In this document: piece after piece, positions 1 through 64,000 of the stretch
Layout: each line of letters begins with the position of its first letter
Position numbering within the stretch: the first letter of the stretch is position 1
Source of the DNA: Spirochaetales bacterium
Lineage (GTDB): Bacteria; Spirochaetota; Spirochaetia; Sphaerochaetales; Sphaerochaetaceae
Assembly (NCBI GenBank): GCA_017614375.1
Contig: JAGABZ010000001.1
Location: 62,001 to 126,000, forward strand
Direction of reading: 5' to 3'
Length of the DNA: 64,000 bases
Notes under the pieces: generated by a model
Databases searched by the model: none
What the model saw: only the letters and a program-made list of their open reading frames with translations
What the model was told of the DNA's origin: nothing
Position numbers and translations under genes: made by a program

Positions 1-869
1 TGCCCGTCCTGCGCCGAGGCTGACCTGCAGAGAGGTTTGGCGATGTCGTGAAGTAGACAGGCCATCCGAAGCTCAAGCGGCCAGCGGGCATCGGCTGCTA
101 GTTGAAGCGTGCTTAAGCAGTGTCCGTAGACATCTTCGTGATGGAACCCGAGTTGCTGAACACCGAAACAATCCTGAAGCTCCGGAAGAATCAGCTTGAG
201 AAGCCCGGTAGTGCGCATGTATTCAAGCCCTTTGCAGGGGTAATCGGCCATGAGGGTTTTTGACAGCTCGTCGGCGATCCGCTCGGTTGAGACCAGGGAT
301 ATGTTGTGGCTGAGCCGGGAAATAGCCCGGAGAGTCTCCTGTTCGATGGAAAAGTCCAGCACGGCGGAAAAGCGGCATGCGCGGAGCATACGCAGGGCAT
401 CCTCGGAAAAGCGTTCCTCAGGGACTCCTATGCAGCGGATCAGTCCGGTTTTCAGGTCATCCAGGCCGTGATGGTAATCCAGGACTTCGTTCCCCGGCAG
501 ACGGACCGCCAGGGCATTGATCGTGAAGTCACGGCGCTTGAGGTCCTCCTCGAGGCTGGAGACGAACTCAACCCTGTCAGGGTGGCGTGAGTCGGAGTAG
601 CCGGCCTCGCTTCGGAAGGTCGTCACCTCAAACTGCCCGCCTTTGAAAAGAACGGTGACCGTTCCGTGCTTGATGCCTGTCGGGATGACCCTCCTGAAAA
701 TCCGCTGTACATCGGAGGGCAGGGCGTCGGTCGTGAAGTCGAAGTCACCGTTTCTCCTGCCCAGGCAGCAGTCGCGTACGGCTCCGCCTACCAGATACAG
801 TGAAAAACCGTTCTGTGCAAAGACTTCGGCGAAAGCCCTGACCGTTTCTCCTGGAGTGGGGATTTTCAT
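1..869 (-). CDS. cca: CCA tRNA nucleotidyltransferase, partial (C-terminus beyond left edge)
   Basis: Adds or repairs the 3'-CCA of tRNAs. The frame is open from the ATG at 869 to the window edge, about 289 codons. The class II nucleotidyltransferase head is clear: LVGGAVRDCCLG, then the metal-binding DFDF, TGIKHGTVTV, EVTTFRSE and RRDFTINALAV. These are followed by the RNA-binding segment ERFSEDALRMLRACRFSA and the start of an HD domain (MACLLHDIAKP). RHPDRVEF and the HD domain favour a CCA-adding enzyme over poly(A) polymerase, and a separate PcnB lies at 9290-10447. Neither tRNA gene in the window encodes CCA, so the activity is needed. There is no good ribosome-binding site; a -10 box ends six bases before the ATG, so the mRNA may be leaderless. 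Confidence 0.9.
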   Translation of the reverse strand, partial: MKIPTPGETVRAFAEVFAQNGFSLYLVGGAVRDCCLGRRNGDFDFTTDALPSDVQRIFRRVIPTGIKHGTVTVLFKGGQFEVTTFRSEAGYSDSRHPDRVEFVSSLEEDLKRRDFTINALAVRLPGNEVLDYHHGLDDLKTGLIRCIGVPEERFSEDALRMLRACRFSAVLDFSIEQETLRAISRLSHNISLVSTERIADELSKTLMADYPCKGLEYMRTTGLLKLILPELQDCFGVQQLGFHHEDVYGHCLSTLQLAADARWPLELRMACLLHDIAKPLCRSASAQDG

Positions 870-875
870 GTGTGC

Positions 876-905
876 AGTATATCTTTCCTTGCTATGAAGC
901 GTCAA
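876..905 (-). promoter_or_regulatory. Predicted sigma-70 promoter of cca, leaderless geometry
   Basis: On the minus strand TTGACG (900-905) is followed after 18 bases by TATACT (876-881). The -10 ends six bases before the cca ATG, so transcription should begin at or next to the start codon. It is interlocked with the ileS promoter on the other strand. Confidence 0.6.
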
Positions 906-918
906 TTTTAAGTATAAT
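889..918 (+). promoter_or_regulatory. Predicted sigma-70 promoter of ileS
   Basis: TTGCTA (889-894), an 18-base spacer and a perfect TATAAT (913-918). This gives a leader of about 25 bases carrying the GGAG of ileS at 941-944. Its -35 lies between the -35 and -10 of the divergent cca promoter. Confidence 0.6.
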
Positions 919-949
919 CGACCACGTCAAATCGCCTATTGGAGTGGAT

Positions 950-3900
950 ATGTTCGAACCTGTAGACCTTCACGTGGACTTCTCGAAGCAGGAGCACGAA
1001 ATTCTTGAATTCTGGAAGAAAAACGATGTCTTCCGCCAGTCAATCGAAAGCCGGCCGGCTGACCGTGAATTCGTCTTTTACGACGGACCTCCGTTTGCAA
1101 CCGGTCTGCCGCACTACGGACATATCGTCCCGGGTACGGTCAAGGACATCATCCCCAGATTCAAGACGATGCAGGGCTACAGGGTTTACCGCCGCTGGGG
1201 CTGGGACTGCCACGGACTTCCCGTTGAGAATGAGATGGCAAAGACCATCGGTATCAAGGGGCACAAGGCCATAGTCGACTACGGAGTGGCCCGCTTCAAT
1301 GAGGAGTGCCGCTCGATCGTTCTCAAGTATACCGACGAGTGGAAACGGACCATCGAGCGTACCGGGCGCTGGGTTGATATCGACCATGCCTACAGGACGA
1401 TGGACACTCCGTACATGGAGACCATCTGGTGGGTGTTCAAGACCATGTACGACCGCGGTCTGATTTACGAAGGCTACTATATCCTGCCTTACAGCCCGCT
1501 TCTGGCCACACCGCTTTCAAATCAGGAGGTAAGCCTCGGCGGATACAAGGATGTGGTCGACCCGGCAGTGACGGTCAAGTTCAAGATGGAGGGCTCCGAC
1601 GCCTATTTCCTGGCGTGGACGACCACTCCGTGGACATTGCCGTCCAATCTGGCTCTGGCACTGGGCAGGGACATCGACTACGTAAAGGTCCTGGACAAGG
1701 CCTCCGGTGAGAAATACATCCTGGGAGAGGCGAGGCTGGATCACTACTACAAGGATCCTGAGTCCTACGAGATTCTGCAGAGGTACAAGGGTTCGGAACT
1801 GGCCGGGCTGCGTTACGAGCCGCTTTTCCCGTATTTCAAGGATTTGTATTCAAAGGGCGCCTTCGTAACGGTACTCGGAGATTACGTTACCACTGAGGAC
1901 GGCTGCGGAATCGTTCATACCGCGCCCGGCTTCGGCGTGGACGACTACGAAGTGCTCAAGGGCACCGGCATCCCCGTCGTCTGTCCGATTGACGCCGAAT
2001 GCTGCTTCACCTCCGAGGTTCCCGACTATCAGGGCCTTTTCGTCAAGGACGCAGACAAAAAGATCATCGAGGACCTCAAGGCCGCCGGTAAACTCGTCCG
2101 CCGCGAGAACTACCTCCACTCATATCCTTTCTGCTACCGGACCGGTGCCCCTTTGATCTACAGGGCTATGACGTGCTGGTTCGTCGACGTGCAGAAGGTC
2201 AAGCAGAAGATGCTTGAGTGCAACGAACAGATCAACTGGATCCCCGACCATATCAAGCACGGACGCTTCGGAAAGTGGCTGGAGGGGGCCCGCGACTGGG
2301 CTATCTCCAGAAACCGTTTCTGGGGCACTCCGATCCCCATCTGGAAATCCGACGCCTCCGACTGCATCCAGGTAATCGGTTCAATCGAGGAGTTGGAGAG
2401 ACTTTCGGGAAAGACCGTCACCGATTTGCACAAGCATTGCATCGACGACCTGACCTGGCCGTCTCCGGACGGGAAGGGGACGATGAGAAGAATCCCGGAC
2501 GTTCTGGACTGCTGGTTCGAGAGCGGAAGCATGCCGTATGCGCAGCAGCACTATCCGTTTGAGAACAAGGAAGCCTTTGAGCAGCATTTCCCGGCGGACT
2601 TCATCTGCGAGGGACAGGACCAGACCAGAGGTTGGTTCTATTCGCTTGTGATCATCGCCGCTTCGCTGTTCGACAAGCCTTCGTTTAAAAACTGCGTGGT
2701 CAACGGAATCATCCTGGCTGAGGACGGGACAAAGATGTCCAAGAGTCTGAGGAACTTCACCGACCCGCTGATCCTGATCGAGAAGTTCGGGGCAGATGCC
2801 CTGCGTTTCGCCCTGACCGACAGTCCCGCTGTCCGCGCCGAAGACCTGAAGTTCTCCGACAGACTGGTCAGCGACGTCATCAAGAACTTCATCCTCCCGG
2901 TATGGAACGCCTATTATTTCTTTGTCACATATGCCAATCTCGACGGATTCCGGCCTGAGGGCATCAATTTGCACACGCTGGCCAACCCGCTTGACAAGTG
3001 GATCGTTTCCTCGACCCAGAGGCTGGTCAAAGCGGTCACGGATTCGCTTGAGACCTACAACATCCAGGACGCCTGCGACCTGCTTGTGGGCTTTGTGGAC
3101 GATCTGAACAACTGGTACATCCGCCGCAGCCGCCGCAGATTCTGGAAGAGTGAAAGCGACTCGGACAAGAAACAGGCCTACGAGACTCTTTACAGCGTCC
3201 TGATGACGTTCGTCAAACTGGCCTGTCCGTTCGTTCCGTTCGTAACCGAGAGCATCTACCGCAATCTCCGCACCGAAGGCGACCCGGTTTCGGTCCATCT
3301 GTGCGACTACCCGCTGTATGACGAGAGCCTGCGTGACTACGAGCTGGAAAAGATGATGGGCATGGCCGTCAAGGCAATCACCATCGGACGCAGCCTGAGA
3401 AGCGCCGTGAACCTCAAGATCCGCCAGCCGCTTAAGACGCTTTACCTCGTCGATACGGATCCCGAGGAGAACAGGGTTCTTACGAGCATGAAGGACATCA
3501 TCGCCGAGGAGCTCAACGTGAAGAAGGTTGAATTCCGCCAGAACGAGCAGGAGCTTCTCAGCTATACGGCAAAGGCCAACTTCAAGGTTCTGGGCAAGAA
3601 GCTCGGCCGCTTCATGAAGGAAGTGGCGGAAAAGATCCAGAAACTGGATTCGGCGACCCTGGCCTCGATTGTCAAGGGAAGCAGCGCCACAGTCAGCTAC
3701 AGCGAGGGCGAGATTGAGCTCAAAGAGGAAGACCTGGCCATCCAGCGCAACGAGCTGGAGGGAGTAAAGGTCCTCAACGAGGGAAAGCTTACCGTCGGAT
3801 TCGACACAGTGATCACCCGGGACCTTCTTCTGGAGGGAATCGCCCGCGACCTGGTCAGGACAATCCAGAGCCTGAGAAAGGACAGCGGTTTCGACGTTTC

Positions 3901-4081
3901 GGACAGGATAATCGTCAAACTGGACGGTGATGAGGACGTCAGGGACGCCTTTGTTCAGTTCAATGAGTACCTGAGGACGGAAACACTGGCCATAGAGGCC
4001 GATTTCGTGCCCGGGCTGGATGCTCCGGTTCAGAACTGTTCGGACAGGGAAATCAGGCTGTCCATTGAGGCTGTCAGATGA
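950..4081 (+). CDS. ileS: Isoleucyl-tRNA synthetase, eukaryote-like type (IleRS2)
   Basis: Charges tRNA-Ile in the cytoplasm. The protein has 1043 residues from the ATG at 950, chosen because GGAG sits five bases upstream; an in-frame ATG at 872 lies upstream of the predicted promoter and is rejected. The class I signatures are present: PPFATGLPHYGH with HYGH at residues 55-58, and KMSKS at 595-599 in DGTKMSKSLRN. WTTTPWTLPSN belongs to the CP1 editing domain, and the C-terminal anticodon-binding region is long. FATGLPHYGHI is the eukaryote/IleS2 form, not the PYANGxIHIGHA of common bacterial IleS1. The family is known for low mupirocin sensitivity. First gene of an ileS-lipoprotein-trpS operon. 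Confidence 0.97.
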   Translation: MFEPVDLHVDFSKQEHEILEFWKKNDVFRQSIESRPADREFVFYDGPPFATGLPHYGHIVPGTVKDIIPRFKTMQGYRVYRRWGWDCHGLPVENEMAKTIGIKGHKAIVDYGVARFNEECRSIVLKYTDEWKRTIERTGRWVDIDHAYRTMDTPYMETIWWVFKTMYDRGLIYEGYYILPYSPLLATPLSNQEVSLGGYKDVVDPAVTVKFKMEGSDAYFLAWTTTPWTLPSNLALALGRDIDYVKVLDKASGEKYILGEARLDHYYKDPESYEILQRYKGSELAGLRYEPLFPYFKDLYSKGAFVTVLGDYVTTEDGCGIVHTAPGFGVDDYEVLKGTGIPVVCPIDAECCFTSEVPDYQGLFVKDADKKIIEDLKAAGKLVRRENYLHSYPFCYRTGAPLIYRAMTCWFVDVQKVKQKMLECNEQINWIPDHIKHGRFGKWLEGARDWAISRNRFWGTPIPIWKSDASDCIQVIGSIEELERLSGKTVTDLHKHCIDDLTWPSPDGKGTMRRIPDVLDCWFESGSMPYAQQHYPFENKEAFEQHFPADFICEGQDQTRGWFYSLVIIAASLFDKPSFKNCVVNGIILAEDGTKMSKSLRNFTDPLILIEKFGADALRFALTDSPAVRAEDLKFSDRLVSDVIKNFILPVWNAYYFFVTYANLDGFRPEGINLHTLANPLDKWIVSSTQRLVKAVTDSLETYNIQDACDLLVGFVDDLNNWYIRRSRRRFWKSESDSDKKQAYETLYSVLMTFVKLACPFVPFVTESIYRNLRTEGDPVSVHLCDYPLYDESLRDYELEKMMGMAVKAITIGRSLRSAVNLKIRQPLKTLYLVDTDPEENRVLTSMKDIIAEELNVKKVEFRQNEQELLSYTAKANFKVLGKKLGRFMKEVAEKIQKLDSATLASIVKGSSATVSYSEGEIELKEEDLAIQRNELEGVKVLNEGKLTVGFDTVITRDLLLEGIARDLVRTIQSLRKDSGFDVSDRIIVKLDGDEDVRDAFVQFNEYLRTETLAIEADFVPGLDAPVQNCSDREIRLSIEAVR

Positions 4082-4890
4082 AAAAGGCCCTGACGGCGCT
4101 TCTGATTGTCGTTGTACTGGTGCTTGTTTCCTGTGCCACGAAGCTCCTCCTGAGTACGGATGGGCAGTGGTTCCAGAAACTCCCGGCCGACGGCAGTTAC
4201 GTCGTCACCGTTTCAGATGCCAATCTTCTTCATAGTCTGGTGTCCCTTGATTCCCGGCTTGTTGAGCGGATTGACCGGGCCTCTGTCTCAATCGGTCCCG
4301 ACGGTTGGATGGGAATAATCGAGGGTGACATTCCGGTTTCGCTGTTCAAGGCCGGCATGCTCTTTTCCCCGGAATTCAACCGGAAAAAAGGTGAGGACTG
4401 GTATTCGGACCCCGGAAACACCCTGAAGTTCGCTGCACTCCAGGACGGGCTTGTCATTCTGACGGACGGGGATTTCGGCGCTGCCAGGGAAACGGCTTCT
4501 TCGGAACTCAATCCGGTATACATCGACGATGAAACCGCTCAGTTGATGGCTTCATCTCAGATTGCGCTGTACAGTTTCAGACCGCAGGTCCTGCCGGCCA
4601 TCCAGGTTCTTCAGGACGATTTCAATCCGGCCGGAATCCGGAACCTGCTTATCTGGGTCTCCGGAGACAAACTCAATATGATTGTCGACTTTGAAACGGA
4701 ACAGTTGGCCCAGGCCTTCTCCAAACTCCTCAGACTGTCGTATATTTCCAGACTGAAGAGGGCGGAGCAGCCGGTCGTGGTGTCCGAACTCAAGCAGCAG
4801 CTGATTCTTGAAGGAAAACAGGTCCGCGCGAGCGGGCTTTACATGGCCGAGGGCGAGGTCGGACAGATAGTCGCCGCCGTACGGTTCTGA
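4078..4890 (+). CDS. Predicted lipoprotein of unknown function
   Basis: 270 residues. A short basic start (MKK), a hydrophobic stretch to residue 17 and the lipobox LVSC with Cys19 predict signal peptidase II processing and a lipid anchor. The mature part is soluble with no further membrane segment, and I recognise no domain. The ATG overlaps the ileS stop by four bases (ATGA) and trpS follows at once, so translation is coupled to ileS. Whether it works with the two synthetases or only shares their transcript cannot be told from sequence. Confidence 0.8.
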   Translation: MKKALTALLIVVVLVLVSCATKLLLSTDGQWFQKLPADGSYVVTVSDANLLHSLVSLDSRLVERIDRASVSIGPDGWMGIIEGDIPVSLFKAGMLFSPEFNRKKGEDWYSDPGNTLKFAALQDGLVILTDGDFGAARETASSELNPVYIDDETAQLMASSQIALYSFRPQVLPAIQVLQDDFNPAGIRNLLIWVSGDKLNMIVDFETEQLAQAFSKLLRLSYISRLKRAEQPVVVSELKQQLILEGKQVRASGLYMAEGEVGQIVAAVRF

Positions 4891-4902
4891 TTGGAGGATA
4901 TG

Positions 4903-5883
4903 ATGAAAAAAATACTCACCGGAGACAGGCCCACCGGAAAGCTTCATCTGGGACACTACGTAGGTTCCCTGGTTTCGAGGGTCGCGCTCCAGCATCAGTA
5001 CGATACGATGATTCTGGTGGCCGATGTCCAGGCCCTTACCACCCACTTTGCCCGTCCTGAACTGATCTACGACAGTATCTACGAGGTGACGATGGACAAT
5101 CTCAGCGTCGGACTCGACCCGGAAAAGGTCACTTTCGTACAGCAGTCGCAGGTTCCCTCGATTGCCGAACTGACCCTTTTCTATTCGATGTTCGTTACCT
5201 GCAACCAGCTCAGCCACAATCCCACCATCAAGACCGAGGCCAAGAACTACGGTTACACTGAGATGACATACGGATTTCTCGGGTACCCTGTAAGCCAGAC
5301 CGCGGACATTACCTTTTGCAACGCCGACCTGGTGCCGGTGGGAGAGGACCAGCTGCCCCACATCGAACTGTCGCGCAAGATTGTCAGAAAGTTCAACGAG
5401 CAGTACGGAACCTCGATCACCGAGCCTGAGGCCAAGGTTTCGACCGTCGGCAGGCTGTGCGGGCTTGACGGAAACAGCAAGATGGGCAAAAGCCTGGGTA
5501 ACGCCATTTATCTGTCCGACCCGGCCGATGTAATTAATCAGAAGGTCCGCAACGCCGTGACGGATACCAACAGGATTTCGGTCAAGATTCCGGGCAACCC
5601 CGACGTCTGTACGGTCTATACCTATCAGAAGACCTTCAACCCGGATGAGGCGCCCAACATCTGCTCGATGTGCAAAAACGCCCAGATCGGCTGCGTGGCG
5701 TGCAAGAAACTGCTTGCCGAGAAGCTCAATTCGATTCTGGAACCGATGAGGGAAAAGCGTTCCTACTACGAACAGCACCGCGACCTGGTCAGACAATTCA
5801 TAGTCGACGGAACGGCCCGCGCCAATGCCATCGGAAAGGAAAACCTTGATCAGATCAAGCAGAAGATGCACGTTGCCCTGTAG
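4903..5883 (+). CDS. trpS: Tryptophanyl-tRNA synthetase with probable [4Fe-4S] motif
   Basis: Charges tRNA-Trp. 326 residues from the ATG at 4903, chosen because GGAGG (4893-4897) is five bases upstream; the TTG at 4891 and ATG at 4900 are too close to it. Class I signatures are HLGH at residues 15-18 (PTGKLHLGHYVGSL) and KMGKS at 193-197 in place of KMSKS. Cysteines 236, 257, 264 and 267 form C-x20-C-x6-C-x2-C in the anticodon-binding part, with an extra Cys254. This nearly matches the C-x22-C-x6-C-x2-C of the iron-sulfur TrpRS of Thermotoga maritima. It is the last gene of its operon; the stop lies three bases from the stop of the convergent thiI. Confidence 0.96.
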   Translation: MKKILTGDRPTGKLHLGHYVGSLVSRVALQHQYDTMILVADVQALTTHFARPELIYDSIYEVTMDNLSVGLDPEKVTFVQQSQVPSIAELTLFYSMFVTCNQLSHNPTIKTEAKNYGYTEMTYGFLGYPVSQTADITFCNADLVPVGEDQLPHIELSRKIVRKFNEQYGTSITEPEAKVSTVGRLCGLDGNSKMGKSLGNAIYLSDPADVINQKVRNAVTDTNRISVKIPGNPDVCTVYTYQKTFNPDEAPNICSMCKNAQIGCVACKKLLAEKLNSILEPMREKRSYYEQHRDLVRQFIVDGTARANAIGKENLDQIKQKMHVAL

Positions 5884-5886
5884 GGC

Positions 5887-7080
5887 TCAGTCGGCGGTTC
5901 TGCAGGAATCCTCAACTTTGAATTCAAACACCTCGGCCGAGGACCCCGCTTCCTCCAGCAGGTCTTCTATGCCCATGTTCCTGAAACTTTCGGCCTCGGT
6001 CTGAAGGTCCGGCCGGACCAGAGGATGCTTTGGGCTGAAGATGACGCAGCAGTCGTCGTAGGGAAGGATGGAAGTCCCGTAGGTGCCGATTGCCACGGAG
6101 CGGTCGATGATTTCCTGTTTGTCCATTCCGATCAGCGGACGCAGAACGGGAAGGGCTGTGTTCGACTGGGTGTATGCGAGGCTTTCAAGTGTCTGGGACG
6201 CAACCTGGCTCAGCGCCTCACCGGTGACGAGCACGGCCGATTCGGATTTGCGTGCAATCTTTTCGGCAACCTTCATCATGCAGGCCCGCATCATCAGGGT
6301 GTGTTCCTCTTCGTTGCTGTGGTCCTTGATCCAGAGCTCGGTTTTGGTGAAGTTGACAACGTAAAGATTGGTACCCTGCAGATAGCCTGAGAGGAGGTAT
6401 GCCAGGTCCTTTACCTTCTGCAGCGCCTGGTCCGAGGTGTAGGGATAGGCGTGGAAGTACAGACAGTCGAGTTTCAGGCCACGTTTTGACATCATGTGTC
6501 CCGCCACGGGGGAATCGATACCGCCGGAGAGCAGCAGCAGGCCCTTGCCGGCGGTTCCGGTGGGCAGACCTCCCGGTCCGGGCGCGGGACTGCAGTACAG
6601 GTATGCCTTGTCCCGGATTTCGCAGTAGAGGACCTTCTGCGGATTGTGAACGTCGACCTTCATCTGCGGGTAGGTTTCCAGGACAACGCCCCCGAGTTCA
6701 CACTCCAGTTTGTAACTGTTCATGAAAAAACTCTTGTCCGAACGTCTGGCTTCGACTTTGAAGGTGCCTTTGCCGTCGGCAAAGGTTTCTCCCTTGAGAA
6801 GCTCCAGGGCTGTGCTGCGGATTTCATCGAAGTCCTTGGCGCAGCTCAGGGCTGGGGAATAGCCCGCGATTCCGAAGGTGGTGGACAAAACGCGCCTGAT
6901 GAAGGAATCCGGAGCCGCGTCCTCGAATTCGATGTACATCCGCCCCTTTTCGTGGGAAAAGCGCGAATGGTACGGACGGATTTTCAGCTTGAGGTTGTTC
7001 TTCAGCCTCTTTTCAAAAAAGGAGCGGTTCAGTCCCTTGAGACAGACCTCGCCGAGTTTCAGCAGATAGAGTTTGCTCAT
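5887..7080 (-). CDS. thiI: tRNA 4-thiouridine sulfurtransferase ThiI
   Basis: Makes 4-thiouridine in tRNA from cysteine-derived sulfur; some family members also feed thiamin synthesis. 397 residues: an N-terminal ferredoxin-like and THUMP region, then the PP-loop adenylation domain with LLLLSGGIDSPVAG near residue 180, and the conserved Cys-containing DDCCVIFSPKHP. The C-terminal rhodanese domain of E. coli ThiI is absent, as in Bacillus, where a dedicated NifS-type enzyme supplies sulfur. That partner is encoded immediately upstream with a one-base gap. The AAGGA for this gene lies in the last codons of nifS, so the two are translationally coupled. Confidence 0.95.
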   Translation of the reverse strand: MSKLYLLKLGEVCLKGLNRSFFEKRLKNNLKLKIRPYHSRFSHEKGRMYIEFEDAAPDSFIRRVLSTTFGIAGYSPALSCAKDFDEIRSTALELLKGETFADGKGTFKVEARRSDKSFFMNSYKLECELGGVVLETYPQMKVDVHNPQKVLYCEIRDKAYLYCSPAPGPGGLPTGTAGKGLLLLSGGIDSPVAGHMMSKRGLKLDCLYFHAYPYTSDQALQKVKDLAYLLSGYLQGTNLYVVNFTKTELWIKDHSNEEEHTLMMRACMMKVAEKIARKSESAVLVTGEALSQVASQTLESLAYTQSNTALPVLRPLIGMDKQEIIDRSVAIGTYGTSILPYDDCCVIFSPKHPLVRPDLQTEAESFRNMGIEDLLEEAGSSAEVFEFKVEDSCRTAD

Positions 7081-7081
7081 A

Positions 7082-8224
7082 TCAGAATCCTTTGAGACAA
7101 TCCGCCATTGCAGAGCAGAGTTCCTGCATCTGCTGCATGGTGGTAAGCGGTCCGGTGGAAATCCGCACCGATGTGGCGGCCTGTGTTGGCCGGAAACCGA
7201 GCTCGGTCAGACCGGGCGTCTTTTTTCTGGAATTGTTGTTGCACGCGCTGCCGGCGGAAATGTAAAACCCCAGGTCGGAAAGCATCCTGACCAGTACCTC
7301 GGAAGGAATGGAGTTGCTGCAGACGTTCAGAATGAAAGGTGAGCAACGCCCTGTGTCCGAGTCCGCCGGGGACAGAATCTCGAATCCCGCTTGCGTCAGG
7401 GAATCTCTGGCATAGGCGTTGAGTTCGGTTGCCCTTTGTCTGTTTTCGTCCAGTTCGGCGACTGCCTTTTCCAGAGCAGCGGTCATGGCTGCTATGGCCG
7501 GCAGGTTTTCAGTACCTGGCCGCAGTCCGGATTCCTGTCCGCCCCCGACAGAGAGGGCTGAAAGCGATGAATCGGTGTTTATCAGAATCCCGCAACCCCT
7601 GGGACCCATGAACTTGTGGGCTGAGAAGGCCATCGAATCTGCTTTGAGTCCGGAAAAGTCCAGGGGAATCTTTCCGACAGCCTGAACCGCATCGACGTGG
7701 ACGTGAATCGGCCGGCCGGTTGAGGTTGAATAGTCACGGCAGACTTCAACCGCGCCCGCGATGTCCTGGATTGTCCCGAGGATATTGTTCACCGACATGA
7801 GGAACACAAACCGGGTGTCGGGAGTCAGGAGCTTTTTCAGCTGCTTCAAAGAGGCAAAACCGCCGGGGCAGGGCAGCTCGGTCACCTGCCAGCCGAAGCG
7901 CCTGAGAACCGGAGCGTATTGCCGGATAGCGGGATGCTCTGATTTGGAGATTATAATCTGCCCGGGGCTCAGAACCTGCAGGGCGGAGTTGAGCACAATG
8001 GAGTCGGACTCGGTTCCACCTGAAGTGAAGTACAGATTCTCCGGTCTGCAACCGAGCACTGACGCACAGCGCTCACGAAAACCTTTCAGGCATGCGGCTG
8101 CCTGACGCCCGGCGTTGTGCACGGCAGAGGGATTGCCCGGATAAGTCACCGCAGTTTGGGCGTAGGCTCTGAGGGCCTCGTCGCAGATCGGGGAAGTTGC
8201 AGCCCAGTCGAAGTATCCGCCCAT
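7082..8224 (-). CDS. Cysteine desulfurase (NifS/IscS family), probable sulfur donor to ThiI
   Basis: A pyridoxal-phosphate enzyme that takes sulfur from cysteine as a protein persulfide. 380 residues. Visible signatures are TSGGTESDS, HVDAVQAVGK, the PLP lysine in SAHKFMGPRGCGIL, the GGGQE-GLRPGTEN loop and the active-site cysteine in SAGSACNNNSRKK. The short active-site loop fits the NifS/IscS class rather than SufS. Being coupled to thiI, it most likely corresponds to the dedicated NifZ-type donor of 4-thiouridine synthesis. The ATG shares one base with the stop of the upstream AroB-like gene (TAATG). A wider role in Fe-S assembly cannot be excluded. Confidence 0.93.
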   Translation of the reverse strand: MGGYFDWAATSPICDEALRAYAQTAVTYPGNPSAVHNAGRQAAACLKGFRERCASVLGCRPENLYFTSGGTESDSIVLNSALQVLSPGQIIISKSEHPAIRQYAPVLRRFGWQVTELPCPGGFASLKQLKKLLTPDTRFVFLMSVNNILGTIQDIAGAVEVCRDYSTSTGRPIHVHVDAVQAVGKIPLDFSGLKADSMAFSAHKFMGPRGCGILINTDSSLSALSVGGGQESGLRPGTENLPAIAAMTAALEKAVAELDENRQRATELNAYARDSLTQAGFEILSPADSDTGRCSPFILNVCSNSIPSEVLVRMLSDLGFYISAGSACNNNSRKKTPGLTELGFRPTQAATSVRISTGPLTTMQQMQELCSAMADCLKGF

Positions 8225-9258
8225 TACTGCTCCTGCTCGATGGCCTGTCTGATGACGAGACCTCTCAATAAATCCCAGTCAAGGGCCTGAAGCACCGTCG
8301 TTCCCTGATTGCAGGGCAGGACGAACTGGACAAGCTGTCCGGATCTGCGGGGTTGTTTGGCCAGCTGATCCCTGAAATCGAGCCACTGTCCTCTGGAAAG
8401 CCGGTAGGAGGTGTCGAATCCGAAGAACTCCAGCAGGCTGAGGATGTTCTTTCCGAACTGCGGATCGGTAAGTCCCAGATTCATACCCGCCTCGATGCTC
8501 CGGCCAAGTCCCCACGCCAGAGATTCGCCGTATGACCAGTTTTTCATCCGGTCATGCTGTAGAAAAGCGTCTGAGAAATCGTTTCCCAGGGACAGTGAGA
8601 CAGGCGAAGTGTTCAGGACCTCCTGCTTTATCGTCAGCGAAAGCCTGATGAGCCTGCCCAGAATCTCCGGGTCGCGGGAGTTGATTCCCGCGCGGTTTTT
8701 GATCATGAAGACATACAGGGTCGGATCGGGGGCTATGGCACAGTTGCGGATAATCTGGGACAGGCCGGTGCGATAAGTGTTTGACGGAAGGGAGTCCAGG
8801 GCCTGGATGCAGATCAGAATCTGGTCGGCCCGGTGCCGGCTGAATACCATGCTGCGGGTATTGGAGAAATTGACCCGGTGCTCATCTCCCAGACAGGAAT
8901 CCGCCATGGCCACCAGGGTCGTGGGAATCAAAGTCAGCTGACAGCCGCCGTTGTAAAGCGATGCTGCGAATCCGGCAGCGTCACAAACCGTACCGCCGCC
9001 GAAACCGATGAAGCGTGTGTTCTCGGCCAGACGCTCGCGGGACGCGGCCTGGAGAATCTGGGTAACCGAATCCCAGTTCTTGGCGCTTTCCCCCGGAGGA
9101 AGGATGACATTGGGCTCGGGAAGCGGGCGGACCATCCGTGAGGTATTGGCGTCGACGATCCAGAAGGCGTTGCGTCCGTTGGCCCCTATGTGGGCTGAAA
9201 GCTCCTCAAAACCTTTGGCAAAGAGGATTTCGTTACGGGCGCTGCTGTCTATGTTCAT
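8224..9258 (-). CDS. Dehydroquinate-synthase-fold protein lacking zinc ligands
   Basis: 344 residues, clearly of the AroB/iron-alcohol-dehydrogenase fold: GFGGGTVCDAAGFAA is the nucleotide-binding glycine loop and LIPTTLVAMADS matches the AroB PTTLL-x-vDSSVGGK segment. The catalytic core has decayed. GGK is GDE, AEVIK is SQIIR (zinc Glu to Gln), GHTFGH is GNDFSD, and the HGE ligand is YGE. All three zinc ligands appear lost, so I do not call it aroB; it may bind a nucleotide or act otherwise. A TTAGGAT lies seven bases before the ATG. It sits between pcnB and nifS-thiI, which suggests, without proof, a role in RNA metabolism. Confidence 0.7.
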   Translation of the reverse strand: MNIDSSARNEILFAKGFEELSAHIGANGRNAFWIVDANTSRMVRPLPEPNVILPPGESAKNWDSVTQILQAASRERLAENTRFIGFGGGTVCDAAGFAASLYNGGCQLTLIPTTLVAMADSCLGDEHRVNFSNTRSMVFSRHRADQILICIQALDSLPSNTYRTGLSQIIRNCAIAPDPTLYVFMIKNRAGINSRDPEILGRLIRLSLTIKQEVLNTSPVSLSLGNDFSDAFLQHDRMKNWSYGESLAWGLGRSIEAGMNLGLTDPQFGKNILSLLEFFGFDTSYRLSRGQWLDFRDQLAKQPRRSGQLVQFVLPCNQGTTVLQALDWDLLRGLVIRQAIEQEQ

Positions 9259-9289
9259 AGTGCAATCCTAAATCAATCTCAGTCGAAGC

Positions 9290-10447
9290 TCAATCGGCAG
9301 GGGCTTCGGGCTTTGTCGGCCTGTGCGGTCTGGGACGGCGGTTTTTCCCCGGCGCGGGTTTGGCTGCGGATTTCGGAGCGGGGCGTCTGCGGCGGTAGCG
9401 GGGCAGGGCCAGTCCGTTTTCTTCCATGAAAAGGGAGGCGGCGGTCTCAAGTTCACCGTTGGGGGGTGTAATGGGAGCTATGAAAACCTTGATCTGACGG
9501 AAGATATCGCGCAGCAGCTCCTCCGGTGTCTCCAGCTCAGGGTTGATTACCAAAAACGGTCCGCAGAGGCGAAGGAAAAACTCGGAGCGGTCGACTTCCG
9601 GGCCGCTGCCGCCGTGGGAAGCGGAGGAGCGGACTTTCTCATCGAGCTCATCCAGCGAGTTGTAAAGCTGTTCGAAGCGGGTATAGACGCACAGACAGGG
9701 CATGATGTAGGCCAGCAGTCCCATCCTCTGCATCTGGCGGATTATCGGGGCGCTGCAACCGGAACCGAGGATCTTGAGGATTTCCTCAGTCATCCGGGAG
9801 GGGCTGACAGAGGAGAGACAAGACCTGTCACGGCGTATGGCGAAAGCCAGCGGTACTGTCATCCTGAAGCCTGTGGTGACGCTGTACTTCACGGCCCTGA
9901 TCATCCTGACAGGGTCATCCTTGAAGGTGGTGGCCAGGGGAAGGACGGACCTCAGACGGCGCCGGCGGAAATCAGCCATGCTGTCGTTGTAGTCGGTAAT
10001 AGTTCCGTTCATCGGGTCGTAGTAGAGACTGTTTACCGAGAAATCCCTGCGCACGGCATCGGTTTCAATTGTTCCGAAGACGTTGTTCGAGTCATCCGAG
10101 TCGGCGGATGTTCCGCGGAAGGTCGAGACCTCGATTATCTTGTCACCGTAGACCAGGTGAACCAGTTTGAAACGCCGTCCTATGATGCGGGCGTTGTAGA
10201 ACAACCTGTGGATCTGGCGGGGAGAGGCCGATGTGGCGATGTCGAAGTCCTTCGGAACCCTGCCCAGGAGCAGGTCACGGACCGCACCGCCTACTATGTA
10301 GGCCTCAAAGCCCTTTTCCCTGAGGCGGGCTATCGCCCTGATGGCATCCCTGTCTATGCTTTTCGGGTCTATGTGATGCTCGTTTTCGGTGTAGACGCGG
10401 GCGACGGGAATCATCCTGAGGCCGGCCTTCTGGTATCTTATACGCAT
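9290..10447 (-). CDS. pcnB: Poly(A) polymerase PcnB-type nucleotidyltransferase
   Basis: A class II nucleotidyltransferase of the PcnB group, which adds 3' A tails that promote RNA decay. 385 residues. The signatures run AYIVGGAVRDLLLG, KDFDIATSASPRQIH, ARIIGRRFKLVHL, IIEVSTFRG, NVFGTIETDAVRRDFSVNS, then DPVRMIRAVKYS and SRMTEEILKIL. IGRRFKL and NVFGTI-DA-RRDF mark PcnB rather than CCA-adding enzymes. The last 45 or so residues are very Arg/Pro/Lys-rich, a basic tail likely to touch RNA. The start at 10447 has AAAGG six bases upstream. It heads a pcnB-AroB-like-nifS-thiI operon, divergent from hisS. Confidence 0.9.
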   Translation of the reverse strand: MRIRYQKAGLRMIPVARVYTENEHHIDPKSIDRDAIRAIARLREKGFEAYIVGGAVRDLLLGRVPKDFDIATSASPRQIHRLFYNARIIGRRFKLVHLVYGDKIIEVSTFRGTSADSDDSNNVFGTIETDAVRRDFSVNSLYYDPMNGTITDYNDSMADFRRRRLRSVLPLATTFKDDPVRMIRAVKYSVTTGFRMTVPLAFAIRRDRSCLSSVSPSRMTEEILKILGSGCSAPIIRQMQRMGLLAYIMPCLCVYTRFEQLYNSLDELDEKVRSSASHGGSGPEVDRSEFFLRLCGPFLVINPELETPEELLRDIFRQIKVFIAPITPPNGELETAASLFMEENGLALPRYRRRRPAPKSAAKPAPGKNRRPRPHRPTKPEAPAD

Positions 10448-10539
10448 ACGTGCCTTTACAGTCAGTGCAGTTTTCTTTATTCTTGAGTTGCTTTTGATTT
10501 GTACAATAAATGCCTGTTTTTTTCAACCGGAGATGAAAG

Positions 10540-11826
10540 ATGATTGAGCCCAGAATACTCAAGGGATTCCGCGATTCGCTGCCCCAGCCGGAGCTGAGGA
10601 GAAAGCGCTCGGAGCAGATACTTCAGACTGTGTTCGAAAGCTACGGTTTCGCGCCGATAGACACCCCTGTCATGGAATACACCGAGGTCCTCCTGGGCAA
10701 GGGCGGCGGTGAGACGGACAAGCAGGTCTTCCGCTTCTCAGACAACGGGGGAAGGGACGTGTCCCTGCGCTTTGACCTGACTGTGCCTCTGGCCCGTTTC
10801 GTTTCCCTCCACAGGGAGGAGCTGACCTTTCCGTTCAAGTGTTACCACATAGCCAAGGTTTTCCGCGGTGAAAAGCCCCAGAAGGGCCGCTACCGCGAGT
10901 TTATCCAGTGTGACTTCGACATAATCGGCACTGACAACCCGCTGGCGGATTTCGAGATCCTCAGCATCATGTGCAGTGCCCTCGACGCCCTGAGCCCGGG
11001 AGGATACAAAATCCACCTCTCGCACAGGGGACTTATCAACGAATTGCTTGCCTCACGCGGGATTTATGAAAAGACTACCGAGGTTCTCAGGTCGATAGAC
11101 AAGCTTTACAAGATCGGTGCTGAAAACGTCCGCGCCGAACTGTCCGGAGCCGGATTGGACAGCCCGGCCGCAGAGGCCCTGATGGACTTCATAAAGCCGG
11201 TTTCCGGGACCTACGATGAGGTTCTGGACCGGATGGCAGTCCTCGTCGGCGGCAGGACGGAATCCGTCCGAAGACTTGAACAGGTCTGCTCCCTGCTCAA
11301 GGCCGCCGGTCTGGATAAAAAGGTCATTCTCGACGGCTCAATCACCCGGGGACTGGATTACTACACCGGGGTCGTATTCGAGACGTTCCTCGACGAAATG
11401 CCCTCGATAGGCTCCGTCTGCTCAGGCGGTCGCTACGACAACCTGACCGGGCTGTACTCCAACAGACCTCAGCCCGGAGTGGGGGCTTCGGTGGGAATCG
11501 ACCGTCTGCTTGCCGCTTCTGAGGACATGGAGCAGGAACAGGTGACCCAATCGGACATCGTGTTTTTCCCCGAACCGGTTGATGCCGAGCCTCAGGCCTG
11601 CCTGAATCTGGCCGCCGGGCTCAGAAAGTCCGGTATCAGATGCGACTTCTATCTGGGAAACGCCAAAGCGCGGGATCAGTACGCCTATGCCCAGTCCAAG
11701 GGGGCCCGTTTCGCGGTTACCGGAGCGGAGAACGGTTCGTTCATGTTGAAGGACCTGACCACCCGGGAAACTGCAGAAATCGGTTCGGAAACGGCGGTTG
11801 AGACGATACTCAAGAGGCTGCGGTGA
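10540..11826 (+). CDS. hisS: Histidyl-tRNA synthetase
   Basis: Charges tRNA-His. 428 residues, the usual length. Class II core with motif 2 at FRGEKPQKGRYREF, the HisA signatures LDGSITRGLDYYTG and SGGRYD, and motif 3 at GVGASVGIDRLL, followed by the anticodon-binding domain. GGAG (10529-10532) lies seven bases before the ATG. The 92-base gap to the divergent pcnB contains TACAAT at 10502-10507 but no convincing -35, and no T-box. The stop overlaps the GTG start of the next gene (GTGA), so the helicase is coupled to it. Confidence 0.97.
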   Translation: MIEPRILKGFRDSLPQPELRRKRSEQILQTVFESYGFAPIDTPVMEYTEVLLGKGGGETDKQVFRFSDNGGRDVSLRFDLTVPLARFVSLHREELTFPFKCYHIAKVFRGEKPQKGRYREFIQCDFDIIGTDNPLADFEILSIMCSALDALSPGGYKIHLSHRGLINELLASRGIYEKTTEVLRSIDKLYKIGAENVRAELSGAGLDSPAAEALMDFIKPVSGTYDEVLDRMAVLVGGRTESVRRLEQVCSLLKAAGLDKKVILDGSITRGLDYYTGVVFETFLDEMPSIGSVCSGGRYDNLTGLYSNRPQPGVGASVGIDRLLAASEDMEQEQVTQSDIVFFPEPVDAEPQACLNLAAGLRKSGIRCDFYLGNAKARDQYAYAQSKGARFAVTGAENGSFMLKDLTTRETAEIGSETAVETILKRLR

Positions 11827-14336
11827 TTTATCAGGACCTTCCGGTATACCGCAACCGGGATGAGATACTCAAAGCACTGGAAGAAAACCAGGTAATCGTT
11901 GTCGAAAGCCCCACCGGCAGCGGAAAAACGACTCAGATTCCGCTGATTCTGCTTGAGGCAGGCTATGCGAATGACCGGATGATCGGCATCACCCAACCCA
12001 GAAGAATCGCCGCCATGAGCGTCTGCGACTTTGTAAACACCCAGGTCGGCGCCGGTGAGGGCGTGCACTTCTGTTCGTGCAAGATGCGCTTTTACGACAC
12101 CACCGACTCCAGCACCAGAATCAAAATCATGACCGACGGCATCCTGCTGCAGGAACTCAAGCATGACCCTCTGCTGGAGAGCTACTCGGTGATAATGGTG
12201 GACGAGGCGCACGAGAGGAGCCTGAACATCGATTTCATCCTGGGCCTGCTCAAGAATCTGATCAAACAACGACCGGAGCTCAAGGTCATCATCTCCAGCG
12301 CCACGATCAATACCCAGGTGTTCTCGAAGTTCATGGACGGGGCGAAGATCATATCCATCAAATCACCGGTGTTCCCGGTTCAGGTCAAATACATGCCGTC
12401 AAGTTCCGCCCAGGACATCGATGAGATGATCGACACGACCGTCAGACTTGTGAACTTCAAACTCAAACTTTTTGCCAAAAGCGGGTATGAAAACCGCGAC
12501 GACATCCTGGTTTTCCTCCCCGGTGAGTTCGAAATCAAGACCTGCGTAAAGGAACTGGCCCTGCGCTGTGATGCAGGCAGACTCCTTATACTGCCTCTTT
12601 ACGGGCGGATGAACAAAGAGGAGCAGCAGAAGGTTTTCGAGCCGACCCCGCGCGGAGTCATCAAGGTGGTCGTCGCCACCAATATCGCGGAGACGAGCGT
12701 CACAATCGACGGGATCAGGACAGTCATAGACAGCGGGTTGTGCAAGACGAACTTCTACAATAACCGCAACTTCACCAGCGCACTCGTCACTGAAAAGATC
12801 AGCCGCAGTTCCGCGATGCAGCGACGGGGCAGGGCGGGCCGCCAAAGTCCCGGTTTCTGTTACCGGCTCTACTCCGAGGATGACCTGAAGGAGCGCCCCC
12901 AGTACTCGGCCGAGGAGATTCTCAGGACGGACCTCTCCGAGGTAATCCTCCGAATGAGCGACCTGGGCATATACGATTACGAACACTTCCCGTTCATAAC
13001 CAGACCTTCACGCGAAGCTGTCAGAAGCGCCGAACAGACGTTGAGGTTCCTGGGGGCTATTGACGATAACCGGCACCTGACTCCAGTCGGCAGACTGATG
13101 GTCTGCTTCCCGCTGACTCCCAGACACAGCAGGGTGATTGTCGAGGCGCTGGTCAATTATCCCCAGGTAATTTCCGAGATTCTCGTTGCGGTGAGTTTCA
13201 TCTCGACGAGAACCCCGTTTATCCTTCCCGCCGGCGAAGAAGATGCCGCCCGGGCCGCTCACAGGCATTTCAACGATGAAAAGGGCGGTGATTTCTGCTC
13301 GATGCTTGAGATCTTCTCGAATTTCACCGGACTGGAGAGCCTGCAGAAGAAGACGACCTTCTGTGAACGCAACTATCTTGATCTGCAGACAATGCTGGAA
13401 ATCGAACATGTCCAGGACCAATTATCGCAGATTGTGACCGACCTCGGATTCGTCCTGTCAAAGGGTGGCAGCCGGGAGGAGTACCTCGGCTGTCTGGCTG
13501 CCGGACTGAAGCAGTTCGTCTGCGTAAAGGCCAACGCGAATTCATACCGCAGCCTGACGGCGGACAGCATCTATATCCACCCCGGCAGCGCCTGGTTCGC
13601 CAACATGCCCCGTTTCATTCTGGCAGGCGAGATCGTCAGCACTTCCCGGATGTACGCCCGCACCGTTTCGCCTCTGAGCAGGGAGATCCTGGACCTGGTG
13701 TCCCCGACACTGTACGAAGAACTGACTTCCCGCTCTGCAAAGGGCACGGAAAGGGAAAACGACCCGGATTCTGGTGAAAAAGCCCGGGGCAGAGCCAGAA
13801 AGGTCGTAATCTACAACCAGAGTCTCGACGCTGTCGAAACCGTGACCAGAAAGGGTAAATCCGAACTGACGGTGCTCATCCCGATTGAGAAACTCAGCCT
13901 CCTGGCAAAAGCCCAGAACCGCGCCCGCAGGCACCCGAAAAACATGAAGGCGGCCCTGGTTCTCAACGGTCTGTTCATCCACCGGGGGGACAGCCTGTTC
14001 AACATAATCGACCTCTCGGGCAAACTGCCGGACAACCTCCTGCCGGTGGATTTGCGCAAGCAGAAGAGCTTTCACCTGGATGAATTCGAACAGAACGCCG
14101 ACAAACTGGATCTGGTCGGCCGGCTGGCGATTCTTCCGAAGGACCGGACGGCTCTGGGGTTCGTTGAGCTGCTGACTTCGGGAAAGGACAGTTTCTTTCT
14201 CAATGCCAACCGGGATTACTACGACAGCCTGAACAATTCCAGTTACAGCCTGATGCTGCTCAAACAGTCATTCAAGGGCAACAAACGCCTGAACACCGTA
14301 TACAACCGGATCATGAACATCGCCAACAGGCTTTAG
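11823..14336 (+). CDS. hrpA: DEAH-box RNA helicase, HrpA-like
   Basis: 837 residues starting at a GTG that overlaps the hisS stop. An ATP-dependent helicase of the DEAH/RHA group: motif I PTGSGKTTQIP, Ia TQPRRIAA, II VDEAHERS, III SAT, V ATNIAETSVTIDGI, VI QRRGRAGR. The winged-helix, ratchet and OB parts follow, and the C-terminal third is family-poor. GFCYRLYSEDD and EEILRTDLSEVILRM match HrpA more than HrpB, although the protein is shorter than E. coli HrpA (about 1300). A role in mRNA processing or ribosome quality control is likely. The TAG stop overlaps the stop of the convergent gene at 14333. Confidence 0.88.
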   Translation: MIYQDLPVYRNRDEILKALEENQVIVVESPTGSGKTTQIPLILLEAGYANDRMIGITQPRRIAAMSVCDFVNTQVGAGEGVHFCSCKMRFYDTTDSSTRIKIMTDGILLQELKHDPLLESYSVIMVDEAHERSLNIDFILGLLKNLIKQRPELKVIISSATINTQVFSKFMDGAKIISIKSPVFPVQVKYMPSSSAQDIDEMIDTTVRLVNFKLKLFAKSGYENRDDILVFLPGEFEIKTCVKELALRCDAGRLLILPLYGRMNKEEQQKVFEPTPRGVIKVVVATNIAETSVTIDGIRTVIDSGLCKTNFYNNRNFTSALVTEKISRSSAMQRRGRAGRQSPGFCYRLYSEDDLKERPQYSAEEILRTDLSEVILRMSDLGIYDYEHFPFITRPSREAVRSAEQTLRFLGAIDDNRHLTPVGRLMVCFPLTPRHSRVIVEALVNYPQVISEILVAVSFISTRTPFILPAGEEDAARAAHRHFNDEKGGDFCSMLEIFSNFTGLESLQKKTTFCERNYLDLQTMLEIEHVQDQLSQIVTDLGFVLSKGGSREEYLGCLAAGLKQFVCVKANANSYRSLTADSIYIHPGSAWFANMPRFILAGEIVSTSRMYARTVSPLSREILDLVSPTLYEELTSRSAKGTERENDPDSGEKARGRARKVVIYNQSLDAVETVTRKGKSELTVLIPIEKLSLLAKAQNRARRHPKNMKAALVLNGLFIHRGDSLFNIIDLSGKLPDNLLPVDLRKQKSFHLDEFEQNADKLDLVGRLAILPKDRTALGFVELLTSGKDSFFLNANRDYYDSLNNSSYSLMLLKQSFKGNKRLNTVYNRIMNIANRL

Positions 14337-15256
14337 TGGATGTTGATCTCCTGAATCTGCTCGATCTGGGCGTTGCGCCTTTCAAGAACATCCTGGATTG
14401 TTCCGGTACTCCACTGGTCAATGTTCACCGTGGCGTCGATGATCTGCACCGAACTGTACTTCTCAAGTGCGTCGACGATGTACTCCTTGATTTCCGGAAC
14501 CAGGGGAGCGGGAATCAGGTTGGGGGAGCGCAACCCGATCTGAAGCTTGTATTTTCCGTCAATCACCTGAACGTCCAGGCTGCTGATCTTGATGGTGCTG
14601 TCATAGTCGTACAGGCACTGGTTTATCATCTGTCTGAAGACGTTTCCGGAGAGAATCTGCTGTTCCGGTACGGAGAACTGCGGCTTGACCAGGGTCTTTT
14701 CATAGGGCTTCTGACGTGTCCTGCGGCCGAACTGTTTGAGGAAAACCTGTATTGAGTCGTACACGATGCCGGGGGACGTCCTTGTTACTTCAATCGTCGG
14801 AACGGGGATGACATGCTTGCCCTCGGTGTATCTGGAGCGCAGGGCGGCTTCGATTTCATCCTGGCTGGAGACGTCCTCTATTCTGAAGATTCTTTCCGGC
14901 TGGGGAAGATTCAGACGCCCCGCGATGACCCCGACCATTTTTTCGCTGGTTCCGATAATCAGAATCCGCCTGTAGTATTCGCTCTGAAGAGCTTTGAGTA
15001 TCTCGGACCGGTGTTCTTCCTCCCTGAACAGGGCAGTCTTCATCGCGGTGATGAAGTTTCCCTCCTGCTTGGCGGACTTGCCGGCCAGAAGCTTCGTACC
15101 CTTGATCAGCAGGCCGTCGTCGATTATCAGGTTGATTCTGTAGCGGGAGGCAATCATCTGCGATTTGAAGCTTTTGCCCGTGCCGCTTTTACCCACAAGG
15201 GCATAGACATGCACCGGGCGGCGTCGGGTCAGGAATTCACGGATTTTCTCCCACAT
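14333..15256 (-). CDS. P-loop NTPase with C-terminal Asp23-like domain, unknown role
   Basis: 307 residues. The N-terminus (MWEKIREFLTRRRPVHVYALVGKSGTGKS) has a clean Walker A at about residues 22-29, and a following nucleotide-domain part includes RILIIGTSEKMVGVIAGRL. The last 100 or so residues alternate strand and helix (SSLDVQVIDGKYKLQIGL, then EYIVDALEKYSSVQIIDATVNID) much as Asp23/Gls24 proteins do; this is pattern recognition, not a search result. There is no signal or membrane segment. It stands alone between convergent hrpA and divergent rnfC. It has no ribosome-binding site at proper spacing, and TATAAT ends six bases before the ATG. Function unknown. Confidence 0.75.
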   Translation of the reverse strand: MWEKIREFLTRRRPVHVYALVGKSGTGKSFKSQMIASRYRINLIIDDGLLIKGTKLLAGKSAKQEGNFITAMKTALFREEEHRSEILKALQSEYYRRILIIGTSEKMVGVIAGRLNLPQPERIFRIEDVSSQDEIEAALRSRYTEGKHVIPVPTIEVTRTSPGIVYDSIQVFLKQFGRRTRQKPYEKTLVKPQFSVPEQQILSGNVFRQMINQCLYDYDSTIKISSLDVQVIDGKYKLQIGLRSPNLIPAPLVPEIKEYIVDALEKYSSVQIIDATVNIDQWSTGTIQDVLERRNAQIEQIQEINIH

Positions 15257-15262
15257 GGCAAC

Positions 15263-15268
15263 ATTATA
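15263..15268 (-). promoter_or_regulatory. -10 element of the P-loop gene, leaderless geometry
   Basis: A perfect TATAAT on the minus strand ends six bases before the ATG at 15256. A -35 at the right distance is weak (GTACCA, 17-base spacer). The AAGGA here lies upstream of the predicted transcript start, so it would not be in the mRNA. Confidence 0.45.
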
Positions 15269-15349
15269 TTTCCTTCGGGCGGTGTTGGTACAGATTTAGT
15301 TTCCATAAACGGGTTTTTACTATAAAATGTCCCAAGTAAGGAGAAAGCG

Positions 15350-16663
15350 ATGTCAAGGTTTCTGACGTTTCCCCGTGGGGGAGTCCACCCGGGGGACATG
15401 AAAGACCTGTCCAAAGACAGCCCTATAAAAACACTTGAAACCCCGGCAGAACTGATCATCTCGATGTCCCAGCATCTCGGCGCGCCCGCGGTCTGTCAAA
15501 AGGCCAAGGGTGACCGGGTACGCAAGGGTGAGCTGATCGCCACCGCCGCCAGTTTCATTTCCGCCAACATCCACAGCCCGGTCAGCGGCACGATTACCGA
15601 CATAAGGCCGGTGACGCTTGCCAACAGCGTCTGCTGCGATGCGGTATTCATAAAGCCCGAACCGGCAGAAGATGACCCGACTTTCGATACGAAGGGTTAT
15701 GCCTCTTTAAGCGGCGAGGAACTGCTCGGAATCATCAAGGACCAGGGGCTGGTGGGACTGGGAGGTGCTACCTTTCCCGTGAACGTCAAGCTGACGGTTC
15801 CCATAGGCAAGCCGGTGGATTTCCTGGTGCTCAACGGTGTCGAGTGCGAACCTTACCTGACCGCAGACTACAGACTGATGCTGGAGCATCCCAGAGCGAT
15901 TCTCGACGGAGCGATGATAATCTCCAAAATCGTCAATCCCGGCTCGATCATCATCGGAATCGAGGCGAACAAGATGGACTGCGTCGCCGTATTGGAGGAT
16001 GAAATCCGTAAAGCCGGTTATCCGATAAAGGTCGCGCCGCTTAAGATGAAATACCCCCAGGGTGACGAAAAACAGCTTCTGAAGGCTGTCACCGGGCGTG
16101 AGATTCCTTCGGGCAAGCTTCCCATAGACATCGGCTCGATTGTCTGCAACGTAGGAACGGTCAACGCCATCCAGCAGGCTGTGGCTTTCGGAAAGCCCCT
16201 GTTCGAGAGGGTTGTCACCGTCACCGGAAACTGCGTCCGCAATCCCGGAAACTTCCTCGCTCCAATCGGGACGAAAATCAGAGACCTGATCGAGGCTGCC
16301 GGCGGACTGGTTGAGGAACCTGACAAGCTGATCAGCGGAGGACCGATGATGGGGTTCTCCTTCTGGGACCTCGATACCCCGATCACGAAGGGCACAAGCG
16401 GAATACTCGCGTTGAAATACAAGGGCCGGCAGCAGCGCCAGACGCATTGTCTGCACTGCGGCAAATGCGTCGCCGCCTGTCCGATAGGACTTGAGCCGAC
16501 GATGATGTACAATCTTATCACGAGCGGAGACTACGCCGGTGCCATGGCCCATGACCTGATGGACTGCAAGGAATGCGGGAGCTGCAGTTTCAGCTGTCCC
16601 GCCCAGTTGCCGCTGGTGCAGACCTTCAGACTCGGAAAGAAGATGGGGAGGGCAAAGAAATGA
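15350..16663 (+). CDS. rnfC: Rnf complex subunit C (NADH-binding, two [4Fe-4S])
   Basis: The peripheral subunit that exchanges electrons with NAD(H) in the membrane Rnf complex (ferredoxin:NAD oxidoreductase coupled to Na+ or H+ transport). 437 residues: an N-terminal barrel-sandwich domain (PAVCQKAKGDRVRKGELIA), the glycine-rich nucleotide region GLVGLGGATFPVNVKL, a SLBB-like part, then two four-cysteine motifs, HCLHCGKCVAACP and DCKECGSCSFSCP. AAGGAG (15338-15343) lies six bases before the ATG, and TATAAA at 15321-15326 is a possible -10. First gene of the operon C-D-G-E-A-B. Confidence 0.97.
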   Translation: MSRFLTFPRGGVHPGDMKDLSKDSPIKTLETPAELIISMSQHLGAPAVCQKAKGDRVRKGELIATAASFISANIHSPVSGTITDIRPVTLANSVCCDAVFIKPEPAEDDPTFDTKGYASLSGEELLGIIKDQGLVGLGGATFPVNVKLTVPIGKPVDFLVLNGVECEPYLTADYRLMLEHPRAILDGAMIISKIVNPGSIIIGIEANKMDCVAVLEDEIRKAGYPIKVAPLKMKYPQGDEKQLLKAVTGREIPSGKLPIDIGSIVCNVGTVNAIQQAVAFGKPLFERVVTVTGNCVRNPGNFLAPIGTKIRDLIEAAGGLVEEPDKLISGGPMMGFSFWDLDTPITKGTSGILALKYKGRQQRQTHCLHCGKCVAACPIGLEPTMMYNLITSGDYAGAMAHDLMDCKECGSCSFSCPAQLPLVQTFRLGKKMGRAKK

Positions 16664-17727
16664 TCAAGGTCAGTTCCTCACCGCATGTTCACAGCCGGCA
16701 GAATACCCAAAGCATAATGCTCTTTGTGATTCTGGCTCTCTGTCCTTCCGCAATCTGGGGCGTTTTCGTATTCGGGCTGAGGGCTCTTGTGGTGCTGGCA
16801 ATCTCCATTGCATCAAGCGTCGCGGCCGAATACGCGCTGAACCTCATCTCAAAGGAAAAGACCCTCTGGGATCTCACGGCGGTACTTACGGGACTGCTGA
16901 TCGGCATGAACATGAGTCCCGCCGTTCCGCTCGGAATACCCGTGTTGGCAAGTGTATTTGCCATCGCTGTCGTGAAGTGGACCTTCGGCGGCGTCGGATG
17001 CAACTGGATGAATCCCGCCCTGGGCGGAAGGGTATTCGTGTTTTTCAGCTTCTCTTCGGCGATGAGCCGCTTCGTTCTGCCCTCCGCGCTGGGCAATGCC
17101 GACGCGGTATCCTCAGCCACGACGCTTTCATTCGCAAAGACAGCCCTCTCCTCGGGTGAGTTCATCGGCCAGAACAGCCTGCAGATCCTTCAGACCCAGT
17201 TGTACCCGGTCTCACGCTTTGCCGAAAGCCTTTCGAATTCCACCGGAATCAACGCATACACGATTGATGCCTTCTTCGGGCTTCAGGGAGGTTGCATAGG
17301 TGAGGTTTCTGCCCTTCTGCTGATTCTGGGCGGTCTGTTCCTCATTGCGACGAAAGTAATCACCTGGCATATCCCGGTTGTTTACGCAGCGTCCTATGCC
17401 CTGTTGAACTGGGTGTTCGGCGGACTGCCGTACGGTACGGGTCTGTTCTCCGGCCTGGTCATAGATCCGCTTCTTCGGGGAGGTTTCCTCCTGGGCGCCA
17501 TCTTCATGGCAACGGACTATGTGACTACTCCTGTCACGCGCAAAGGTCAGGTGATCTTCGCCTGCGGCTGCGGTTTGTTCACCTTCATTCTGCGCAGTTT
17601 CGGTTCGCTTGCCGAGGGTGTGTCGCTGGCCATAATAATCATGAACATTGTCACTCCGACAATCGACAGGTACGTCAGGCCGAAGAAGTTCGGATACGTC
17701 AAACCGGTCAAGGGAGGCGCAAAATGA
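16660..17727 (+). CDS. rnfD: Rnf complex subunit D (flavinylated membrane protein)
   Basis: An integral membrane subunit carrying covalent FMN and forming part of the ion path. 355 residues from the ATG at 16660, which overlaps the rnfC stop by four bases; a longer frame from 16573 would run through the end of rnfC and is rejected. There are about nine hydrophobic segments and the family motif GGVGCNWMNPALGGRVF. The expected flavinylation site DxxSGAT appears here as DAVSSAT, with Ser for Gly, the Thr being the likely FMN carrier. DYVTTPVTRKGQ is the conserved late loop. Confidence 0.96.
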   Translation: MIKVSSSPHVHSRQNTQSIMLFVILALCPSAIWGVFVFGLRALVVLAISIASSVAAEYALNLISKEKTLWDLTAVLTGLLIGMNMSPAVPLGIPVLASVFAIAVVKWTFGGVGCNWMNPALGGRVFVFFSFSSAMSRFVLPSALGNADAVSSATTLSFAKTALSSGEFIGQNSLQILQTQLYPVSRFAESLSNSTGINAYTIDAFFGLQGGCIGEVSALLLILGGLFLIATKVITWHIPVVYAASYALLNWVFGGLPYGTGLFSGLVIDPLLRGGFLLGAIFMATDYVTTPVTRKGQVIFACGCGLFTFILRSFGSLAEGVSLAIIIMNIVTPTIDRYVRPKKFGYVKPVKGGAK

Positions 17728-18260
17728 AAGCTTACGCGAAAACAGCCCTTGTCCTGTGTCTGATCTGCGCCTGCGCCGCCCTGGTGCTCTCGCTGGCCAA
17801 CGCCCTGACCGCACCCAGAATCAAGGACTATGAGGACGGCGTTCTAAAAAGCGCACTTGAGGCTGTCAGCGGAGGAAAGGCGGTAGGGGATTACGTGCCG
17901 GTCGAGGACAACCCGGTGGTCTCGGGTTACTATCCGATCCTGCCGTCGGGATACATCCTTTCGCTGAGGGCAAACGGCTACGGAGGGGAAATCACTCTTC
18001 TTGCCGCTTACGATGCAAAGGGCGTACTGACCGCCGCGAAACTGGTCTCCGACAGCGAGACACCCGGATTGGGAAAGCGTGCCGAAGAAAGCTGGTACAT
18101 GGACAAGTTCATCGGAAAGGGAACTGATATGCCGGTGAGAAAGAACATGCTCTCAGCTTCCGACGCCGAGGCGGTCAGCGGTGCTTCGGTGACCTTTACA
18201 GGCGTTTCCAGGGCTCTGCTTGCCGGAAGTATGTTTGTATCGATGAAGGAGGCCAACTGA
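17724..18260 (+). CDS. rnfG: Rnf complex subunit G (covalent FMN)
   Basis: A 178-residue subunit with one N-terminal membrane anchor (KTALVLCLICACAALVLSLA) and an FMN-binding domain facing out of the cytoplasm. The flavinylation motif is DAEAVSGAS, where the usual SGAT ends in Ser instead of Thr. If FMN is attached, it would be through Ser or another site. The conserved SDSETPGLGKRAEE loop of the NqrC/RnfG FMN domain is intact. The ATG overlaps the rnfD stop by four bases. A flavin transferase would be needed; none is seen in the window. Confidence 0.94.
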   Translation: MKAYAKTALVLCLICACAALVLSLANALTAPRIKDYEDGVLKSALEAVSGGKAVGDYVPVEDNPVVSGYYPILPSGYILSLRANGYGGEITLLAAYDAKGVLTAAKLVSDSETPGLGKRAEESWYMDKFIGKGTDMPVRKNMLSASDAEAVSGASVTFTGVSRALLAGSMFVSMKEAN

Positions 18261-18898
18261 TGAAAGTCAAGGAACTTACCAAGGGAATCCTCAGGGAGAA
18301 CCCGGTCTTCATCATCATGCTCGGCATGTGTCCCACCCTGGGCGTCACCACCCAGGTGATCAATGCCCTGGGAATGGGAGCAGGGGTCATCTTTGTTCTG
18401 ACATGCAGCAATATCCTCATTGCCGCCCTCAAGAACATCATTCCCGACAGCGTCCGCATCCCTTGCTACATCGTCATAATCGCCTCGTTCGTCACTATCG
18501 TCGAGATGTTCCTCCACGCTTTCGCCCCGTCAATCTACGCGGCTCTGGGAGTCTACCTGCCGCTGATAGTGGTAAACTGCATAATCCTCGGCAGGGCCGA
18601 AGCCTTCGCCAGCAAGAACTCGGTTGCCGACTCATTGCTTGACGGAATCGGCATGGGACTGGGTTTCACCCTGGCTCTCACGCTGATCGCGCTGATCCGT
18701 GAGGTTCTGGGCAAGGGAACGATTACTGTTTTCGCAATCGGCGGTTTCAACGGGGTAATCAGTGTCCCGCTTCTCAAGGACTGGCCGGTCAGGGTGATGG
18801 CCCTGGCTCCTGGAGCGCTGTTGCTGATGGGCTATCTAAAGGCGTTCTTCAACCGGCTGTCTGAAAAGAAAGCCCAGAATCAGGAGGCTGCAAAATGA
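18260..18898 (+). CDS. rnfE: Rnf complex subunit E (membrane)
   Basis: 212 residues with six hydrophobic helices. NPVFIIMLGMCPTLGVTT and the inverted repeat half around NCIILGRAEAFASKN are the hallmark NqrD/RnfE sequences. They hold the Cys residues thought to bind an intramembrane iron site shared with RnfA. AAGGAGG (18246-18252) lies seven bases before an ATG that shares one base with the rnfG stop (TGATG). Acts with RnfA and RnfD in moving electrons and ions across the membrane. Confidence 0.96.
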   Translation: MKVKELTKGILRENPVFIIMLGMCPTLGVTTQVINALGMGAGVIFVLTCSNILIAALKNIIPDSVRIPCYIVIIASFVTIVEMFLHAFAPSIYAALGVYLPLIVVNCIILGRAEAFASKNSVADSLLDGIGMGLGFTLALTLIALIREVLGKGTITVFAIGGFNGVISVPLLKDWPVRVMALAPGALLLMGYLKAFFNRLSEKKAQNQEAAK

Positions 18899-19488
18899 CC
18901 TACATCGCAATCTTCCTGACGTATGTGTTCATCAATAACTTCATTCTGGTCCAGTTCATGGGCATCTGCCCGTTCATAGGGGTTTCAAAGAACAGCGAGA
19001 GCGCCATCGGCATGGGACTGGCGGTTACCTTCGTCACCGGAGTCACTTCGGCAATCTGCTGGCTTGTTTACTACGGGATTCTCCAGCCGCTTCATTTGGA
19101 ATACCTTGAGACAGTCACCTTCATTCTGGTAATCGCGTCTCTGGTCCAGCTGGTTGAGATGGTCATCAGAAAGATCAGTCCGTCCCTGTACAAGGCGCTG
19201 GGCATCTTCCTCCCTCTGATTACCACCAACTGCATCGTACTGGGAATCGCCCTTATTAACATAACCAACAACTACAACCTGCTGGAGAGTTTCGCCGCGG
19301 GTGTGGCATCAGGTCTCGGTTTCACCCTGGCAATCATCCTTATGAGCAACATCCGTGAAAAACTCGACCTGACCCCGGTCAGAAAGAGTTTCAGGGGCGT
19401 TCCGATTGCCTTCATCACCGCCGGGCTCATGGCGCTAGCCTTCATGGCCTTTGACAAGAGCCTGCTGTCCAACCTTCATCTGGTCTAG
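18895..19488 (+). CDS. rnfA: Rnf complex subunit A (membrane)
   Basis: 197 residues, six hydrophobic helices, homologous to RnfE but with opposite predicted topology. NNFILVQFMGICPFIGVSK and TTNCIVLGIALIN are the two cysteine-bearing family motifs. The ATG overlaps the rnfE stop (ATGA). The length and both motifs are as expected for a functional NqrE/RnfA-type subunit. Confidence 0.96.
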   Translation: MTYIAIFLTYVFINNFILVQFMGICPFIGVSKNSESAIGMGLAVTFVTGVTSAICWLVYYGILQPLHLEYLETVTFILVIASLVQLVEMVIRKISPSLYKALGIFLPLITTNCIVLGIALINITNNYNLLESFAAGVASGLGFTLAIILMSNIREKLDLTPVRKSFRGVPIAFITAGLMALAFMAFDKSLLSNLHLV

Positions 19489-19497
19489 GAGCCTTCC

Positions 19498-20295
19498 ATG
19501 TCTGTACTCATACCTTTTGTGATTGTGGCTGTCCTGGGAGCTCTCCTCGGATTCGGACTGGCAATCGCCGATAAGAAACTCGCCGTAAAGAAGGACCCGA
19601 AACTCATTGCCCTTGAGGAAATGATGCCCGGTGCCAACTGCGGAGGCTGCGGATTTGCCGGATGCAGCGCATATGCCGAGGCGGTCTTTTCCCGGCGCGC
19701 CCAGATCGGGCTGTGTTCCCCAGGCGGAAAGGCCCTGGCCGACAGAATGGCAGAGACCATAGGTGAGGCCAGCGTCGAGGTCAAGCCCAGAGTCGCCCAT
19801 GTCTTTTGCGCGGCCCCACCCGAGGAAGTCAAAAAGGACTTCGACTACAGCGGACTGGAGGACTGCAACGCCGCCTCCATTCTCTTCAAGGGTTCCAAAA
19901 GCTGCAAATACGGCTGTCTCGGTCTGGGTTCCTGCATCAAGGTCTGTCCCGCAGGTGCCATAGAGCGTCTTGAGGACGGCAGGATCCACGTCAGGACCGA
20001 TATCTGCATCGGCTGCGGAAAATGCGAGAAAGCATGCCCGAACGGCGTTATCCGCCTGGTGGACGCCGGTCAGAAGTACTTTGTCTCATGCAACAGCAAG
20101 GACAAAGGGCCTGTTGTCAGGGCCTGCTGTCCGTCCGGTTGCATCGGCTGCTTAATCTGTGAAAAGAAACACCCGGGTTCAGGTTTCAAGGTCGAGTCCT
20201 TCCTGGCTTCATACAGTTCCCAGGACGCTGATGACGAGGCCTCCGAGGCCGCGTTGGCTTCCTGTCCGAGAAAGATCATAGGCAGGGCTGAATGA
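19498..20295 (+). CDS. rnfB: Rnf complex subunit B (ferredoxin-type), C-terminal clusters altered
   Basis: The ferredoxin-accepting subunit. 265 residues: an N-terminal membrane anchor, the GANCGGCGFAGCSAYA Fe-S motif, then CKYGCLGLGSCIKVCP and CIGCGKCEKACP for two clusters. The next expected motif, CxxCxxCxxxC, reads GCIGCLICEKKH, with His in place of the last Cys. The final expected ferredoxin motif retains only one Cys (ASCPRKII). So it seems to hold fewer or altered clusters at the C-terminus compared with long RnfBs. GGAG lies six bases before the ATG. Its stop overlaps the GH57-like gene. Confidence 0.95.
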   Translation: MSVLIPFVIVAVLGALLGFGLAIADKKLAVKKDPKLIALEEMMPGANCGGCGFAGCSAYAEAVFSRRAQIGLCSPGGKALADRMAETIGEASVEVKPRVAHVFCAAPPEEVKKDFDYSGLEDCNAASILFKGSKSCKYGCLGLGSCIKVCPAGAIERLEDGRIHVRTDICIGCGKCEKACPNGVIRLVDAGQKYFVSCNSKDKGPVVRACCPSGCIGCLICEKKHPGSGFKVESFLASYSSQDADDEASEAALASCPRKIIGRAE

Positions 20296-22028
20296 AGGCA
20301 GTAATCGGGATCTGCAGTCAGCTTCAGAGCGGGACTCCGGCACCTGTGCTCGAGCGCCTGCTCTCATCAACTCTCACGCCCCTGTTGCAGGACATGTACA
20401 GGGACGGAGGAATCTGCGTCTCGATGACCCTCTCCGGATTCGAGATGGAGTGGATCGAAGCCGCGCATCCCGAAATCAACGTTCTTATAAACATCCTTGC
20501 CCGCAGGGGACAGATTGATTTCCTTTCGACCTCTTTCAACGGTCTGGCTCTGCAGCTTCTGCCGTCGGCCGAACGTGCCGCCGAGGTGGAGAAGACCACG
20601 ACCTTCATCCGCAGGCGGTACTCACGCAGACCGTCGGGCTACTGGTCCTACTCACAGGTCTGGAGTCCTTCGTCCCTCTCGACAATCAAGCTCTGCACAC
20701 TTGATTATGCCGTCATTTCCACCTCATCGGCCTCTGACGACCGCTTAAGGGGACGCAAGAACCCCTTTGTAATGAGCGAGCTGGGCAAGTCGATAATCGT
20801 GATTCCTACAAATGACGAGATTTCAAAGCTCGTTTCCGAATCCCGTTCAATCAGACGGCCGACCGAGGTCCTGTGCCAGCTCGTGCAGAAGGCGAGGATT
20901 GAAAGGGACGCGCCGCTTGACTACGTGATGCTCAACATCGACCAGCTCAACTATGAGCAGTGCAACGGCTACGATGTCATAATGTCGGCTTTCGAGCGTC
21001 TCAGATCAAGAAAACTCAGCGCTTCAGCCCTGGATCTGGCCGAACTCCGGGCCGAGGTCCTTGAGGGCGGATACCTTGCTCCGGGGATCTACGGCTATGA
21101 TTTCACCCCTTCGCACCCGTCGGTGAACGAAATAGTCCTCTCAAATCCCACACAGCGCGGGTTTTTCAGGATAATGAACCGCTACTGGCAGTATCTCAAG
21201 GCCTGGAACGCGGACAAGTCGCTGAAGAACGAAGTTGCCTCGGCAATCGTCCGCGGTATGGGGGCGGTTGATTACCTTTATCCATCCGTATTTGCCAGAC
21301 GGAACACCATGGGAAAGACCCTGGGCGAGATCGACAGGCTGCTTGAGACCCGTTCACTACGCCTGCCGGCGCTTATCGACCTGGACGATGACGGCTATGA
21401 CGAGCTGATCATGCAGGGGGAAATCTTCACCGCGGTTTTCGATACAAAAGGCGGGGGGATAGACTGTTTTTTCAACAACCTCGGTCTGCCTGATTTCCGT
21501 CTCCCGGTTCAGATTCCGGTTTTCTCCGATCGGATCTACGGCCAGGAAAAGGGTGAAATCGCCCTGAACAGGCAGCGTTTTACGATGGAGACCGATGAAA
21601 AGACCTATTCGACGGTGACCTTCAGTTCCGGAGTGCTGAAAAAGGCCGGGCTGGACATCCGTGTCAGCAAGAGCTTCTGCTTTGAGGGCGGGAGTCTGAA
21701 TATGGAGTTCACCATTACCAACAACGCCGACAAGCCCTGCGGGCTGAGATACGAAGTCCTCATGCCTCTGCGTTGCAAGGCCCTCTCACCCGTCGGCACA
21801 AAGGCAAAGACAGCACGTTTCTCCATCCCTGATTCCGACGGGGAGTTCACGATTTCGGTTAAGGCGGAAACAAAGGAGTTCGCCCTGGACTTGCTCAGAA
21901 GCGAAAAGAAGGGCGCCTCGGTTGCCGATAGCGGCAAAGAGGACTATAATGACGGCTACAGACTCCAGTGGGATCTGAAGATTGCCTCCGGCAGCGTTTT
22001 TGAACAGAGGCTCTCATTCTCCTGCTGA
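20292..22028 (+). CDS. GH57-like protein without catalytic residues
   Basis: 578 residues, starting inside the rnfB stop (ATGA). The layout follows GH57 alpha-amylase/4-alpha-glucanotransferases: an N-terminal barrel, SGFEMEWIEAAHPE, then ARRGQIDFLSTSFNG where active enzymes have GQVE-GGxYEP, and SGYWSYSQVWSP where they have GxWLTERVWxP. A C-terminal beta domain follows (LDDDGYDELIMQGEIFTAVF). The nucleophile Glu of ERVW is Ser, the HQP motif is absent (GICSQLQSG) and the Glu of YEP is missing. The family call is by pattern and could be wrong in detail. It is probably a binding or structural protein. No signal peptide. Confidence 0.65.
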   Translation: MKAVIGICSQLQSGTPAPVLERLLSSTLTPLLQDMYRDGGICVSMTLSGFEMEWIEAAHPEINVLINILARRGQIDFLSTSFNGLALQLLPSAERAAEVEKTTTFIRRRYSRRPSGYWSYSQVWSPSSLSTIKLCTLDYAVISTSSASDDRLRGRKNPFVMSELGKSIIVIPTNDEISKLVSESRSIRRPTEVLCQLVQKARIERDAPLDYVMLNIDQLNYEQCNGYDVIMSAFERLRSRKLSASALDLAELRAEVLEGGYLAPGIYGYDFTPSHPSVNEIVLSNPTQRGFFRIMNRYWQYLKAWNADKSLKNEVASAIVRGMGAVDYLYPSVFARRNTMGKTLGEIDRLLETRSLRLPALIDLDDDGYDELIMQGEIFTAVFDTKGGGIDCFFNNLGLPDFRLPVQIPVFSDRIYGQEKGEIALNRQRFTMETDEKTYSTVTFSSGVLKKAGLDIRVSKSFCFEGGSLNMEFTITNNADKPCGLRYEVLMPLRCKALSPVGTKAKTARFSIPDSDGEFTISVKAETKEFALDLLRSEKKGASVADSGKEDYNDGYRLQWDLKIASGSVFEQRLSFSC

Positions 22029-22042
22029 ACCCGGAGGGCCCT

Positions 22043-23156
22043 ATGATTCTTGCAAACAAAAACCTTCTTGATGAGTTGAGACACGAAACCAGCGCCATCT
22101 GGGGGCGTCTTTGACCCGGATTCGGTAAAAAAACAGATTGCGCAGCTTGAGGCAAAGACAGCCGAGCCGGACTTCTGGAACGACCGGAAGGAAACCGAGG
22201 CTACCTTTGCCAAAATAAACAGTCTCAAGGAGTCGATTTATCCCTGGGAGGAACTGATCGACAGCATAAAGGAGCTTGACGAGCTGATTGAACTCTACGA
22301 CTCCGAGGATAATCCCGACCAGTACGTCGGTGAAATCGAGACCGAGATCAGCAACCTCTATGCACGGTATGACAAACTCAAGACCAAAACGTTGCTCAAC
22401 GGTATTTACGACAAGGGAGACTGCTTCCTGACCGTACACGCCGGCGCCGGCGGTACCGAGGCCTGCGACTGGGCCCAGATGCTTCTGAGGATGTACACCC
22501 GCTGGTGTGAGAGACACGGCTTCAAGGCCGAGGTTCTCGATGTCCTTGAAGATGAGGGCGGAATCAAGAGCGCTACTGTTGAGGTAAAAGGCGAGTACGC
22601 ATACGGTTATCTGAAGGGTGAGGCCGGTGTGCACAGATTGGTCCGCATCTCTCCGTTTGATGCCAACGCCAGACGTCACACCTCGTTCTCTTCGGTATAC
22701 ATTTCGCCTGTACTGGATGACAGCATCGACATCGTCATCAAGCCGGAGGATATCCGCATCGACACCTACAGAAGCGGCGGGGCCGGGGGCCAGCACGTCA
22801 ACAAGACCGATTCGGCGGTCCGCATCACCCACTTCGAGTCGGGCATCGTCGTCCAGTGCCAGAACGAGCGGAGCCAGATAATGAACAAGGACATGGCGTT
22901 CAAGATGCTCCGCTCCAGGCTTTACGAATACTACAAGGCCAAAAAGGAAGAAGAGAACGCCAGGCACGCCATCGCCAAGAAGGACATCTCCTGGGGCAGC
23001 CAGATCCGTTCCTACGTCTTCCAGCCTTATACCCTTGTCAAGGACCTGCGTACCGGCTTTGAAAAGGGAAATATCAACGCGGTAATGGACGGGGACCTGG
23101 ATGAGTTCATCGAGACCTTTCTGCGCTGGTATCAGGATCAGGGTCTCTCCGAATGA
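22043..23156 (+). CDS. prfB: Peptide chain release factor 2 (programmed +1 frameshift)
   Basis: Terminates translation at UGA and UAA. The frame opens at ATG 22043, meets TGA at 22112-22114 after 23 codons, and continues in the +1 frame from GAC at 22113 to the stop at 23154-23156, giving 370 residues. RF2 identity is fixed by the tripeptide SPF (ISPFDANARRHTSF), the GGQ loop at residues 248-250 (GGAGGQHVNKTDSAV) and the overall length. The slippery CTTTGAC with GGGGGC three bases before it is the classical autoregulatory site. GGAGGG (22033-22038) serves as ribosome-binding site. Overlaps the next gene by four bases. Confidence 0.97.
22101..22115 (+). promoter_or_regulatory. prfB +1 programmed frameshift site
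   Basis: GGGGGC with CTT TGA C starting at 22109. The G-run acts as an internal Shine-Dalgarno three bases before CTT, the same spacing as in E. coli. Low RF2 lets the ribosome slip from CTT onto TTT and read GAC, which restores RF2 synthesis. Confidence 0.95.
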
Positions 23157-24364
23157 AGAAAACCGCCGCGGTCATCCTTCTGGCGGTAATCGCACCGGTA
23201 CTGTTCGCCTCCTCATTGGCGGTGGGCTGTTTCATCGAGGACGGCCTGGACATTTTCGACATACCGTCCCTGCTTGAAACATACTTTGCCTACGACATGA
23301 GGGATGACGGCGCCTCTGTGGCCTTTCACAGCGCCAGAAACGCCGCGGAGCAATACAACGCCCTGGGCAAAGCGCTGGACAGGGCACTTTCTTCAGAAGA
23401 AGCGGATGAGATTGAAAAAGCCCGCCTCGCCCTGGAAAGCTTCGATGCAGGTGAGGATGACTCTGGACGGCCGTGCAGTTTCACCTATATGCAGTTCACG
23501 GACGAAATCCGCAGCGCGTTTGAAAGCGGTGACAGCCTTTTCCTTGATGACTGGATGCTGGCAAACGGGCTGGACATCCTGCTGTGGTTCTCAAGCACAA
23601 CCCGCGACCGTCTGGTCAGATACAGAATCCGCGTCTATGACAAGGCACTTAACATCGTCTATGACCGGCTCTCCGACCTGGCCGAGATAGACTTTCAGAG
23701 CGCGGAGATCGTTCTTTCGCTTCTGGACTTCTTCTATCCCGCCGACGCCGGAATCCTGGTATTCGACGCGGTAATCCCGGGCTTTTCCTCAATAGAACCC
23801 GAAGGTGAGATGGCCGTTCTCAGAGCAGGGCTGTACTCCTACGAGGATCTGAACACCGGACGAACGGAACTGATTGAAGTCCGGCCCCGTCAGGTTACCC
23901 ACCTGATGTACACCGACCCGCCGTCGCCGACGTTCAGCCTTCTGGTCACGGGCGACAGCAACTCAATCAGGCTCAACATAGACGGAACCGACAAAGGCAG
24001 CCTGCCGCTGAATCTTGACGGAGTATCCCTGCCTCTGCGGCTGAATGCCTCCGCCGAAGGAATGATGTCGTTTTCCGCCCAGCTTACCGGAGACACCAAA
24101 GAGCTTCAAATCAACCTGATTCCCGCCGGACTCGGGGATATAGGGGACTACGACAGGGCGCGGAAGGATTTCTACAGATCCTTTGCCAGGACGCTGGCCC
24201 TGTTCGGGCTGGAGGTGGCGTTTTCCTCGTTCAGGGAAACCCGGCCGGTCATGTCGGCGGCCTCATACGCCGGTGCCGGCGCGCTGGCCATATCTGTTGT
24301 TGACCTGCTTTCGGATTTGTTCGATTATTACAGACAAAGCACATACGCCACAGGACAGAGGTAA
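23153..24364 (+). CDS. Exported protein of unknown function (403 residues)
   Basis: Starts inside the prfB stop (ATGA). MKKTAAVILLAVIAPVLFASSLA is a signal peptide or an N-terminal anchor. The first half of the rest is acidic and helical (EEADEIEKARLALESF), and the middle holds a beta-rich stretch (SFSLLVTGDSNSIRLNIDG) that looks like a small sandwich or PEGA-type domain. Near the C-terminus is a short hydrophobic segment (AGAGALAISVVDLLSDLF). I recognise no family. Its place between prfB and ftsY in one transcript suggests cell-envelope or secretion work but proves nothing. Confidence 0.7.
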   Translation: MKKTAAVILLAVIAPVLFASSLAVGCFIEDGLDIFDIPSLLETYFAYDMRDDGASVAFHSARNAAEQYNALGKALDRALSSEEADEIEKARLALESFDAGEDDSGRPCSFTYMQFTDEIRSAFESGDSLFLDDWMLANGLDILLWFSSTTRDRLVRYRIRVYDKALNIVYDRLSDLAEIDFQSAEIVLSLLDFFYPADAGILVFDAVIPGFSSIEPEGEMAVLRAGLYSYEDLNTGRTELIEVRPRQVTHLMYTDPPSPTFSLLVTGDSNSIRLNIDGTDKGSLPLNLDGVSLPLRLNASAEGMMSFSAQLTGDTKELQINLIPAGLGDIGDYDRARKDFYRSFARTLALFGLEVAFSSFRETRPVMSAASYAGAGALAISVVDLLSDLFDYYRQSTYATGQR

Positions 24365-24365
24365 T

Positions 24366-25214
24366 ATGAAGAAATTCAATCTGGGGGCGAAAATAGCCTC
24401 ACTGTTCGGACTGGGACGCAAGCTCTCCGAAGAGACATACGATGAACTTGAGGACCTTTTGATCGAGGGCGATTTCGGCACAAAAGCCACCTTTGAAATC
24501 TCCTCGCTGGCAAGGGAAAAGAAACCTGCCACCAAGGAGGAACTGGTCCAGCTTGTCAGGCAGATAATCGAGCCGAGGATTACACAGATTGACCTGGAAC
24601 CTGTACCCGGCAAACTAAACGCCTGGCTGATTCTGGGAGTCAACGGAGTGGGCAAGACGACTTCAATCGGAAAACTTGCCACTTATTTCAACAACAAGGG
24701 CCAGAGGGTGGTGATGGCAGCAGCGGATACTTTCCGCGCCGCTGCAATCGACCAGCTTGAGATCCACGCCCAGCGGACAGGTACGAGAATCGTGCGGCAG
24801 AACCCCGGCAGCGACCCGGGAGCAGTAATCTATGATGCCCTTTCCAGCGCCTCTGCCCAGAATGACAATCTGGTTCTCTGCGATACGGCAGGCAGAATGC
24901 ATAACAAGGAAAACCTCATCCGCGAACTGATGAAGATCGACAAGATTATCCGCTCAAGAGTAGAGCCCCAGTGTTATAAGAAGATCCTCGTCCTCGACGC
25001 AACCACAGGTCAGAACACTGTCAGCCAGGCCGCGGTCTTCAACGAAGCCATCGGAATCGACGCTCTGATTCTGGCCAAGTACGACAGCACCTCCAGGGCC
25101 GGTTCGCTGGTACAGATCGGGCTTCCGATTGCCTTTGTCGGCACCGGCGAACACTATGAGGACATCCGTCCGTTTGACCGAAACCAGTTCATCGACAATC
25201 TCCTGGAGTTCTGA
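24366..25214 (+). CDS. ftsY: Signal recognition particle receptor FtsY
   Basis: The SRP receptor GTPase that docks ribosome-SRP complexes at the membrane. 282 residues from the ATG at 24366, with AGAGG upstream. The NG domain is complete: an N-terminal helical bundle ([19 protein letters not shown]), G1 [16 protein letters not shown]2 [12 protein letters not shown]3 DTAGR and the [13 protein letters not shown] closing loop. G4 is [10 protein letters not shown] where most have TKLDGTAKGG. The acidic A domain of E. coli FtsY is missing, so membrane binding would rely on the short basic N-terminus. A longer frame from 24183 overlaps the upstream gene and is rejected. Confidence 0.96.
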
Positions 25215-26200
25215 TGAGACGATTCTCCGTTTCGGTATTTCTCTGTCTCTGCGTACTCTTTGCCCTGAACGCGCAATGGGCAAACCTGCTGGGACAGGAA
25301 ACCGGTTTTGAAACGGGGTACGAACTGCAGCCCTCTGCCGGGCAGAGCACTTTCTTTGACTTTCTCCCTTTCGATGTATCAGAGGCTGAAATCGTCTCGA
25401 GAACTCTCATGAACACAAAAGGGGAGGCCGTCAAACGCTTTGATATGATCACCCTTTCTCCTTACAGCGCAACCGTCACAACCGATCTGACCACCGGGTC
25501 GTATGAAGCGCAGGTTTTAAAGGACAATTACCTGTCCCTCAGACTGAGCTCGGCAGGCGGATCTGTGGATACCGAACGCTACACGTACGATGAAGATGGA
25601 GAGCTTGAGCAGATCGTTTTCCTCCGCGACGGGGAAATGGTCAGGCTTGATCTTTACTTCAGAAACCCGGCAGCCGGTTCGCTTGCCCTGGTCAGGTCCT
25701 ATGCCCGAGACGGTGAGTTTCTCGGAGATGTAGTATTCTTCGAGGGTTCCGTTTATCAGGACCGCAGTCTGGTGGCAGGTCAGATCACCCTGGATTTCGC
25801 CCTGTCCGACGTCCGTCCCGGATCGGGCAGCGACACAGTGGTCATAAGGACAGCCCTGGCCTCAGGACTTGTGAGCGAACGGGAACTAGACAGCGCCGGA
25901 AACCCCGTTGTCAGAAGGATAATCGATGAGGACGGGCAAACGGTCTCGGTCGAGAAACTTGAATATGATTCCAGGGGCAACCTGATCCGTTCGACTCTGA
26001 CCGAAGGTGATGAAACGACTGTAACAACCTATGCCGAAATCTCAAGAACCGAGGAACGTTTTTCGGACGGGGTTCTGACAAAGCGTACCGTATATGAGTC
26101 GGATCGGACCGTGCAGACTCTGTATGAAAACGGCTCGCCCTATGCCGTTGTGACCTTTGACCCGGTTACGGGAAAAGTGAAGGGGATAGAGTACCTGTGA
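25214..26200 (+). CDS. Exported beta-rich protein of unknown function (328 residues)
   Basis: The ATG shares a base with the ftsY stop (TGATG). [21 protein letters not shown] is a clear signal peptide. The mature protein is built of short strands with repeated Y-D/S-x-x-G-x-L segments (YTYDEDGELEQIVF, LEYDSRGNLIRSTL), recalling MORN/RHS-like or YD-like beta repeats. No transmembrane segment follows. It is encoded directly before an ABC transporter of the LolCDE type, coupled through a GTGA overlap. A periplasmic partner of that transporter is therefore an attractive inference, but LolA similarity is not evident. Confidence 0.7.
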   Translation: MRRFSVSVFLCLCVLFALNAQWANLLGQETGFETGYELQPSAGQSTFFDFLPFDVSEAEIVSRTLMNTKGEAVKRFDMITLSPYSATVTTDLTTGSYEAQVLKDNYLSLRLSSAGGSVDTERYTYDEDGELEQIVFLRDGEMVRLDLYFRNPAAGSLALVRSYARDGEFLGDVVFFEGSVYQDRSLVAGQITLDFALSDVRPGSGSDTVVIRTALASGLVSERELDSAGNPVVRRIIDEDGQTVSVEKLEYDSRGNLIRSTLTEGDETTVTTYAEISRTEERFSDGVLTKRTVYESDRTVQTLYENGSPYAVVTFDPVTGKVKGIEYL

Positions 26201-27390
26201 TTATCCGTACCGCCAACGCTTATGCCTTTTCCTCACTTCACCGGCAGAGAACCGCGTCGGTCCTCATCATAATCGGCATTGCCGCGGCACTGGCTGCGTT
26301 GATGACCGTCGTGGGAATAATGAATTCCCTGCAGGGAGTACAACTGACTAGAATCCGTAACGCCGAATCGTTCGACATAAGCATAAGCGGGGATGACATA
26401 GACATCGAAAAGGTACGGGAAATCGAGGGTGTTGCTTCGGCCTGGGCCTATCTGGACATAGCCGGACTGGCGATGAACACGGATACGGACAAAGTCGGTT
26501 ATGTCACCGTCCGCGGAATCGAATCCGGTCTGGTCAGGGATAGCCGTTTCTGCTCCACGGTAAACGCCTATCTGCCCGGACAGGGAATCTGTCTCGGCCG
26601 CGGTCTGTCCTCCGATCTGGAAATCCGTTCGTACGGCACGCTGAAGCTTACAATCCTCAAAAAGGGCAAGACAGCAAAGCTCGTCCCGTTTTCGGCAACC
26701 GTTGACGTAGGGGGCTTCTTCTATACCTCATACGAGGGTTTCTCGGACTCCTATGCCCTGATGAACCTCGATGAACTGCGCGCCATGTCCGGTTTCGAAC
26801 GCTCCGATGTGGGAGTGTACCTGCAAAGCGGAGCCGATCTGGGCTCTGTGAAAAAAAGCCTGGAACAGGCCTTTCCCGGGGCGGTCATCACCGATTGGAA
26901 AGAGGCCAATTCCAGTCTTTATTCCGCACTGATGCTGGAAAAGGGTGCCGTGATTGTCTTTCTCGGATTCATCATGCTGATAATCAGCTACTATCTGAAG
27001 CGGTCAACCCGCAGGATGATTACCGCCAAACGCAAGGAGGCCGCCGTGTTGCAGGCACTGGGGCTCACAAGAGCCAAGGTCACTGCGGTCTTTCTCGTTC
27101 AGGCAATGGAGGTCAGCCTCCTCGGCATCATCCTCGGGCTGCTTCTCGGCACCCTGATTTCAAAAAACCTTACCGGATTGTTGAAGGGCCTTGACTCCCT
27201 GGTCAGGCTGTTCACCGGGAAAGCAACCGTTCTCTCTACATATCCGTTTACCTTAAGCATAAGTACTGCGGAGATTCTGCTGTTCCCGGCGGGCATTTTG
27301 CTTTGCGCCTTTGTCTTTTCCCTGGCGGGAGCCAGAAACGCGATGAAGATAGACGTCATGGAGATATTGAAAGATGACGCAAGAAACTAG
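26197..27390 (+). CDS. ABC transporter permease, FtsX/LolE-like (first)
   Basis: 397 residues from a GTG that overlaps the previous stop. One N-terminal transmembrane helix (VLIIIGIAAALAALMTVVGIM), a large extracytoplasmic domain of about 220 residues, then three C-terminal helices. The FtsX signature region RRMITAKRKEAAVLQALGLTRAKV is present. This is the MacB/LolCE topology used for lipoprotein release or extrusion. It overlaps the ATPase gene by 17 bases. With a second permease after the ATPase, the set resembles LolC-D-E. The substrate is not shown by sequence. Confidence 0.88.
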   Translation: MIIRTANAYAFSSLHRQRTASVLIIIGIAAALAALMTVVGIMNSLQGVQLTRIRNAESFDISISGDDIDIEKVREIEGVASAWAYLDIAGLAMNTDTDKVGYVTVRGIESGLVRDSRFCSTVNAYLPGQGICLGRGLSSDLEIRSYGTLKLTILKKGKTAKLVPFSATVDVGGFFYTSYEGFSDSYALMNLDELRAMSGFERSDVGVYLQSGADLGSVKKSLEQAFPGAVITDWKEANSSLYSALMLEKGAVIVFLGFIMLIISYYLKRSTRRMITAKRKEAAVLQALGLTRAKVTAVFLVQAMEVSLLGIILGLLLGTLISKNLTGLLKGLDSLVRLFTGKATVLSTYPFTLSISTAEILLFPAGILLCAFVFSLAGARNAMKIDVMEILKDDARN

Positions 27391-28075
27391 AAGCCTGAGT
27401 ATCATTGATGTGACAAAGTCCTTTCCCAACGGAGACAGGGAGCTTTTGCTCTTCGAACCGGTGTCACTGGACATCGAAAGGGGAACCAGCTGCTCCATCA
27501 CCGGAGAAAGCGGTTCGGGAAAGAGCACCTTTCTGCAGATAGCAGCCGGACTGGAGAAACCGACCGCCGGAAAGGTCTGCTGGTACGACTCCGAAGGCAA
27601 TCCCGTCGATGTCTTTTCCCTGTCCGATTCAAGGATTTCAGCCCTCCGCAACCGGATGGTGGGTTTTATCTTTCAGCACAACTTCCTCCTGGAGGACTTC
27701 TCACCGCTTGAGAACATTATGATTCCCTGCCTGATCGGGGGGATGAACCGAACCGATGCCGCCAAAAGGGCAACAGAGCTGCTCGAGCGTTTTTCCCTGG
27801 GCTATCTGGCCCATAGAAAGGTTACAACCCTCAGCGGAGGTGAGAAACAGAGAGTAGCCGTCTGCCGGGCTGTATCCAACAATCCCGCTCTGATTTTCGC
27901 GGACGAGCCTACCGGAGCTCTGGACCAGGACAACAGCGCCCTGGTTCAGAGTATGCTGACCGAGCTTGTGGACCAGCAGGGGTGCTCTCTGCTTCTGGTG
28001 ACCCACAGCCCGGAATTCGCCCGCTGCTGCACCGTGCAGTACCGGATAAACGACAGGAAGCTCAGCAGGGTATGA
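27374..28075 (+). CDS. lolD: ABC transporter ATPase, LolD-like
   Basis: 233 residues, the normal size for LolD/MacB-type ATPases. Walker A GESGSGKST, Q-loop FIFQHNFLLEDFSPLENIM, signature LSGGEKQRVAVCRA, Walker B ALIFADEPTGALD and the switch histidine in LLLVTHS are all present. FQHNFLLEDFSPLEN is typical of the LolD group. It lies between two FtsX-like permeases and overlaps both, so the three proteins are made together. Powers lipoprotein sorting, or extraction of another membrane substrate, from the inner membrane. Confidence 0.92.
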   Translation: MTQETRSLSIIDVTKSFPNGDRELLLFEPVSLDIERGTSCSITGESGSGKSTFLQIAAGLEKPTAGKVCWYDSEGNPVDVFSLSDSRISALRNRMVGFIFQHNFLLEDFSPLENIMIPCLIGGMNRTDAAKRATELLERFSLGYLAHRKVTTLSGGEKQRVAVCRAVSNNPALIFADEPTGALDQDNSALVQSMLTELVDQQGCSLLLVTHSPEFARCCTVQYRINDRKLSRV

Positions 28076-29247
28076 ACTCCGATTTTCAGCAGCTCTGGAT
28101 CAGAAACCTCTTCTCGCGGCGCAGGAAAACCCTTGCCAACATCCTGCTGATCGTGCTTGTGATGATTCCGCTCGTTCTCTGTCTGGTATTTGTCGACAGC
28201 ATGATCGACGGGATCACGGAAAAATACATCCTTCTGTCCGGAGGCCAGATCCAGTTCACTGCCGAAAAGGACTTTGTTCCTGACGACCTGAGGATGCAGC
28301 GCACGCTGAATGCCTTTTGCGTCATGTACTCCGCCGATTCCCACGCCTCTGTCATGATGAAGGGAGTAGGCGACGGCTTTTTCGACAGCAACCGCCTTGA
28401 GCAGATATCCCTTGAGGACGGCTGGGAGACCGGAGGAAACAAGGTTCTCATCAGCAGTTCAGTGGCCTCCGTGCTGGGAGTCAAGACAGGGGACAAGGTG
28501 GCCGTCATGCTCCTGTCCAACCCGGATGATGCCGTCAAGGGGGACTTCAATCCAGTCTTCAGGCCTGCCATGCTGAGTGTCGGAGGAATCTTTTCCTCGG
28601 GTTACAGACAGCTTGATGACAACATCATCTTTGCCGACATCGACTGGCTGCTGACCGTCTGCAAGGGTGAAACCGTCCAGATTGAGGTGTTGACCGGTAC
28701 GAACGACACCGCACAAAACAGAGATATGGCCGAAGACCTGATGCGGACGAATCCCAAGCTGCTCAATTACACCATCTGGAACGAGCGCAACACCGAGGTG
28801 TTTGAGAACTTCGTCAACAGCAAACAGATGATTCTCATCATCATGATTGTCATCGGCGCAATTGCCTGTGTTTACTGCGGCACAATCGCCAGCGAGGTCT
28901 TTTCCGACAACAGGGTGACAATCTGCACGATGCGTCTGCTGGGAGCTTCGGAGTCCCAGGTCAGACGGACGGTGTTCCTCTATGCCTTTCTCGTAATTGT
29001 GGCGGGAGTTCTTGCCGGCACCGCTGTCGGACTGCTCATAGCCTTCAATCTGGCCCCGCTTCTCAGGGTGCTGGCCGGCAGCGGCTTTTCGGGCTTTGCC
29101 ATGTACCTTCTTGATTTCGACATCCGTTTCAGCGTCTGGAGCCTTCTGGGAATGGACGTGCTGATTTCCCTGGCCGCAGGTCTGGCCCTGCTTCTTTCAA
29201 TGCGGGGAAACCGGAAAACCGCTCCTCTGGAGTTGTTGCAGAGCTGA
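28072..29247 (+). CDS. ABC transporter permease, FtsX/LolE-like (second)
   Basis: 391 residues from the ATG at 28072, overlapping the ATPase stop by four bases; a longer frame from 27982 lies inside the ATPase and is rejected. Same topology as the first permease: helix at about residues 22-42, a large external domain, three helices at the end, and the FtsX motif CTMRLLGASESQVRRTVFLYAF. The two permeases share only fold-level similarity, as LolC and LolE do. Last gene of the run that starts at rnfC; the promoter of rnz lies across its end. Confidence 0.88.
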   Translation: MNSDFQQLWIRNLFSRRRKTLANILLIVLVMIPLVLCLVFVDSMIDGITEKYILLSGGQIQFTAEKDFVPDDLRMQRTLNAFCVMYSADSHASVMMKGVGDGFFDSNRLEQISLEDGWETGGNKVLISSSVASVLGVKTGDKVAVMLLSNPDDAVKGDFNPVFRPAMLSVGGIFSSGYRQLDDNIIFADIDWLLTVCKGETVQIEVLTGTNDTAQNRDMAEDLMRTNPKLLNYTIWNERNTEVFENFVNSKQMILIIMIVIGAIACVYCGTIASEVFSDNRVTICTMRLLGASESQVRRTVFLYAFLVIVAGVLAGTAVGLLIAFNLAPLLRVLAGSGFSGFAMYLLDFDIRFSVWSLLGMDVLISLAAGLALLLSMRGNRKTAPLELLQS

Positions 29248-29261
29248 GAAAACACTATAGT
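29233..29261 (+). promoter_or_regulatory. Predicted promoter of rnz, leaderless geometry
   Basis: TTGTTG (29233-29238), a 17-base spacer and TATAGT (29256-29261), ending six bases before the rnz ATG. The six bases TTACCC-like segment between them holds no ribosome-binding site. Confidence 0.6.
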
Positions 29262-29267
29262 TTACCC

Positions 29268-30191
29268 ATGAACCTCGAAGTCTTTGTCCTCGGAACCAGC
29301 GGAATGATGCCTCTGCCGGGTCGCTTTCTGACCTCGGCGATGCTGCGTCGCGACGGGGAACTGTTTCTGTTCGACTGCGGGGAGGGAACACAGGTCTCGC
29401 TCAAGCAGCTGAACCTTCACTGGAAAAAGATCTCCACAATCTTCATTTCCCACATGCACGCCGACCATGTCACCGGTCTGCCCGGGCTGCTTATGCTCTC
29501 GTCCCAGGTTGAACGTGACGAACCGCTGTACATATACGGACCGCCGAAACTTCAGGAGTACATCGAATCCAACCGCCGGATTCTGGACATGTACATCAAC
29601 TACGAAATCATCATAAAGCCTGTTACCGGCGGACTTATCATCGACAATCCCCAGTACACGGTTCACGCCGTTCCGCTGCTGCACACCAAACCGTGTTTCG
29701 GTTATGTCTTTGCCGAAAAGGACAGGCCCGGTGAGTTCTTTCCGGACAGGGCCCGGGCGCTTGACATCCCGATGGGGCCTCTTTGGGGACGCCTGCAGCA
29801 GGGTAACTCCGTCACACTCGACGACGGCAGGGTCATCAGCCCAGATCAGGTAATCGGACCTCGCAGGGCAGGGCGGAAGTTTGCCTTCGTCACCGACTCC
29901 ATGTACCTCGATTACATCGCCGACAGTGTCCGGGACGCGGATCTGCTTCTTTGCGAGGGTATGTTCACAAACGACCTGCTTTCGGACGCCCGTGAAAAAC
30001 GGCACATGATAAGCTCTCAGGCAGCCCTGATAGCCAGAAACGCAAATGTGCGCAAACTGGGTCTGATTCATTACAGCCCGCGCTATGCCGACCGGGAACT
30101 CAGACAGCTGAGGGACGAGGCGCGCGAGATCTTCCCCGATACGGTTCTCTGCCGGGACGGAATGTGCTTCGACATTCCTCTCAAGGATTAA
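29268..30191 (+). CDS. rnz: Ribonuclease Z
   Basis: Cleaves the 3' trailer of tRNA precursors, leaving an end ready for CCA addition. 307 residues, the short-form length. The metallo-beta-lactamase core is intact: LGTSGMMPLPGR, the metal motif SHMHADHVTG, HTKPCFGYVF, VTDSMY and LIHYSPRY near the end. It suits the two tRNA genes here, which lack encoded CCA and so need RNase Z trimming. Transcribed from its own promoter, probably as a leaderless mRNA. The TAA stop overlaps the stop of the convergent GH2 gene in a TTAA palindrome. Confidence 0.95.
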   Translation: MNLEVFVLGTSGMMPLPGRFLTSAMLRRDGELFLFDCGEGTQVSLKQLNLHWKKISTIFISHMHADHVTGLPGLLMLSSQVERDEPLYIYGPPKLQEYIESNRRILDMYINYEIIIKPVTGGLIIDNPQYTVHAVPLLHTKPCFGYVFAEKDRPGEFFPDRARALDIPMGPLWGRLQQGNSVTLDDGRVISPDQVIGPRRAGRKFAFVTDSMYLDYIADSVRDADLLLCEGMFTNDLLSDAREKRHMISSQAALIARNANVRKLGLIHYSPRYADRELRQLRDEAREIFPDTVLCRDGMCFDIPLKD

Positions 30192-31831
30192 GAGAGGACC
30201 GCGTACAGCTCTGAGTTGAGTTCCTTCATAATCTGAGGTTCGACCTTTACAACCTGCCGGTCCCAGGTCACCAGACCGTTGATCTCCGTCTCTACATCGG
30301 ACAGCTGGGTGTAAATCGACCCGCACAGCCCCTGTTTCACCGCCGGAAGTATCTGATTCCTGTAAAGTGAGATGAGCGAGTCCCTGAGATGAACCGGATC
30401 GGACTCGGTGCGGTAGCCCCAGCCCGAATCGGGGCAGTGACCGGCTATTGCGCAGCTGTATCCGCCGAATTCGCTGAGAATCGTGCAACGCCCGAACCGG
30501 TCCTTTTTGTAAACGTACGGCCGTCTGTACACATGCCGGCTGTTGAACTGGCCGGCGTGCTGGTCCATCCAACCGCTGATATTGTCAACGGTGCGAGAGG
30601 GATCCAGCGTACGGATCATCTGACCGGCTGAGGTCGAGTCGAACTGACCCCAACCTTCGTTGAACGGAACCCACATGGCTATGCAGACAGTGTTGTACAG
30701 CGTCCCGACCATCTCACGCAGTTCTTTAAGGCAGTTTTCCCTGCTCTGGGGGTTCTCCCGGTGAAACAGGGCGTAGTTCGAGTCGGGCAGTCGGAAACCG
30801 GGGATTTTGTACGGTCCGTAGGCCGTGACGGGGTTGGGCGGGAACTTCCCTCCGGAGGGCAGGTCCTGCCAGACGAGCATCCCGATTGTGTCGCAGTGAT
30901 AGTACCAGCGGGGAGACTCCACCTTTATGTGCTTGCGCAATGTATTGAAACCCATCGACTTCATCAGAAGTATGTCGGATTTCATCGAATCATCATCGGG
31001 AGGAGTGTAGAGCCCTTGCGGCCAGTAGCCCTGGTCGAGGACCCCCGAGTGGAAGTACGGTCGGTTGTTCAGACAGAGTCTGCCGTCCCGGACGGAAAAC
31101 TTGCGCATTCCGAAGTATGACCGCACGACATCCTGATCAAGACGGACTGTAAAATGATAAAGATGCGGATCCTCCGGGGACCACGGCTGGAAGCCCGGCA
31201 TCGGAATGACTGTTTTCTCGTTTGTCCGGCATTCGGTACGGCGTCCGTCGATCTCGATGCTGCATACTGTATCAAACTCGGAAAGAACCGTGATCCCGAC
31301 GGATGATGCGTCGAAATCGGGCTCGATCCGAAGCGAGGAAACATACTGCATCGGAACGGCTTCAAGCCAGACATCCTGCCAGATTCCGCTTTGGGCGTGG
31401 TACCAGATTCCATGCGGGTTCAGGCATTGCTTGCCATATCCGAATCCTGTTTCGTCAAGGTAGTCCTGAACTTCGACGCGGATGGAATTGATGCCCTCAG
31501 GGTCAATCATCGTCGTGATTTCTCCGCAGAACGGCAGATACCCGCCCTCGTGTGAAAAGGCCCTGGTTCCGTTCACATACACGGTGCAACACTGGTCAAC
31601 CGCGTTGAAGTTGAGGATTATCCTCCGTCCGATAAACTCCGGCGGCAGTCTGAAATCACGACTGTACACAAGTTCGCGGGCAGGGGAGGCCAGAGCCGGA
31701 AAACCCGACGGCGCCGTCTCGGGGGAATAAGGCACACAGACCGGCGCGATGATTCCCCCGGTCTCAAGCTCCCAGGTCCCGTTCAGAGAGAGAAAACTGT
31801 CTCTGGCCAGCTGCGGCCGCGGGTGCAGCAT
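30188..31831 (-). CDS. Glycoside hydrolase family 2 (beta-galactosidase/glucuronidase-like)
   Basis: 547 residues. Domain order is the GH2 sugar-binding jelly roll (SLNGTWELETGG, FNAVDQCCTVYVNG, HEGGYLPF), an immunoglobulin-like domain (QPWSPEDPHLYHF) and the TIM barrel. The acid/base Glu is in WVPFNEGWGQ and the nucleophile Glu in ILSEFGGY, so it should be active. The substrate is not defined by sequence. No signal peptide, so cytoplasmic. The ATG comes one base after the greA stop, an odd pairing of a glycosidase with a transcription factor. No clear ribosome-binding site, so it may depend on re-initiation after greA. Confidence 0.9.
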   Translation of the reverse strand: MLHPRPQLARDSFLSLNGTWELETGGIIAPVCVPYSPETAPSGFPALASPARELVYSRDFRLPPEFIGRRIILNFNAVDQCCTVYVNGTRAFSHEGGYLPFCGEITTMIDPEGINSIRVEVQDYLDETGFGYGKQCLNPHGIWYHAQSGIWQDVWLEAVPMQYVSSLRIEPDFDASSVGITVLSEFDTVCSIEIDGRRTECRTNEKTVIPMPGFQPWSPEDPHLYHFTVRLDQDVVRSYFGMRKFSVRDGRLCLNNRPYFHSGVLDQGYWPQGLYTPPDDDSMKSDILLMKSMGFNTLRKHIKVESPRWYYHCDTIGMLVWQDLPSGGKFPPNPVTAYGPYKIPGFRLPDSNYALFHRENPQSRENCLKELREMVGTLYNTVCIAMWVPFNEGWGQFDSTSAGQMIRTLDPSRTVDNISGWMDQHAGQFNSRHVYRRPYVYKKDRFGRCTILSEFGGYSCAIAGHCPDSGWGYRTESDPVHLRDSLISLYRNQILPAVKQGLCGSIYTQLSDVETEINGLVTWDRQVVKVEPQIMKELNSELYAVLS

Positions 31832-31832
31832 C

Positions 31833-34541
31833 TCAGAACTGTTCCTTCTCGATCTTCAGGACCGTCAGGCTGAACGGGATGTCGTTAAGGTTGAATTCCA
31901 GCGTCTCACCGACGGTGTGGTTGTACAGCCTGGCACAAAGCGGAGCCTTGAAATTGAGAATTCCCTTTGACGGGTCGGATTCCCACTGTCCCATGACAGT
32001 GTACTGGACTGTTTTGTTCTTCAGGTTGTCCTTCAGCGTCACTTTGGTACCGAACGAAATCTTTGTCGGGTCGACCTGTTCGGGCAGAACGACGCGGGCC
32101 TCGTTGATTTCCTTTGAGAGGAGGCCTTTCTTGAAGGTCAGGTCCTTCTGCTTGTCACGGGCGTACTGGTACTCCGCATTCTCCCTCAGATCTCCCAGGT
32201 CACGGGCAATCCCGATTTCGCGGGCGTTTTCGGGAATCTCAACCTCGATCAGGTGCTTCAGTTCGGCCAGTTTTGCATCGAGCGAGGCCTGGGTGCAGAG
32301 CAGCGAAGTCGGAACGGCCTGAATCTCGACCGTCTCCGGTGCCGACTGTTCACCGAGGATTTCCTGGCTGTCGGCGAACGTCGTCAGGATGTGACTGCGG
32401 ACCTTCGACTTCAGGGCAGGATCCAGGTACTCACCGCCGCTTACCAGAGAATAGATCTTTGCCGCGGAAGCCGAATCGGCGTGGTTGAGATAATTGTTGA
32501 TTCCGTCCGACTCGAACAGGTTCTGGACCAGGGTCTGCTGAATCTTTCTGAAGCGGGGAACGTCAGTTTTGTTCTGGATGCGCAGAAGGGCGAAGTTGAG
32601 AAGCTGGATCTGGGTGATGACAAGCTTCTCACGGGTGATTCCGGCCCGGTCCCATTCCTCGGGAGCCAAGGTCTTGAGCAGGAACAGCAGCACCTCAGGT
32701 GACTGCAGGTAAGACTCTACCGACGAACGCAGGATTGAAAGATAAACCCTGCGCTGGCGGATTTCCTTCAGAGCGTCGAGGATTCTGTTGTTGAGGAAGT
32801 AGGGGAACAGGTCACGCAGGATGTTCGGCCAGTTCTTCGGGTCGGCCTCGATCAGCTGGTCGATGAACAGACGCTTGAGGTCAACATCGTCGATTTCCAC
32901 AAAGACATCCTTGACGTTGAGCCTGATCAGCTCATAGAACTCGGGGAATTCTCCGCTTATGTGGATGAAGTTGATACCGCTTCTGTTCTTGAGGTCATTC
33001 AAAAAGAGCCATGAGCAGATGTTCTCGATGTTGGAATTGACGATTCTGGCCCTCTGCTCGAAGAACTGGATCATCCTGGCAAAGGACTCGTCCTCGATGT
33101 CACCCTTGTTGGCCAGATATTCGCGGACGATGCGGACCTTTGCGAAAAAGGCCTTCTCGGCGCGGAACTGGTTGAGTTTCTTCTCTTCGAAGGTAACAGG
33201 GGTGTCGCGGTATACATAACTGTCGACGTTGCCGTCCTTGAAGCCGAAGTTCGCGTTGCTCATCAGCTCCTTTTTAGCCGCGGCGTACCAGACCGACCAC
33301 TCGCCCTGGGTGAATACCGAAGGAACAAGCTCGTTCTTCATTTCCTTGAAGGATGCGGCTCCGCCGTTGGAGTCGATCAGGGTCTTGAGCGCCCAGACGG
33401 TGTCGTTGTTGAGCTTGTTCTTGAGTTTCTCCGGGCTGATTACCGCCTTGAGCACCCAGAAATGGTACTTGGGCAGGACCCTGAGCGATGAATAGGCCAT
33501 CTCACAGCTCATTCTGTGGGGACCTTTCTGAACAAAGACGATGTCAACGTTGTCCTGGTCGATCTGCTGGATGCGGCCGATGTTCCAGCTGCGGTGAAAC
33601 ACAAAGGCGCCGGCGACGAACTGAATCTCGGTCTCGAACTTCTCGATCGAGGCTTCGATGGTGTCCTGCGAAATGCTCAGCAGCCCGGTCCGGCGGATCA
33701 GGCCCTCCAGCCTCGGATTGTCGGCGTACTTCCTGCGGTACATCTCGATGAGGTTCTTGACGTTCTCATGCAATCCCGTGTCGGAGTAGTGGATGATCAT
33801 CTTCAGAACCTCGATGGTCTGGTCCTCGGACAGGAGCTTTTTGTCATCGGCGGTCTTTGCAGAGACGAGGTTGTTGAGGAAATACACTCCGCGGCCGTTC
33901 TCCATGTTCTGGGCGATGCGCTCCGCCTGGGAAATCAGGTACTGAGGGTTGTCCTTTTTCAGGTCACAGAGCTTGGCCCAGAGAGCCTTGAGCTGTGAGA
34001 AATCATCGGTCTTCATCAGGCGCCGGATTGCCCTCTGGTAGTAGTTCATCGCCACCTGGATGTCACCGCTCTCCTCATAGTGGGCGGCAAGCTTCTGCAG
34101 GACTCCGACCTCATCCAGGTCGACCCTGACCAGACGCTCCCACATGGAGATTTTCTCATCATCACGCCCCTGAGCCTCGTAGAGGTTGCCCAGGATGCGC
34201 AGGGCGAAGTCGTTCTCCGAGAAATTGAGCACCAGCTTACCCAGATACTCCGTGACGTCATCCATCTTGTTCTCCGAGGCGCTCTCCAGAACCTCGAGCA
34301 GGTATCTGTCGTCCGCAGGATGCTTGCCTGTGACGGTGCTGAGAACTTTTGCAGCGACGCTGCCTTTGAGCGCATCGAGTTTCTGCCGGCAGAAGGCGTG
34401 GTATTCAGCCTTGTCCTCGGCGTTTTCAAGTTCTGATGCGATATGTACGATACGGGTCAGTTCCTCGACGGTGAATGAGGTGACTGAAGTGCGGTTCCAG
34501 TCTTCGGGCGAAACGAATTCCTTTACTTCTTCGATGTTCAT
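31833..34541 (-). CDS. greA: GreA-type transcript cleavage factor with large N-terminal extension
   Basis: 902 residues; only the last 160 or so are GreA: the coiled-coil LAELKHLIEVEIPENAREI with the tip motif DLGDLRENAEYQYARDKQ (acidic Asp/Glu that hold Mg2+ in the polymerase channel), then the C-terminal FKBP-like domain ending VLKIEKEQF. The preceding 740 residues are helical and carry TPR-like pairs near the start (ALRILGNLYEAQGRDDEKI, LAAHYEESGDIQVAMNYYQRA). Such long GreA forms are, to my recollection, typical of spirochaetes. GGGAG lies upstream of the ATG. The leader holds a terminator-like hairpin. Confidence 0.93.
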   Translation of the reverse strand: MNIEEVKEFVSPEDWNRTSVTSFTVEELTRIVHIASELENAEDKAEYHAFCRQKLDALKGSVAAKVLSTVTGKHPADDRYLLEVLESASENKMDDVTEYLGKLVLNFSENDFALRILGNLYEAQGRDDEKISMWERLVRVDLDEVGVLQKLAAHYEESGDIQVAMNYYQRAIRRLMKTDDFSQLKALWAKLCDLKKDNPQYLISQAERIAQNMENGRGVYFLNNLVSAKTADDKKLLSEDQTIEVLKMIIHYSDTGLHENVKNLIEMYRRKYADNPRLEGLIRRTGLLSISQDTIEASIEKFETEIQFVAGAFVFHRSWNIGRIQQIDQDNVDIVFVQKGPHRMSCEMAYSSLRVLPKYHFWVLKAVISPEKLKNKLNNDTVWALKTLIDSNGGAASFKEMKNELVPSVFTQGEWSVWYAAAKKELMSNANFGFKDGNVDSYVYRDTPVTFEEKKLNQFRAEKAFFAKVRIVREYLANKGDIEDESFARMIQFFEQRARIVNSNIENICSWLFLNDLKNRSGINFIHISGEFPEFYELIRLNVKDVFVEIDDVDLKRLFIDQLIEADPKNWPNILRDLFPYFLNNRILDALKEIRQRRVYLSILRSSVESYLQSPEVLLFLLKTLAPEEWDRAGITREKLVITQIQLLNFALLRIQNKTDVPRFRKIQQTLVQNLFESDGINNYLNHADSASAAKIYSLVSGGEYLDPALKSKVRSHILTTFADSQEILGEQSAPETVEIQAVPTSLLCTQASLDAKLAELKHLIEVEIPENAREIGIARDLGDLRENAEYQYARDKQKDLTFKKGLLSKEINEARVVLPEQVDPTKISFGTKVTLKDNLKNKTVQYTVMGQWESDPSKGILNFKAPLCARLYNHTVGETLEFNLNDIPFSLTVLKIEKEQF

Positions 34542-34572
34542 ATCTGTGCTCCCTGCTTCGTTTCAGAAGCTT

Positions 34573-34607
34573 AAAAATAAAACCGGGCGGGCCTGCTGTC
34601 CGCTCGG
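34573..34607 (-). terminator. Terminator-like hairpin in the greA leader (possible attenuator)
   Basis: On the minus strand CCGAGCGG and CCGCCCGG form an eight-pair stem with one mismatch around a nine-base loop, directly followed by TTTTATTTTT. It lies between the predicted greA promoter and the greA start and would end transcription after about 50 bases. Confidence 0.6.
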
Positions 34608-34629
34608 AACTTCGTCTTTCTCTTTGCAT

Positions 34630-34658
34630 ATGATAGCACTTGCGTATTCATTAATCAA
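34630..34658 (-). promoter_or_regulatory. Predicted sigma-70 promoter of greA
   Basis: Minus strand TTGATT (34653-34658), 17-base spacer, TATCAT (34630-34635). It gives a leader of about 80 bases, unlike the very short leaders elsewhere in the window. Confidence 0.65.
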
Positions 34659-34666
34659 ACGTTTTC

Positions 34667-34675
34667 TGATATAAA
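34667..34675 (+). promoter_or_regulatory. Extended -10 promoter of rpe, leaderless geometry
   Basis: TGATATAAA (34667-34675) is an extended -10 ending six bases before the rpe ATG. The -35 region is weak (TTCATT, 17-base spacer), which fits an extended -10. Confidence 0.55.
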
Positions 34676-34681
34676 TAAGGC

Positions 34682-35329
34682 ATGCGCAGAACCATCGTTT
34701 CCCCTTCGATCATGACCGCGGATTTTCTTAACCTCGGTCAGCAGGTGAGGATGGTGGCCGAAAGCGGGGCCCCCTGGCTCCATCTGGATGTGATGGACGG
34801 TGTTTTCGTCCCGAACATCTCCTTCGGTCCGAAGGTAATCTCAGACATTTCCAAAGCCACCGACCTCTTTCTGGACGTCCATCTGATGGTAACCGAGCCG
34901 CTGAGGCTTCTTGACGCTTTTGCCGATGCCGGTGCCGATGCTCTTACAGTCCATCTTGAGGCCTGTTCGGATGTCGCGGCCACTTTAAGGGAGATCCGCC
35001 GGCGTTCGCTCAAGGCAGGGCTCTCAATCAAGCCCGCCACTCCTGCCGACAGCATTGTTCCTTATCTGGATCTGGTCGACATCGTCCTGGTGATGAGCGT
35101 GGAGCCGGGGTTCGGCGGGCAGTCATTCATGCCCGCGTCACTGGACAAGGTCCGCAGAATCGCACAACTCAGAGAAGCAAGGGATTTCATCATCCACATA
35201 GACGGCGGAATCGGGACAAAAAACATCGAAGCTGTCCGCCTGGCCGGTGCTGATGCCGTGGTTACCGGCTCATCGTTCTTCAACAGTCCGGACCCGAAGG
35301 CCTTTGTCCGCCTGATGGAGGGAGCATGA
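34682..35329 (+). CDS. rpe: Ribulose-phosphate 3-epimerase
   Basis: Interconverts ribulose-5-phosphate and xylulose-5-phosphate in the pentose phosphate pathway. 215 residues, the usual length. TIM-barrel signatures are SPSIMTADF, the metal motif WLHLDVMDGVFVPNISFG, DVHLMV, VLVMSVEPGFGGQSF and IHIDGGIGTKN. It heads an operon with dtd, recA and the scp genes. The ATG is predicted to lie at the 5' end of the mRNA. Its stop overlaps the dtd start by four bases. Confidence 0.97.
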   Translation: MRRTIVSPSIMTADFLNLGQQVRMVAESGAPWLHLDVMDGVFVPNISFGPKVISDISKATDLFLDVHLMVTEPLRLLDAFADAGADALTVHLEACSDVAATLREIRRRSLKAGLSIKPATPADSIVPYLDLVDIVLVMSVEPGFGGQSFMPASLDKVRRIAQLREARDFIIHIDGGIGTKNIEAVRLAGADAVVTGSSFFNSPDPKAFVRLMEGA

Positions 35330-35781
35330 AAGCCGTAGTCCAGAGGGTACGCAACGCCTCCGTCACAGTGGACGGGAAAGTCACCGGCAGCATCGACCAC
35401 GGTCTGCTGGTCTATCTCGGCGTGGCCCGCGGAGATGATGAGCGTGACGTGGAACATCTGGTGCGCAAGATCACCAGACTGCGGATTTTCTGCGATGAGG
35501 CGGGAAAGATGAACCTCGACGTAGGGCAGGTCGGGGGAGGGTTGCTGGTCGTTTCCCAGTTCACCCTCTGCGCCGACCCCGAATCCGGAAACCGTCCTTC
35601 CTTCAGTCCTGCAGCCGACCCGCAGACGGCACAGACGCTTTACGGGCTGTTCCTGAATCAGGCAGCCCGGACCGGTCTGGAGGTCCGCTGCGGGGTATTC
35701 GGGGCAAAAATGCACGTCGTTTATGAGAACGAAGGACCGGTTACGATTCTATACGATACAAAAAACACGGAAAAAACCTGA
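35326..35781 (+). CDS. dtd: D-aminoacyl-tRNA deacylase
   Basis: Hydrolyses D-amino acids, and glycine mischarged on tRNA-Ala, from tRNA, protecting translation. 151 residues. The catalytic-side motif VSQFTLCADPESGNRPSF and the Gly-cisPro motif NEGPVTILYDT are intact, and MKAVVQRVRNASVTVDG is the standard start. Coupled to rpe by an ATGA overlap. A gap of 60 bases to recA follows, without a terminator. Confidence 0.95.
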   Translation: MKAVVQRVRNASVTVDGKVTGSIDHGLLVYLGVARGDDERDVEHLVRKITRLRIFCDEAGKMNLDVGQVGGGLLVVSQFTLCADPESGNRPSFSPAADPQTAQTLYGLFLNQAARTGLEVRCGVFGAKMHVVYENEGPVTILYDTKNTEKT

Positions 35782-35841
35782 TTTCTCTCAGCGAAACGGG
35801 CTTTGGTGAAGATATAGGGGCAAAAAAACAAGGAGAAGCAA

Positions 35842-36885
35842 ATGGCCAAGACACAAGAAGAGATGACAACACAGATCAGCGAGCAGAAGCGACAGGCACT
35901 CGAAGCTGCCCGCGCCCAGATCGACAAGCAGTTCGGAAAAGGCTCCCTGATGCGCCTCGGAGATGAAACCCAGGTGGAGAACATCGAAGCCATCCCCAGC
36001 GGCTCAATCCTGTTGGACGAGGCCCTGGGCATCGGCGGTTATCCCAAGGGAAGAATCATCGAAATCTTCGGACCCGAATCTTCGGGAAAAACCACGCTTG
36101 CCCTTCACGCCGTGGCCGAAACCCAAAAGGCCGGCGGAATCGCCGCCTTTATCGACGCCGAGCACGCTCTGGACCCCGTATACGCCAAGAAAATCGGGGT
36201 CAAGACCGATGACCTGTGGATCAGCCAGCCGGACAACGGCGAACAGGCCCTGGAAGTCGCCGAGTCCCTGGTACGCAGCGGTGCGGTCGACATCATCGTC
36301 ATCGACTCCGTCGCGGCACTGACCCCGCAGGCTGAGATCGAAGGCGACATGGGGGACAGCCACATGGGACTCCAGGCCAGGCTTATGAGCCAGGCCCTGA
36401 GAAAACTCACCGGTATTCTCGCCAAGAGCAAGACCACCATCATCTTCATCAACCAGATCCGCATGAAGATCGGCGTCATGTTCGGAAATCCCGAGACGAC
36501 AACCGGCGGAAACGCCCTGAAGTTCTACGCCTCGGTGCGGCTTGATGTCAGGAGAATCGAGTCCATCTCCAAGGGGGCCGATGAAATCATCGGTAACCGC
36601 GTCCGGATCAAGATCGTCAAGAACAAGGTCGCCCCTCCGTTCAAAAAGGTCGAGGTGGACATGCTCTTCAACGAAGGCCTGAGCTACAGCGGAAGCATCC
36701 TCGATGCCGCGCTGAAGTACAACCTGATCGAGAAGAGCGGCAGCTGGTTCTCCCGCAAAGGTGAGAAAATCGGGCAGGGCAGGGACAACGCCGTCGCGTT
36801 CCTCAAAGCCAATCCCCAGATCCAGGCTGAAATCGAATCCGAACTGCGCGAGGTCATGTTCGGCCGCACGCAGCAGGCTACCTGA
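35842..36885 (+). CDS. recA: Recombinase RecA
   Basis: The DNA strand-exchange ATPase of homologous recombination. 347 residues with an acidic/Q-rich start, KGSLMRLGD, Walker [10 protein letters not shown], Walker [21 protein letters not shown], loop 1 [18 protein letters not shown] and the C-terminal [20 protein letters not shown]. AAGGAG lies six bases before the ATG. No SOS operator of the E. coli (CTG-N10-CAG) or Bacillus (GAAC-N4-GTTC) type is visible in the 60 bases upstream; TATAGG at 35813-35818 is at best a weak -10. The stop shares one base with scpA (TGATG). Confidence 0.98.
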
Positions 36886-37652
36886 TGGCCGGGGAAATCA
36901 CATACACCACAGCGGCCTTTACCGGGCCGCTGGATTTGCTTCTCTTTCTGATTCAGAAGGCAGAAGTCAACATCTATGACATTCCCATAGCCCAGATCAC
37001 CGACCAGTTTCTTGAATACATGAAGCGAAGTGAGGTTACCGCGCTGGGCGACATGTCCGACTTCTACAGGATGGCCTCCGACCTGCTGTGGATCAAAAGC
37101 CGGATGCTTTTACCCCAGCAGTTCGACTTCGACGAGGAGTACGAAGACCCGCGGGCCGAACTGGTGCAGAGACTGTTGGAGTATCAGAAGTACAAGCGCT
37201 ACTCCCAACTGCTGTCAAAGAGCGCCAGGGAGGGGGATTTCAAATTGCAGCGCAAACCTTCGCAGTTCTTCCTCCCTTATTCCGACCAGGACCTGTTCTC
37301 CGACGCGGCCGTGGCGGATCTTCTGAGGACCTATGTCGAACTGCTGTCCAAACTCGATGACCTTTCCGGTCAGGTCTTCAACGTCTACGAAGAGGTGACT
37401 GTCAACAGTAAAATCACGCTTCTGAATGAATTGCTTGACAGCAAACCCGAAATCGGATTTCTGGAGCTGGTATCGGATACGACATCGAGGGCACACATAA
37501 TCAGCGCATTTCTGGCAGTCCTGGAGTGCGTCCGCGACGAGATGATCCTGATCAGGCAGGACAGCGCCTACGGAGACATCGCGATAACCAGGCGGCCGCA
37601 GGATTACGTACCGGAGTCTGCCGGGCAAGGGGAGTATGCAGATGGTGAATGA
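36885..37652 (+). CDS. scpA: Condensin subunit ScpA (kleisin)
   Basis: The kleisin that bridges SMC heads in the chromosome-organising condensin. 255 residues. The N-terminal signature FTGPLDLLLFLIQKAEVNIYDIPIAQIT is complete up to the SMC-neck-binding helices, the middle binds ScpB, and the C-terminus (SRAHIISAFLAVLECVRD) is the winged helix for the SMC cap. smc itself is not in the window. Followed by overlapping scpB, as in many bacteria. Confidence 0.95.
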   Translation: MAGEITYTTAAFTGPLDLLLFLIQKAEVNIYDIPIAQITDQFLEYMKRSEVTALGDMSDFYRMASDLLWIKSRMLLPQQFDFDEEYEDPRAELVQRLLEYQKYKRYSQLLSKSAREGDFKLQRKPSQFFLPYSDQDLFSDAAVADLLRTYVELLSKLDDLSGQVFNVYEEVTVNSKITLLNELLDSKPEIGFLELVSDTTSRAHIISAFLAVLECVRDEMILIRQDSAYGDIAITRRPQDYVPESAGQGEYADGE

Positions 37653-38193
37653 GACCCTGTCGGACAACGCCAGACTGGTGGAGGTTCTGCTCTTTCTGGA
37701 AAACGAGCCGCTTGAGCTTGAACGGCTCTGCGAGCTTACCAACCTGGCGGCGGATGAGGTTGTTACTGCAATCCGCGAAATCCGTGAGCATTGCTTCAAA
37801 TACCGCCACGGCCTGGATCTGGTCAAAACCGACGCGGGATTCCAGTTCCTCCCTGCCGAAGACCTTCACGGCAACCTGGGCAGAATCTACAGCAAGAAGG
37901 TTGACCGCAGACTTACCCGGGCAGCGATGGAAACATTGTCGATAGTTGCCTACGGGCAGCCGATAACCAGACGTGAAATCGACAACATCCGCGGAGTCGT
38001 GTCCGATACCATAGTCCGGATTCTCCGCGAGCGGGACTATATAAAAATCGTCGGCAGAAAGGACGTCCCGGGTCACCCGTGCCTGTACGCAACTACCCGT
38101 AAATTCCTCCTGGAATTCGGCTTGCAGAGCATCGGAGACCTCCCTCAGCTGACCGAAATCGACAGACAGAGGTTCGAAACAGATGAAACTTGA
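37642..38193 (+). CDS. scpB: Condensin subunit ScpB
   Basis: The winged-helix dimer partner of ScpA. 183 residues from the ATG at 37642, which has AAGGGGAG (37627-37634) seven bases upstream; an ATG at 37636 is too close to it. Two winged helices are seen: LVEVLLFLENEPLELERLCE and ALETLSIVAYGQPITRREID-type sequence (here AMETLSIVAYGQPITRREID) followed by IRGVVSDTIVRILRERDYIKIVGRKDVPG, all strong family marks. Overlaps scpA by 11 bases and rluB by 11. Confidence 0.95.
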   Translation: MVNETLSDNARLVEVLLFLENEPLELERLCELTNLAADEVVTAIREIREHCFKYRHGLDLVKTDAGFQFLPAEDLHGNLGRIYSKKVDRRLTRAAMETLSIVAYGQPITRREIDNIRGVVSDTIVRILRERDYIKIVGRKDVPGHPCLYATTRKFLLEFGLQSIGDLPQLTEIDRQRFETDET

Positions 38194-38908
38194 CTATCCG
38201 GTAAGGCTACAGAGTTATCTGGCAAAAAGCGGCTTCGGTTCGCGGCGTTCGTGCGAGGAACTGATCGTCTCGGGCAGGGTCCGGGTCAACGGAAAAACCG
38301 TCACGGCTCTCGGCACGAAGGTTGAGGAAAACGACGCCGTCTACGTGGACGATGTCCTGGCCGAACCTGCCGACAGGCTGTACTACTACGCTCTGAACAA
38401 ACCTGTGGGATATGTCTGCTCCAACTTCGATCCCAACGAGAAGAAGTTCGCGGTGGACCTGATTGACGTGCCCTGGAACAACCTTCTGTTCCACATCGGA
38501 CGCCTGGACAAGGACTCCAGCGGGCTGATTCTGTACACCAACGACGGGAATCTGGCAAACAAGGTCACCCATCCGTCGTTCGGAATCGAAAAGGAGTACC
38601 TGGTCCGCACCGACATCCCCGTCAGGGACAAGGATATGCGCTCAGCGCTCCGCGGGGACGTATCACCTTATCACATAACTGATTACAAGATTATCGACAA
38701 ACAGTGGACCAGGATTGTCCTGACCGAGGGAAAGAACCGTGAGATCCGCAATATGCTCGGCATGCTCGGATACAACGTCGTCAAACTGATCCGGACCAGA
38801 ATCGGTCCGGTCGAACTCGGAAAAATGCCTGTCGGAAAGTACCGCAGCCTGACCCCGGCCGAAGTGGCGGGACTGGCAAAAGGAGGAAACGATGGTAATC
38901 GCGATTGA
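38183..38908 (+). CDS. rluB: 23S rRNA pseudouridine synthase, RluB/RsuA family
   Basis: Isomerises a uridine of large-subunit rRNA (RluB-type, 23S U2605 in E. coli) or of 16S rRNA (RsuA-type). 241 residues: an N-terminal S4 domain (RLQSYLAKSGFGSRRSCEELI), then the catalytic domain with GRLDKDSSGLILYTNDG holding the active Asp, and RIVLTEGKNREIRNML. The scpA-scpB-rluB-cmk order is common in bacteria and favours RluB. Overlaps both neighbours (11 and 17 bases). Confidence 0.9.
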   Translation: MKLDYPVRLQSYLAKSGFGSRRSCEELIVSGRVRVNGKTVTALGTKVEENDAVYVDDVLAEPADRLYYYALNKPVGYVCSNFDPNEKKFAVDLIDVPWNNLLFHIGRLDKDSSGLILYTNDGNLANKVTHPSFGIEKEYLVRTDIPVRDKDMRSALRGDVSPYHITDYKIIDKQWTRIVLTEGKNREIRNMLGMLGYNVVKLIRTRIGPVELGKMPVGKYRSLTPAEVAGLAKGGNDGNRD

Positions 38909-39533
38909 CGGACCCGCCGGAGTGGGAAAGAGCACGATAGCGAAGATGATTGCCCAAAAGGGCGGACTGTATTACCTCAACTCGGGGAACTTCTACCGGG
39001 CCGTGACCCTCAAGCATCTGCAGACCGGCGGTGATTTCAACGACCGCGAGGCCTGCATCCATACTGCACAGACGGCGGATATCTCCATTGTGGACGGTCA
39101 TTTCCTTCTCGACGGACAGTGTGTGGACGACAAGCTTCACAACAGCGGAGTCGATATGAACGCTTCCAGGATTTCCTGCATCCCCGAGGTCCGCGAGGCT
39201 GTCAACAGGCGGATCAACGCAGTATGCAAGGGCATGGATATCATCTGCGAGGGCAGGGACATGACGACGGTGGTTTTCCCGGACGCGGAGTTCAAATTCT
39301 ACTTCGACGCCGAACCCGAGGTCAGGGCCCGCAGAAGATACCTGCAGAATCCGGGGGAGGGGACTTTTGAGGAAGTGTTGCGCTCGATCAGGGAAAGGGA
39401 CGAAAACGACCGGAACAAGCCCGTCGGAGCGCTGAAAATCGCTCCCGGAGCCCATATAATAGATACATCATACTTGACCATAACAGAAGTTTGTGAGAAA
39501 GTGTTATCCGTCGTAAAAGCGGCAAAATTTTGA
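38892..39533 (+). CDS. cmk: Cytidylate kinase
   Basis: Phosphorylates CMP and dCMP to the diphosphates. 213 residues. The P-loop is IDGPAGVGKSTIAK, the CMP-binding part follows (LYYLNSGNFYRAVTL), and EGRDMTTVVFPDAEFKFYFDAE is the cmk lid-side signature. AGGAGG precedes the ATG within the end of rluB. Its last 80 bases contain the predicted rpsA promoter. The cmk-rpsA pairing is conserved across many bacteria. Confidence 0.95.
   Translation: MVIAIDGPAGVGKSTIAKMIAQKGGLYYLNSGNFYRAVTLKHLQTGGDFNDREACIHTAQTADISIVDGHFLLDGQCVDDKLHNSGVDMNASRISCIPEVREAVNRRINAVCKGMDIICEGRDMTTVVFPDAEFKFYFDAEPEVRARRRYLQNPGEGTFEEVLRSIRERDENDRNKPVGALKIAPGAHIIDTSYLTITEVCEKVLSVVKAAKF
39432..39460 (+). promoter_or_regulatory. 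Predicted promoter of rpsA inside cmk
   Basis: CTGAAA (39432-39437), 17-base spacer, perfect TATAAT (39455-39460). It would give a leader of about 90 bases before the GTG of rpsA, long enough for S1 autoregulation. Confidence 0.45.
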
Positions 39534-39555
39534 TGTAGGATCAGGAGTAGAAAAA

Positions 39556-41271
39556 GTGACTGAAGAGAAAACAAACGATCTTGAAGATCAGAAGGCCAAT
39601 GCGATGCAGACCTTGCTCCAGGAGGAGTATCTGAAGTCTCTTGATGGAATCGAAGACGGTCAACTCGTTACCGGTACTGTTGTTCAGGTCAATAACGAGT
39701 ACGTGTTTGTGGATGTCGGGTACAAATCGGAAGGCAAGATTGCCACCGAGGAGTTCGAGACCCTTCCTCAGGTAGGCGACCAGGTAACCGTTCTCATTGT
39801 CAACAAAGAGGGCAAGGGCGGTCAGCTCATCATTTCCAAGAAGCATGCCGACTCAAAGCGTCGGACCGAAGAGCTCAAGGAAGCAGCCGAGAACCACGAA
39901 CCCGTTGAAGGTAAGTTCGCAAAAATCATCAAGGGCGGCTATGAGGTCGACCTCGGCGGCGGATACGCAGGTTTCTGCCCGCTGTCAAAGGCTGACGTCA
40001 ACCGCGTCGAGGACCCGGAAACTCTCATCGGCGTCCAGGACAAGTTCATAATCGAGAAGTTCCACAGCAATCCCAGGCTCAAGAGCGTCGTTTCCCGCCG
40101 CGAATACCTGGAGGAGCAGATCCGCAAGAACAAGGAGGAGTTCTTCTCCAACGTTCAGATCGGCGACATCGTCGAAGGAACCGTCAAGTCCTTTACCAGT
40201 TTCGGCGCATTCATCGACCTCGGCGGATTCGACGGTCTGCTGCACCTCAACGACATGAGTTGGGGCCATGTCACCAAGCCCAAGGATTTCGTCAAGAGGG
40301 GACAGGTCGTCCGTCTCAGACTGATCAACATCGATCCCGAGACAAAGAAGATCAACCTCTCGCTCAAGCACATGACCGAGGATCCGTGGACCACCTTCGC
40401 CGGAAAGTACAACGTAGGTGATACCGTCAAGGCACCGATTACCAAGATCACCACCTTCGGAGTATTCATCGAACTGGAGCCGGGAATCGAGGGACTTGCC
40501 CACATTTCCGAACTCTCCTGGACCAAGAGAATCAGCAATCCCAAGGAACTGTTCAATATCGGCGACGTCGTCGAGGCCAAGATTCTCGGCTACGACCTGG
40601 ACAAGAAGCGCGTTTCCATGGGAATCAAGCAGCTCCAGTCCAACCCGTGGGACACCATCGAGGAGAGATATCCCGTCGGAATGAACCTTTCCAGACCGGT
40701 TGTCAAGGTTACCAACAGCGGAGCCTTCATCAACCTCGAGGAGGGCATCGACGGTTTCCTCCACCTGGATGACATCTCCTGGACCAAAAAGGTCAAGTCG
40801 ATGTCTGCTTTCTGCAAGGAAGGCGACGTGATTGACGTTCAGGTCCTCAGAGTGGAGAAGGACAGCCGCAGGATCCGCCTGGGCGTCAAGCAGCTTGAAG
40901 GCAACCCCTGGCAGACACTGCGCCACGACTATCCGAAGTACTCGATTATCTCCGGCACCGTCTCGAACGTCACCGATTTCGGCGTCTTCGTGAAGGTCAT
41001 CGGCGACATCGAGGGACTGATCAGCAAGTTCAACCTCTGCGGTCCGCAGGAGGAGTACACCGACGAAGTGCTCAAGCGCTTCAACGTCGGCGACCCGATT
41101 TCCGCCATGGTTCTCGAAGTCAATCCGGCCCAGCAGAAGCTTTCGCTCTCCATCAAGGAGATGCTCAAGCGCTCCGAGCAGGCTGAAGTCGCCAAGTACA
41201 TGCAGTCCAGCAACGACAGCGACACCGCTACGATCGGCGAGATGATTGCCATGAAGAACGAGGACAAATGA
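39556..41271 (+). CDS. rpsA: 30S ribosomal protein S1
   Basis: Binds mRNA at the 30S platform and helps unfold and dock it. 571 residues from a GTG with AGGAG eight bases upstream. Six S1 domains can be counted: the first two are divergent ribosome-contact domains, and the rest repeat GTVKSFTSFGAFIDLGG, APITKITTFGVFIELEPG, RPVVKVTNSGAFINLEEG and GTVSNVTDFGVFVKVIG with HLNDMSW/HISELSW/HLDDISW partners. The length matches six-domain S1. The stop overlaps the next gene. A functional S1 matters here because several mRNAs are predicted to be leaderless and so would not need it. Confidence 0.97.
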   Translation: MTEEKTNDLEDQKANAMQTLLQEEYLKSLDGIEDGQLVTGTVVQVNNEYVFVDVGYKSEGKIATEEFETLPQVGDQVTVLIVNKEGKGGQLIISKKHADSKRRTEELKEAAENHEPVEGKFAKIIKGGYEVDLGGGYAGFCPLSKADVNRVEDPETLIGVQDKFIIEKFHSNPRLKSVVSRREYLEEQIRKNKEEFFSNVQIGDIVEGTVKSFTSFGAFIDLGGFDGLLHLNDMSWGHVTKPKDFVKRGQVVRLRLINIDPETKKINLSLKHMTEDPWTTFAGKYNVGDTVKAPITKITTFGVFIELEPGIEGLAHISELSWTKRISNPKELFNIGDVVEAKILGYDLDKKRVSMGIKQLQSNPWDTIEERYPVGMNLSRPVVKVTNSGAFINLEEGIDGFLHLDDISWTKKVKSMSAFCKEGDVIDVQVLRVEKDSRRIRLGVKQLEGNPWQTLRHDYPKYSIISGTVSNVTDFGVFVKVIGDIEGLISKFNLCGPQEEYTDEVLKRFNVGDPISAMVLEVNPAQQKLSLSIKEMLKRSEQAEVAKYMQSSNDSDTATIGEMIAMKNEDK

Positions 41272-41957
41272 TGAAGGACGAAAAGGAAAAACTTGACGGT
41301 TCGGAGAAGCTGGCAAACGGCATTTCCGCCTTCATCGAGGAGCACCGCGTCCTGATTCTGGTAATCGCGACGGTACTCATCTGCGCCCTCGTGGTTTTCG
41401 TCTTTGCGGCCAATGCTGCCGAAAAGAAGGAAAACGCCCTTCAGGTAAAGGTCGATTCACTCCAGCGCAGTTATGAGAACCTCCTGTACCAGGCCGATGC
41501 GGACGAGGAGCTCAGGCTCCTGGCCGCGGACCTGGCCGAAGTCGCCGCCCAGGGCGGTTCCAAGTACTCCGGGATCAAGGCTTCTTATGTGCAGGGGCTG
41601 GTCCTGATGACGGTCGAGGATTACGCGCAGGCTTACGATGCGTTCGTTGTCGTGTATGAAAAGGCCCCGACGAGTTATCTGGCTCCGCTTGCCATGTTCA
41701 ACGCCGCCGTCGCCAAGGAGGACCTCGGAAATACCGATGAGGCGATTGCCCTCTATGAGAGGATTACGCACGATTTCGGATACGACGTCTCGGTCGCTCC
41801 GAGAGCCCTGTTCAGTTCGGCACGTCTGCACCAGGCAAAGGGTGACATCGAGCTTGCCCGTTCGACCTATCAGCAGATTGTCGACCAGTACACCAACAAC
41901 GGTTCACAGCTTTCCGAGTACGTGGCTCTTTCCAGGAACGCACTGATTACGCTCTGA
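41268..41957 (+). CDS. Membrane-anchored TPR protein (YfgM-like)
   Basis: 229 residues; the ATG overlaps the rpsA stop. A cytoplasmic N-tail of about 27 residues (acidic, Lys-rich) precedes one membrane helix (VLILVIATVLICALVVFVFAA). The rest is helical: TPR-like pairs GIKASYVQGLVLMTVEDYAQAYDAF, LAMFNAAVAKEDLGNTDEAIALYE and ALFSSARLHQAKGDIELARSTYQ. This architecture is that of YfgM, a chaperone-like partner of the Sec translocon, but the family call is by layout only. Confidence 0.75.
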   Translation: MMKDEKEKLDGSEKLANGISAFIEEHRVLILVIATVLICALVVFVFAANAAEKKENALQVKVDSLQRSYENLLYQADADEELRLLAADLAEVAAQGGSKYSGIKASYVQGLVLMTVEDYAQAYDAFVVVYEKAPTSYLAPLAMFNAAVAKEDLGNTDEAIALYERITHDFGYDVSVAPRALFSSARLHQAKGDIELARSTYQQIVDQYTNNGSQLSEYVALSRNALITL

Positions 41958-41967
41958 GGAGTCCGCC

Positions 41968-42750
41968 ATGTCTGACAGCCGCGGGAGACTGATATTTATT
42001 ATCCTTCTCGCGGCTGTTTTTTTATTGCTGCCGTCCTGCGGAATACCTAATTACTTCTACACCGAATCCTCGTATTACGGCACTTCGAATCTCAACAGCA
42101 AGAAAGAGAACTTCGAGATTCACCTCAACAGCCGCTCCGGAACCGATGGTGATCTTTCGGTATTCGACGACGGACCGGGGCTGCTTCTGATTTACATGAC
42201 AGGGAACCAGTCATCCCAGAGCACAATCTTTCAATCATTCAAAACTCAGTTCGCAAAGGATTATATCGGAAGCAACGGAGTAGGGCTTACCGCCGGTTCG
42301 GTGAGGCTGGGGGATATCTTCAGTTCGGTAACCCGGGATGAAAAGGAGTACAAAACCGGCGCGTTTGCCCTGTCCGGGACTACCGCTGTCCAGGCACCGA
42401 CTTTCACGCTGGACATCTCCGAACGCAACGAATCCGGTAACGTAAAGTACTATTTCCGGACAAGTCTGGACCAAACCACCGGAATAATCAAACTCATGTA
42501 TTCCACTGATTCCGCTTTTGCCACCTCCGAGACGATTGATCTGTACAGGTATGACGGTTCTGCATTCATCACGGACCGAAACGACCTGACCGAGCCTCCC
42601 GAAGACTATAATTTCACCCTGGACGACATCTACAACGATTCCTATTACATCCATATCTTTGCCGCAGTGACCGTTCAATCGAAGAATTTCTCCAATAAAT
42701 TCTGGTCACAACTGCTCTATGCAGGGTATGTGAAGGTTGTGTTGGACTGA
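41968..42750 (+). CDS. Predicted lipoprotein of unknown function
   Basis: 260 residues. A hydrophobic start and the lipobox LLPSC with Cys24 predict a lipid anchor. The mature part is rich in Ser, Thr, Asn and Tyr and poor in charged helices, suggesting an all-beta surface domain. No known domain recognised. GAGGAG lies seven bases before the ATG. The base composition is visibly more A+T-rich than its neighbours, as is usual for surface lipoproteins. Last gene of the rpe-recA-rpsA run, followed by a long hairpin. Confidence 0.78.
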   Translation: MSDSRGRLIFIILLAAVFLLLPSCGIPNYFYTESSYYGTSNLNSKKENFEIHLNSRSGTDGDLSVFDDGPGLLLIYMTGNQSSQSTIFQSFKTQFAKDYIGSNGVGLTAGSVRLGDIFSSVTRDEKEYKTGAFALSGTTAVQAPTFTLDISERNESGNVKYYFRTSLDQTTGIIKLMYSTDSAFATSETIDLYRYDGSAFITDRNDLTEPPEDYNFTLDDIYNDSYYIHIFAAVTVQSKNFSNKFWSQLLYAGYVKVVLD

Positions 42751-42784
42751 TACAGAAAATACACATAATGAATCTTCTGTTAAC

Positions 42785-42870
42785 TAGAGGATGGGGGTGT
42801 GCTCCGAAAATGGGGAAAATTACCGTCACACACCTCCATCCTCTAAGCTGTTTATTTATTATTTATTATT
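42785..42870 (+). terminator. Long hairpin ending the recA-rpsA transcript
   Basis: Arms 42785-42801 and 42829-42845 pair over 17 bases with one mismatch around a 27-base loop, followed by a T-rich tail (TTTATTTATTATTTATTATT) on the plus strand. On the minus strand no T-run follows, so it terminates mainly the plus transcript. Confidence 0.65.
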
Positions 42871-43672
42871 CCTGAGTTTTAAGCTGATCCCAGATTTCGT
42901 TCATTATATCGACGTTCCCGGCTGAGATCGCGATTCCCCGCTCGTTGCAGGTTTTCATCAAAGCATTGAAACGACGTCGTATCTTGGCCGAGCTTCGGTT
43001 TAGAGCAGTTTCAGGATGAATCTTGTAGAACCTGGCCAGGTTTACCACGGCAAATAGCAGATCTCCGATTTCCATTTCCCGTTCATCCGCAGTTTCGGCT
43101 TTACGGACTTCGGCCAGCTCTTCGGCCACCTTATCGTATACTCCGTCAACATCCTGCCAGTCGAATCCGACCTTCTGAAGCTTCTTCTGCATCTGATACG
43201 CGGTCTCCAGTACCGGAGTGCTTCTGGGAATCTTTGAGAAGAAATCCTCACCGTCATTATCCTGACGGCCCTCGACGTTCCTCTTTATGTCGTTCCACAG
43301 GTTCAGCACCTCATCCGGGTTTCCGGCGTTGACCGTGTCGGTAAACACATGAGGATGCCGGCGTACAAGTTTCTCGCAGATTGTGTTGATTGCCTGAACA
43401 GGTCTGAAATCCCCGTATTCTTCGTGAATCCGGAGAATCATGCAGATATTCTCCAGGATATCACCGATTTCCTCGGCCTGATGGTCCGCGCTGTCATCAA
43501 GCGCATCAAGATACTCATAGACCTCGCCCAGAAGCGACTCTGCGGTGGTTTTGGGAGTCTGCTCGCGGTCCCACGGGCAACCCTCAGGACTGCGGAGCAT
43601 CGTCACAATCTTGTAGAGTTCACCGATGGCCTCGGTAAATGTAGTTTTCGGTTGAAAGCTGTATTCAATCAT
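42866..43672 (-). CDS. mazG: Nucleoside triphosphate pyrophosphohydrolase MazG
   Basis: Hydrolyses (d)NTPs, including aberrant ones, to monophosphate and pyrophosphate. 268 residues with two MazG repeats. The first shows CPWDREQTPKTTAESLLGEVYEYLDA and EEIGDILENICMI; the second has VAEELAEVRKA and EMEIGDLLFAVVNLARF with the ExxE and ExxD metal ligands. The ATG overlaps the stop of the radical-SAM gene by four bases. Last gene of the dnaG-rpoD-rnpB group. Confidence 0.95.
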   Translation of the reverse strand: MIEYSFQPKTTFTEAIGELYKIVTMLRSPEGCPWDREQTPKTTAESLLGEVYEYLDALDDSADHQAEEIGDILENICMILRIHEEYGDFRPVQAINTICEKLVRRHPHVFTDTVNAGNPDEVLNLWNDIKRNVEGRQDNDGEDFFSKIPRSTPVLETAYQMQKKLQKVGFDWQDVDGVYDKVAEELAEVRKAETADEREMEIGDLLFAVVNLARFYKIHPETALNRSSAKIRRRFNALMKTCNERGIAISAGNVDIMNEIWDQLKTQE

Positions 43673-46140
43673 TTTCTGTCCAGAATCCCGTCATAAGGTG
43701 TCACATGGCTGAGGATGTCGATATCCACGGTAAGGCGGCAGATCGAGCTGCTCCCGATGACTTCAAACTTGTTCATTTCCGGGAAAACCGCCTTGAACAG
43801 GTTCTTCTCACCTCTTATTCCAACAGCATAACTACCGCCACCGGCGTATATTATTCGAATATCTCCGTCGCTGACGAAATCCTCAAGAGCCTTTTTGACA
43901 CGCTCATCTGTGATCTCATCAAACCGCAGGACGGAACCGACCATCCTGGAGGCCAGCGAGTATTTCTTTTCGTTCGGCCCGATGGAATCCAGAATCAGGC
44001 AGTCGTGCACCTCGATGCCTTCGCAGACCTGCGCGTTGAAGCGGTCAATCAGGTCCTGGGGAGTAAGACCGGAGACGTCGATTTCGGACAGAACCAGTTC
44101 GTTCTCTCCGCTGATTCCCAATGTCAGCGGATTGAGGAACTCAAGTCTGGGTTTGGGATTGAAACCCTGGGTAAAGCCGATTTTGAGCCCGGAACGCTGG
44201 AATGCCTGCTCAAAGGCTCTCATTGTGCTGATGTGTGAGAGGAAAACCGCCTTGCCGCTCTTTTTGTAGACGAAAATCACCTGACGTACATCAGGCTCCC
44301 CCGCCTGTCCGGCAACCGGTGTTTCCCCGGCAATACGGTTGATGAACTCCTGCTGTGCAAGCAAATCGGGCTCGGTGACGGCGGCGTTTTTCGAGCATGA
44401 ACCGCAGCGGTGGTTGCATTCAGGCAGACAGCGGTCGGTTAGCAGGCCCCGGGAAGCTTTTTCATACTCATCAATGAGATACTGCCTGGAGACGTTCATC
44501 GTCACGCAATCCCAGGGAAGCGGCGAACCGACTTCAAAACCGTTGAACACCGGACCGGTGAAGTCATACTGCGGCATCTCATCCATAGCCTGCTGCCACA
44601 GTTCTATTTTCAGATGCTCATCCCAGGCATCCAGCCGGGCTCCGAGCTCGTATGCGCGGCGTATGAGTCTGGCGGTGTCGGCGTTTCCGCGGCTGATTAT
44701 TCCCTCCAGATAGGACACTGATGGCTCGTGGTACGAGACTTTGATTCCGCGTATTTCCTGCTTCAGCCTGTTTTTGATGGATTTCAGGTGCTCTCGGGAC
44801 TCTTCAGGCCGCATCTGGGGAGCCCACTGGAACGGTGTATGGGCTTTCGGTATGAAGGTTCCGATGTTTATGTTCATGTTGATGTGGGTCGCCTTCCAGA
44901 TTGCGCTCAGATAATCAACAATCCCCTGTTCCTCGCTTTGGCGGTCCACAAACGGCAGCCCGACCATAAAGTAGAATTTGGCCAGTCTCCAGCCGCGGCC
45001 TATGGCTTCTTTGATGATTGTAATGACCTGCTCCACCGGCACCGACTTGTTCATCGCGTGTTGAGAGAAGGCCAGCGGGGTCTCGATGGCAAAGGTCAGG
45101 CCGCTTTTGCGGACCTCGGAAATCTGCTCTAGAATATCCAGTGAAAATGAACTGACTTTCAGCGAAGGAAGAGCGAATGAAACCTGCCTGTGGGAAAAAC
45201 TCCGGTTCAGCGCGGCAATCAGACTGTCCAGATGCGGATAGTCTCCGGAACTGAGTGAGGCCAGGGTGACTTCTCTGTAGCCGAAATCGTCGACCTGCTG
45301 CTGAACCAGGCTGAAAACCGTGTCCAAAGAGCGCTGCCGGTACGGCTTGTAGTACTGGCCGGCATGACAGAAACGGCAGCCGTTGGGACAGCCTCGCATT
45401 ATTTCAACATTCCCGTTGTCCTGTACGACCTTGAACGAGGGCACCACATAGTGACGGTATCTCTTGTCACCTTCGGTAAATGAGTTGTCGATTGCCCTTA
45501 TGGCGACACTCTGCCGGCCCTCGTACCAGAGAAACGGAAGCTCCTTGAGAGCCGAGACCCGCCCTGCCCTGTCAGGAATCCGTTTCATCACTTCGATGAT
45601 TTCATCAAAGCCGTTTTCGGATTCGCCGATGTAGATGAAATCAAAGAACGGTCCGAAGGGAAGCGGGTTGGTCGCGGCGGGACCGCCGGCGATTACGATC
45701 GGATCACCCTCCCGGCGGTCTCGGCTTTCAATGGGAATACCGCCGAGGTCGAGCATCTGGAGGATGTTCGTGGCAGCCAGTTCATAACCGACGGAGATGC
45801 CGACCATGTCGAACTGCCTGAGCGGGATGTTTTCGGCTATGGAAAAGAGGGGTATGCCCTCTTCCCTCATCACCTTCTCGAAGTCCGGCGCGACGCTGAA
45901 GGCACGGTCGCAGAATGAGCCCTCGATGCGGTTGATCTGGTCAAAGATTATCCTGACGGCATTGTTCGCCATGCCGATTTCGTAGAGGTCGGAGAAGCAC
46001 ATACAGGAGAGGATATCCGTGTCCTTCGGACGGACACGGTTGTAGTGGAACTCCGCCGCTGCGTATCTGGCCGGATTCTCGACCAGCAGGAGAGATTTCC
46101 TGATTGAGTTTAGGTCTACCCTTTCAATCCGCTTCAACAC
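43669..46140 (-). CDS. B12-binding/radical-SAM protein with DUF2344 domain (TIGR03960 + TIGR03936 type)
   Basis: 823 residues starting at GTG 46140 or the TTG next to it, with GGGAG just upstream. Order: an N-terminal B12-binding-like part (SDLYEIGMANNAVRII, GGPAATNPLPFGPFFD), the radical-SAM barrel with the cluster motif CPNGCRFC (Cys251, 255, 258), a Cys-rich patch (CLPECNHRCGSCSKN), and a C-terminal DUF2344 domain (RMAFEQAFQRSGLKIGFTQGFN-like). In many bacteria the last part is a separate gene near RNase G. The reaction is unknown. Location beside rnpB hints at RNA modification. Confidence 0.9.
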   Translation of the reverse strand: MLKRIERVDLNSIRKSLLLVENPARYAAAEFHYNRVRPKDTDILSCMCFSDLYEIGMANNAVRIIFDQINRIEGSFCDRAFSVAPDFEKVMREEGIPLFSIAENIPLRQFDMVGISVGYELAATNILQMLDLGGIPIESRDRREGDPIVIAGGPAATNPLPFGPFFDFIYIGESENGFDEIIEVMKRIPDRAGRVSALKELPFLWYEGRQSVAIRAIDNSFTEGDKRYRHYVVPSFKVVQDNGNVEIMRGCPNGCRFCHAGQYYKPYRQRSLDTVFSLVQQQVDDFGYREVTLASLSSGDYPHLDSLIAALNRSFSHRQVSFALPSLKVSSFSLDILEQISEVRKSGLTFAIETPLAFSQHAMNKSVPVEQVITIIKEAIGRGWRLAKFYFMVGLPFVDRQSEEQGIVDYLSAIWKATHINMNINIGTFIPKAHTPFQWAPQMRPEESREHLKSIKNRLKQEIRGIKVSYHEPSVSYLEGIISRGNADTARLIRRAYELGARLDAWDEHLKIELWQQAMDEMPQYDFTGPVFNGFEVGSPLPWDCVTMNVSRQYLIDEYEKASRGLLTDRCLPECNHRCGSCSKNAAVTEPDLLAQQEFINRIAGETPVAGQAGEPDVRQVIFVYKKSGKAVFLSHISTMRAFEQAFQRSGLKIGFTQGFNPKPRLEFLNPLTLGISGENELVLSEIDVSGLTPQDLIDRFNAQVCEGIEVHDCLILDSIGPNEKKYSLASRMVGSVLRFDEITDERVKKALEDFVSDGDIRIIYAGGGSYAVGIRGEKNLFKAVFPEMNKFEVIGSSSICRLTVDIDILSHVTPYDGILDRK

Positions 46141-46149
46141 CGGCTCCCT

Positions 46150-46505
46150 GAGGTATCAAACAAAACAGAGGCCTGCCATAAGCCGAGTTCTGTTTATGTA
46201 ATCATCTATCTAGGCTTCATGTCGCCATGAAGCTCGAGCGATCCACCCGCGGGGATAAGTCAGGACGTCCAACCCGCTGTCTGATCTTGCTCCGGATGAG
46301 GTTTTCAATGCGCAGTCCGTTACCGCACTGCCGGTGGGCTCTTACCCCGCCTTTTCACCCTTACCTCCGTGGAGGCGGTATGTTTTCTGTTGCACTGTCT
46401 GTAGCCTCACGGCTCCCGGGCGTTACCCGGCATCCTGTCCTGTGGAGCTCGGACTTTCCTCCGGCCGAAACCGGCGATTACTTGGCAGACCTCTGATGAT
46501 ACCTC
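46150..46505 (-). repeat. Outer inverted repeat flanking RNase P RNA
   Basis: GAGGTATC at 46150-46157 and GATACCTC at 46498-46505 are exact inverted copies lying just outside the two strands of helix P1. In a longer precursor they would pair and extend P1 after a small internal loop. Confidence 0.5.
46166..46495 (-). ncRNA. rnpB: RNase P RNA (bacterial type A-like)
   Basis: The catalytic RNA that removes 5' leaders from tRNA precursors. About 330 bases between the P1 strands CAGAGGTCTGCC (5', ending at 46495) and GGCAGGCCTCTG (3', from 46166). The universal CR-I element reads GGAGGAAAGTCCGAGC, and the 3' conserved part ACAGAACTCGGCTTAT carries the tRNA-CCA-side and P4 strand. It lies directly after the zinc-ribbon stop codon and before the radical-SAM gene, in the same direction. 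A minus-strand TATCAT at 46496-46501 may be a -10, but a start there would clip P1; processing from the dnaG-rpoD transcript is equally possible. A T-rich run follows P1. Confidence 0.95.
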
Positions 46506-47318
46506 TTAGAAATCGTCTCCGAACTCGCCTTCGGAAGCAATCGAGTACTCACTCGGAGCGGAAGGCTCGTCGTCATGCTGCTTCGGTTCGAAGGTCTGCT
46601 TCTCCGCTCCGGCAACTTCCTCATAGAAGAGAACACGGCTGCAGTACGGGCAGAAATAGACGTCGTCCTCGGACCTTACGTTGTTTACGAACTGCAGAGG
46701 CAGAGTCATATGACAGCCTTCGCAGACGGTTCCGTGAATGGCAACGATTCCCAGATTGTCCTTGTTGCGGATGATACGGGCGAACTTGAACAGCAGGGAT
46801 TCGGGAATACCTTCGCTTAAGCCGCTGATTTCGGCGTTTACGGCGTTAAGGTCCTTCTGGAGGGCGCTGATGATCTCATCGATCTTTGCCGTTTCGCTGT
46901 TGACCTCTTCGGTCTGCCTGCGCCGGACTTCTTCCTTTTCGGCGATGTCCGACTGGAGTTCTTCGATTTTCTTCTGCCTGTCGATCAGGAAGTTGCGGGT
47001 CCGCTGCTCCTCTGCCTTTGCCAGTTCGATTTCCTTCTTTACCGTGTCGTACTCGCGGGAGAGGGAAAGCTTCTCAACGGATTTCTCGAGTTCCTCACGG
47101 CGGGCCTCGGCATCGGCATTCTGGAGTTTGAGGTCCTCCATCTGCTGCTTGAGCTGGTTCTCACGGTTGCAGAGTTCCAGATAGCGCCTGTTCGTTGCTT
47201 CAAGAGCGGCCTTTTTCTCCTCAAGATCCCTGGGAACAAGTCTGATCTTGTCCTCGATTTCGTACTTCCGGGTGAAAACGCCCTGAAGCTGCTGCAGTTT
47301 TACAAATGAATCCTTCAT
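46506..47318 (-). CDS. Coiled-coil C4 zinc-ribbon protein (COG1579/DUF164)
   Basis: 270 residues. Residues 1 to about 170 form a long antiparallel coiled coil (RDLEEKKAALEATNRRYLELCNR onward). The C-terminal zinc ribbon has CEGCHMTLP and FCPYCSRVL, giving two CxxC pairs. The family is widespread, binds nucleic acid by inference and has no agreed function. GGAGAGG lies before the ATG. It sits between rpoD and rnpB; the acidic tail after the ribbon (about 35 residues) is not typical of the family core. Confidence 0.9.
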   Translation of the reverse strand: MKDSFVKLQQLQGVFTRKYEIEDKIRLVPRDLEEKKAALEATNRRYLELCNRENQLKQQMEDLKLQNADAEARREELEKSVEKLSLSREYDTVKKEIELAKAEEQRTRNFLIDRQKKIEELQSDIAEKEEVRRRQTEEVNSETAKIDEIISALQKDLNAVNAEISGLSEGIPESLLFKFARIIRNKDNLGIVAIHGTVCEGCHMTLPLQFVNNVRSEDDVYFCPYCSRVLFYEEVAGAEKQTFEPKQHDDEPSAPSEYSIASEGEFGDDF

Positions 47319-47330
47319 ATCCTCTCCATA

Positions 47331-49400
47331 TCAAATATAGTCTTTGACAATCTTGCTCCGCTTGGGATGGCGGAGTCTGCGAAGCGCCTTTGCCTCGATC
47401 TGTCTGATTCTCTCCCTGGTGACCTCGAAGTAAAGCCCGACTTCCTCCAGGGTCAGCGAATAGCCGTCCTCCAAACCGAAACGCATCTTGAGAACCTCCT
47501 GCTCTCTCTTTGGCAGGGTATCCAGCACCTCGGCCAGCTGTTCCTTCAGAAGTGCGTACGCGGTCTGGCTGGCGGGGTTCTCTGCGTCCTTGTCCTCGAT
47601 GAAATCAGCCAGAAGCGAATCCTCTTCCTCTCCCACCGGAGTCTCAAGGCTGATCGGCTCACGGGCGACATTCTTTACCATCTTGACCTTGGCCTCGGTC
47701 CAGCCGAGCTTTTCGGCGATTTCCTCGTCGGTCGGTTCGCGTCCCAGGGTCTGCATCAGCATCCTGCTCTCCCGCACCACCTTGTTGATCTGCTCGATCA
47801 TGTGGACCGGCACGCGGATTGTCCGGGCCTGGTCGCTGATGCTGCGGGTAATGGCCTGACGGATCCACCAGGTGGCGTAGGTCGAGAACTTGTAGCCCTT
47901 GCGGTACTCGAACTTCTCAACGGCCTTTATCAGTCCGATGTTGCCCTCCTGGATCAGGTCGAAGAAGTGCAGTCCGCGGTTGGTGTACTTCTTTGCAATC
48001 GAGACAACCAGACGGAGGTTGGCCTGGATGAGACGGTCCTTGGCGCTTTTGAGCATCGCCCGCCCGTTTTTGATTTCCTTGGCCTGGCGGAGAATCTCCT
48101 CGTTGCTGTCCTCGAATTCAAGCTCGATTTTCTTAAGCTCACGGACGTTGTTCTGGAACTTGGTGATGTTCGACTTGATTTCATCGCAGGTCATCCCCAG
48201 GGCGGCCTCGGCCTGTTCCTTTTTCCCTGTGGTGATAAGGTCTCTGGAAAGCTTCCGGACCTCTTTGTCCGTCGTCACTCCGAGTACCGTCTCCAGCTGT
48301 GCCCTCTCGGACTTGAGCCGGTTGATGTCCTTCTCGGCCTGAACGAACAGGTCGGTGATGTATCCGGTCTCCTCGGCCTGGAGATCTATGGCACCGAGTT
48401 TCTTGATCAGAGGAACCCTCTTTTTCTGAAGGGTTTCGTCGGAAAAGAAGTCCTCACCGGTGGAGATGCACTGCTGCTTGAGAGAGACGTAGGACTTGAG
48501 CGCAGACTGGACTTCCTTAAGCGGCTCCTTGTAGTTCTGGACGTAGCGTCTCTGCTCGGTGATGATTTCCTTTATGTCCTTGGACCCGGAATAATCGTCC
48601 TGCTCCTCGTGTTTTTCGTTGAGCTTGTGGAGAATCTCATCGAAGCACTTGATGATGATTCCGGACTGGCGGATTACTTCCTTTATGATTTCCGAGCCCT
48701 TTTCCATCTGCATGGAAAGCTCGACTTCCTGCTCGGCCGAAAGGAGATTTTCCTTTCCGATTTCCCTCAGATAGAGCCTGATCGGGTCATCCGTAATGCT
48801 GTCTATCTTGTCAGTTCCGAGCATCGAGGCGTGAGAGGCTGCGTGATGCTCCGACTCCTCCTCGATTTCCGCGGGAATGTCAATGTCGGCATGGGAATCA
48901 TCATCCATGTCGGGATAAAAACCTGAGGCACGGAAATCGTCCTTGTCGTCGAAGGCCGACTCTTCCTCGTCCTCGTCTTCCTTTTCCTCGTCAGACTCCT
49001 CCGGTCCGAATTCATCCTCCCCCAGTCCGGCCGAGTCGGAAGCATCCATACCCGAATCATCCAGACCGTCCTCGGCGTCGACGACATCGTCCTCAAAGCC
49101 CATGTCATCAGAGCCGTCATCGAGGATGCCCGCTTCCTCTTCCTCGAGCTCCGCCTCGGCTTCCTCGTCATCCGAAACCAGTTCGTCCGGATCCGGTTCG
49201 TCATCGCCGATCGCGTCAGCCTCGTCTATAAGCAGATTCCTGCCGAGCAGCTCCTGTTCAATGCTGTCGGTCTGTTCCGCCGTAAGCTCGAGTTTCTTTT
49301 CCTGAAGCAGGCTGTGAAACTCCGAAATGGTCATGGGCGCCGAATCAGCGACCAGCGCGGTGACCTGTTCCAGAATCTCCTGATATTTCTTTTCTTCCAT
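47331..49400 (-). CDS. rpoD: Primary sigma factor RpoD with long acidic insertion
   Basis: Housekeeping sigma-70. 689 residues from the ATG at 49400 with GGGAG upstream (an adjacent TTG at 49403 is rejected). Region 1.1 is followed by an unusual Asp/Glu stretch (about residues 65-155), then region 1.2 ([17 protein letters not shown]), a nonconserved region with coiled segments, region 2 ([26 protein letters not shown] and [13 protein letters not shown]), region 3 and region 4 ([20 protein letters not shown]). Regions 2.4 and 4.2 are canonical, which fits the TTGACA/TATAAT promoters found here. Follows dnaG in a macromolecular-synthesis arrangement. Confidence 0.97.
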
Positions 49401-49409
49401 CAAGCTCCC

Positions 49410-51194
49410 TCATTGCTCGGAGGACCCTTTCTTCAGGTCCTCGATCTGCCTGTCCAGCTCCTGTATCCTCCCCAGAAGCTCCTTCTCACCCTCTTGGTCC
49501 GTGCCGCCCCCCTGACTGATCTTCAGAACTCCCAGTACGTCACTTCGGCGACGCCTGAGGTCCTTCAGTTTGATTTTTCTGATCAGTTCGCCGACATCCC
49601 GTTCAACGTTTTCCGAATCGTACAGTTCCGAGGCAAAAGCCCGGGTTACAAGCTTTCTTAGCTCCGGGTCTGCAATCATCTGCAGCAGAACCTCGTCGGA
49701 TGTGTATCCGAGACGCCGCGCGTCCTCCAGGACGGCATAGATACTCCGGGCATACCCGTTATCGAGCAACCCGATTGACAATGAACTCTTGTACTTACTG
49801 AAAAGGTCCCTCTGTTTTGCAAGCATCAGCATCAGGGACAAATCGGTGTCAATTGTAATCGTCTTTTCTTCGCCGGCATCGCTTTCCGGCCTCTTCACCG
49901 TGTCCCCGGAGTGTTCCCTTCGGTAATCTTCAAGAATCTGCTGCTCGGTTACCCCGATCCGGTCGGCAAGTTTCCTCACGTAGCCCTGCCGCTCGATCTC
50001 GGAATCCGTGGCATCTAAAAAGGGCTTCACCTCCTTGAAAATCAAATACTTCGCTTTGGGCTGGCGTATATCATAGCGTTTTAACGCCAGTTGCACAAGA
50101 TAATCGAATCCGTTCGAAGGATTTGCGCAGGCCTCGGACAGTGCCTGTTCACCCTCTTTTTCCAGCAGTTCGGATGGGTCTTTCACGCCGTTCAGGCTGA
50201 TGACGGAGCTCTCCACTCCGTTCTGCTGACAAAGAACCAACGCCTTTTGCGCGGCGCTCTGGCCGGCACCGTCCGAATCCAGCAGGAGACTGCCCTTTGA
50301 GCAATACCTGTGCAGGAGCGTCACCTGGTCGGCAGTAAAAGCCGTGCCCAACGGAGCGACAGCGTTCGACACACCGCTCTGCTGGAGGGAAACTACGTCG
50401 AAATTGCCCTCGCAGAGCACGAAAGAACCAGTTTTCTTTATCGCGTCGAGCCCCTCGAACATCCCGAAGAGCATGTTTCCCTTTTTGTACAACTCGGTTT
50501 CAGGCGTGTTGATGTACTTTGCCCTGCTGTTTCCGGACAGGTCCCGCCCGCTGAAGGCAACGAACCTGCCCTGCCAGGTCCGAATCGGGAACATCAATCT
50601 GTCGACAAACAGAGGCCACTGGGCGTTTCTGGCCGAGAACAACCCCGAACGGGCCAGAAACTCCGCGCTGTAGTGTCCCTTTGTCAGAAAACCGTAAAGC
50701 CATTTCGGGTCGGATGGCGCATATCCCAGACAGAAACGCCTGATCGAGTCTGAGGAGATTTTTCGCCACTGAAGGTATTCCCTGGCCTTTGCCGCCTGGG
50801 CCGAGTTGAGGAGAATGTAGTTGAACGTATTGGCAAGCTTCGCGTAAAGCTCCTGCAGGCTCTCCTCGAAACTCCTGCGCGCCTTTTCCGCCTCGGTCTC
50901 CTGCCTCAGTTCCACACCGGCGCGTTTGGCCAGGATGCGGACCGATTCGGAGAAGTCGACATGCTCCATCTCCATGACGAAGTCGAACATCGAGCCGCCC
51001 TTTCCGCAGCCGAAGCATTTGAAAAAGCCGCGGTCCGGGGAAACGCTGAAGGAGGGAGTTTTTTCGGTGTGGAACGGGCACAGTCCCCAGAGCCTGTCGC
51101 CCCTGCGGGTCAGAGTCACGTAATTCGATACAACGTCAGCAATTGACAACTTGTTCTTTATTTCGGTAATTGCGGACTCCGCATAGTGTGCCAT
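49410..51194 (-). CDS. dnaG: DNA primase
   Basis: Makes RNA primers for replication. 594 residues from ATG 51194 (ATG 51197 also possible). The zinc-binding domain has Cys39, His42, Cys60 and Cys63 (CPFHTEKTPSFSVSP, CFGCGKGG); the TOPRIM part has CEGNFDVVSL and LLLDSDGAGQ; the C-terminal part binds the helicase. A longer frame up to 51365 runs through tRNA-Tyr and is rejected. TATATT ends seven bases before the ATG with a strong -35, and there is no ribosome-binding site, so a leaderless mRNA is predicted. The stop lies nine bases before the rpoD start. Confidence 0.96.
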   Translation of the reverse strand: MAHYAESAITEIKNKLSIADVVSNYVTLTRRGDRLWGLCPFHTEKTPSFSVSPDRGFFKCFGCGKGGSMFDFVMEMEHVDFSESVRILAKRAGVELRQETEAEKARRSFEESLQELYAKLANTFNYILLNSAQAAKAREYLQWRKISSDSIRRFCLGYAPSDPKWLYGFLTKGHYSAEFLARSGLFSARNAQWPLFVDRLMFPIRTWQGRFVAFSGRDLSGNSRAKYINTPETELYKKGNMLFGMFEGLDAIKKTGSFVLCEGNFDVVSLQQSGVSNAVAPLGTAFTADQVTLLHRYCSKGSLLLDSDGAGQSAAQKALVLCQQNGVESSVISLNGVKDPSELLEKEGEQALSEACANPSNGFDYLVQLALKRYDIRQPKAKYLIFKEVKPFLDATDSEIERQGYVRKLADRIGVTEQQILEDYRREHSGDTVKRPESDAGEEKTITIDTDLSLMLMLAKQRDLFSKYKSSLSIGLLDNGYARSIYAVLEDARRLGYTSDEVLLQMIADPELRKLVTRAFASELYDSENVERDVGELIRKIKLKDLRRRRSDVLGVLKISQGGGTDQEGEKELLGRIQELDRQIEDLKKGSSEQ

Positions 51195-51201
51195 CATAAT
51201 A

Positions 51202-51230
51202 AATATAAGACAAAAACGGCGGTTTGTAAA
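51202..51230 (-). promoter_or_regulatory. Predicted promoter of dnaG, leaderless geometry
   Basis: Minus strand TTTACA (51225-51230), 17-base spacer, TATATT (51202-51207). The -10 ends seven bases before ATG 51194. It lies between the tRNA-Tyr terminator and dnaG. Confidence 0.65.
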
Positions 51231-51237
51231 GGTTGGC

Positions 51238-51271
51238 AAAAAAAGAAGAGGCCTTCTTTCGAAAACCTCTT
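51238..51271 (-). terminator. Terminator of tRNA-Tyr
   Basis: Minus-strand AAGAGG and CCTCTT arms (51266-51271 and 51246-51251) with a 14-base loop holding TTTCGAAA, followed by CTTTTTTT (51238-51245). Confidence 0.7.
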
Positions 51272-51275
51272 GGAG

Positions 51276-51357
51276 TGGAGAGAGAAGGATTCGGACCTTC
51301 GAAAGCTTAGCTAACAGATTTACAGTCTGCCCCCTTTGACCACTCGGGAACCTCTCC
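51276..51357 (-). tRNA. tRNA-Tyr (GTA)
   Basis: 82 bases, class II fold with a long variable arm. Acceptor GGAGAGG pairs with TCTCTCC (a G-U at the seventh pair), discriminator A. Anticodon loop CTGTAAA gives GTA at 51321-51323. The T arm is GAAGG-TCCGAAT-CCTTC. CCA is not encoded. Own promoter and terminator. Confidence 0.95.
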
Positions 51358-51370
51358 AACTGCACTACAA

Positions 51371-51399
51371 TTGATATTCGATTTTACCGATTCTGTCAA
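51371..51399 (-). promoter_or_regulatory. Promoter of tRNA-Tyr
   Basis: Minus strand perfect TTGACA (51394-51399), 17-base spacer, TATCAA (51371-51376). The start falls about seven bases before the mature tRNA. Confidence 0.7.
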
Positions 51400-51423
51400 C
51401 CACCGCCGCAATGCCTGTTATTG

Positions 51424-51453
51424 TTGACAGAAAACGTCCAAATCCGTTACAAA
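51424..51453 (+). promoter_or_regulatory. Promoter of tRNA-Thr
   Basis: Perfect TTGACA (51424-51429), 18-base spacer and TACAAA (51448-51453). The start falls about four bases before the mature tRNA. Confidence 0.65.
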
Positions 51454-51463
51454 TACAAGGCAC

Positions 51464-51537
51464 GCCACCTTAGCTCAGCTGGCCAGAGCACGTGATTTGT
51501 AATCTCGGGGTCGTCCGTTCGAATCGGACAGGTGGCT
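51464..51537 (+). tRNA. tRNA-Thr (TGT)
   Basis: 74 bases. Acceptor GCCACCT/AGGTGGC, D stem GCTC/GAGC, anticodon loop TTTGTAA with TGT at 51498-51500, five-base variable loop, T stem GTCCG/CGGAC. The anticodon stem CGTGA/TCTCG has a T-T mismatch at its middle pair. Discriminator T; CCA is not encoded. Confidence 0.94.
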
Positions 51538-51539
51538 TG

Positions 51540-51563
51540 GGGACCGTCAGGTCCCGTTTTTTT
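51540..51563 (+). terminator. Terminator of tRNA-Thr
   Basis: GGGACC (51540-51545), loop GTCA, GGTCCC (51550-51555), then G and seven T. The T-run reaches into the stop codon of the convergent DUF1015 gene. Confidence 0.85.
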
Positions 51564-52876
51564 CACCTGATCCTGCGGGCCTCCATGTAGTAGCGCTTCT
51601 CCTGCGCCTCCCCCATCGAGAAAGTCTTTCGCGGCAGAGCGCCGTCCCTGACAATCGAATCAAAGAACGTATCCTTTGAAACGTCCGGCAGAAATACCCC
51701 GACATTGCCCGGCTTTTGTCCGAGCCGTGATGTGACGTCGGTGCCGTGGATATAGTCGACCTTCACCCTGCCGCCGGAGGTCATACGGTCGATTACGGCC
51801 TGCATGCTTCCCGCCGCCAGGCTGCTTTTGGGTTTTTCAAGTTCCAACAGGCAGAATCCGTTTTCATCGCACAATCCGATTGTCTGTCTCTCCGGATCCG
51901 GGGCAAGTCCTGACAGAACCCCCTCAAGATCATCACAGGCCGTCATCGTATAGGCGGAACACTCCTTTGAGAGTTCATAGACCACATCCGCCGTCCGGGT
52001 GTTGAAAAGCACCCTGTGAATCGGCTCGAATTCCAGCCCCGGACTGAAGATGTTCTCCAGTTCAACCAGGCAGAACCGCGCAGGATGCGACTGCCTCTGC
52101 TCCTCTGAAAGGTTCTGTCTGATGTCCTCCCAGCAACTCTTGGCCGTGGCGAAGCTGTGGTTCCCGTCGCCCATGGCGAACAAGAGCCTGTTATCCGGAT
52201 TAAGGGCATCGTACAGGTCCTGCAGGGCATCGGCCACGCCCCGGATATCATCCTCCGAGGAAACGGCCCACGCGGTAATCTGACCGCCTCCGGCCATCAG
52301 AGGAGTGTCATAGACCTGCTCAAGAGCCTCTGTCTTTTCGGCCAGGGCCTCAATTACGGCCCCTTTGCGGTCGTTGATCAGGACCATGATGTGGGGTAAT
52401 TCCAGAACAGCGTCTTTGCGGATTGCCTTTCTCGGCGGAATGCGGCTGAGAATCGTCCCCTCTGTGGCACGGATCAGGCTCCTGCTGTCCTTCTCCCAAC
52501 TGTACCGCTCAAGATCCAGCGCTACAATCAAACCCCAGCGGTCCTTGCGATGTGCGCAGCTTCTGCGCACCAGGAAGAATGAATGCTCATAAGTCCTGAA
52601 AAGCCCGCTGTCTACATAAGAATCCATCGTACGGTTGATTTCATCTATGCGTTTCTGCGGCTCAGGCTCCTCTAGGTAGCACTCCGGATAGATCAGTTTC
52701 AGCGTCGATGGCGAATCCCCCACGTATGAGGCCGCAGATTGCCAATACTCCGGCTGGGAAGTGTACTGGTCGCAGGCAACCACGGCCCATTTCGAGAGGT
52801 CCGTACCCTCCTTGGGAACCATGATATCGGGAACCCTCACTCCGAGGGACAGCAGACGGGAATCAACGCTATTCAT
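51563..52876 (-). CDS. DUF1015 family protein
   Basis: 437 residues, the usual length. Family marks are YPECYLEEPEP-like sequence near residue 70, LFAMGDGNHSFATAKSCWE in the middle and LPRKTFSMGEAQEKRYYMEARRI at the C-terminus. The family (COG4198) is often beside serine or amino-acid genes and has no proven activity; the GDGNHS motif suggests a catalytic or metal site. CGGAGG lies seven bases before the ATG. It is transcribed toward the two tRNA genes, with no terminator of its own, so its mRNA could run antisense across tRNA-Thr. Confidence 0.9.
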   Translation of the reverse strand: MNSVDSRLLSLGVRVPDIMVPKEGTDLSKWAVVACDQYTSQPEYWQSAASYVGDSPSTLKLIYPECYLEEPEPQKRIDEINRTMDSYVDSGLFRTYEHSFFLVRRSCAHRKDRWGLIVALDLERYSWEKDSRSLIRATEGTILSRIPPRKAIRKDAVLELPHIMVLINDRKGAVIEALAEKTEALEQVYDTPLMAGGGQITAWAVSSEDDIRGVADALQDLYDALNPDNRLLFAMGDGNHSFATAKSCWEDIRQNLSEEQRQSHPARFCLVELENIFSPGLEFEPIHRVLFNTRTADVVYELSKECSAYTMTACDDLEGVLSGLAPDPERQTIGLCDENGFCLLELEKPKSSLAAGSMQAVIDRMTSGGRVKVDYIHGTDVTSRLGQKPGNVGVFLPDVSKDTFFDSIVRDGALPRKTFSMGEAQEKRYYMEARRIR

Positions 52877-52892
52877 AACAGCCTCCGTATCG

Positions 52893-52921
52893 ATTCTAAA
52901 CCCGACTGAGGCCGGTTACAA
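52893..52921 (-). promoter_or_regulatory. Predicted promoter of the DUF1015 gene
   Basis: Minus strand TTGTAA (52916-52921), 17-base spacer, TAGAAT (52893-52898), followed by a short leader with CGGAGG. Confidence 0.6.
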
Positions 52922-52937
52922 GCAAAGAAGCAGATTC

Positions 52938-52966
52938 TTGCCCGCGCAGGACCAATCTGCTAAAAT
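52938..52966 (+). promoter_or_regulatory. Predicted promoter of the 3-TM gene, leaderless geometry
   Basis: TTGCCC (52938-52943), 17-base spacer, TAAAAT (52961-52966), ending six bases before ATG 52973. No ribosome-binding site lies between. Confidence 0.55.
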
Positions 52967-52972
52967 CCCAGT

Positions 52973-53314
52973 ATGCTCAAAGGAAGAAGGGTTGTTGAGA
53001 TTCTCGGTGTATGCTCGGTTTACGCCTTTTTTCTTCTGGTGGCCGCAATCGCGCTGAATCTCTGCTCCTCCTACTGGAGCGCCCAGGCGGACTTCATAAG
53101 TTTCACCACCGGCGCCGTGAGTTTCCTTCTCTGGTTCAACATGATTCTCCAGGCTGTGGTTCTTTTGGGCAGCATCTATCTGTGGGCGACCGACGGACGC
53201 TTTCCCGGATGGTTGATGCTGCGCTCGATAATCCTGACGGCTCTGGTATTTGCCATAGGATTTGCATTTGAGCTCGTCGAGCGGTCCGTCAGCGAAGGCC
53301 TGAGGATAGGCTGA
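52973..53314 (+). CDS. Small membrane protein of unknown function (3 TM)
   Basis: 113 residues with three hydrophobic helices (about residues 9-31, 46-67, 83-103) and short polar loops. The first loop holds SSYWSAQADF. No family recognised. It stands alone between divergent DUF1015 and convergent tsaC. The ATG has no ribosome-binding site and lies six bases from a -10 box, so it probably heads a leaderless mRNA. The stop TGA is separated from the tsaC stop by one base (TGAGTCA). Confidence 0.72.
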   Translation: MLKGRRVVEILGVCSVYAFFLLVAAIALNLCSSYWSAQADFISFTTGAVSFLLWFNMILQAVVLLGSIYLWATDGRFPGWLMLRSIILTALVFAIGFAFELVERSVSEGLRIG

Positions 53315-53315
53315 G

Positions 53316-53897
53316 TCAGCCGGCCGTGGCGGTCTGCTTTTCAATCAGTGATGAAATGTCGTAGGCTCCCTGCCTGAGAATCCTGTAGGGATAAACCGTC
53401 GCGTCGATGATTGTTGAGGGCACGGTTCCCTGCTGCTCCTGCCCTTTGACGAGAAAATCGACAACAGGCTCGAAGCGCTGCCTGATTTCGGAGAAGTTCA
53501 GCAGTGTCGGTTCACCCGAGGTGTTTACCGAGGTCGAGTACACCGGGGAGCCGATTGTCCGCAACAACTCGGTCAGAAAGGCATCTCTGGGAACACGCAT
53601 GGCCAGAGGTTTGCCCTCCTTGCTGTTGAGAATCACTGTAAGCGGGGCCGGCCAGATGTCCAGAATGTCACCCGGGATGGTGTCGCCGGTAAGCTCCCGT
53701 GCCTGCTCAAGTGTGCAGATGACCAGAAAAGGCTTCGTCTCCGGGCGGTTCTTGACGTAGCGCAGCGGTTTCTCTCCGATTCCGTAGATGCTGCACAACC
53801 CGTAGATCGTATCGCAGGGGAGAACCCCCACTCCGCCGCCGGCAATCAGTTCGCTGACGATGGAAATGCTTTCAGGATTGCTCTTGTTCAGTACCAT
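53316..53897 (-). CDS. tsaC: L-threonylcarbamoyladenylate synthase (TsaC/Sua5)
   Basis: Makes threonylcarbamoyl-AMP from threonine, bicarbonate and ATP, first step of t6A at position 37 of ANN-decoding tRNAs such as the tRNA-Thr nearby. 193 residues, the TsaC length, without the Sua5 C-terminal domain. Visible are GVGVLPCDTIYGL, KNRPETKPFLV and the late motif STSVNTSGEP. MRVP lies in the middle. The ATG directly abuts a GAAGG with no spacing and overlaps the upstream gene by 26 bases, so the exact start is less sure. Confidence 0.92.
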   Translation of the reverse strand: MVLNKSNPESISIVSELIAGGGVGVLPCDTIYGLCSIYGIGEKPLRYVKNRPETKPFLVICTLEQARELTGDTIPGDILDIWPAPLTVILNSKEGKPLAMRVPRDAFLTELLRTIGSPVYSTSVNTSGEPTLLNFSEIRQRFEPVVDFLVKGQEQQGTVPSTIIDATVYPYRILRQGAYDISSLIEKQTATAG

Positions 53898-54339
53898 CCT
53901 TCTGTCCGGACTCCCTTTTCCCCTCCAACGCGACCAACAGCGTCAGCGCCCCGGCCAAAACCGCGGAAACCAGCAGGATTGCAGGTGCGGACATGTACCA
54001 GACCTTGCTTCGGCTGAAGTCGATTTGCCTGAAATCATACATCTTTCCATTAACATAGTCCATGTCGTCCGGCTCGAAGTAGTAGACGATGTCACCTTCA
54101 AGGCTGTAGCCCAGCCTGATGGCGTTGTCCTTGAGGAATTCCTCGGTGTATACGGATTCCTCCTCCCTCTGCAGATTGCCCAGGGCGGTACGCAGCTGTG
54201 TTATGACCGTCTGCTGTCTTTCGATGTCCTCAGAGAGCTGTTTCGCGTAGAAGAAACCGTATTTTCCCAGCAATCCGGATAGCAAAAGGTAAAAACACAG
54301 GCCTGAGACCACAAAAATGAACAAACATTTCCTTGTCAT
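53872..54339 (-). CDS. FtsB/DivIC-like division protein with a second membrane helix
   Basis: 155 residues from ATG 54339; a longer frame to 54459 would begin upstream of the promoter. The first helix (CLFIFVVSGLCFYLLLSGLL) is followed by a coiled coil (LSEDIERQQTVITQLRTAL) and the FtsB-type end YTEEFLKDNAIRLGYSLEGDIVYYF, close to the EExAReeLGmvkpGE-vy pattern of the septum-formation-initiator family. Unlike standard FtsB/DivIC it then carries another hydrophobic helix (about residues 113-135) and a charged tail. Probably part of the divisome core. Confidence 0.78.
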   Translation of the reverse strand: MTRKCLFIFVVSGLCFYLLLSGLLGKYGFFYAKQLSEDIERQQTVITQLRTALGNLQREEESVYTEEFLKDNAIRLGYSLEGDIVYYFEPDDMDYVNGKMYDFRQIDFSRSKVWYMSAPAILLVSAVLAGALTLLVALEGKRESGQKDGTEQEQS

Positions 54340-54361
54340 GACTATACGTTTTTTATATAAT
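54333..54361 (+). promoter_or_regulatory. Predicted promoter of the Pro/Glu-rich protein gene
   Basis: TTGTCA (54333-54338), 17-base spacer, perfect TATAAT (54356-54361). Leader of about 25 bases with AAGAGG six bases before ATG 54392. Confidence 0.65.
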
Positions 54362-54381
54362 TTCGGTGAGTAACAGTGCAA
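54352..54381 (-). promoter_or_regulatory. Predicted promoter of the FtsB-like gene
   Basis: Minus strand TTGCAC (54376-54381) with TATAAA (54352-54357, 18-base spacer) or TATATA (54354-54359, 16-base spacer). The leader would be only some six bases, with no ribosome-binding site. It overlaps the divergent promoter of the Pro/Glu-rich gene. Confidence 0.45.
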
Positions 54382-54391
54382 GAGGTCGTAG

Positions 54392-55723
54392 ATGGGTGGC
54401 AATAGAAAAACAAGTTGGGGAACCGTTTTATCCGCTGTCCTGCTCTCCATTCTGGTCATAGGGATTCTGGTTTTCGCCTTTTTCAGGTGGATTGCTCCGT
54501 CGATTGACCTGAAAAAGGAACAGGTCTACAGCGTCGGCATTCTCCTCCTCCCCTTCGTCCTGGGCATCATCTTCATAACCCTGGGAACCTCCATCCGCAT
54601 CAACCGGCAGAAGGATTTCGACGAGGCCCTCCGCGACCGCATCCGCGCAAACAGCCTCTTTGCCCTACCCGAAGAAGAGCCTCAGGATCTGGTCGGCAAG
54701 AAGCAGCCTGAACAGAAACCTCAGGAGCCTCAGGAAGAACCGCAGGCTGTCCAGCCGCTTGAGGACATCCGCCCCCGTGAGGAGGAAGAGCTTCCCAAGC
54801 AGCAGGAAGAACCCAGCCCGATTTCCATCTTCACTCCGGAGGAAGACAACTCGCTGGACGATTACAACGAGCAGCTCTCCAGGCAGCTTGAGGAAATCGC
54901 CAACGCCGAACCCACCGAGCCCGAAGCAGAGCCCCAGCCTGCCTCCGAGGATGTTACCGACATCGTCGACCAGTTCACTGAAGAGGAACCCGCTGAAGAA
55001 GAACCCGTTGCTGAAGAACCTGCTGCTGAAGAACCTGCTGCTGAAGAGCCTGTTGCTGAAGAGCCCGCGGTCGATGAGGTTCCCGTCGGGGAAGAGCTCC
55101 CCGAAGAGCCCCAGGCAGAAACTCCTGCAGAAACCTCTCCGGAGGACCTTCCTGCAGAAACCTCTCAGGAGGAACTTCCTGCGACCGAGGTTTTTCCCAC
55201 CGAGGACGCAGAAAGTTCCGACACCCCCGAGGTCATCCCGGCCTTTATTCCCGTCGAGACAGCAAAAGAGGCCCCCGAAGAAGAACCCGCTGAACCCTCT
55301 GCCTCCGAAGTCCCTGATGAGGATTATCAATCAATCATCGATTCCGACGACCCGGTCATCCGCGACATCGACGCCGTCGAGCTCAATGAGGACTTCGCCC
55401 CTGCCGCCGATGTTCAGCCCGTCGACATCAACGATCCCGACGCCGTGGCCAAGGATGAACTTGATTCGGCCAACCGCCTCGATTATGACGTATCCTTCGC
55501 CCGCATCGAGGGTACTGACAGCCAGGCTGTCCAGGCCGCACTCGGAGAGGCCGCTCATATCTTTGAAAACGAAGACGGTTCCGTGTCGGTCATCATTCCC
55601 TTCTACAACGCCGCTGAAGCCAAACAGGCTCTCTCCTCTGCCGGCGGTCAGGTCAGCATGACCTCCAGAAAGGGACGCAAGGATCTGGATTATTCAAAGA
55701 TTCAGCAGGAACTGGCAATCTGA
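54392..55723 (+). CDS. Membrane protein with long Pro/Glu-rich low-complexity linker
   Basis: 443 residues. Two membrane helices at about residues 11-31 and 47-66 form a hairpin at the N-terminus. Then comes a region of some 280 residues dominated by E, P and A with EEPAA/EEPVA repeats, and a C-terminal part of about 100 residues without low complexity (DSQAVQAALGEAAHIF, VSVIIPFYNAAEAKQALSS). Such a layout suits a protein that reaches across a distance, in the cytoplasm by the predicted hairpin topology. No family recognised. Divergent from the FtsB-like gene. The stop abuts the murJ stop in the palindrome TGATCA. Confidence 0.78.
   Translation: MGGNRKTSWGTVLSAVLLSILVIGILVFAFFRWIAPSIDLKKEQVYSVGILLLPFVLGIIFITLGTSIRINRQKDFDEALRDRIRANSLFALPEEEPQDLVGKKQPEQKPQEPQEEPQAVQPLEDIRPREEEELPKQQEEPSPISIFTPEEDNSLDDYNEQLSRQLEEIANAEPTEPEAEPQPASEDVTDIVDQFTEEEPAEEEPVAEEPAAEEPAAEEPVAEEPAVDEVPVGEELPEEPQAETPAETSPEDLPAETSQEELPATEVFPTEDAESSDTPEVIPAFIPVETAKEAPEEEPAEPSASEVPDEDYQSIIDSDDPVIRDIDAVELNEDFAPAADVQPVDINDPDAVAKDELDSANRLDYDVSFARIEGTDSQAVQAALGEAAHIFENEDGSVSVIIPFYNAAEAKQALSSAGGQVSMTSRKGRKDLDYSKIQQELAI
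54979..55074 (+). repeat. 15-base tandem repeat coding for EEPAA-type units
   Basis: About six imperfect copies of GCTGAAGAACCTGCT in frame, giving AEEPA/VAEEP units. Copy number could vary by slippage without changing the frame. Confidence 0.75.
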
Positions 55724-57229
55724 TCAGAACAGCTTGATTCTGAACAACCTGTAGCTCAGCAGGACAAGGGCAACCGATCCCGCGGTGATTCCACCCAGCG
55801 TGAGCAGGTTTGCCATGTTCGAGCCCGTGGTCCAATAGTCCGGTAACAAAAACCTGATTACCGAGCAGACCAGAACCAGCGGCAGCACTGCCACAACCAC
55901 TCTGGCTGAGTACCTGAGGAAATCCGGAACATCGAAGCCCGACAGGGATGATTTCAAACTTACCAGCAGAACAACCAGGCCGGTCAGATAGGCCACCGTA
56001 TTTGCCAGCGCCAGGGCGCTGACACCCATTCCGGCGGCAGTAAGCCCCACAGAGAGCGCGATGTCGGTACCGCAGACAACTATTCCGGTGAACAGGACGG
56101 TTTTTTGCATGTTCAGGCAGTAGCAGAGTTTCTGGGTAAAGGAATAAAAGGCCACCACCGTCATTCCGCCCAGAAAGACACCCAGGACCGAAGCAGTCAT
56201 CAGGGAATTGTCCAGTGTGAACCGTCCGGTCATCAGCACCACGGCAACGATGTCCCGGCGGAAAAAGATCATGAACACCGCGCTGGGCAGGAGATAGCAA
56301 AGCAGACGCTTCAATCCGGTCGAATAGGTATCGGCCAGTTCCCTGCCCCTGGCCACGCTCATCAGCGGCATATACACCGTTCCGACGGCGGTAAAGAAGA
56401 TTCCGTACGGAGTCTGCCAGAAAACCAGCGAGTTGGAAAAGGCCGAGACAGCCCCCTGCCCCAGCGACGAGGCGATGCTGAAGGCCACCTGCGTCGAAAC
56501 CACAGCCAGTGAGGAGGTAACCACGGCCGGAAGCCAGCGGCGGATGACCTCACAGAAATCCTCCGAGTCAAAATGAAACGAAAGGCGAAGTTTCAGCCCT
56601 TTGGAAAGCACCGCCGCGGCCGTCACTGCAGTCTGCAGAAATCCCCCGGCCATGGCGCCGTATGCCATGGCATAGGCCCCGTATCTGGCCGCCAGAAAGA
56701 CAAGTGAGGCAATCTCGGCTATGGAGAAGAACAGCGGCGCCAGACTCTGGACAAGAAAGGCCGACAGGCTCTGCAGCACCGCCGAAAAAAAGGCCGCAAT
56801 CAGAATAAATACAAAAAACACATTGAAATACGGCAACAAAGAAGCGGCGGTTTCAGTCTGCTCCGGATCGGAAAAACCGCTGAGCAGGTTTACAAACGGA
56901 TAACGCACCGCCACCGAAAACCCTATGAGGACCACACCGATGAGCAGCTGGGCGGTCAGGAGCGAGGAGAACAGTTCCTGCATCCTCTGCCGGTCTTCTT
57001 TGATCCGGGAAAAACCGGGGACAATCGCCGAAGCCAGGGCCCCCTCGGAGAAGATCTTTCTGAGGTTGTTCGGGATGTTGAAACTGAAGTTAATCGCGTC
57101 GGCGAGCGAACCGGCACCGAACACCGAGGCAAAGACCCGGATGCGGATGACCCCCAGGATCCGGGACACCAGCGTGAAGAACATCACGATGAAGGAGTTC
57201 CGCCCCGTGGACTGAGGACGCCGGCTCAT
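55724..57229 (-). CDS. murJ: Lipid II flippase MurJ
   Basis: Flips the peptidoglycan precursor lipid II across the inner membrane. 501 residues with about 14 membrane helices. Family marks are VSRILGVIRIRVFASVFG, ADAINFSFNIPNNLRKIFSEGALASAIVPGF and SLGQGAVSAFSNSLVFWQTPYGIFFTAVGTVYMPLMS. The basic residues near Arg26/Arg28 and the LRKIF-EGA segment match the lipid-binding cavity. The ATG overlaps the tgt stop by four bases. Confidence 0.95.
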   Translation of the reverse strand: MSRRPQSTGRNSFIVMFFTLVSRILGVIRIRVFASVFGAGSLADAINFSFNIPNNLRKIFSEGALASAIVPGFSRIKEDRQRMQELFSSLLTAQLLIGVVLIGFSVAVRYPFVNLLSGFSDPEQTETAASLLPYFNVFFVFILIAAFFSAVLQSLSAFLVQSLAPLFFSIAEIASLVFLAARYGAYAMAYGAMAGGFLQTAVTAAAVLSKGLKLRLSFHFDSEDFCEVIRRWLPAVVTSSLAVVSTQVAFSIASSLGQGAVSAFSNSLVFWQTPYGIFFTAVGTVYMPLMSVARGRELADTYSTGLKRLLCYLLPSAVFMIFFRRDIVAVVLMTGRFTLDNSLMTASVLGVFLGGMTVVAFYSFTQKLCYCLNMQKTVLFTGIVVCGTDIALSVGLTAAGMGVSALALANTVAYLTGLVVLLVSLKSSLSGFDVPDFLRYSARVVVAVLPLVLVCSVIRFLLPDYWTTGSNMANLLTLGGITAGSVALVLLSYRLFRIKLF

Positions 57230-58374
57230 CGGTCATCCTCCTGCTTTGGCTTTGCCGCCATGTAGCGCTCCAGATAGGCCTTTTTGAACGGGACAAAGCG
57301 GTCCTGGGCGATTGCCTCGCGGGCGCGGAGCATCAGATTGTGCAGATAAGTCAGATTGTGCTCGGTGGCAAGCATTCCGCCGAGCATTTCATTGCACTTG
57401 AACAGATGTCTCAGGTAACCCCGCGAATACTCCGTACAGGCCCTGCAGGTGCAGCCGGGGTTCAGCGGGCCTGTGTCCAGAGCATTGAAGGACCGCTTTA
57501 GTACCAGAGGACCGTCATCGGTAAAGACGGTGCCGTTTCTCGCCATCCGGGTGGCCAGCACGCAGTCGAAGATGTCTATTCCGTTCTCAATCGCCTGCAG
57601 AAGGTAGTCCGGCGAACCGATTCCCATGACGTAGCGGGGCTTTTCACGGGTGATTTCATCAGCCGTGAAAGCGAGGAACTCCTCGAACACCTCAGGCTTC
57701 TCCCCCACCGACAGACCTCCTATGGCAACTCCGGGGAAGTCCATGTCGCTGATTGTCCTGGCACTCTCTCTGCGGAGGTCCTTGTAGAAGTTGCCCTGAA
57801 CTATCCCGAAAAGCTGACCGTGAAACTCCCCACCGAGTTCGTCGCGCCTGTTGATTGAGCGCCGGGCCCAGTCAAGCGTCATCTTCCAGGCCTTCAGGGC
57901 CTCAGAGTAGCTGATCTGCGGAGGCGTGCACCAATCCAGCACCATGGCGATGTCGCTGCCGATGACCTTCTGGATATCGACGACCTTTTCCGGCGAGAAA
58001 AAGTGCCGCGAACCGTCAATCGGGCTCTGGAAATGCACCCCTTCTGGTGTGATTTTCCTCAATCCGCTCAGGGAAAAGATCTGAAAACCGCCGCTGTCGG
58101 TGAGAATGTTCCCGTCCCAGTGAGAGAAGTTGTGCAGTCCTCCGAAATGCTCAAGAACCTCGAGCCCGGGACGCAGATACAGATGGAATGTGTTTCCTAA
58201 TATGAGGTTATACCCGATGCGCTTCACATCATCGTGGTAAATACCCTTGACTGTTCCCAGGGTTCCGACCGGCATGAAGGCAGGGGTCAGGACTTGCCCA
58301 TGCCCCAGGGAGAGGATTCCCGTCCTGGCCTTTGAGGTGCCGTCGTTGTGAAGCGTGGAGAATATGCTTTTCAT
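57226..58374 (-). CDS. tgt: Queuine tRNA-ribosyltransferase
   Basis: Exchanges guanine 34 of GUN-anticodon tRNAs (such as the tRNA-Tyr here) for preQ1. 382 residues from ATG 58374; a frame extending to 58524 lies inside lptG and is rejected. The catalytic parts are ILTDSGGFQIFSLS, VLDWCTPPQISYSEA and GGLSVGEKPEVFEEFL. The zinc site is CTCRACTEYSRGYLRHLF with the later His. Directly follows lptG with a two-base gap and overlaps murJ. Confidence 0.96.
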   Translation of the reverse strand: MKSIFSTLHNDGTSKARTGILSLGHGQVLTPAFMPVGTLGTVKGIYHDDVKRIGYNLILGNTFHLYLRPGLEVLEHFGGLHNFSHWDGNILTDSGGFQIFSLSGLRKITPEGVHFQSPIDGSRHFFSPEKVVDIQKVIGSDIAMVLDWCTPPQISYSEALKAWKMTLDWARRSINRRDELGGEFHGQLFGIVQGNFYKDLRRESARTISDMDFPGVAIGGLSVGEKPEVFEEFLAFTADEITREKPRYVMGIGSPDYLLQAIENGIDIFDCVLATRMARNGTVFTDDGPLVLKRSFNALDTGPLNPGCTCRACTEYSRGYLRHLFKCNEMLGGMLATEHNLTYLHNLMLRAREAIAQDRFVPFKKAYLERYMAAKPKQEDDR

Positions 58375-58376
58375 AC

Positions 58377-59459
58377 TCACGTCCTGAAGGTGGCGGTCAG
58401 ACCGACGGAAAAGACCAGAATCATCACGACCGGGGCCAGGGTACCGCTGATGGGGCTGATCATCCCCTGCGAGGCGAGAATCAAAGTCAGCATCTGAACC
58501 ACGTAGTACACCACTCCGATGCACAGACAGCTGACTATTGAAAACAGCAGTATGTTCTTTTTGAATCTGTAGTTGATGGAACAGGCGATAATCATCAGGA
58601 CAAGCGGGGTCAGGAACGAGAGGACGCGCTGCCAGAAATCAGTTGCCAGCTCCGGATACCGCGACGGCTCGAACTCTCTGACCGTCTGCAAATAATCCCA
58701 GGCACCCCGGATGGGCATGCTGGTGACATCGGCCGAAGTGCTTCGGAACATCTGGACGTTGATGTCCAGATCCTCAAACCTCAGGCGTGTCGGTTTCGTG
58801 ACCTTGACCGAGCCTGACGGATCGATCTCAAACACGGTGTTGTCGTTGAATTCCCAGTTCCCGTCGACCCAGAGGGCGCTGTCGCTTTCCATCCGGAAAT
58901 CAAGGGTCCCGTCCGGATTACGGTGAATAAGCACGGTTCCCTTCAGTTTGGACTCGGAGTCGATGTAGCGCCGCGCGTAGAGGACATACCCGTTGACCGA
59001 ATCGTACAGCGAGACGTTGCGGTTGTCGTAGGTGGTGCTGCTGTAGAAGATCTGCTCATCCAGCCGGCTTTTGAGCGTCCCCGCGGGGATTCCGACCTGT
59101 TCGCTGAATGCGAAATACAGCCCGGCGACGCAAAAGGCCAGAACCAGGCAGGGGCGCAGAATCCGCCTGTAGGGAATTCCGGCGTTGAGCAGGCAGATCA
59201 TCTCATTGTTCGCGCTCAACTGCGAGAGGAAATAGGTCAGCGAAAACAAAAAAGCCGGCCCGGTGCACATCAGAACCGCTTCCGGGGCGTAATACAGCGA
59301 GCGCAGGGCTATGGTTGCGAACGGGACTTCCATGCGGATGTAGTCGGCCAGGTTGGAAATCAGGTCTACCGTCACCATCACAAACGAACACAGAAGCAGG
59401 GCTATTACGCCCACCCGGAGAACGTTTGACAGGATGTAGCGGTCAAGTCTGGTTTTCAT
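58377..59459 (-). CDS. lptG: LptG-like permease (YjgP/YjgQ family)
   Basis: 360 residues: three helices at the start, a beta-jellyroll domain (about residues 135-265, external), and three helices at the end. LDRYILSNVLRVGVIALLL and NNEMICLLNAGIPYRRIL are the family marks. In Gram-negatives LptF/LptG with the ATPase LptB extracts LPS. Treponemes are generally thought to lack LPS, so the cargo here may be another lipid or glycolipid. The ATG overlaps the lptF stop. LptF/LptG assignment is by order and could be swapped. Confidence 0.85.
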   Translation of the reverse strand: MKTRLDRYILSNVLRVGVIALLLCSFVMVTVDLISNLADYIRMEVPFATIALRSLYYAPEAVLMCTGPAFLFSLTYFLSQLSANNEMICLLNAGIPYRRILRPCLVLAFCVAGLYFAFSEQVGIPAGTLKSRLDEQIFYSSTTYDNRNVSLYDSVNGYVLYARRYIDSESKLKGTVLIHRNPDGTLDFRMESDSALWVDGNWEFNDNTVFEIDPSGSVKVTKPTRLRFEDLDINVQMFRSTSADVTSMPIRGAWDYLQTVREFEPSRYPELATDFWQRVLSFLTPLVLMIIACSINYRFKKNILLFSIVSCLCIGVVYYVVQMLTLILASQGMISPISGTLAPVVMILVFSVGLTATFRT

Positions 59460-60730
59460 TTGCGGCCCAACCTCAGAATCAGCACCAGCCCGACGGTCAA
59501 AAACAGGAGATTAGGAGCCCAGATCAGGATGAACGGATTGAACGGGACCCTGACCGACCTGAGCTGCATATAAAAGAGCATGAACCAGTAAAGCACGGAA
59601 ACGAAAATACTTACCGCAAAACCTATCAGGCGTCCGTAACGCAGCCTGACAAAGGAAAGCGGAAACGCGATAAAGACCAGACAGGTACAGGCAAAGGAGA
59701 GGGCCAGTTTCTTGTACGCCTCTGACCGGTAGTACTGGTAGTAGAAGCTGACCGCGGTCCGCCCGGTGAAGGTCGACATCTGGTTGTACATCTCCTCGAT
59801 TCTGGAGGCCGAAACCGGCGAGGTCCCTGTGGTGTTCAGGGAATAGATGCTGTCCGCCATGCTCTGGAAACTGCGGATGTAGGTCGCCGCGTCAACCCTC
59901 GCCGTCCTGAGGCGCTCACTGTTTCTTTCGGCGGCTTTTTCCGAAAGCATCTGCAGAGACATCTGTGACGGAGAGAGGTTTTGAACCGAAGGGATACGAT
60001 TGGAGAAGTCCAGATACAGCTTCATCGAATCGGCCGAGGCCACGCTCCAGTCGGACTGGGCCCAGGAATCGGAACTCAGCACCGTCGGACTGTCCAGGGA
60101 CAGTTCGTAGACAAAGTGCTCGAGATCCACCATCGAGATGCTTCCCGAAGAAGCGGTGACCGTGTTGCTCCGCTCGCTCTCCGTGTCCATCAGGGTCAGA
60201 TCGTAAATGACGCTGTCCCCCACCCGGCCGTTTGACAGCACCAGGCCGTTGATGCTGTTGACGCTGTAACTGTCGATTTCGATTGTCGGAAGATTCCGCA
60301 GAATCTCGGTGTATTCCTGTCTGTACCTTTCAGCGGTGTATGGAATCAGCGTGTTTGAAATGAGCAGGGCTCCGATGCTGATTATCAGGGAGATTCCCAC
60401 GATGGGGAAAAAGAGCCGGCGGACGTGGATACCGCTGAAACGGACCGCGAGGATCTCGTTGTCCGACGACAGAGAGCCGATCGTCATACTCGCACCGGCA
60501 AGGGAACTGAACGGAAAGGTATACAGCAGAAACTGCGGGATGGTCAGGACCACCAGGCGCAGAACCGTGACAATCGAAACGTTTTTGAGGATTATCTCAC
60601 GGGCAAGGACCAGAATCTGGTTTACAAAGAAGATGAAGAAGAAAAAGAGGAAGCTTACCAGAAAGGACAGGATGTATTCCCTGCCGACATGGCGGTAAAG
60701 CAGGCTGTAGGAACGTCCGTAACGTCTCAA
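59456..60730 (-). CDS. lptF: LptF-like permease (YjgP/YjgQ family)
   Basis: 424 residues with the same six-helix plus jellyroll plan as the next gene but a larger external domain (about residues 145-330). Key sequence is TIPQFLLYTFPFSSLAGASMTIGSLSSDNEILAVRFSGIHVRRL cut here into its family marks FPFSSLAGASM and DNEILAVRFSGI. The C-terminal helices begin at KLALSFACTCLVFIAFPLSF. Overlaps lptG by four bases and lies 14 bases after dut. No lptB, lptC or lptA is in the window. Confidence 0.85.
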   Translation of the reverse strand: MRRYGRSYSLLYRHVGREYILSFLVSFLFFFFIFFVNQILVLAREIILKNVSIVTVLRLVVLTIPQFLLYTFPFSSLAGASMTIGSLSSDNEILAVRFSGIHVRRLFFPIVGISLIISIGALLISNTLIPYTAERYRQEYTEILRNLPTIEIDSYSVNSINGLVLSNGRVGDSVIYDLTLMDTESERSNTVTASSGSISMVDLEHFVYELSLDSPTVLSSDSWAQSDWSVASADSMKLYLDFSNRIPSVQNLSPSQMSLQMLSEKAAERNSERLRTARVDAATYIRSFQSMADSIYSLNTTGTSPVSASRIEEMYNQMSTFTGRTAVSFYYQYYRSEAYKKLALSFACTCLVFIAFPLSFVRLRYGRLIGFAVSIFVSVLYWFMLFYMQLRSVRVPFNPFILIWAPNLLFLTVGLVLILRLGRK

Positions 60731-60744
60731 CGTCTTCCTCCGAT

Positions 60745-61194
60745 TCAGCTCTTGATTCCGGTTGAACCGAAACCGCCCTCCCCCCTGTCCGTGTCGTCCA
60801 GGCTCGGAACGGCCGTGAACTCAGCCCTTTCGTGGCGGCTGATTACCAACTGGGCTATCCTGTCCCCGTCGCTGATCGTAAACGGCTCGGAGGACAAGTT
60901 GACCAGTATGACTCTGATTTCACCGCGGTAATCGGAGTCGATTGTTCCCGGTGTGTTGAGAACGGTGACTCCGCTGCGGGCGGCCAGACCGCTTCTGGGC
61001 CGTACCTGAGCCTCAAAGCCCACCGGAAGCTGGATTGACACTCCCGTGGGGACCATGACCCTGCAAAGCGGCTTCAACGTCACAGGCCCGTCGGGAAGAC
61101 AGGCCTTGAGGTCCGCGCCGGCCGCCTGGGCCGAGGCATAGCGGGGAACATAGCGTTCCCCGCCGGTGAGGATGGGTACGGTCAGCGTCTGCAT
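60745..61194 (-). CDS. dut: dUTP diphosphatase
   Basis: Hydrolyses dUTP to dUMP, keeping uracil out of DNA. 149 residues, a trimeric-type dUTPase. The five motifs are readable: AGADLKA (1), [11 protein letters not shown] (2), [14 protein letters not shown] (3), GDRIAQLVI (4) and [10 protein letters not shown] (5). Sits two bases after the pnp stop in the pnp-dut-lptF-lptG-tgt-murJ run. Confidence 0.97.
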
Positions 61195-61195
61195 C

Positions 61196-63316
61196 CTACT
61201 TGTCGCTGTGCCTCGGATTGATGGCGTCGATGTAGGAGAGGTTCAGACGGCCTGCCCTGTCGATTTCCGTAAGCAGTACGGGCACAACCTGTCCGACGCT
61301 GAGAACGTCGGAAACGTTGTTGACCCGGGTCCTGGCCAGTTTGGAGATGTGGCAGAGGCCTTCCTTGCCGGGAAGAATCTCGATAAAGGCGCCGAAGTCC
61401 ATCAGGCGCTTGACAGTTCCCTGATAGATCCTGCCGACCTCGGGCTCCTCGACGATGGACTTGACCATCTCCAGGGCCTGCATGGCGCTGGCCTTGTTCT
61501 TTCCGTAGATGGTGACGGTTCCGTCCTCGGCGATGTCGACCTCGGCTCCGGTAGTCTGGGCGATGGCCTTGATTGTCTTTCCGCCGGTTCCGATGACGGC
61601 TCCGATCTTTTCGACATCGACCTTGGTGGTGACGATCTTCGGGGCGTATTCGGAAATCTCGGCTCTCGGTTTGTCGATGGTCTGCTTCATGATGCCCAGG
61701 ATGTGCAGTCTGCCTTCGCGGGCCTGCTCAAGGGCCTTGCTCATGATTTCGCGGGAAACACCGGCGATCTTGATATCCATCTGGAAAGCGGTGATGCCGT
61801 CTTCGGTACCGGCGACTTTGAAGTCCATGTCTCCGAGGTGGTCCTCCTCGCCGAGGATGTCGGAAAGGATGACGTACTTCGAGTAGGACTCATCGGCGGT
61901 AATCAGACCCATGGCGACTCCGGCGACCATCTTCTTGATGGGGACACCGGCGTCCATCAGGCTCAGACAGCCGCTGCAGACGGTGGCCTGTGAACTCGAA
62001 CCGTTGGACTCGAGAATCTCGCTGACCACACGGATCGTATAAGGGAAAACTTCCTTGGACGGAATCACATACTCCAGGGCGCGCTGGGCCAGATGTCCGT
62101 GACCGATTTCACGGCGTCCGGTGGAAAGCTTGCCGGTCTCGCCCACCGAATACGGCGGGAAGTTGTAATGGAGCATGAACGAGGTGGTCGTCTTGTCTCC
62201 GTCGATGTAGTCATTCAGCTGCTCGTCAGAGGCGGTTCCGAGGGTGGTCACGCCCAGGCTCTGGGTCTCGCCGCGGGTGAACAGGGCGCTTCCGTGGGTT
62301 CTGGCCAGGAGTCCGACCTCACAGGTGATCGGGCGGATCTCGCGGGGATTCCTGCCGTCTACGCGGACACCCTTGGCCAGAATCGACTCGCGGAGGAGTT
62401 CATACTCCAGATCATCGAACATGGCGCTGAGATTGTCTCCGCTCGGGTCGTTCTGCTCGAGTACTTCGGCGAACTTTTCCTTTGTCCGGACCTTTACCTG
62501 ATGGACGGCCTCATGACGTGCCATCTTGCCCTGGGCGAAGAATGCCTGCTGAACCAGAGGCCTGGCATAGGCCTTGATCGGCTCGAGGAACGAATAGTCC
62601 TTGGTATCGACGAAAACGGGAAGCTTTTCCTTTCCGCACATCTCACGCAGCTGGATCTGGGCGTCGCAGATGCGGGTGATTACCGGCTGGGCCTCGGCGA
62701 TGGCGTCGAGCATGGCCTGCTCGGAGACTTCCTTCGCACCGCCCTCGACCATGGTGATTCCGTCACGGGTTCCGGCGACTACGATGTCCAGCGAAGCCTT
62801 TGCAATCTGCTGGAAAGTCGGGTTGATGACGTACGCACCGTCGATAAGGGCTACGCGGACTGCGGCAATCGGTCCGGCGAACGGAATATCGCTGATGGTG
62901 ACCGCGGCGCTGGAAGCGTTGATGGCAATGATGTCCGGGGTGTTGATCTGGTCGCACGAAACGACTGTGGGGACAACCTGGATCTCGCGGCCGAATGCCT
63001 TGTCGAACAGGGGGCGCATCGGACGGTCGATAAGTCTGGAGACGAGGATTTCCTTGTCCTTGGGGCGGGCTTCACGCTTCAGAAAGCCTCCGGGAATCTT
63101 TCCGGCGGCGTAGTACTTCTCGTTGTACTCCACCGAAAGCGGAACGTAATCCAGCGGTTCGGTCGGAGCGTCTCCGCAACAGACTGTGGCGATGACGGCG
63201 CTGCCGGCGTAGTGTCCGTAAACGGCACCGTTGGCCTGCTTGCACATTTTCCCGGTTTCAAATACGAGGACATCGTCCCCTATCTGAACCGACACTTGTT
63301 TGATTGAGTTTTCCAT
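61196..63316 (-). CDS. pnp: Polynucleotide phosphorylase
   Basis: 3'-to-5' phosphorolytic exoribonuclease of mRNA decay. 706 residues: RNase PH domain 1 ([24 protein letters not shown] cut to [12 protein letters not shown]), helical linker, active RNase PH domain 2 ([26 protein letters not shown]), KH domain with GTGG, and an S1 domain ([18 protein letters not shown]). AAAGG lies before the ATG. Preceded by rpsO and a hairpin in the 84-base gap, as in the E. coli rpsO-pnp operon, where the hairpin region serves autoregulation. Confidence 0.97.
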
Positions 63317-63367
63317 TTAATAATCCTTTGATTCTTTTTGGTTCTTTTTCGGTCATGTATATACGGG

Positions 63368-63393
63368 AAAGCCCCAAGTGAACTTGAGGCTTT
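63368..63393 (-). promoter_or_regulatory. Hairpin between rpsO and pnp
   Basis: Minus-strand AAAGCCTCAAG and CTTGGGGCTTT form an 11-pair stem (one G-U) with a TTCA loop. No T-run follows, so a processing or stability hairpin fits better than a terminator. Confidence 0.65.
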
Positions 63394-63400
63394 GTCCGGT

Positions 63401-63667
63401 TTACTTTCTGAGGTTGAGCTCAACAAGCAGCTGGCGGTACTTGTTGATGTCGCGGTCCTTGACGTACCGCAGAAGACGTCTTCTTTGTCCGATCATCTTC
63501 AGCAGGCCGCGGTTTCCGGCGTGATCCTTGGGATTCGCCTTGAAATGCTCCTGGAGGTCGTTGATCCGGGCGGTGAGCAGCGCGATCTGCACTTCACTGG
63601 AACCGGTGTTGGTCTCGTCTCCGCCGAACTTCTTGATAATCTCGGCTTTCTGTTCCTTTGTAATCAT
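63401..63667 (-). CDS. rpsO: 30S ribosomal protein S15
   Basis: 88 residues, the standard length. A primary 16S rRNA-binding protein of the platform. [22 protein letters not shown] and [22 protein letters not shown] are the signature helices, with the conserved [10 protein letters not shown] end. The ATG overlaps the ribF stop by four bases. In other bacteria S15 represses its own translation; the start region for that control would lie within ribF here. Confidence 0.98.
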
Positions 63668-64000
63668 CTGATTACCCCTTCAATAAAAAAGATACGGTCC
63701 AATTCAACCGGCTCCGGTAACTGAAGGGCTAGACAGGACCCGACGACAGACAGTTCAACTTCCAGAGAACTGCCGTCTTCAGCAACCGCCAGGGCTTCGT
63801 AATCACCTTCACGGGGAAGGATCTCACAGAAGGAACCGGCCTGTGTAAGCAGCCGTCCCGCTCTGAAACTGAAGGGAACTCCCCTGCAGTCCAGGCAGTA
63901 GGGTCTGCCCAGCAAAGCGGCGCAACGCGTCACTTCGCCTTTCTGGAGCATTGCACGCACCAGCGAGCTGCTTATGACCTGTCCCTGAGAATCGGTCAGG
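63664..64000 (-). CDS. ribF: RibF-type FAD synthetase, C-terminal part; riboflavin-kinase domain degenerate (partial)
   Basis: Open from the right edge to the stop at 63664, 111 codons. The segment [19 protein letters not shown] followed by LLGRPYCL is the end of the FMN-adenylyltransferase domain of RibF. What follows is only about 75 residues, whereas the riboflavin-kinase domain normally takes about 120 and carries GxxxGRxLGFPTAN; here only [11 protein letters not shown] remains. The kinase activity is therefore probably absent, and FMN would have to come from another enzyme. Overlaps rpsO by four bases, in the conserved ribF-rpsO-pnp order. Confidence 0.85.

Follow-up and report, generated by a model that had tools for sequence, protein, structure and literature searches.

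The gene that follows rnfB in the window (i.e. the whole stretch of 64,000 nucleotides that was analysed) encodes a full-length homologue of GH57 4-alpha-glucanotransferase in which the catalytic residues have been replaced, and throughout the Spirochaetia most of the corresponding genes lie directly downstream of Rnf/Nqr-like genes, with strong purifying selection wherever close relatives could be compared. Rnf is a central energy-conserving pump of anaerobes, and it is tentatively proposed that this dead GH57-fold protein may serve an Rnf/Nqr-type complex as a non-catalytic, ligand-binding accessory factor, either regulatory or acting in assembly. A dependence of the gene on Rnf is no more than possible, given the 9 loci that keep it where no local Rnf is present.

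The open reading frame runs from the ATG at 20292 to the TGA at 22028 (Table 1). The coupling to rnfB that the first-pass annotation had proposed can be read directly from the sequence as an ATGA overlap. Its description of the gene as the last of the Rnf set does not hold, since prfB begins only 14 bp beyond the stop, and the gene sits between rnf and prfB. No convincing terminator was found between the GH57-like gene and prfB, where none stands out from chance. The genes from rnfC to prfB may be carried on a common transcript. The prfB gene itself contains the +1 frameshift site of RF2 (CTTTGAC, 22109-22115), with TGGGGGCGT immediately before it, and most relatives have a CTTTGAC-like site near the expected prfB position. 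On the other side of the array, a gene on the minus strand (14336-15256) encodes a conserved, weakly P-loop-like protein that is about 40-66% identical among relatives; it is divergent from rnfC in most of them and is present also where the local Rnf operon is gone.

Table 1. Positions in the window of the GH57-like gene, its neighbours, its predicted domains and its former catalytic sites
Feature	Position	Strand	Remarks and basis
rnfC, rnfD, rnfG, rnfE, rnfA, rnfB (tight array immediately upstream)	15350..20295	+	Pfam and NCBIfam
Overlap ATGA, rnfB stop / GH57-like start	20292..20295	+	Sequence read
GH57-like pseudoenzyme gene	20292..22028	+	578 aa; ORF, Pfam, profile, AlphaFold model, fold match
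Degenerate (beta/alpha)7 barrel	20292..21101	+	About residues 1-270; AlphaFold and PDB matches; limits approximate
Former H11-N12-H13 (CSR1), now C8-S9-Q10	20313..20321	+	Family consensus Y-S-Q; alignment
Former nucleophile E123, now S121	20652..20654	+	Varies freely in the family; alignment
Former acid/base D214 and E216, now N215 and D217	20934..20942	+	N and D near-fixed in the family; alignment
Helical domain	21117..21347	+	About residues 276-352; AlphaFold model
C-terminal beta-sandwich domain (AmyA-gluTrfs_C-like)	21363..22025	+	Residues 358-578; weak Pfam match and fold match
prfB (RF2)	22043..23156	+	Start 14 bp past the GH57-like stop

The profile search against GH57 that had been suggested as a check bears out the assignment. 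The protein alone matches PF03065 (GH57) with an E-value of 2.2e-8, above the gathering score, and weakly matches the 4-alpha-glucanotransferase C-terminal domain (AmyA-gluTrfs_C-like), while NCBIfam assigns it no family. A search of 61 related genomes gave homologues in 54. PF03065 is matched by every one of the 49 relatives that were aligned, and the C-terminal domain by 32 of them. A family profile built from 49 homologues aligns over its full length with the 4-alpha-glucanotransferase of T. litoralis (PDB 1k1w, E 4e-101), its best match in the PDB. The AlphaFold model (mean pLDDT 87.8, pTM 0.85) contains a (beta/alpha)7 barrel followed by a helical bundle, as in GH57, and superimposes on 1k1x with a Z of 30.9 and an rmsd of 2.8 over 539 residues, other GH57 structures giving a Z of about 19-24. 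Another fold, which had been named as the outcome that would overturn the assignment, is ruled out, as GH57 is the best match both by sequence profile and by structure. Because the first strand of the model starts at residue 2 and no stretch resembles a signal peptide, the protein is taken to be cytoplasmic. Matches of the family alignment in public genomes come from Sphaerochaeta and from uncultured Sphaerochaetaceae or Spirochaetales, with rumen or faeces as the source of several, and the family to which the window belongs is probably Sphaerochaetaceae.

In the alignment the loss of HQP, YEP and the ERVW nucleophile, on which the first-pass annotation had based its claim of catalytic death, is evident, together with two losses that it had overlooked, i.e. 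those of the acid/base (D214, now N215) and of CSR5. Thus HNHQP of CSR1 has become CSQLQ in the window protein, FYEP of CSR2 has become FNGL, TERVW of CSR3 (E123) has become YSQVW (S121) and DDGEKFG of CSR4 (D214) has become LNIDQL (N215), which leaves the protein with neither the GH57 nucleophile Glu on strand beta4 nor the proton donor Asp on strand beta7. Catalytic residues were counted in 100 aligned proteins, comprising 11 from the outgroup, 44 from the window's family and 45 from other linked families. Both E123 and D214 are kept in all 11 outgroup proteins, in none of the 44 family members (E is kept in 2 and D in 1) and in 8 of the other 45 linked members; the unlinked sister group retains all GH57 catalytic features. 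Homologues with intact GH57 residues, the other outcome that had been held to count against a pseudoenzyme, therefore do exist outside the family as far as the catalytic pair is concerned, but none of these 8 orthologues keeps the HQP histidine. The presence of a GH77 amylomaltase was considered as the reason why catalysis could be given up, but shows no pattern: such an enzyme is encoded not only in the window's genome but also in those of nearly all relatives, and of several members that still carry E123.

In a tree of 83 rows (exact counts may shift, as the search was quick and several branches are long), the 74 rows from Spirochaetia form a single clade with a support of 100, within which the state changes at least 10 times at the nucleophile and at least 12 times at the acid/base. 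These counts by themselves do not separate loss from gain; as the outgroup is intact, loss is the natural reading. Members with E and D occur among the early Spirochaetia branches, most of which are already linked to Rnf, so that the linkage probably preceded most of the catalytic losses.

The remainder of the pocket has not drifted in the same way. Within the window's family H11 is replaced by Y in 43 of 44 proteins, N12 by S in 40, H13 by Q in 37, D214 by N in 42 and E216 by D in 41. Together with E79, these columns have a weighted majority of 0.86 on average, versus 0.45 for the barrel, a value that was reached by none of 20,000 random column sets, although the resulting p-value is only a guide, because some of the columns were chosen once they had been inspected and conservation is in any case usual in the barrel core. 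The nucleophile column is only at the 30th percentile of conservation. Two positions of the window protein do not follow the family, namely C8 (Y in the others) and D76 (mostly E in the others). Judging from these columns, it seems that the pocket was remodelled and then fixed rather than eroded, and that the protein is a non-catalytic pseudoenzyme which probably binds a ligand.

Purifying selection was measured among the relatives of the window protein. Their dN/dS values (Nei-Gojobori, close pairs with dS under 1) range from 0.02 to 0.12; the window protein itself has no such close pair, its nearest relative being about 40% identical. The protein evolves much faster than the Rnf subunits, with a local identity of 24-40% versus about 75% for RnfA and 55% for RnfC. 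The earlier description of a full-length, in-frame GH57 pseudoenzyme is thus supported by the 578-aa reading frame, by the profile and fold matches and by the purifying selection measured in close relatives.

Conservation of the linkage across spirochaetes, likewise proposed as a check, was followed over 71 loci across Spirochaetia, 2 of which are cut by contig ends. Rnf/Nqr-like genes lie directly upstream in 60 of the 69 linked-clade loci with enough flank; among the 9 where they do not, 8 have prfB downstream. In total prfB was found downstream in 47 of 68 loci, and among 11 outgroup loci there was none with upstream Rnf/Nqr-like genes and none with downstream prfB. In the window's family the arrangement is tight, with a spacing of -4 to +64 bp to rnfB and of -29 to +67 bp to prfB. 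In the Treponemataceae and several other families the upstream Rnf/Nqr-like genes are strongly divergent, and the linkage to them persists in families that have no downstream prfB (Treponemataceae and others). A similar gene near rnf in treponemes, which the first-pass annotation had mentioned, was indeed found, as homologues adjoin RnfC/RnfD-like genes in this family, including a presumed member with a T. pallidum-sized genome (G114, a single contig of 1.14 Mb). The family names of these groups are assigned from genome size and relatives. For T. pallidum a non-canonical, Rnf-type system has been proposed (PMC7512555).

Several other features were seen at these loci. In early-branching loci about 1.6 kb with other genes separates the GH57-like gene from prfB. 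Between the two genes, several other Spirochaetia families have a short Cas2-like ORF (L066 11026-11298, PF09827, E 3e-6; also in L067, L069 and L073), and in L066 a 408-aa protein, probably secreted judging by its start and with a weak TPR match, is encoded antisense (9733-10959, minus strand). Some members of the window's family have genomes with a second type of Rnf, in which a single ORF, apparently a fusion, matches RnfD as well as RnfG (L151 8110-9711, L152 6311-7879, L153 10694-12403).

The association is not absolute. In several lineages, e.g. G020/G035, G026 and G010, no local Rnf operon remains, while the GH57-like gene is still found between the UP14336 gene and prfB. Such genomes carry a further Rnf, whole or partial, at a different place, and both Rnf loci are present in G009, which belongs to the genus of G026. 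In the one pair without local Rnf that was measured (L037-L108), dN/dS is 0.063, i.e. selection is not relaxed. Retention of the gene under these circumstances implies that its product works for Rnf in trans or else has an independent function. Of the Rnf-linked role suggested earlier, the class-wide genetic linkage therefore stands, tempered by the 9 loci without local Rnf and by the undiminished selection in this pair.

Conversely, some genomes have Rnf operons elsewhere that no GH57-like gene adjoins, and at least 3 Rnf-bearing genomes have no GH57-like gene. No such gene was found in the presumed Borreliaceae (f19) or in G049, G056 and G397; G049 has divergent Rnf/Nqr-like genes near prfB yet no GH57-like match, while in G056 and G397 the Rnf genes detected are not beside prfB. 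In G054, one of the presumed Borreliaceae genomes, prfB and ftsY are immediately preceded by an ORF of 771 aa that matches RnfC weakly (L121 8813-11128); it may be what is left of the ancestral Rnf locus, or a fusion derived from it. The apparent absence in G002, G011 and G044 is put down to contig edges, as the contig begins at prfB or no more than about 1.1 kb from it, and G007 (86% complete) gave only a weak prfB match. No Spirochaetia genome was seen with the GH57-like gene and without an NQR2/RnfD protein, although this does not discriminate, since nearly all of them have NQR2/RnfD.

Following these results, a plausible course of events would start from an ordinary 4-alpha-glucanotransferase and end at a cytoplasmic, catalytically dead GH57-fold protein. 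Early in the Spirochaetia the gene would have become fixed behind local Rnf (or divergent Rnf/Nqr-like) genes, at a time when some members still had the catalytic pair. The job for which it was selected would have been independent of catalysis, as is suggested by the repeated loss of that pair under continuing purifying selection. In the window's family the pocket would then have changed and been held constant, from which it may be inferred that the protein still binds, but does not cleave, a ligand that may be an oligosaccharide. Produced from a common transcript, the protein could act as a regulatory or assembly factor of the Rnf/Nqr-type complex, possibly in contact with it.

The ancestry also allows a reading in which the protein is a non-catalytic binder or regulator in glycogen or maltodextrin metabolism that never touches Rnf, the rnf-prfB transcript merely setting its expression. 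This is possible but unlikely; it would fit the descent from a 4-alpha-glucanotransferase, the conserved pocket positions, the presence of GlgA, a GH77 amylomaltase and another GH57 protein in the genome, and the persistence of the gene without local Rnf, but accounts less readily for the many loci at which the gene is preceded by Rnf/Nqr-like genes, some of them highly divergent. Retention of the gene in the 1.14-Mb Treponemataceae genome may also speak against it. Rather less probable is a general cytoplasmic scaffold or moonlighting protein that belongs to the prfB-ftsY side and has the Rnf genes as neighbours by history only. Although the gene of the window's family abuts prfB even where the local Rnf operon is missing, no downstream prfB was found at 21 of 68 loci (sampled Treponemataceae included), where Rnf/Nqr-like genes are still upstream, and in early-branching loci other genes intervene before prfB.

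The protein could also still be an enzyme whose remodelled pocket employs another nucleophile or another chemistry. The strong conservation of the pocket positions, and the occurrence in the fold search of related barrels with other chemistries (e.g. CE4 deacetylases), would be in line with this; the nucleophile column, however, is free among N, G, A, S, Y and D, and no new conserved acidic pair was noticed at the nucleophile strand, which makes continued catalysis slightly more doubtful still. That the gene is a decaying pseudogene is hardly credible and is rejected by the dN/dS values: the loss of the catalytic residues and the rapid divergence of the sequence would fit decay, but nearly all relatives with an adequate contig have full-length ORFs. 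The non-catalytic Rnf/Nqr accessory factor remains the preferred, if tentative, explanation. A further-reaching version, in which a sugar-enzyme fold was recruited as a dedicated ligand-sensing factor that ties carbon-store status to ion-motive energy conservation, also in reduced treponemal genomes with a non-canonical Rnf, is a good deal more speculative and on the whole improbable.

As a class-wide neighbour that has been repeatedly decatalysed under strong selection, the GH57-like protein is a concrete candidate for a missing accessory factor of Rnf. In addition, the Spirochaetia homologues form a natural series, from intact enzyme to remodelled binder, in which the conversion of enzymes into non-enzymes can be studied. 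GH57 4AGT-like pseudoenzymes as such are already known, GH57 'like' groups without catalytic residues having been described in 2018, including 63 4AGT-like sequences (PMC6037648). None of the open-access papers searched names such a gene beside rnf or describes the fixed pocket changes, and within that scope both the class-wide Rnf/Nqr linkage and the fixed remodelling of the pocket look new.

The 63 4AGT-like homologues are bacterial, 4AGT-related and have replaced catalytic residues (a few with intact machinery), which also describes the window protein, but the searched passages of that report give no genomic context, Rnf link or function for them; they may include the spirochaete proteins. 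With the enzyme of Thermococcus litoralis (TLGT, PDB 1k1w/1k1x/1k1y) the window protein shares the three-domain architecture over its full length, whereas it differs at both catalytic residues and in each of the five conserved sequence regions. The CE4 polysaccharide-deacetylase pseudoenzyme BA3943 (PDB 6hpa, 6hm9), which turned up in the fold search, is likewise a carbohydrate-enzyme barrel without catalysis, although of another family and another chemistry. Finally, window protein residues 357-578 match (Z 16) the mutarotase-like beta-sandwich of 9grx chain 2, from the entry for a chloroplast NDH-PSI-LHCI supercomplex, which offers, as a match at the level of a common fold only, an analogy for a sugar-enzyme fold recruited to an energy-converting complex.
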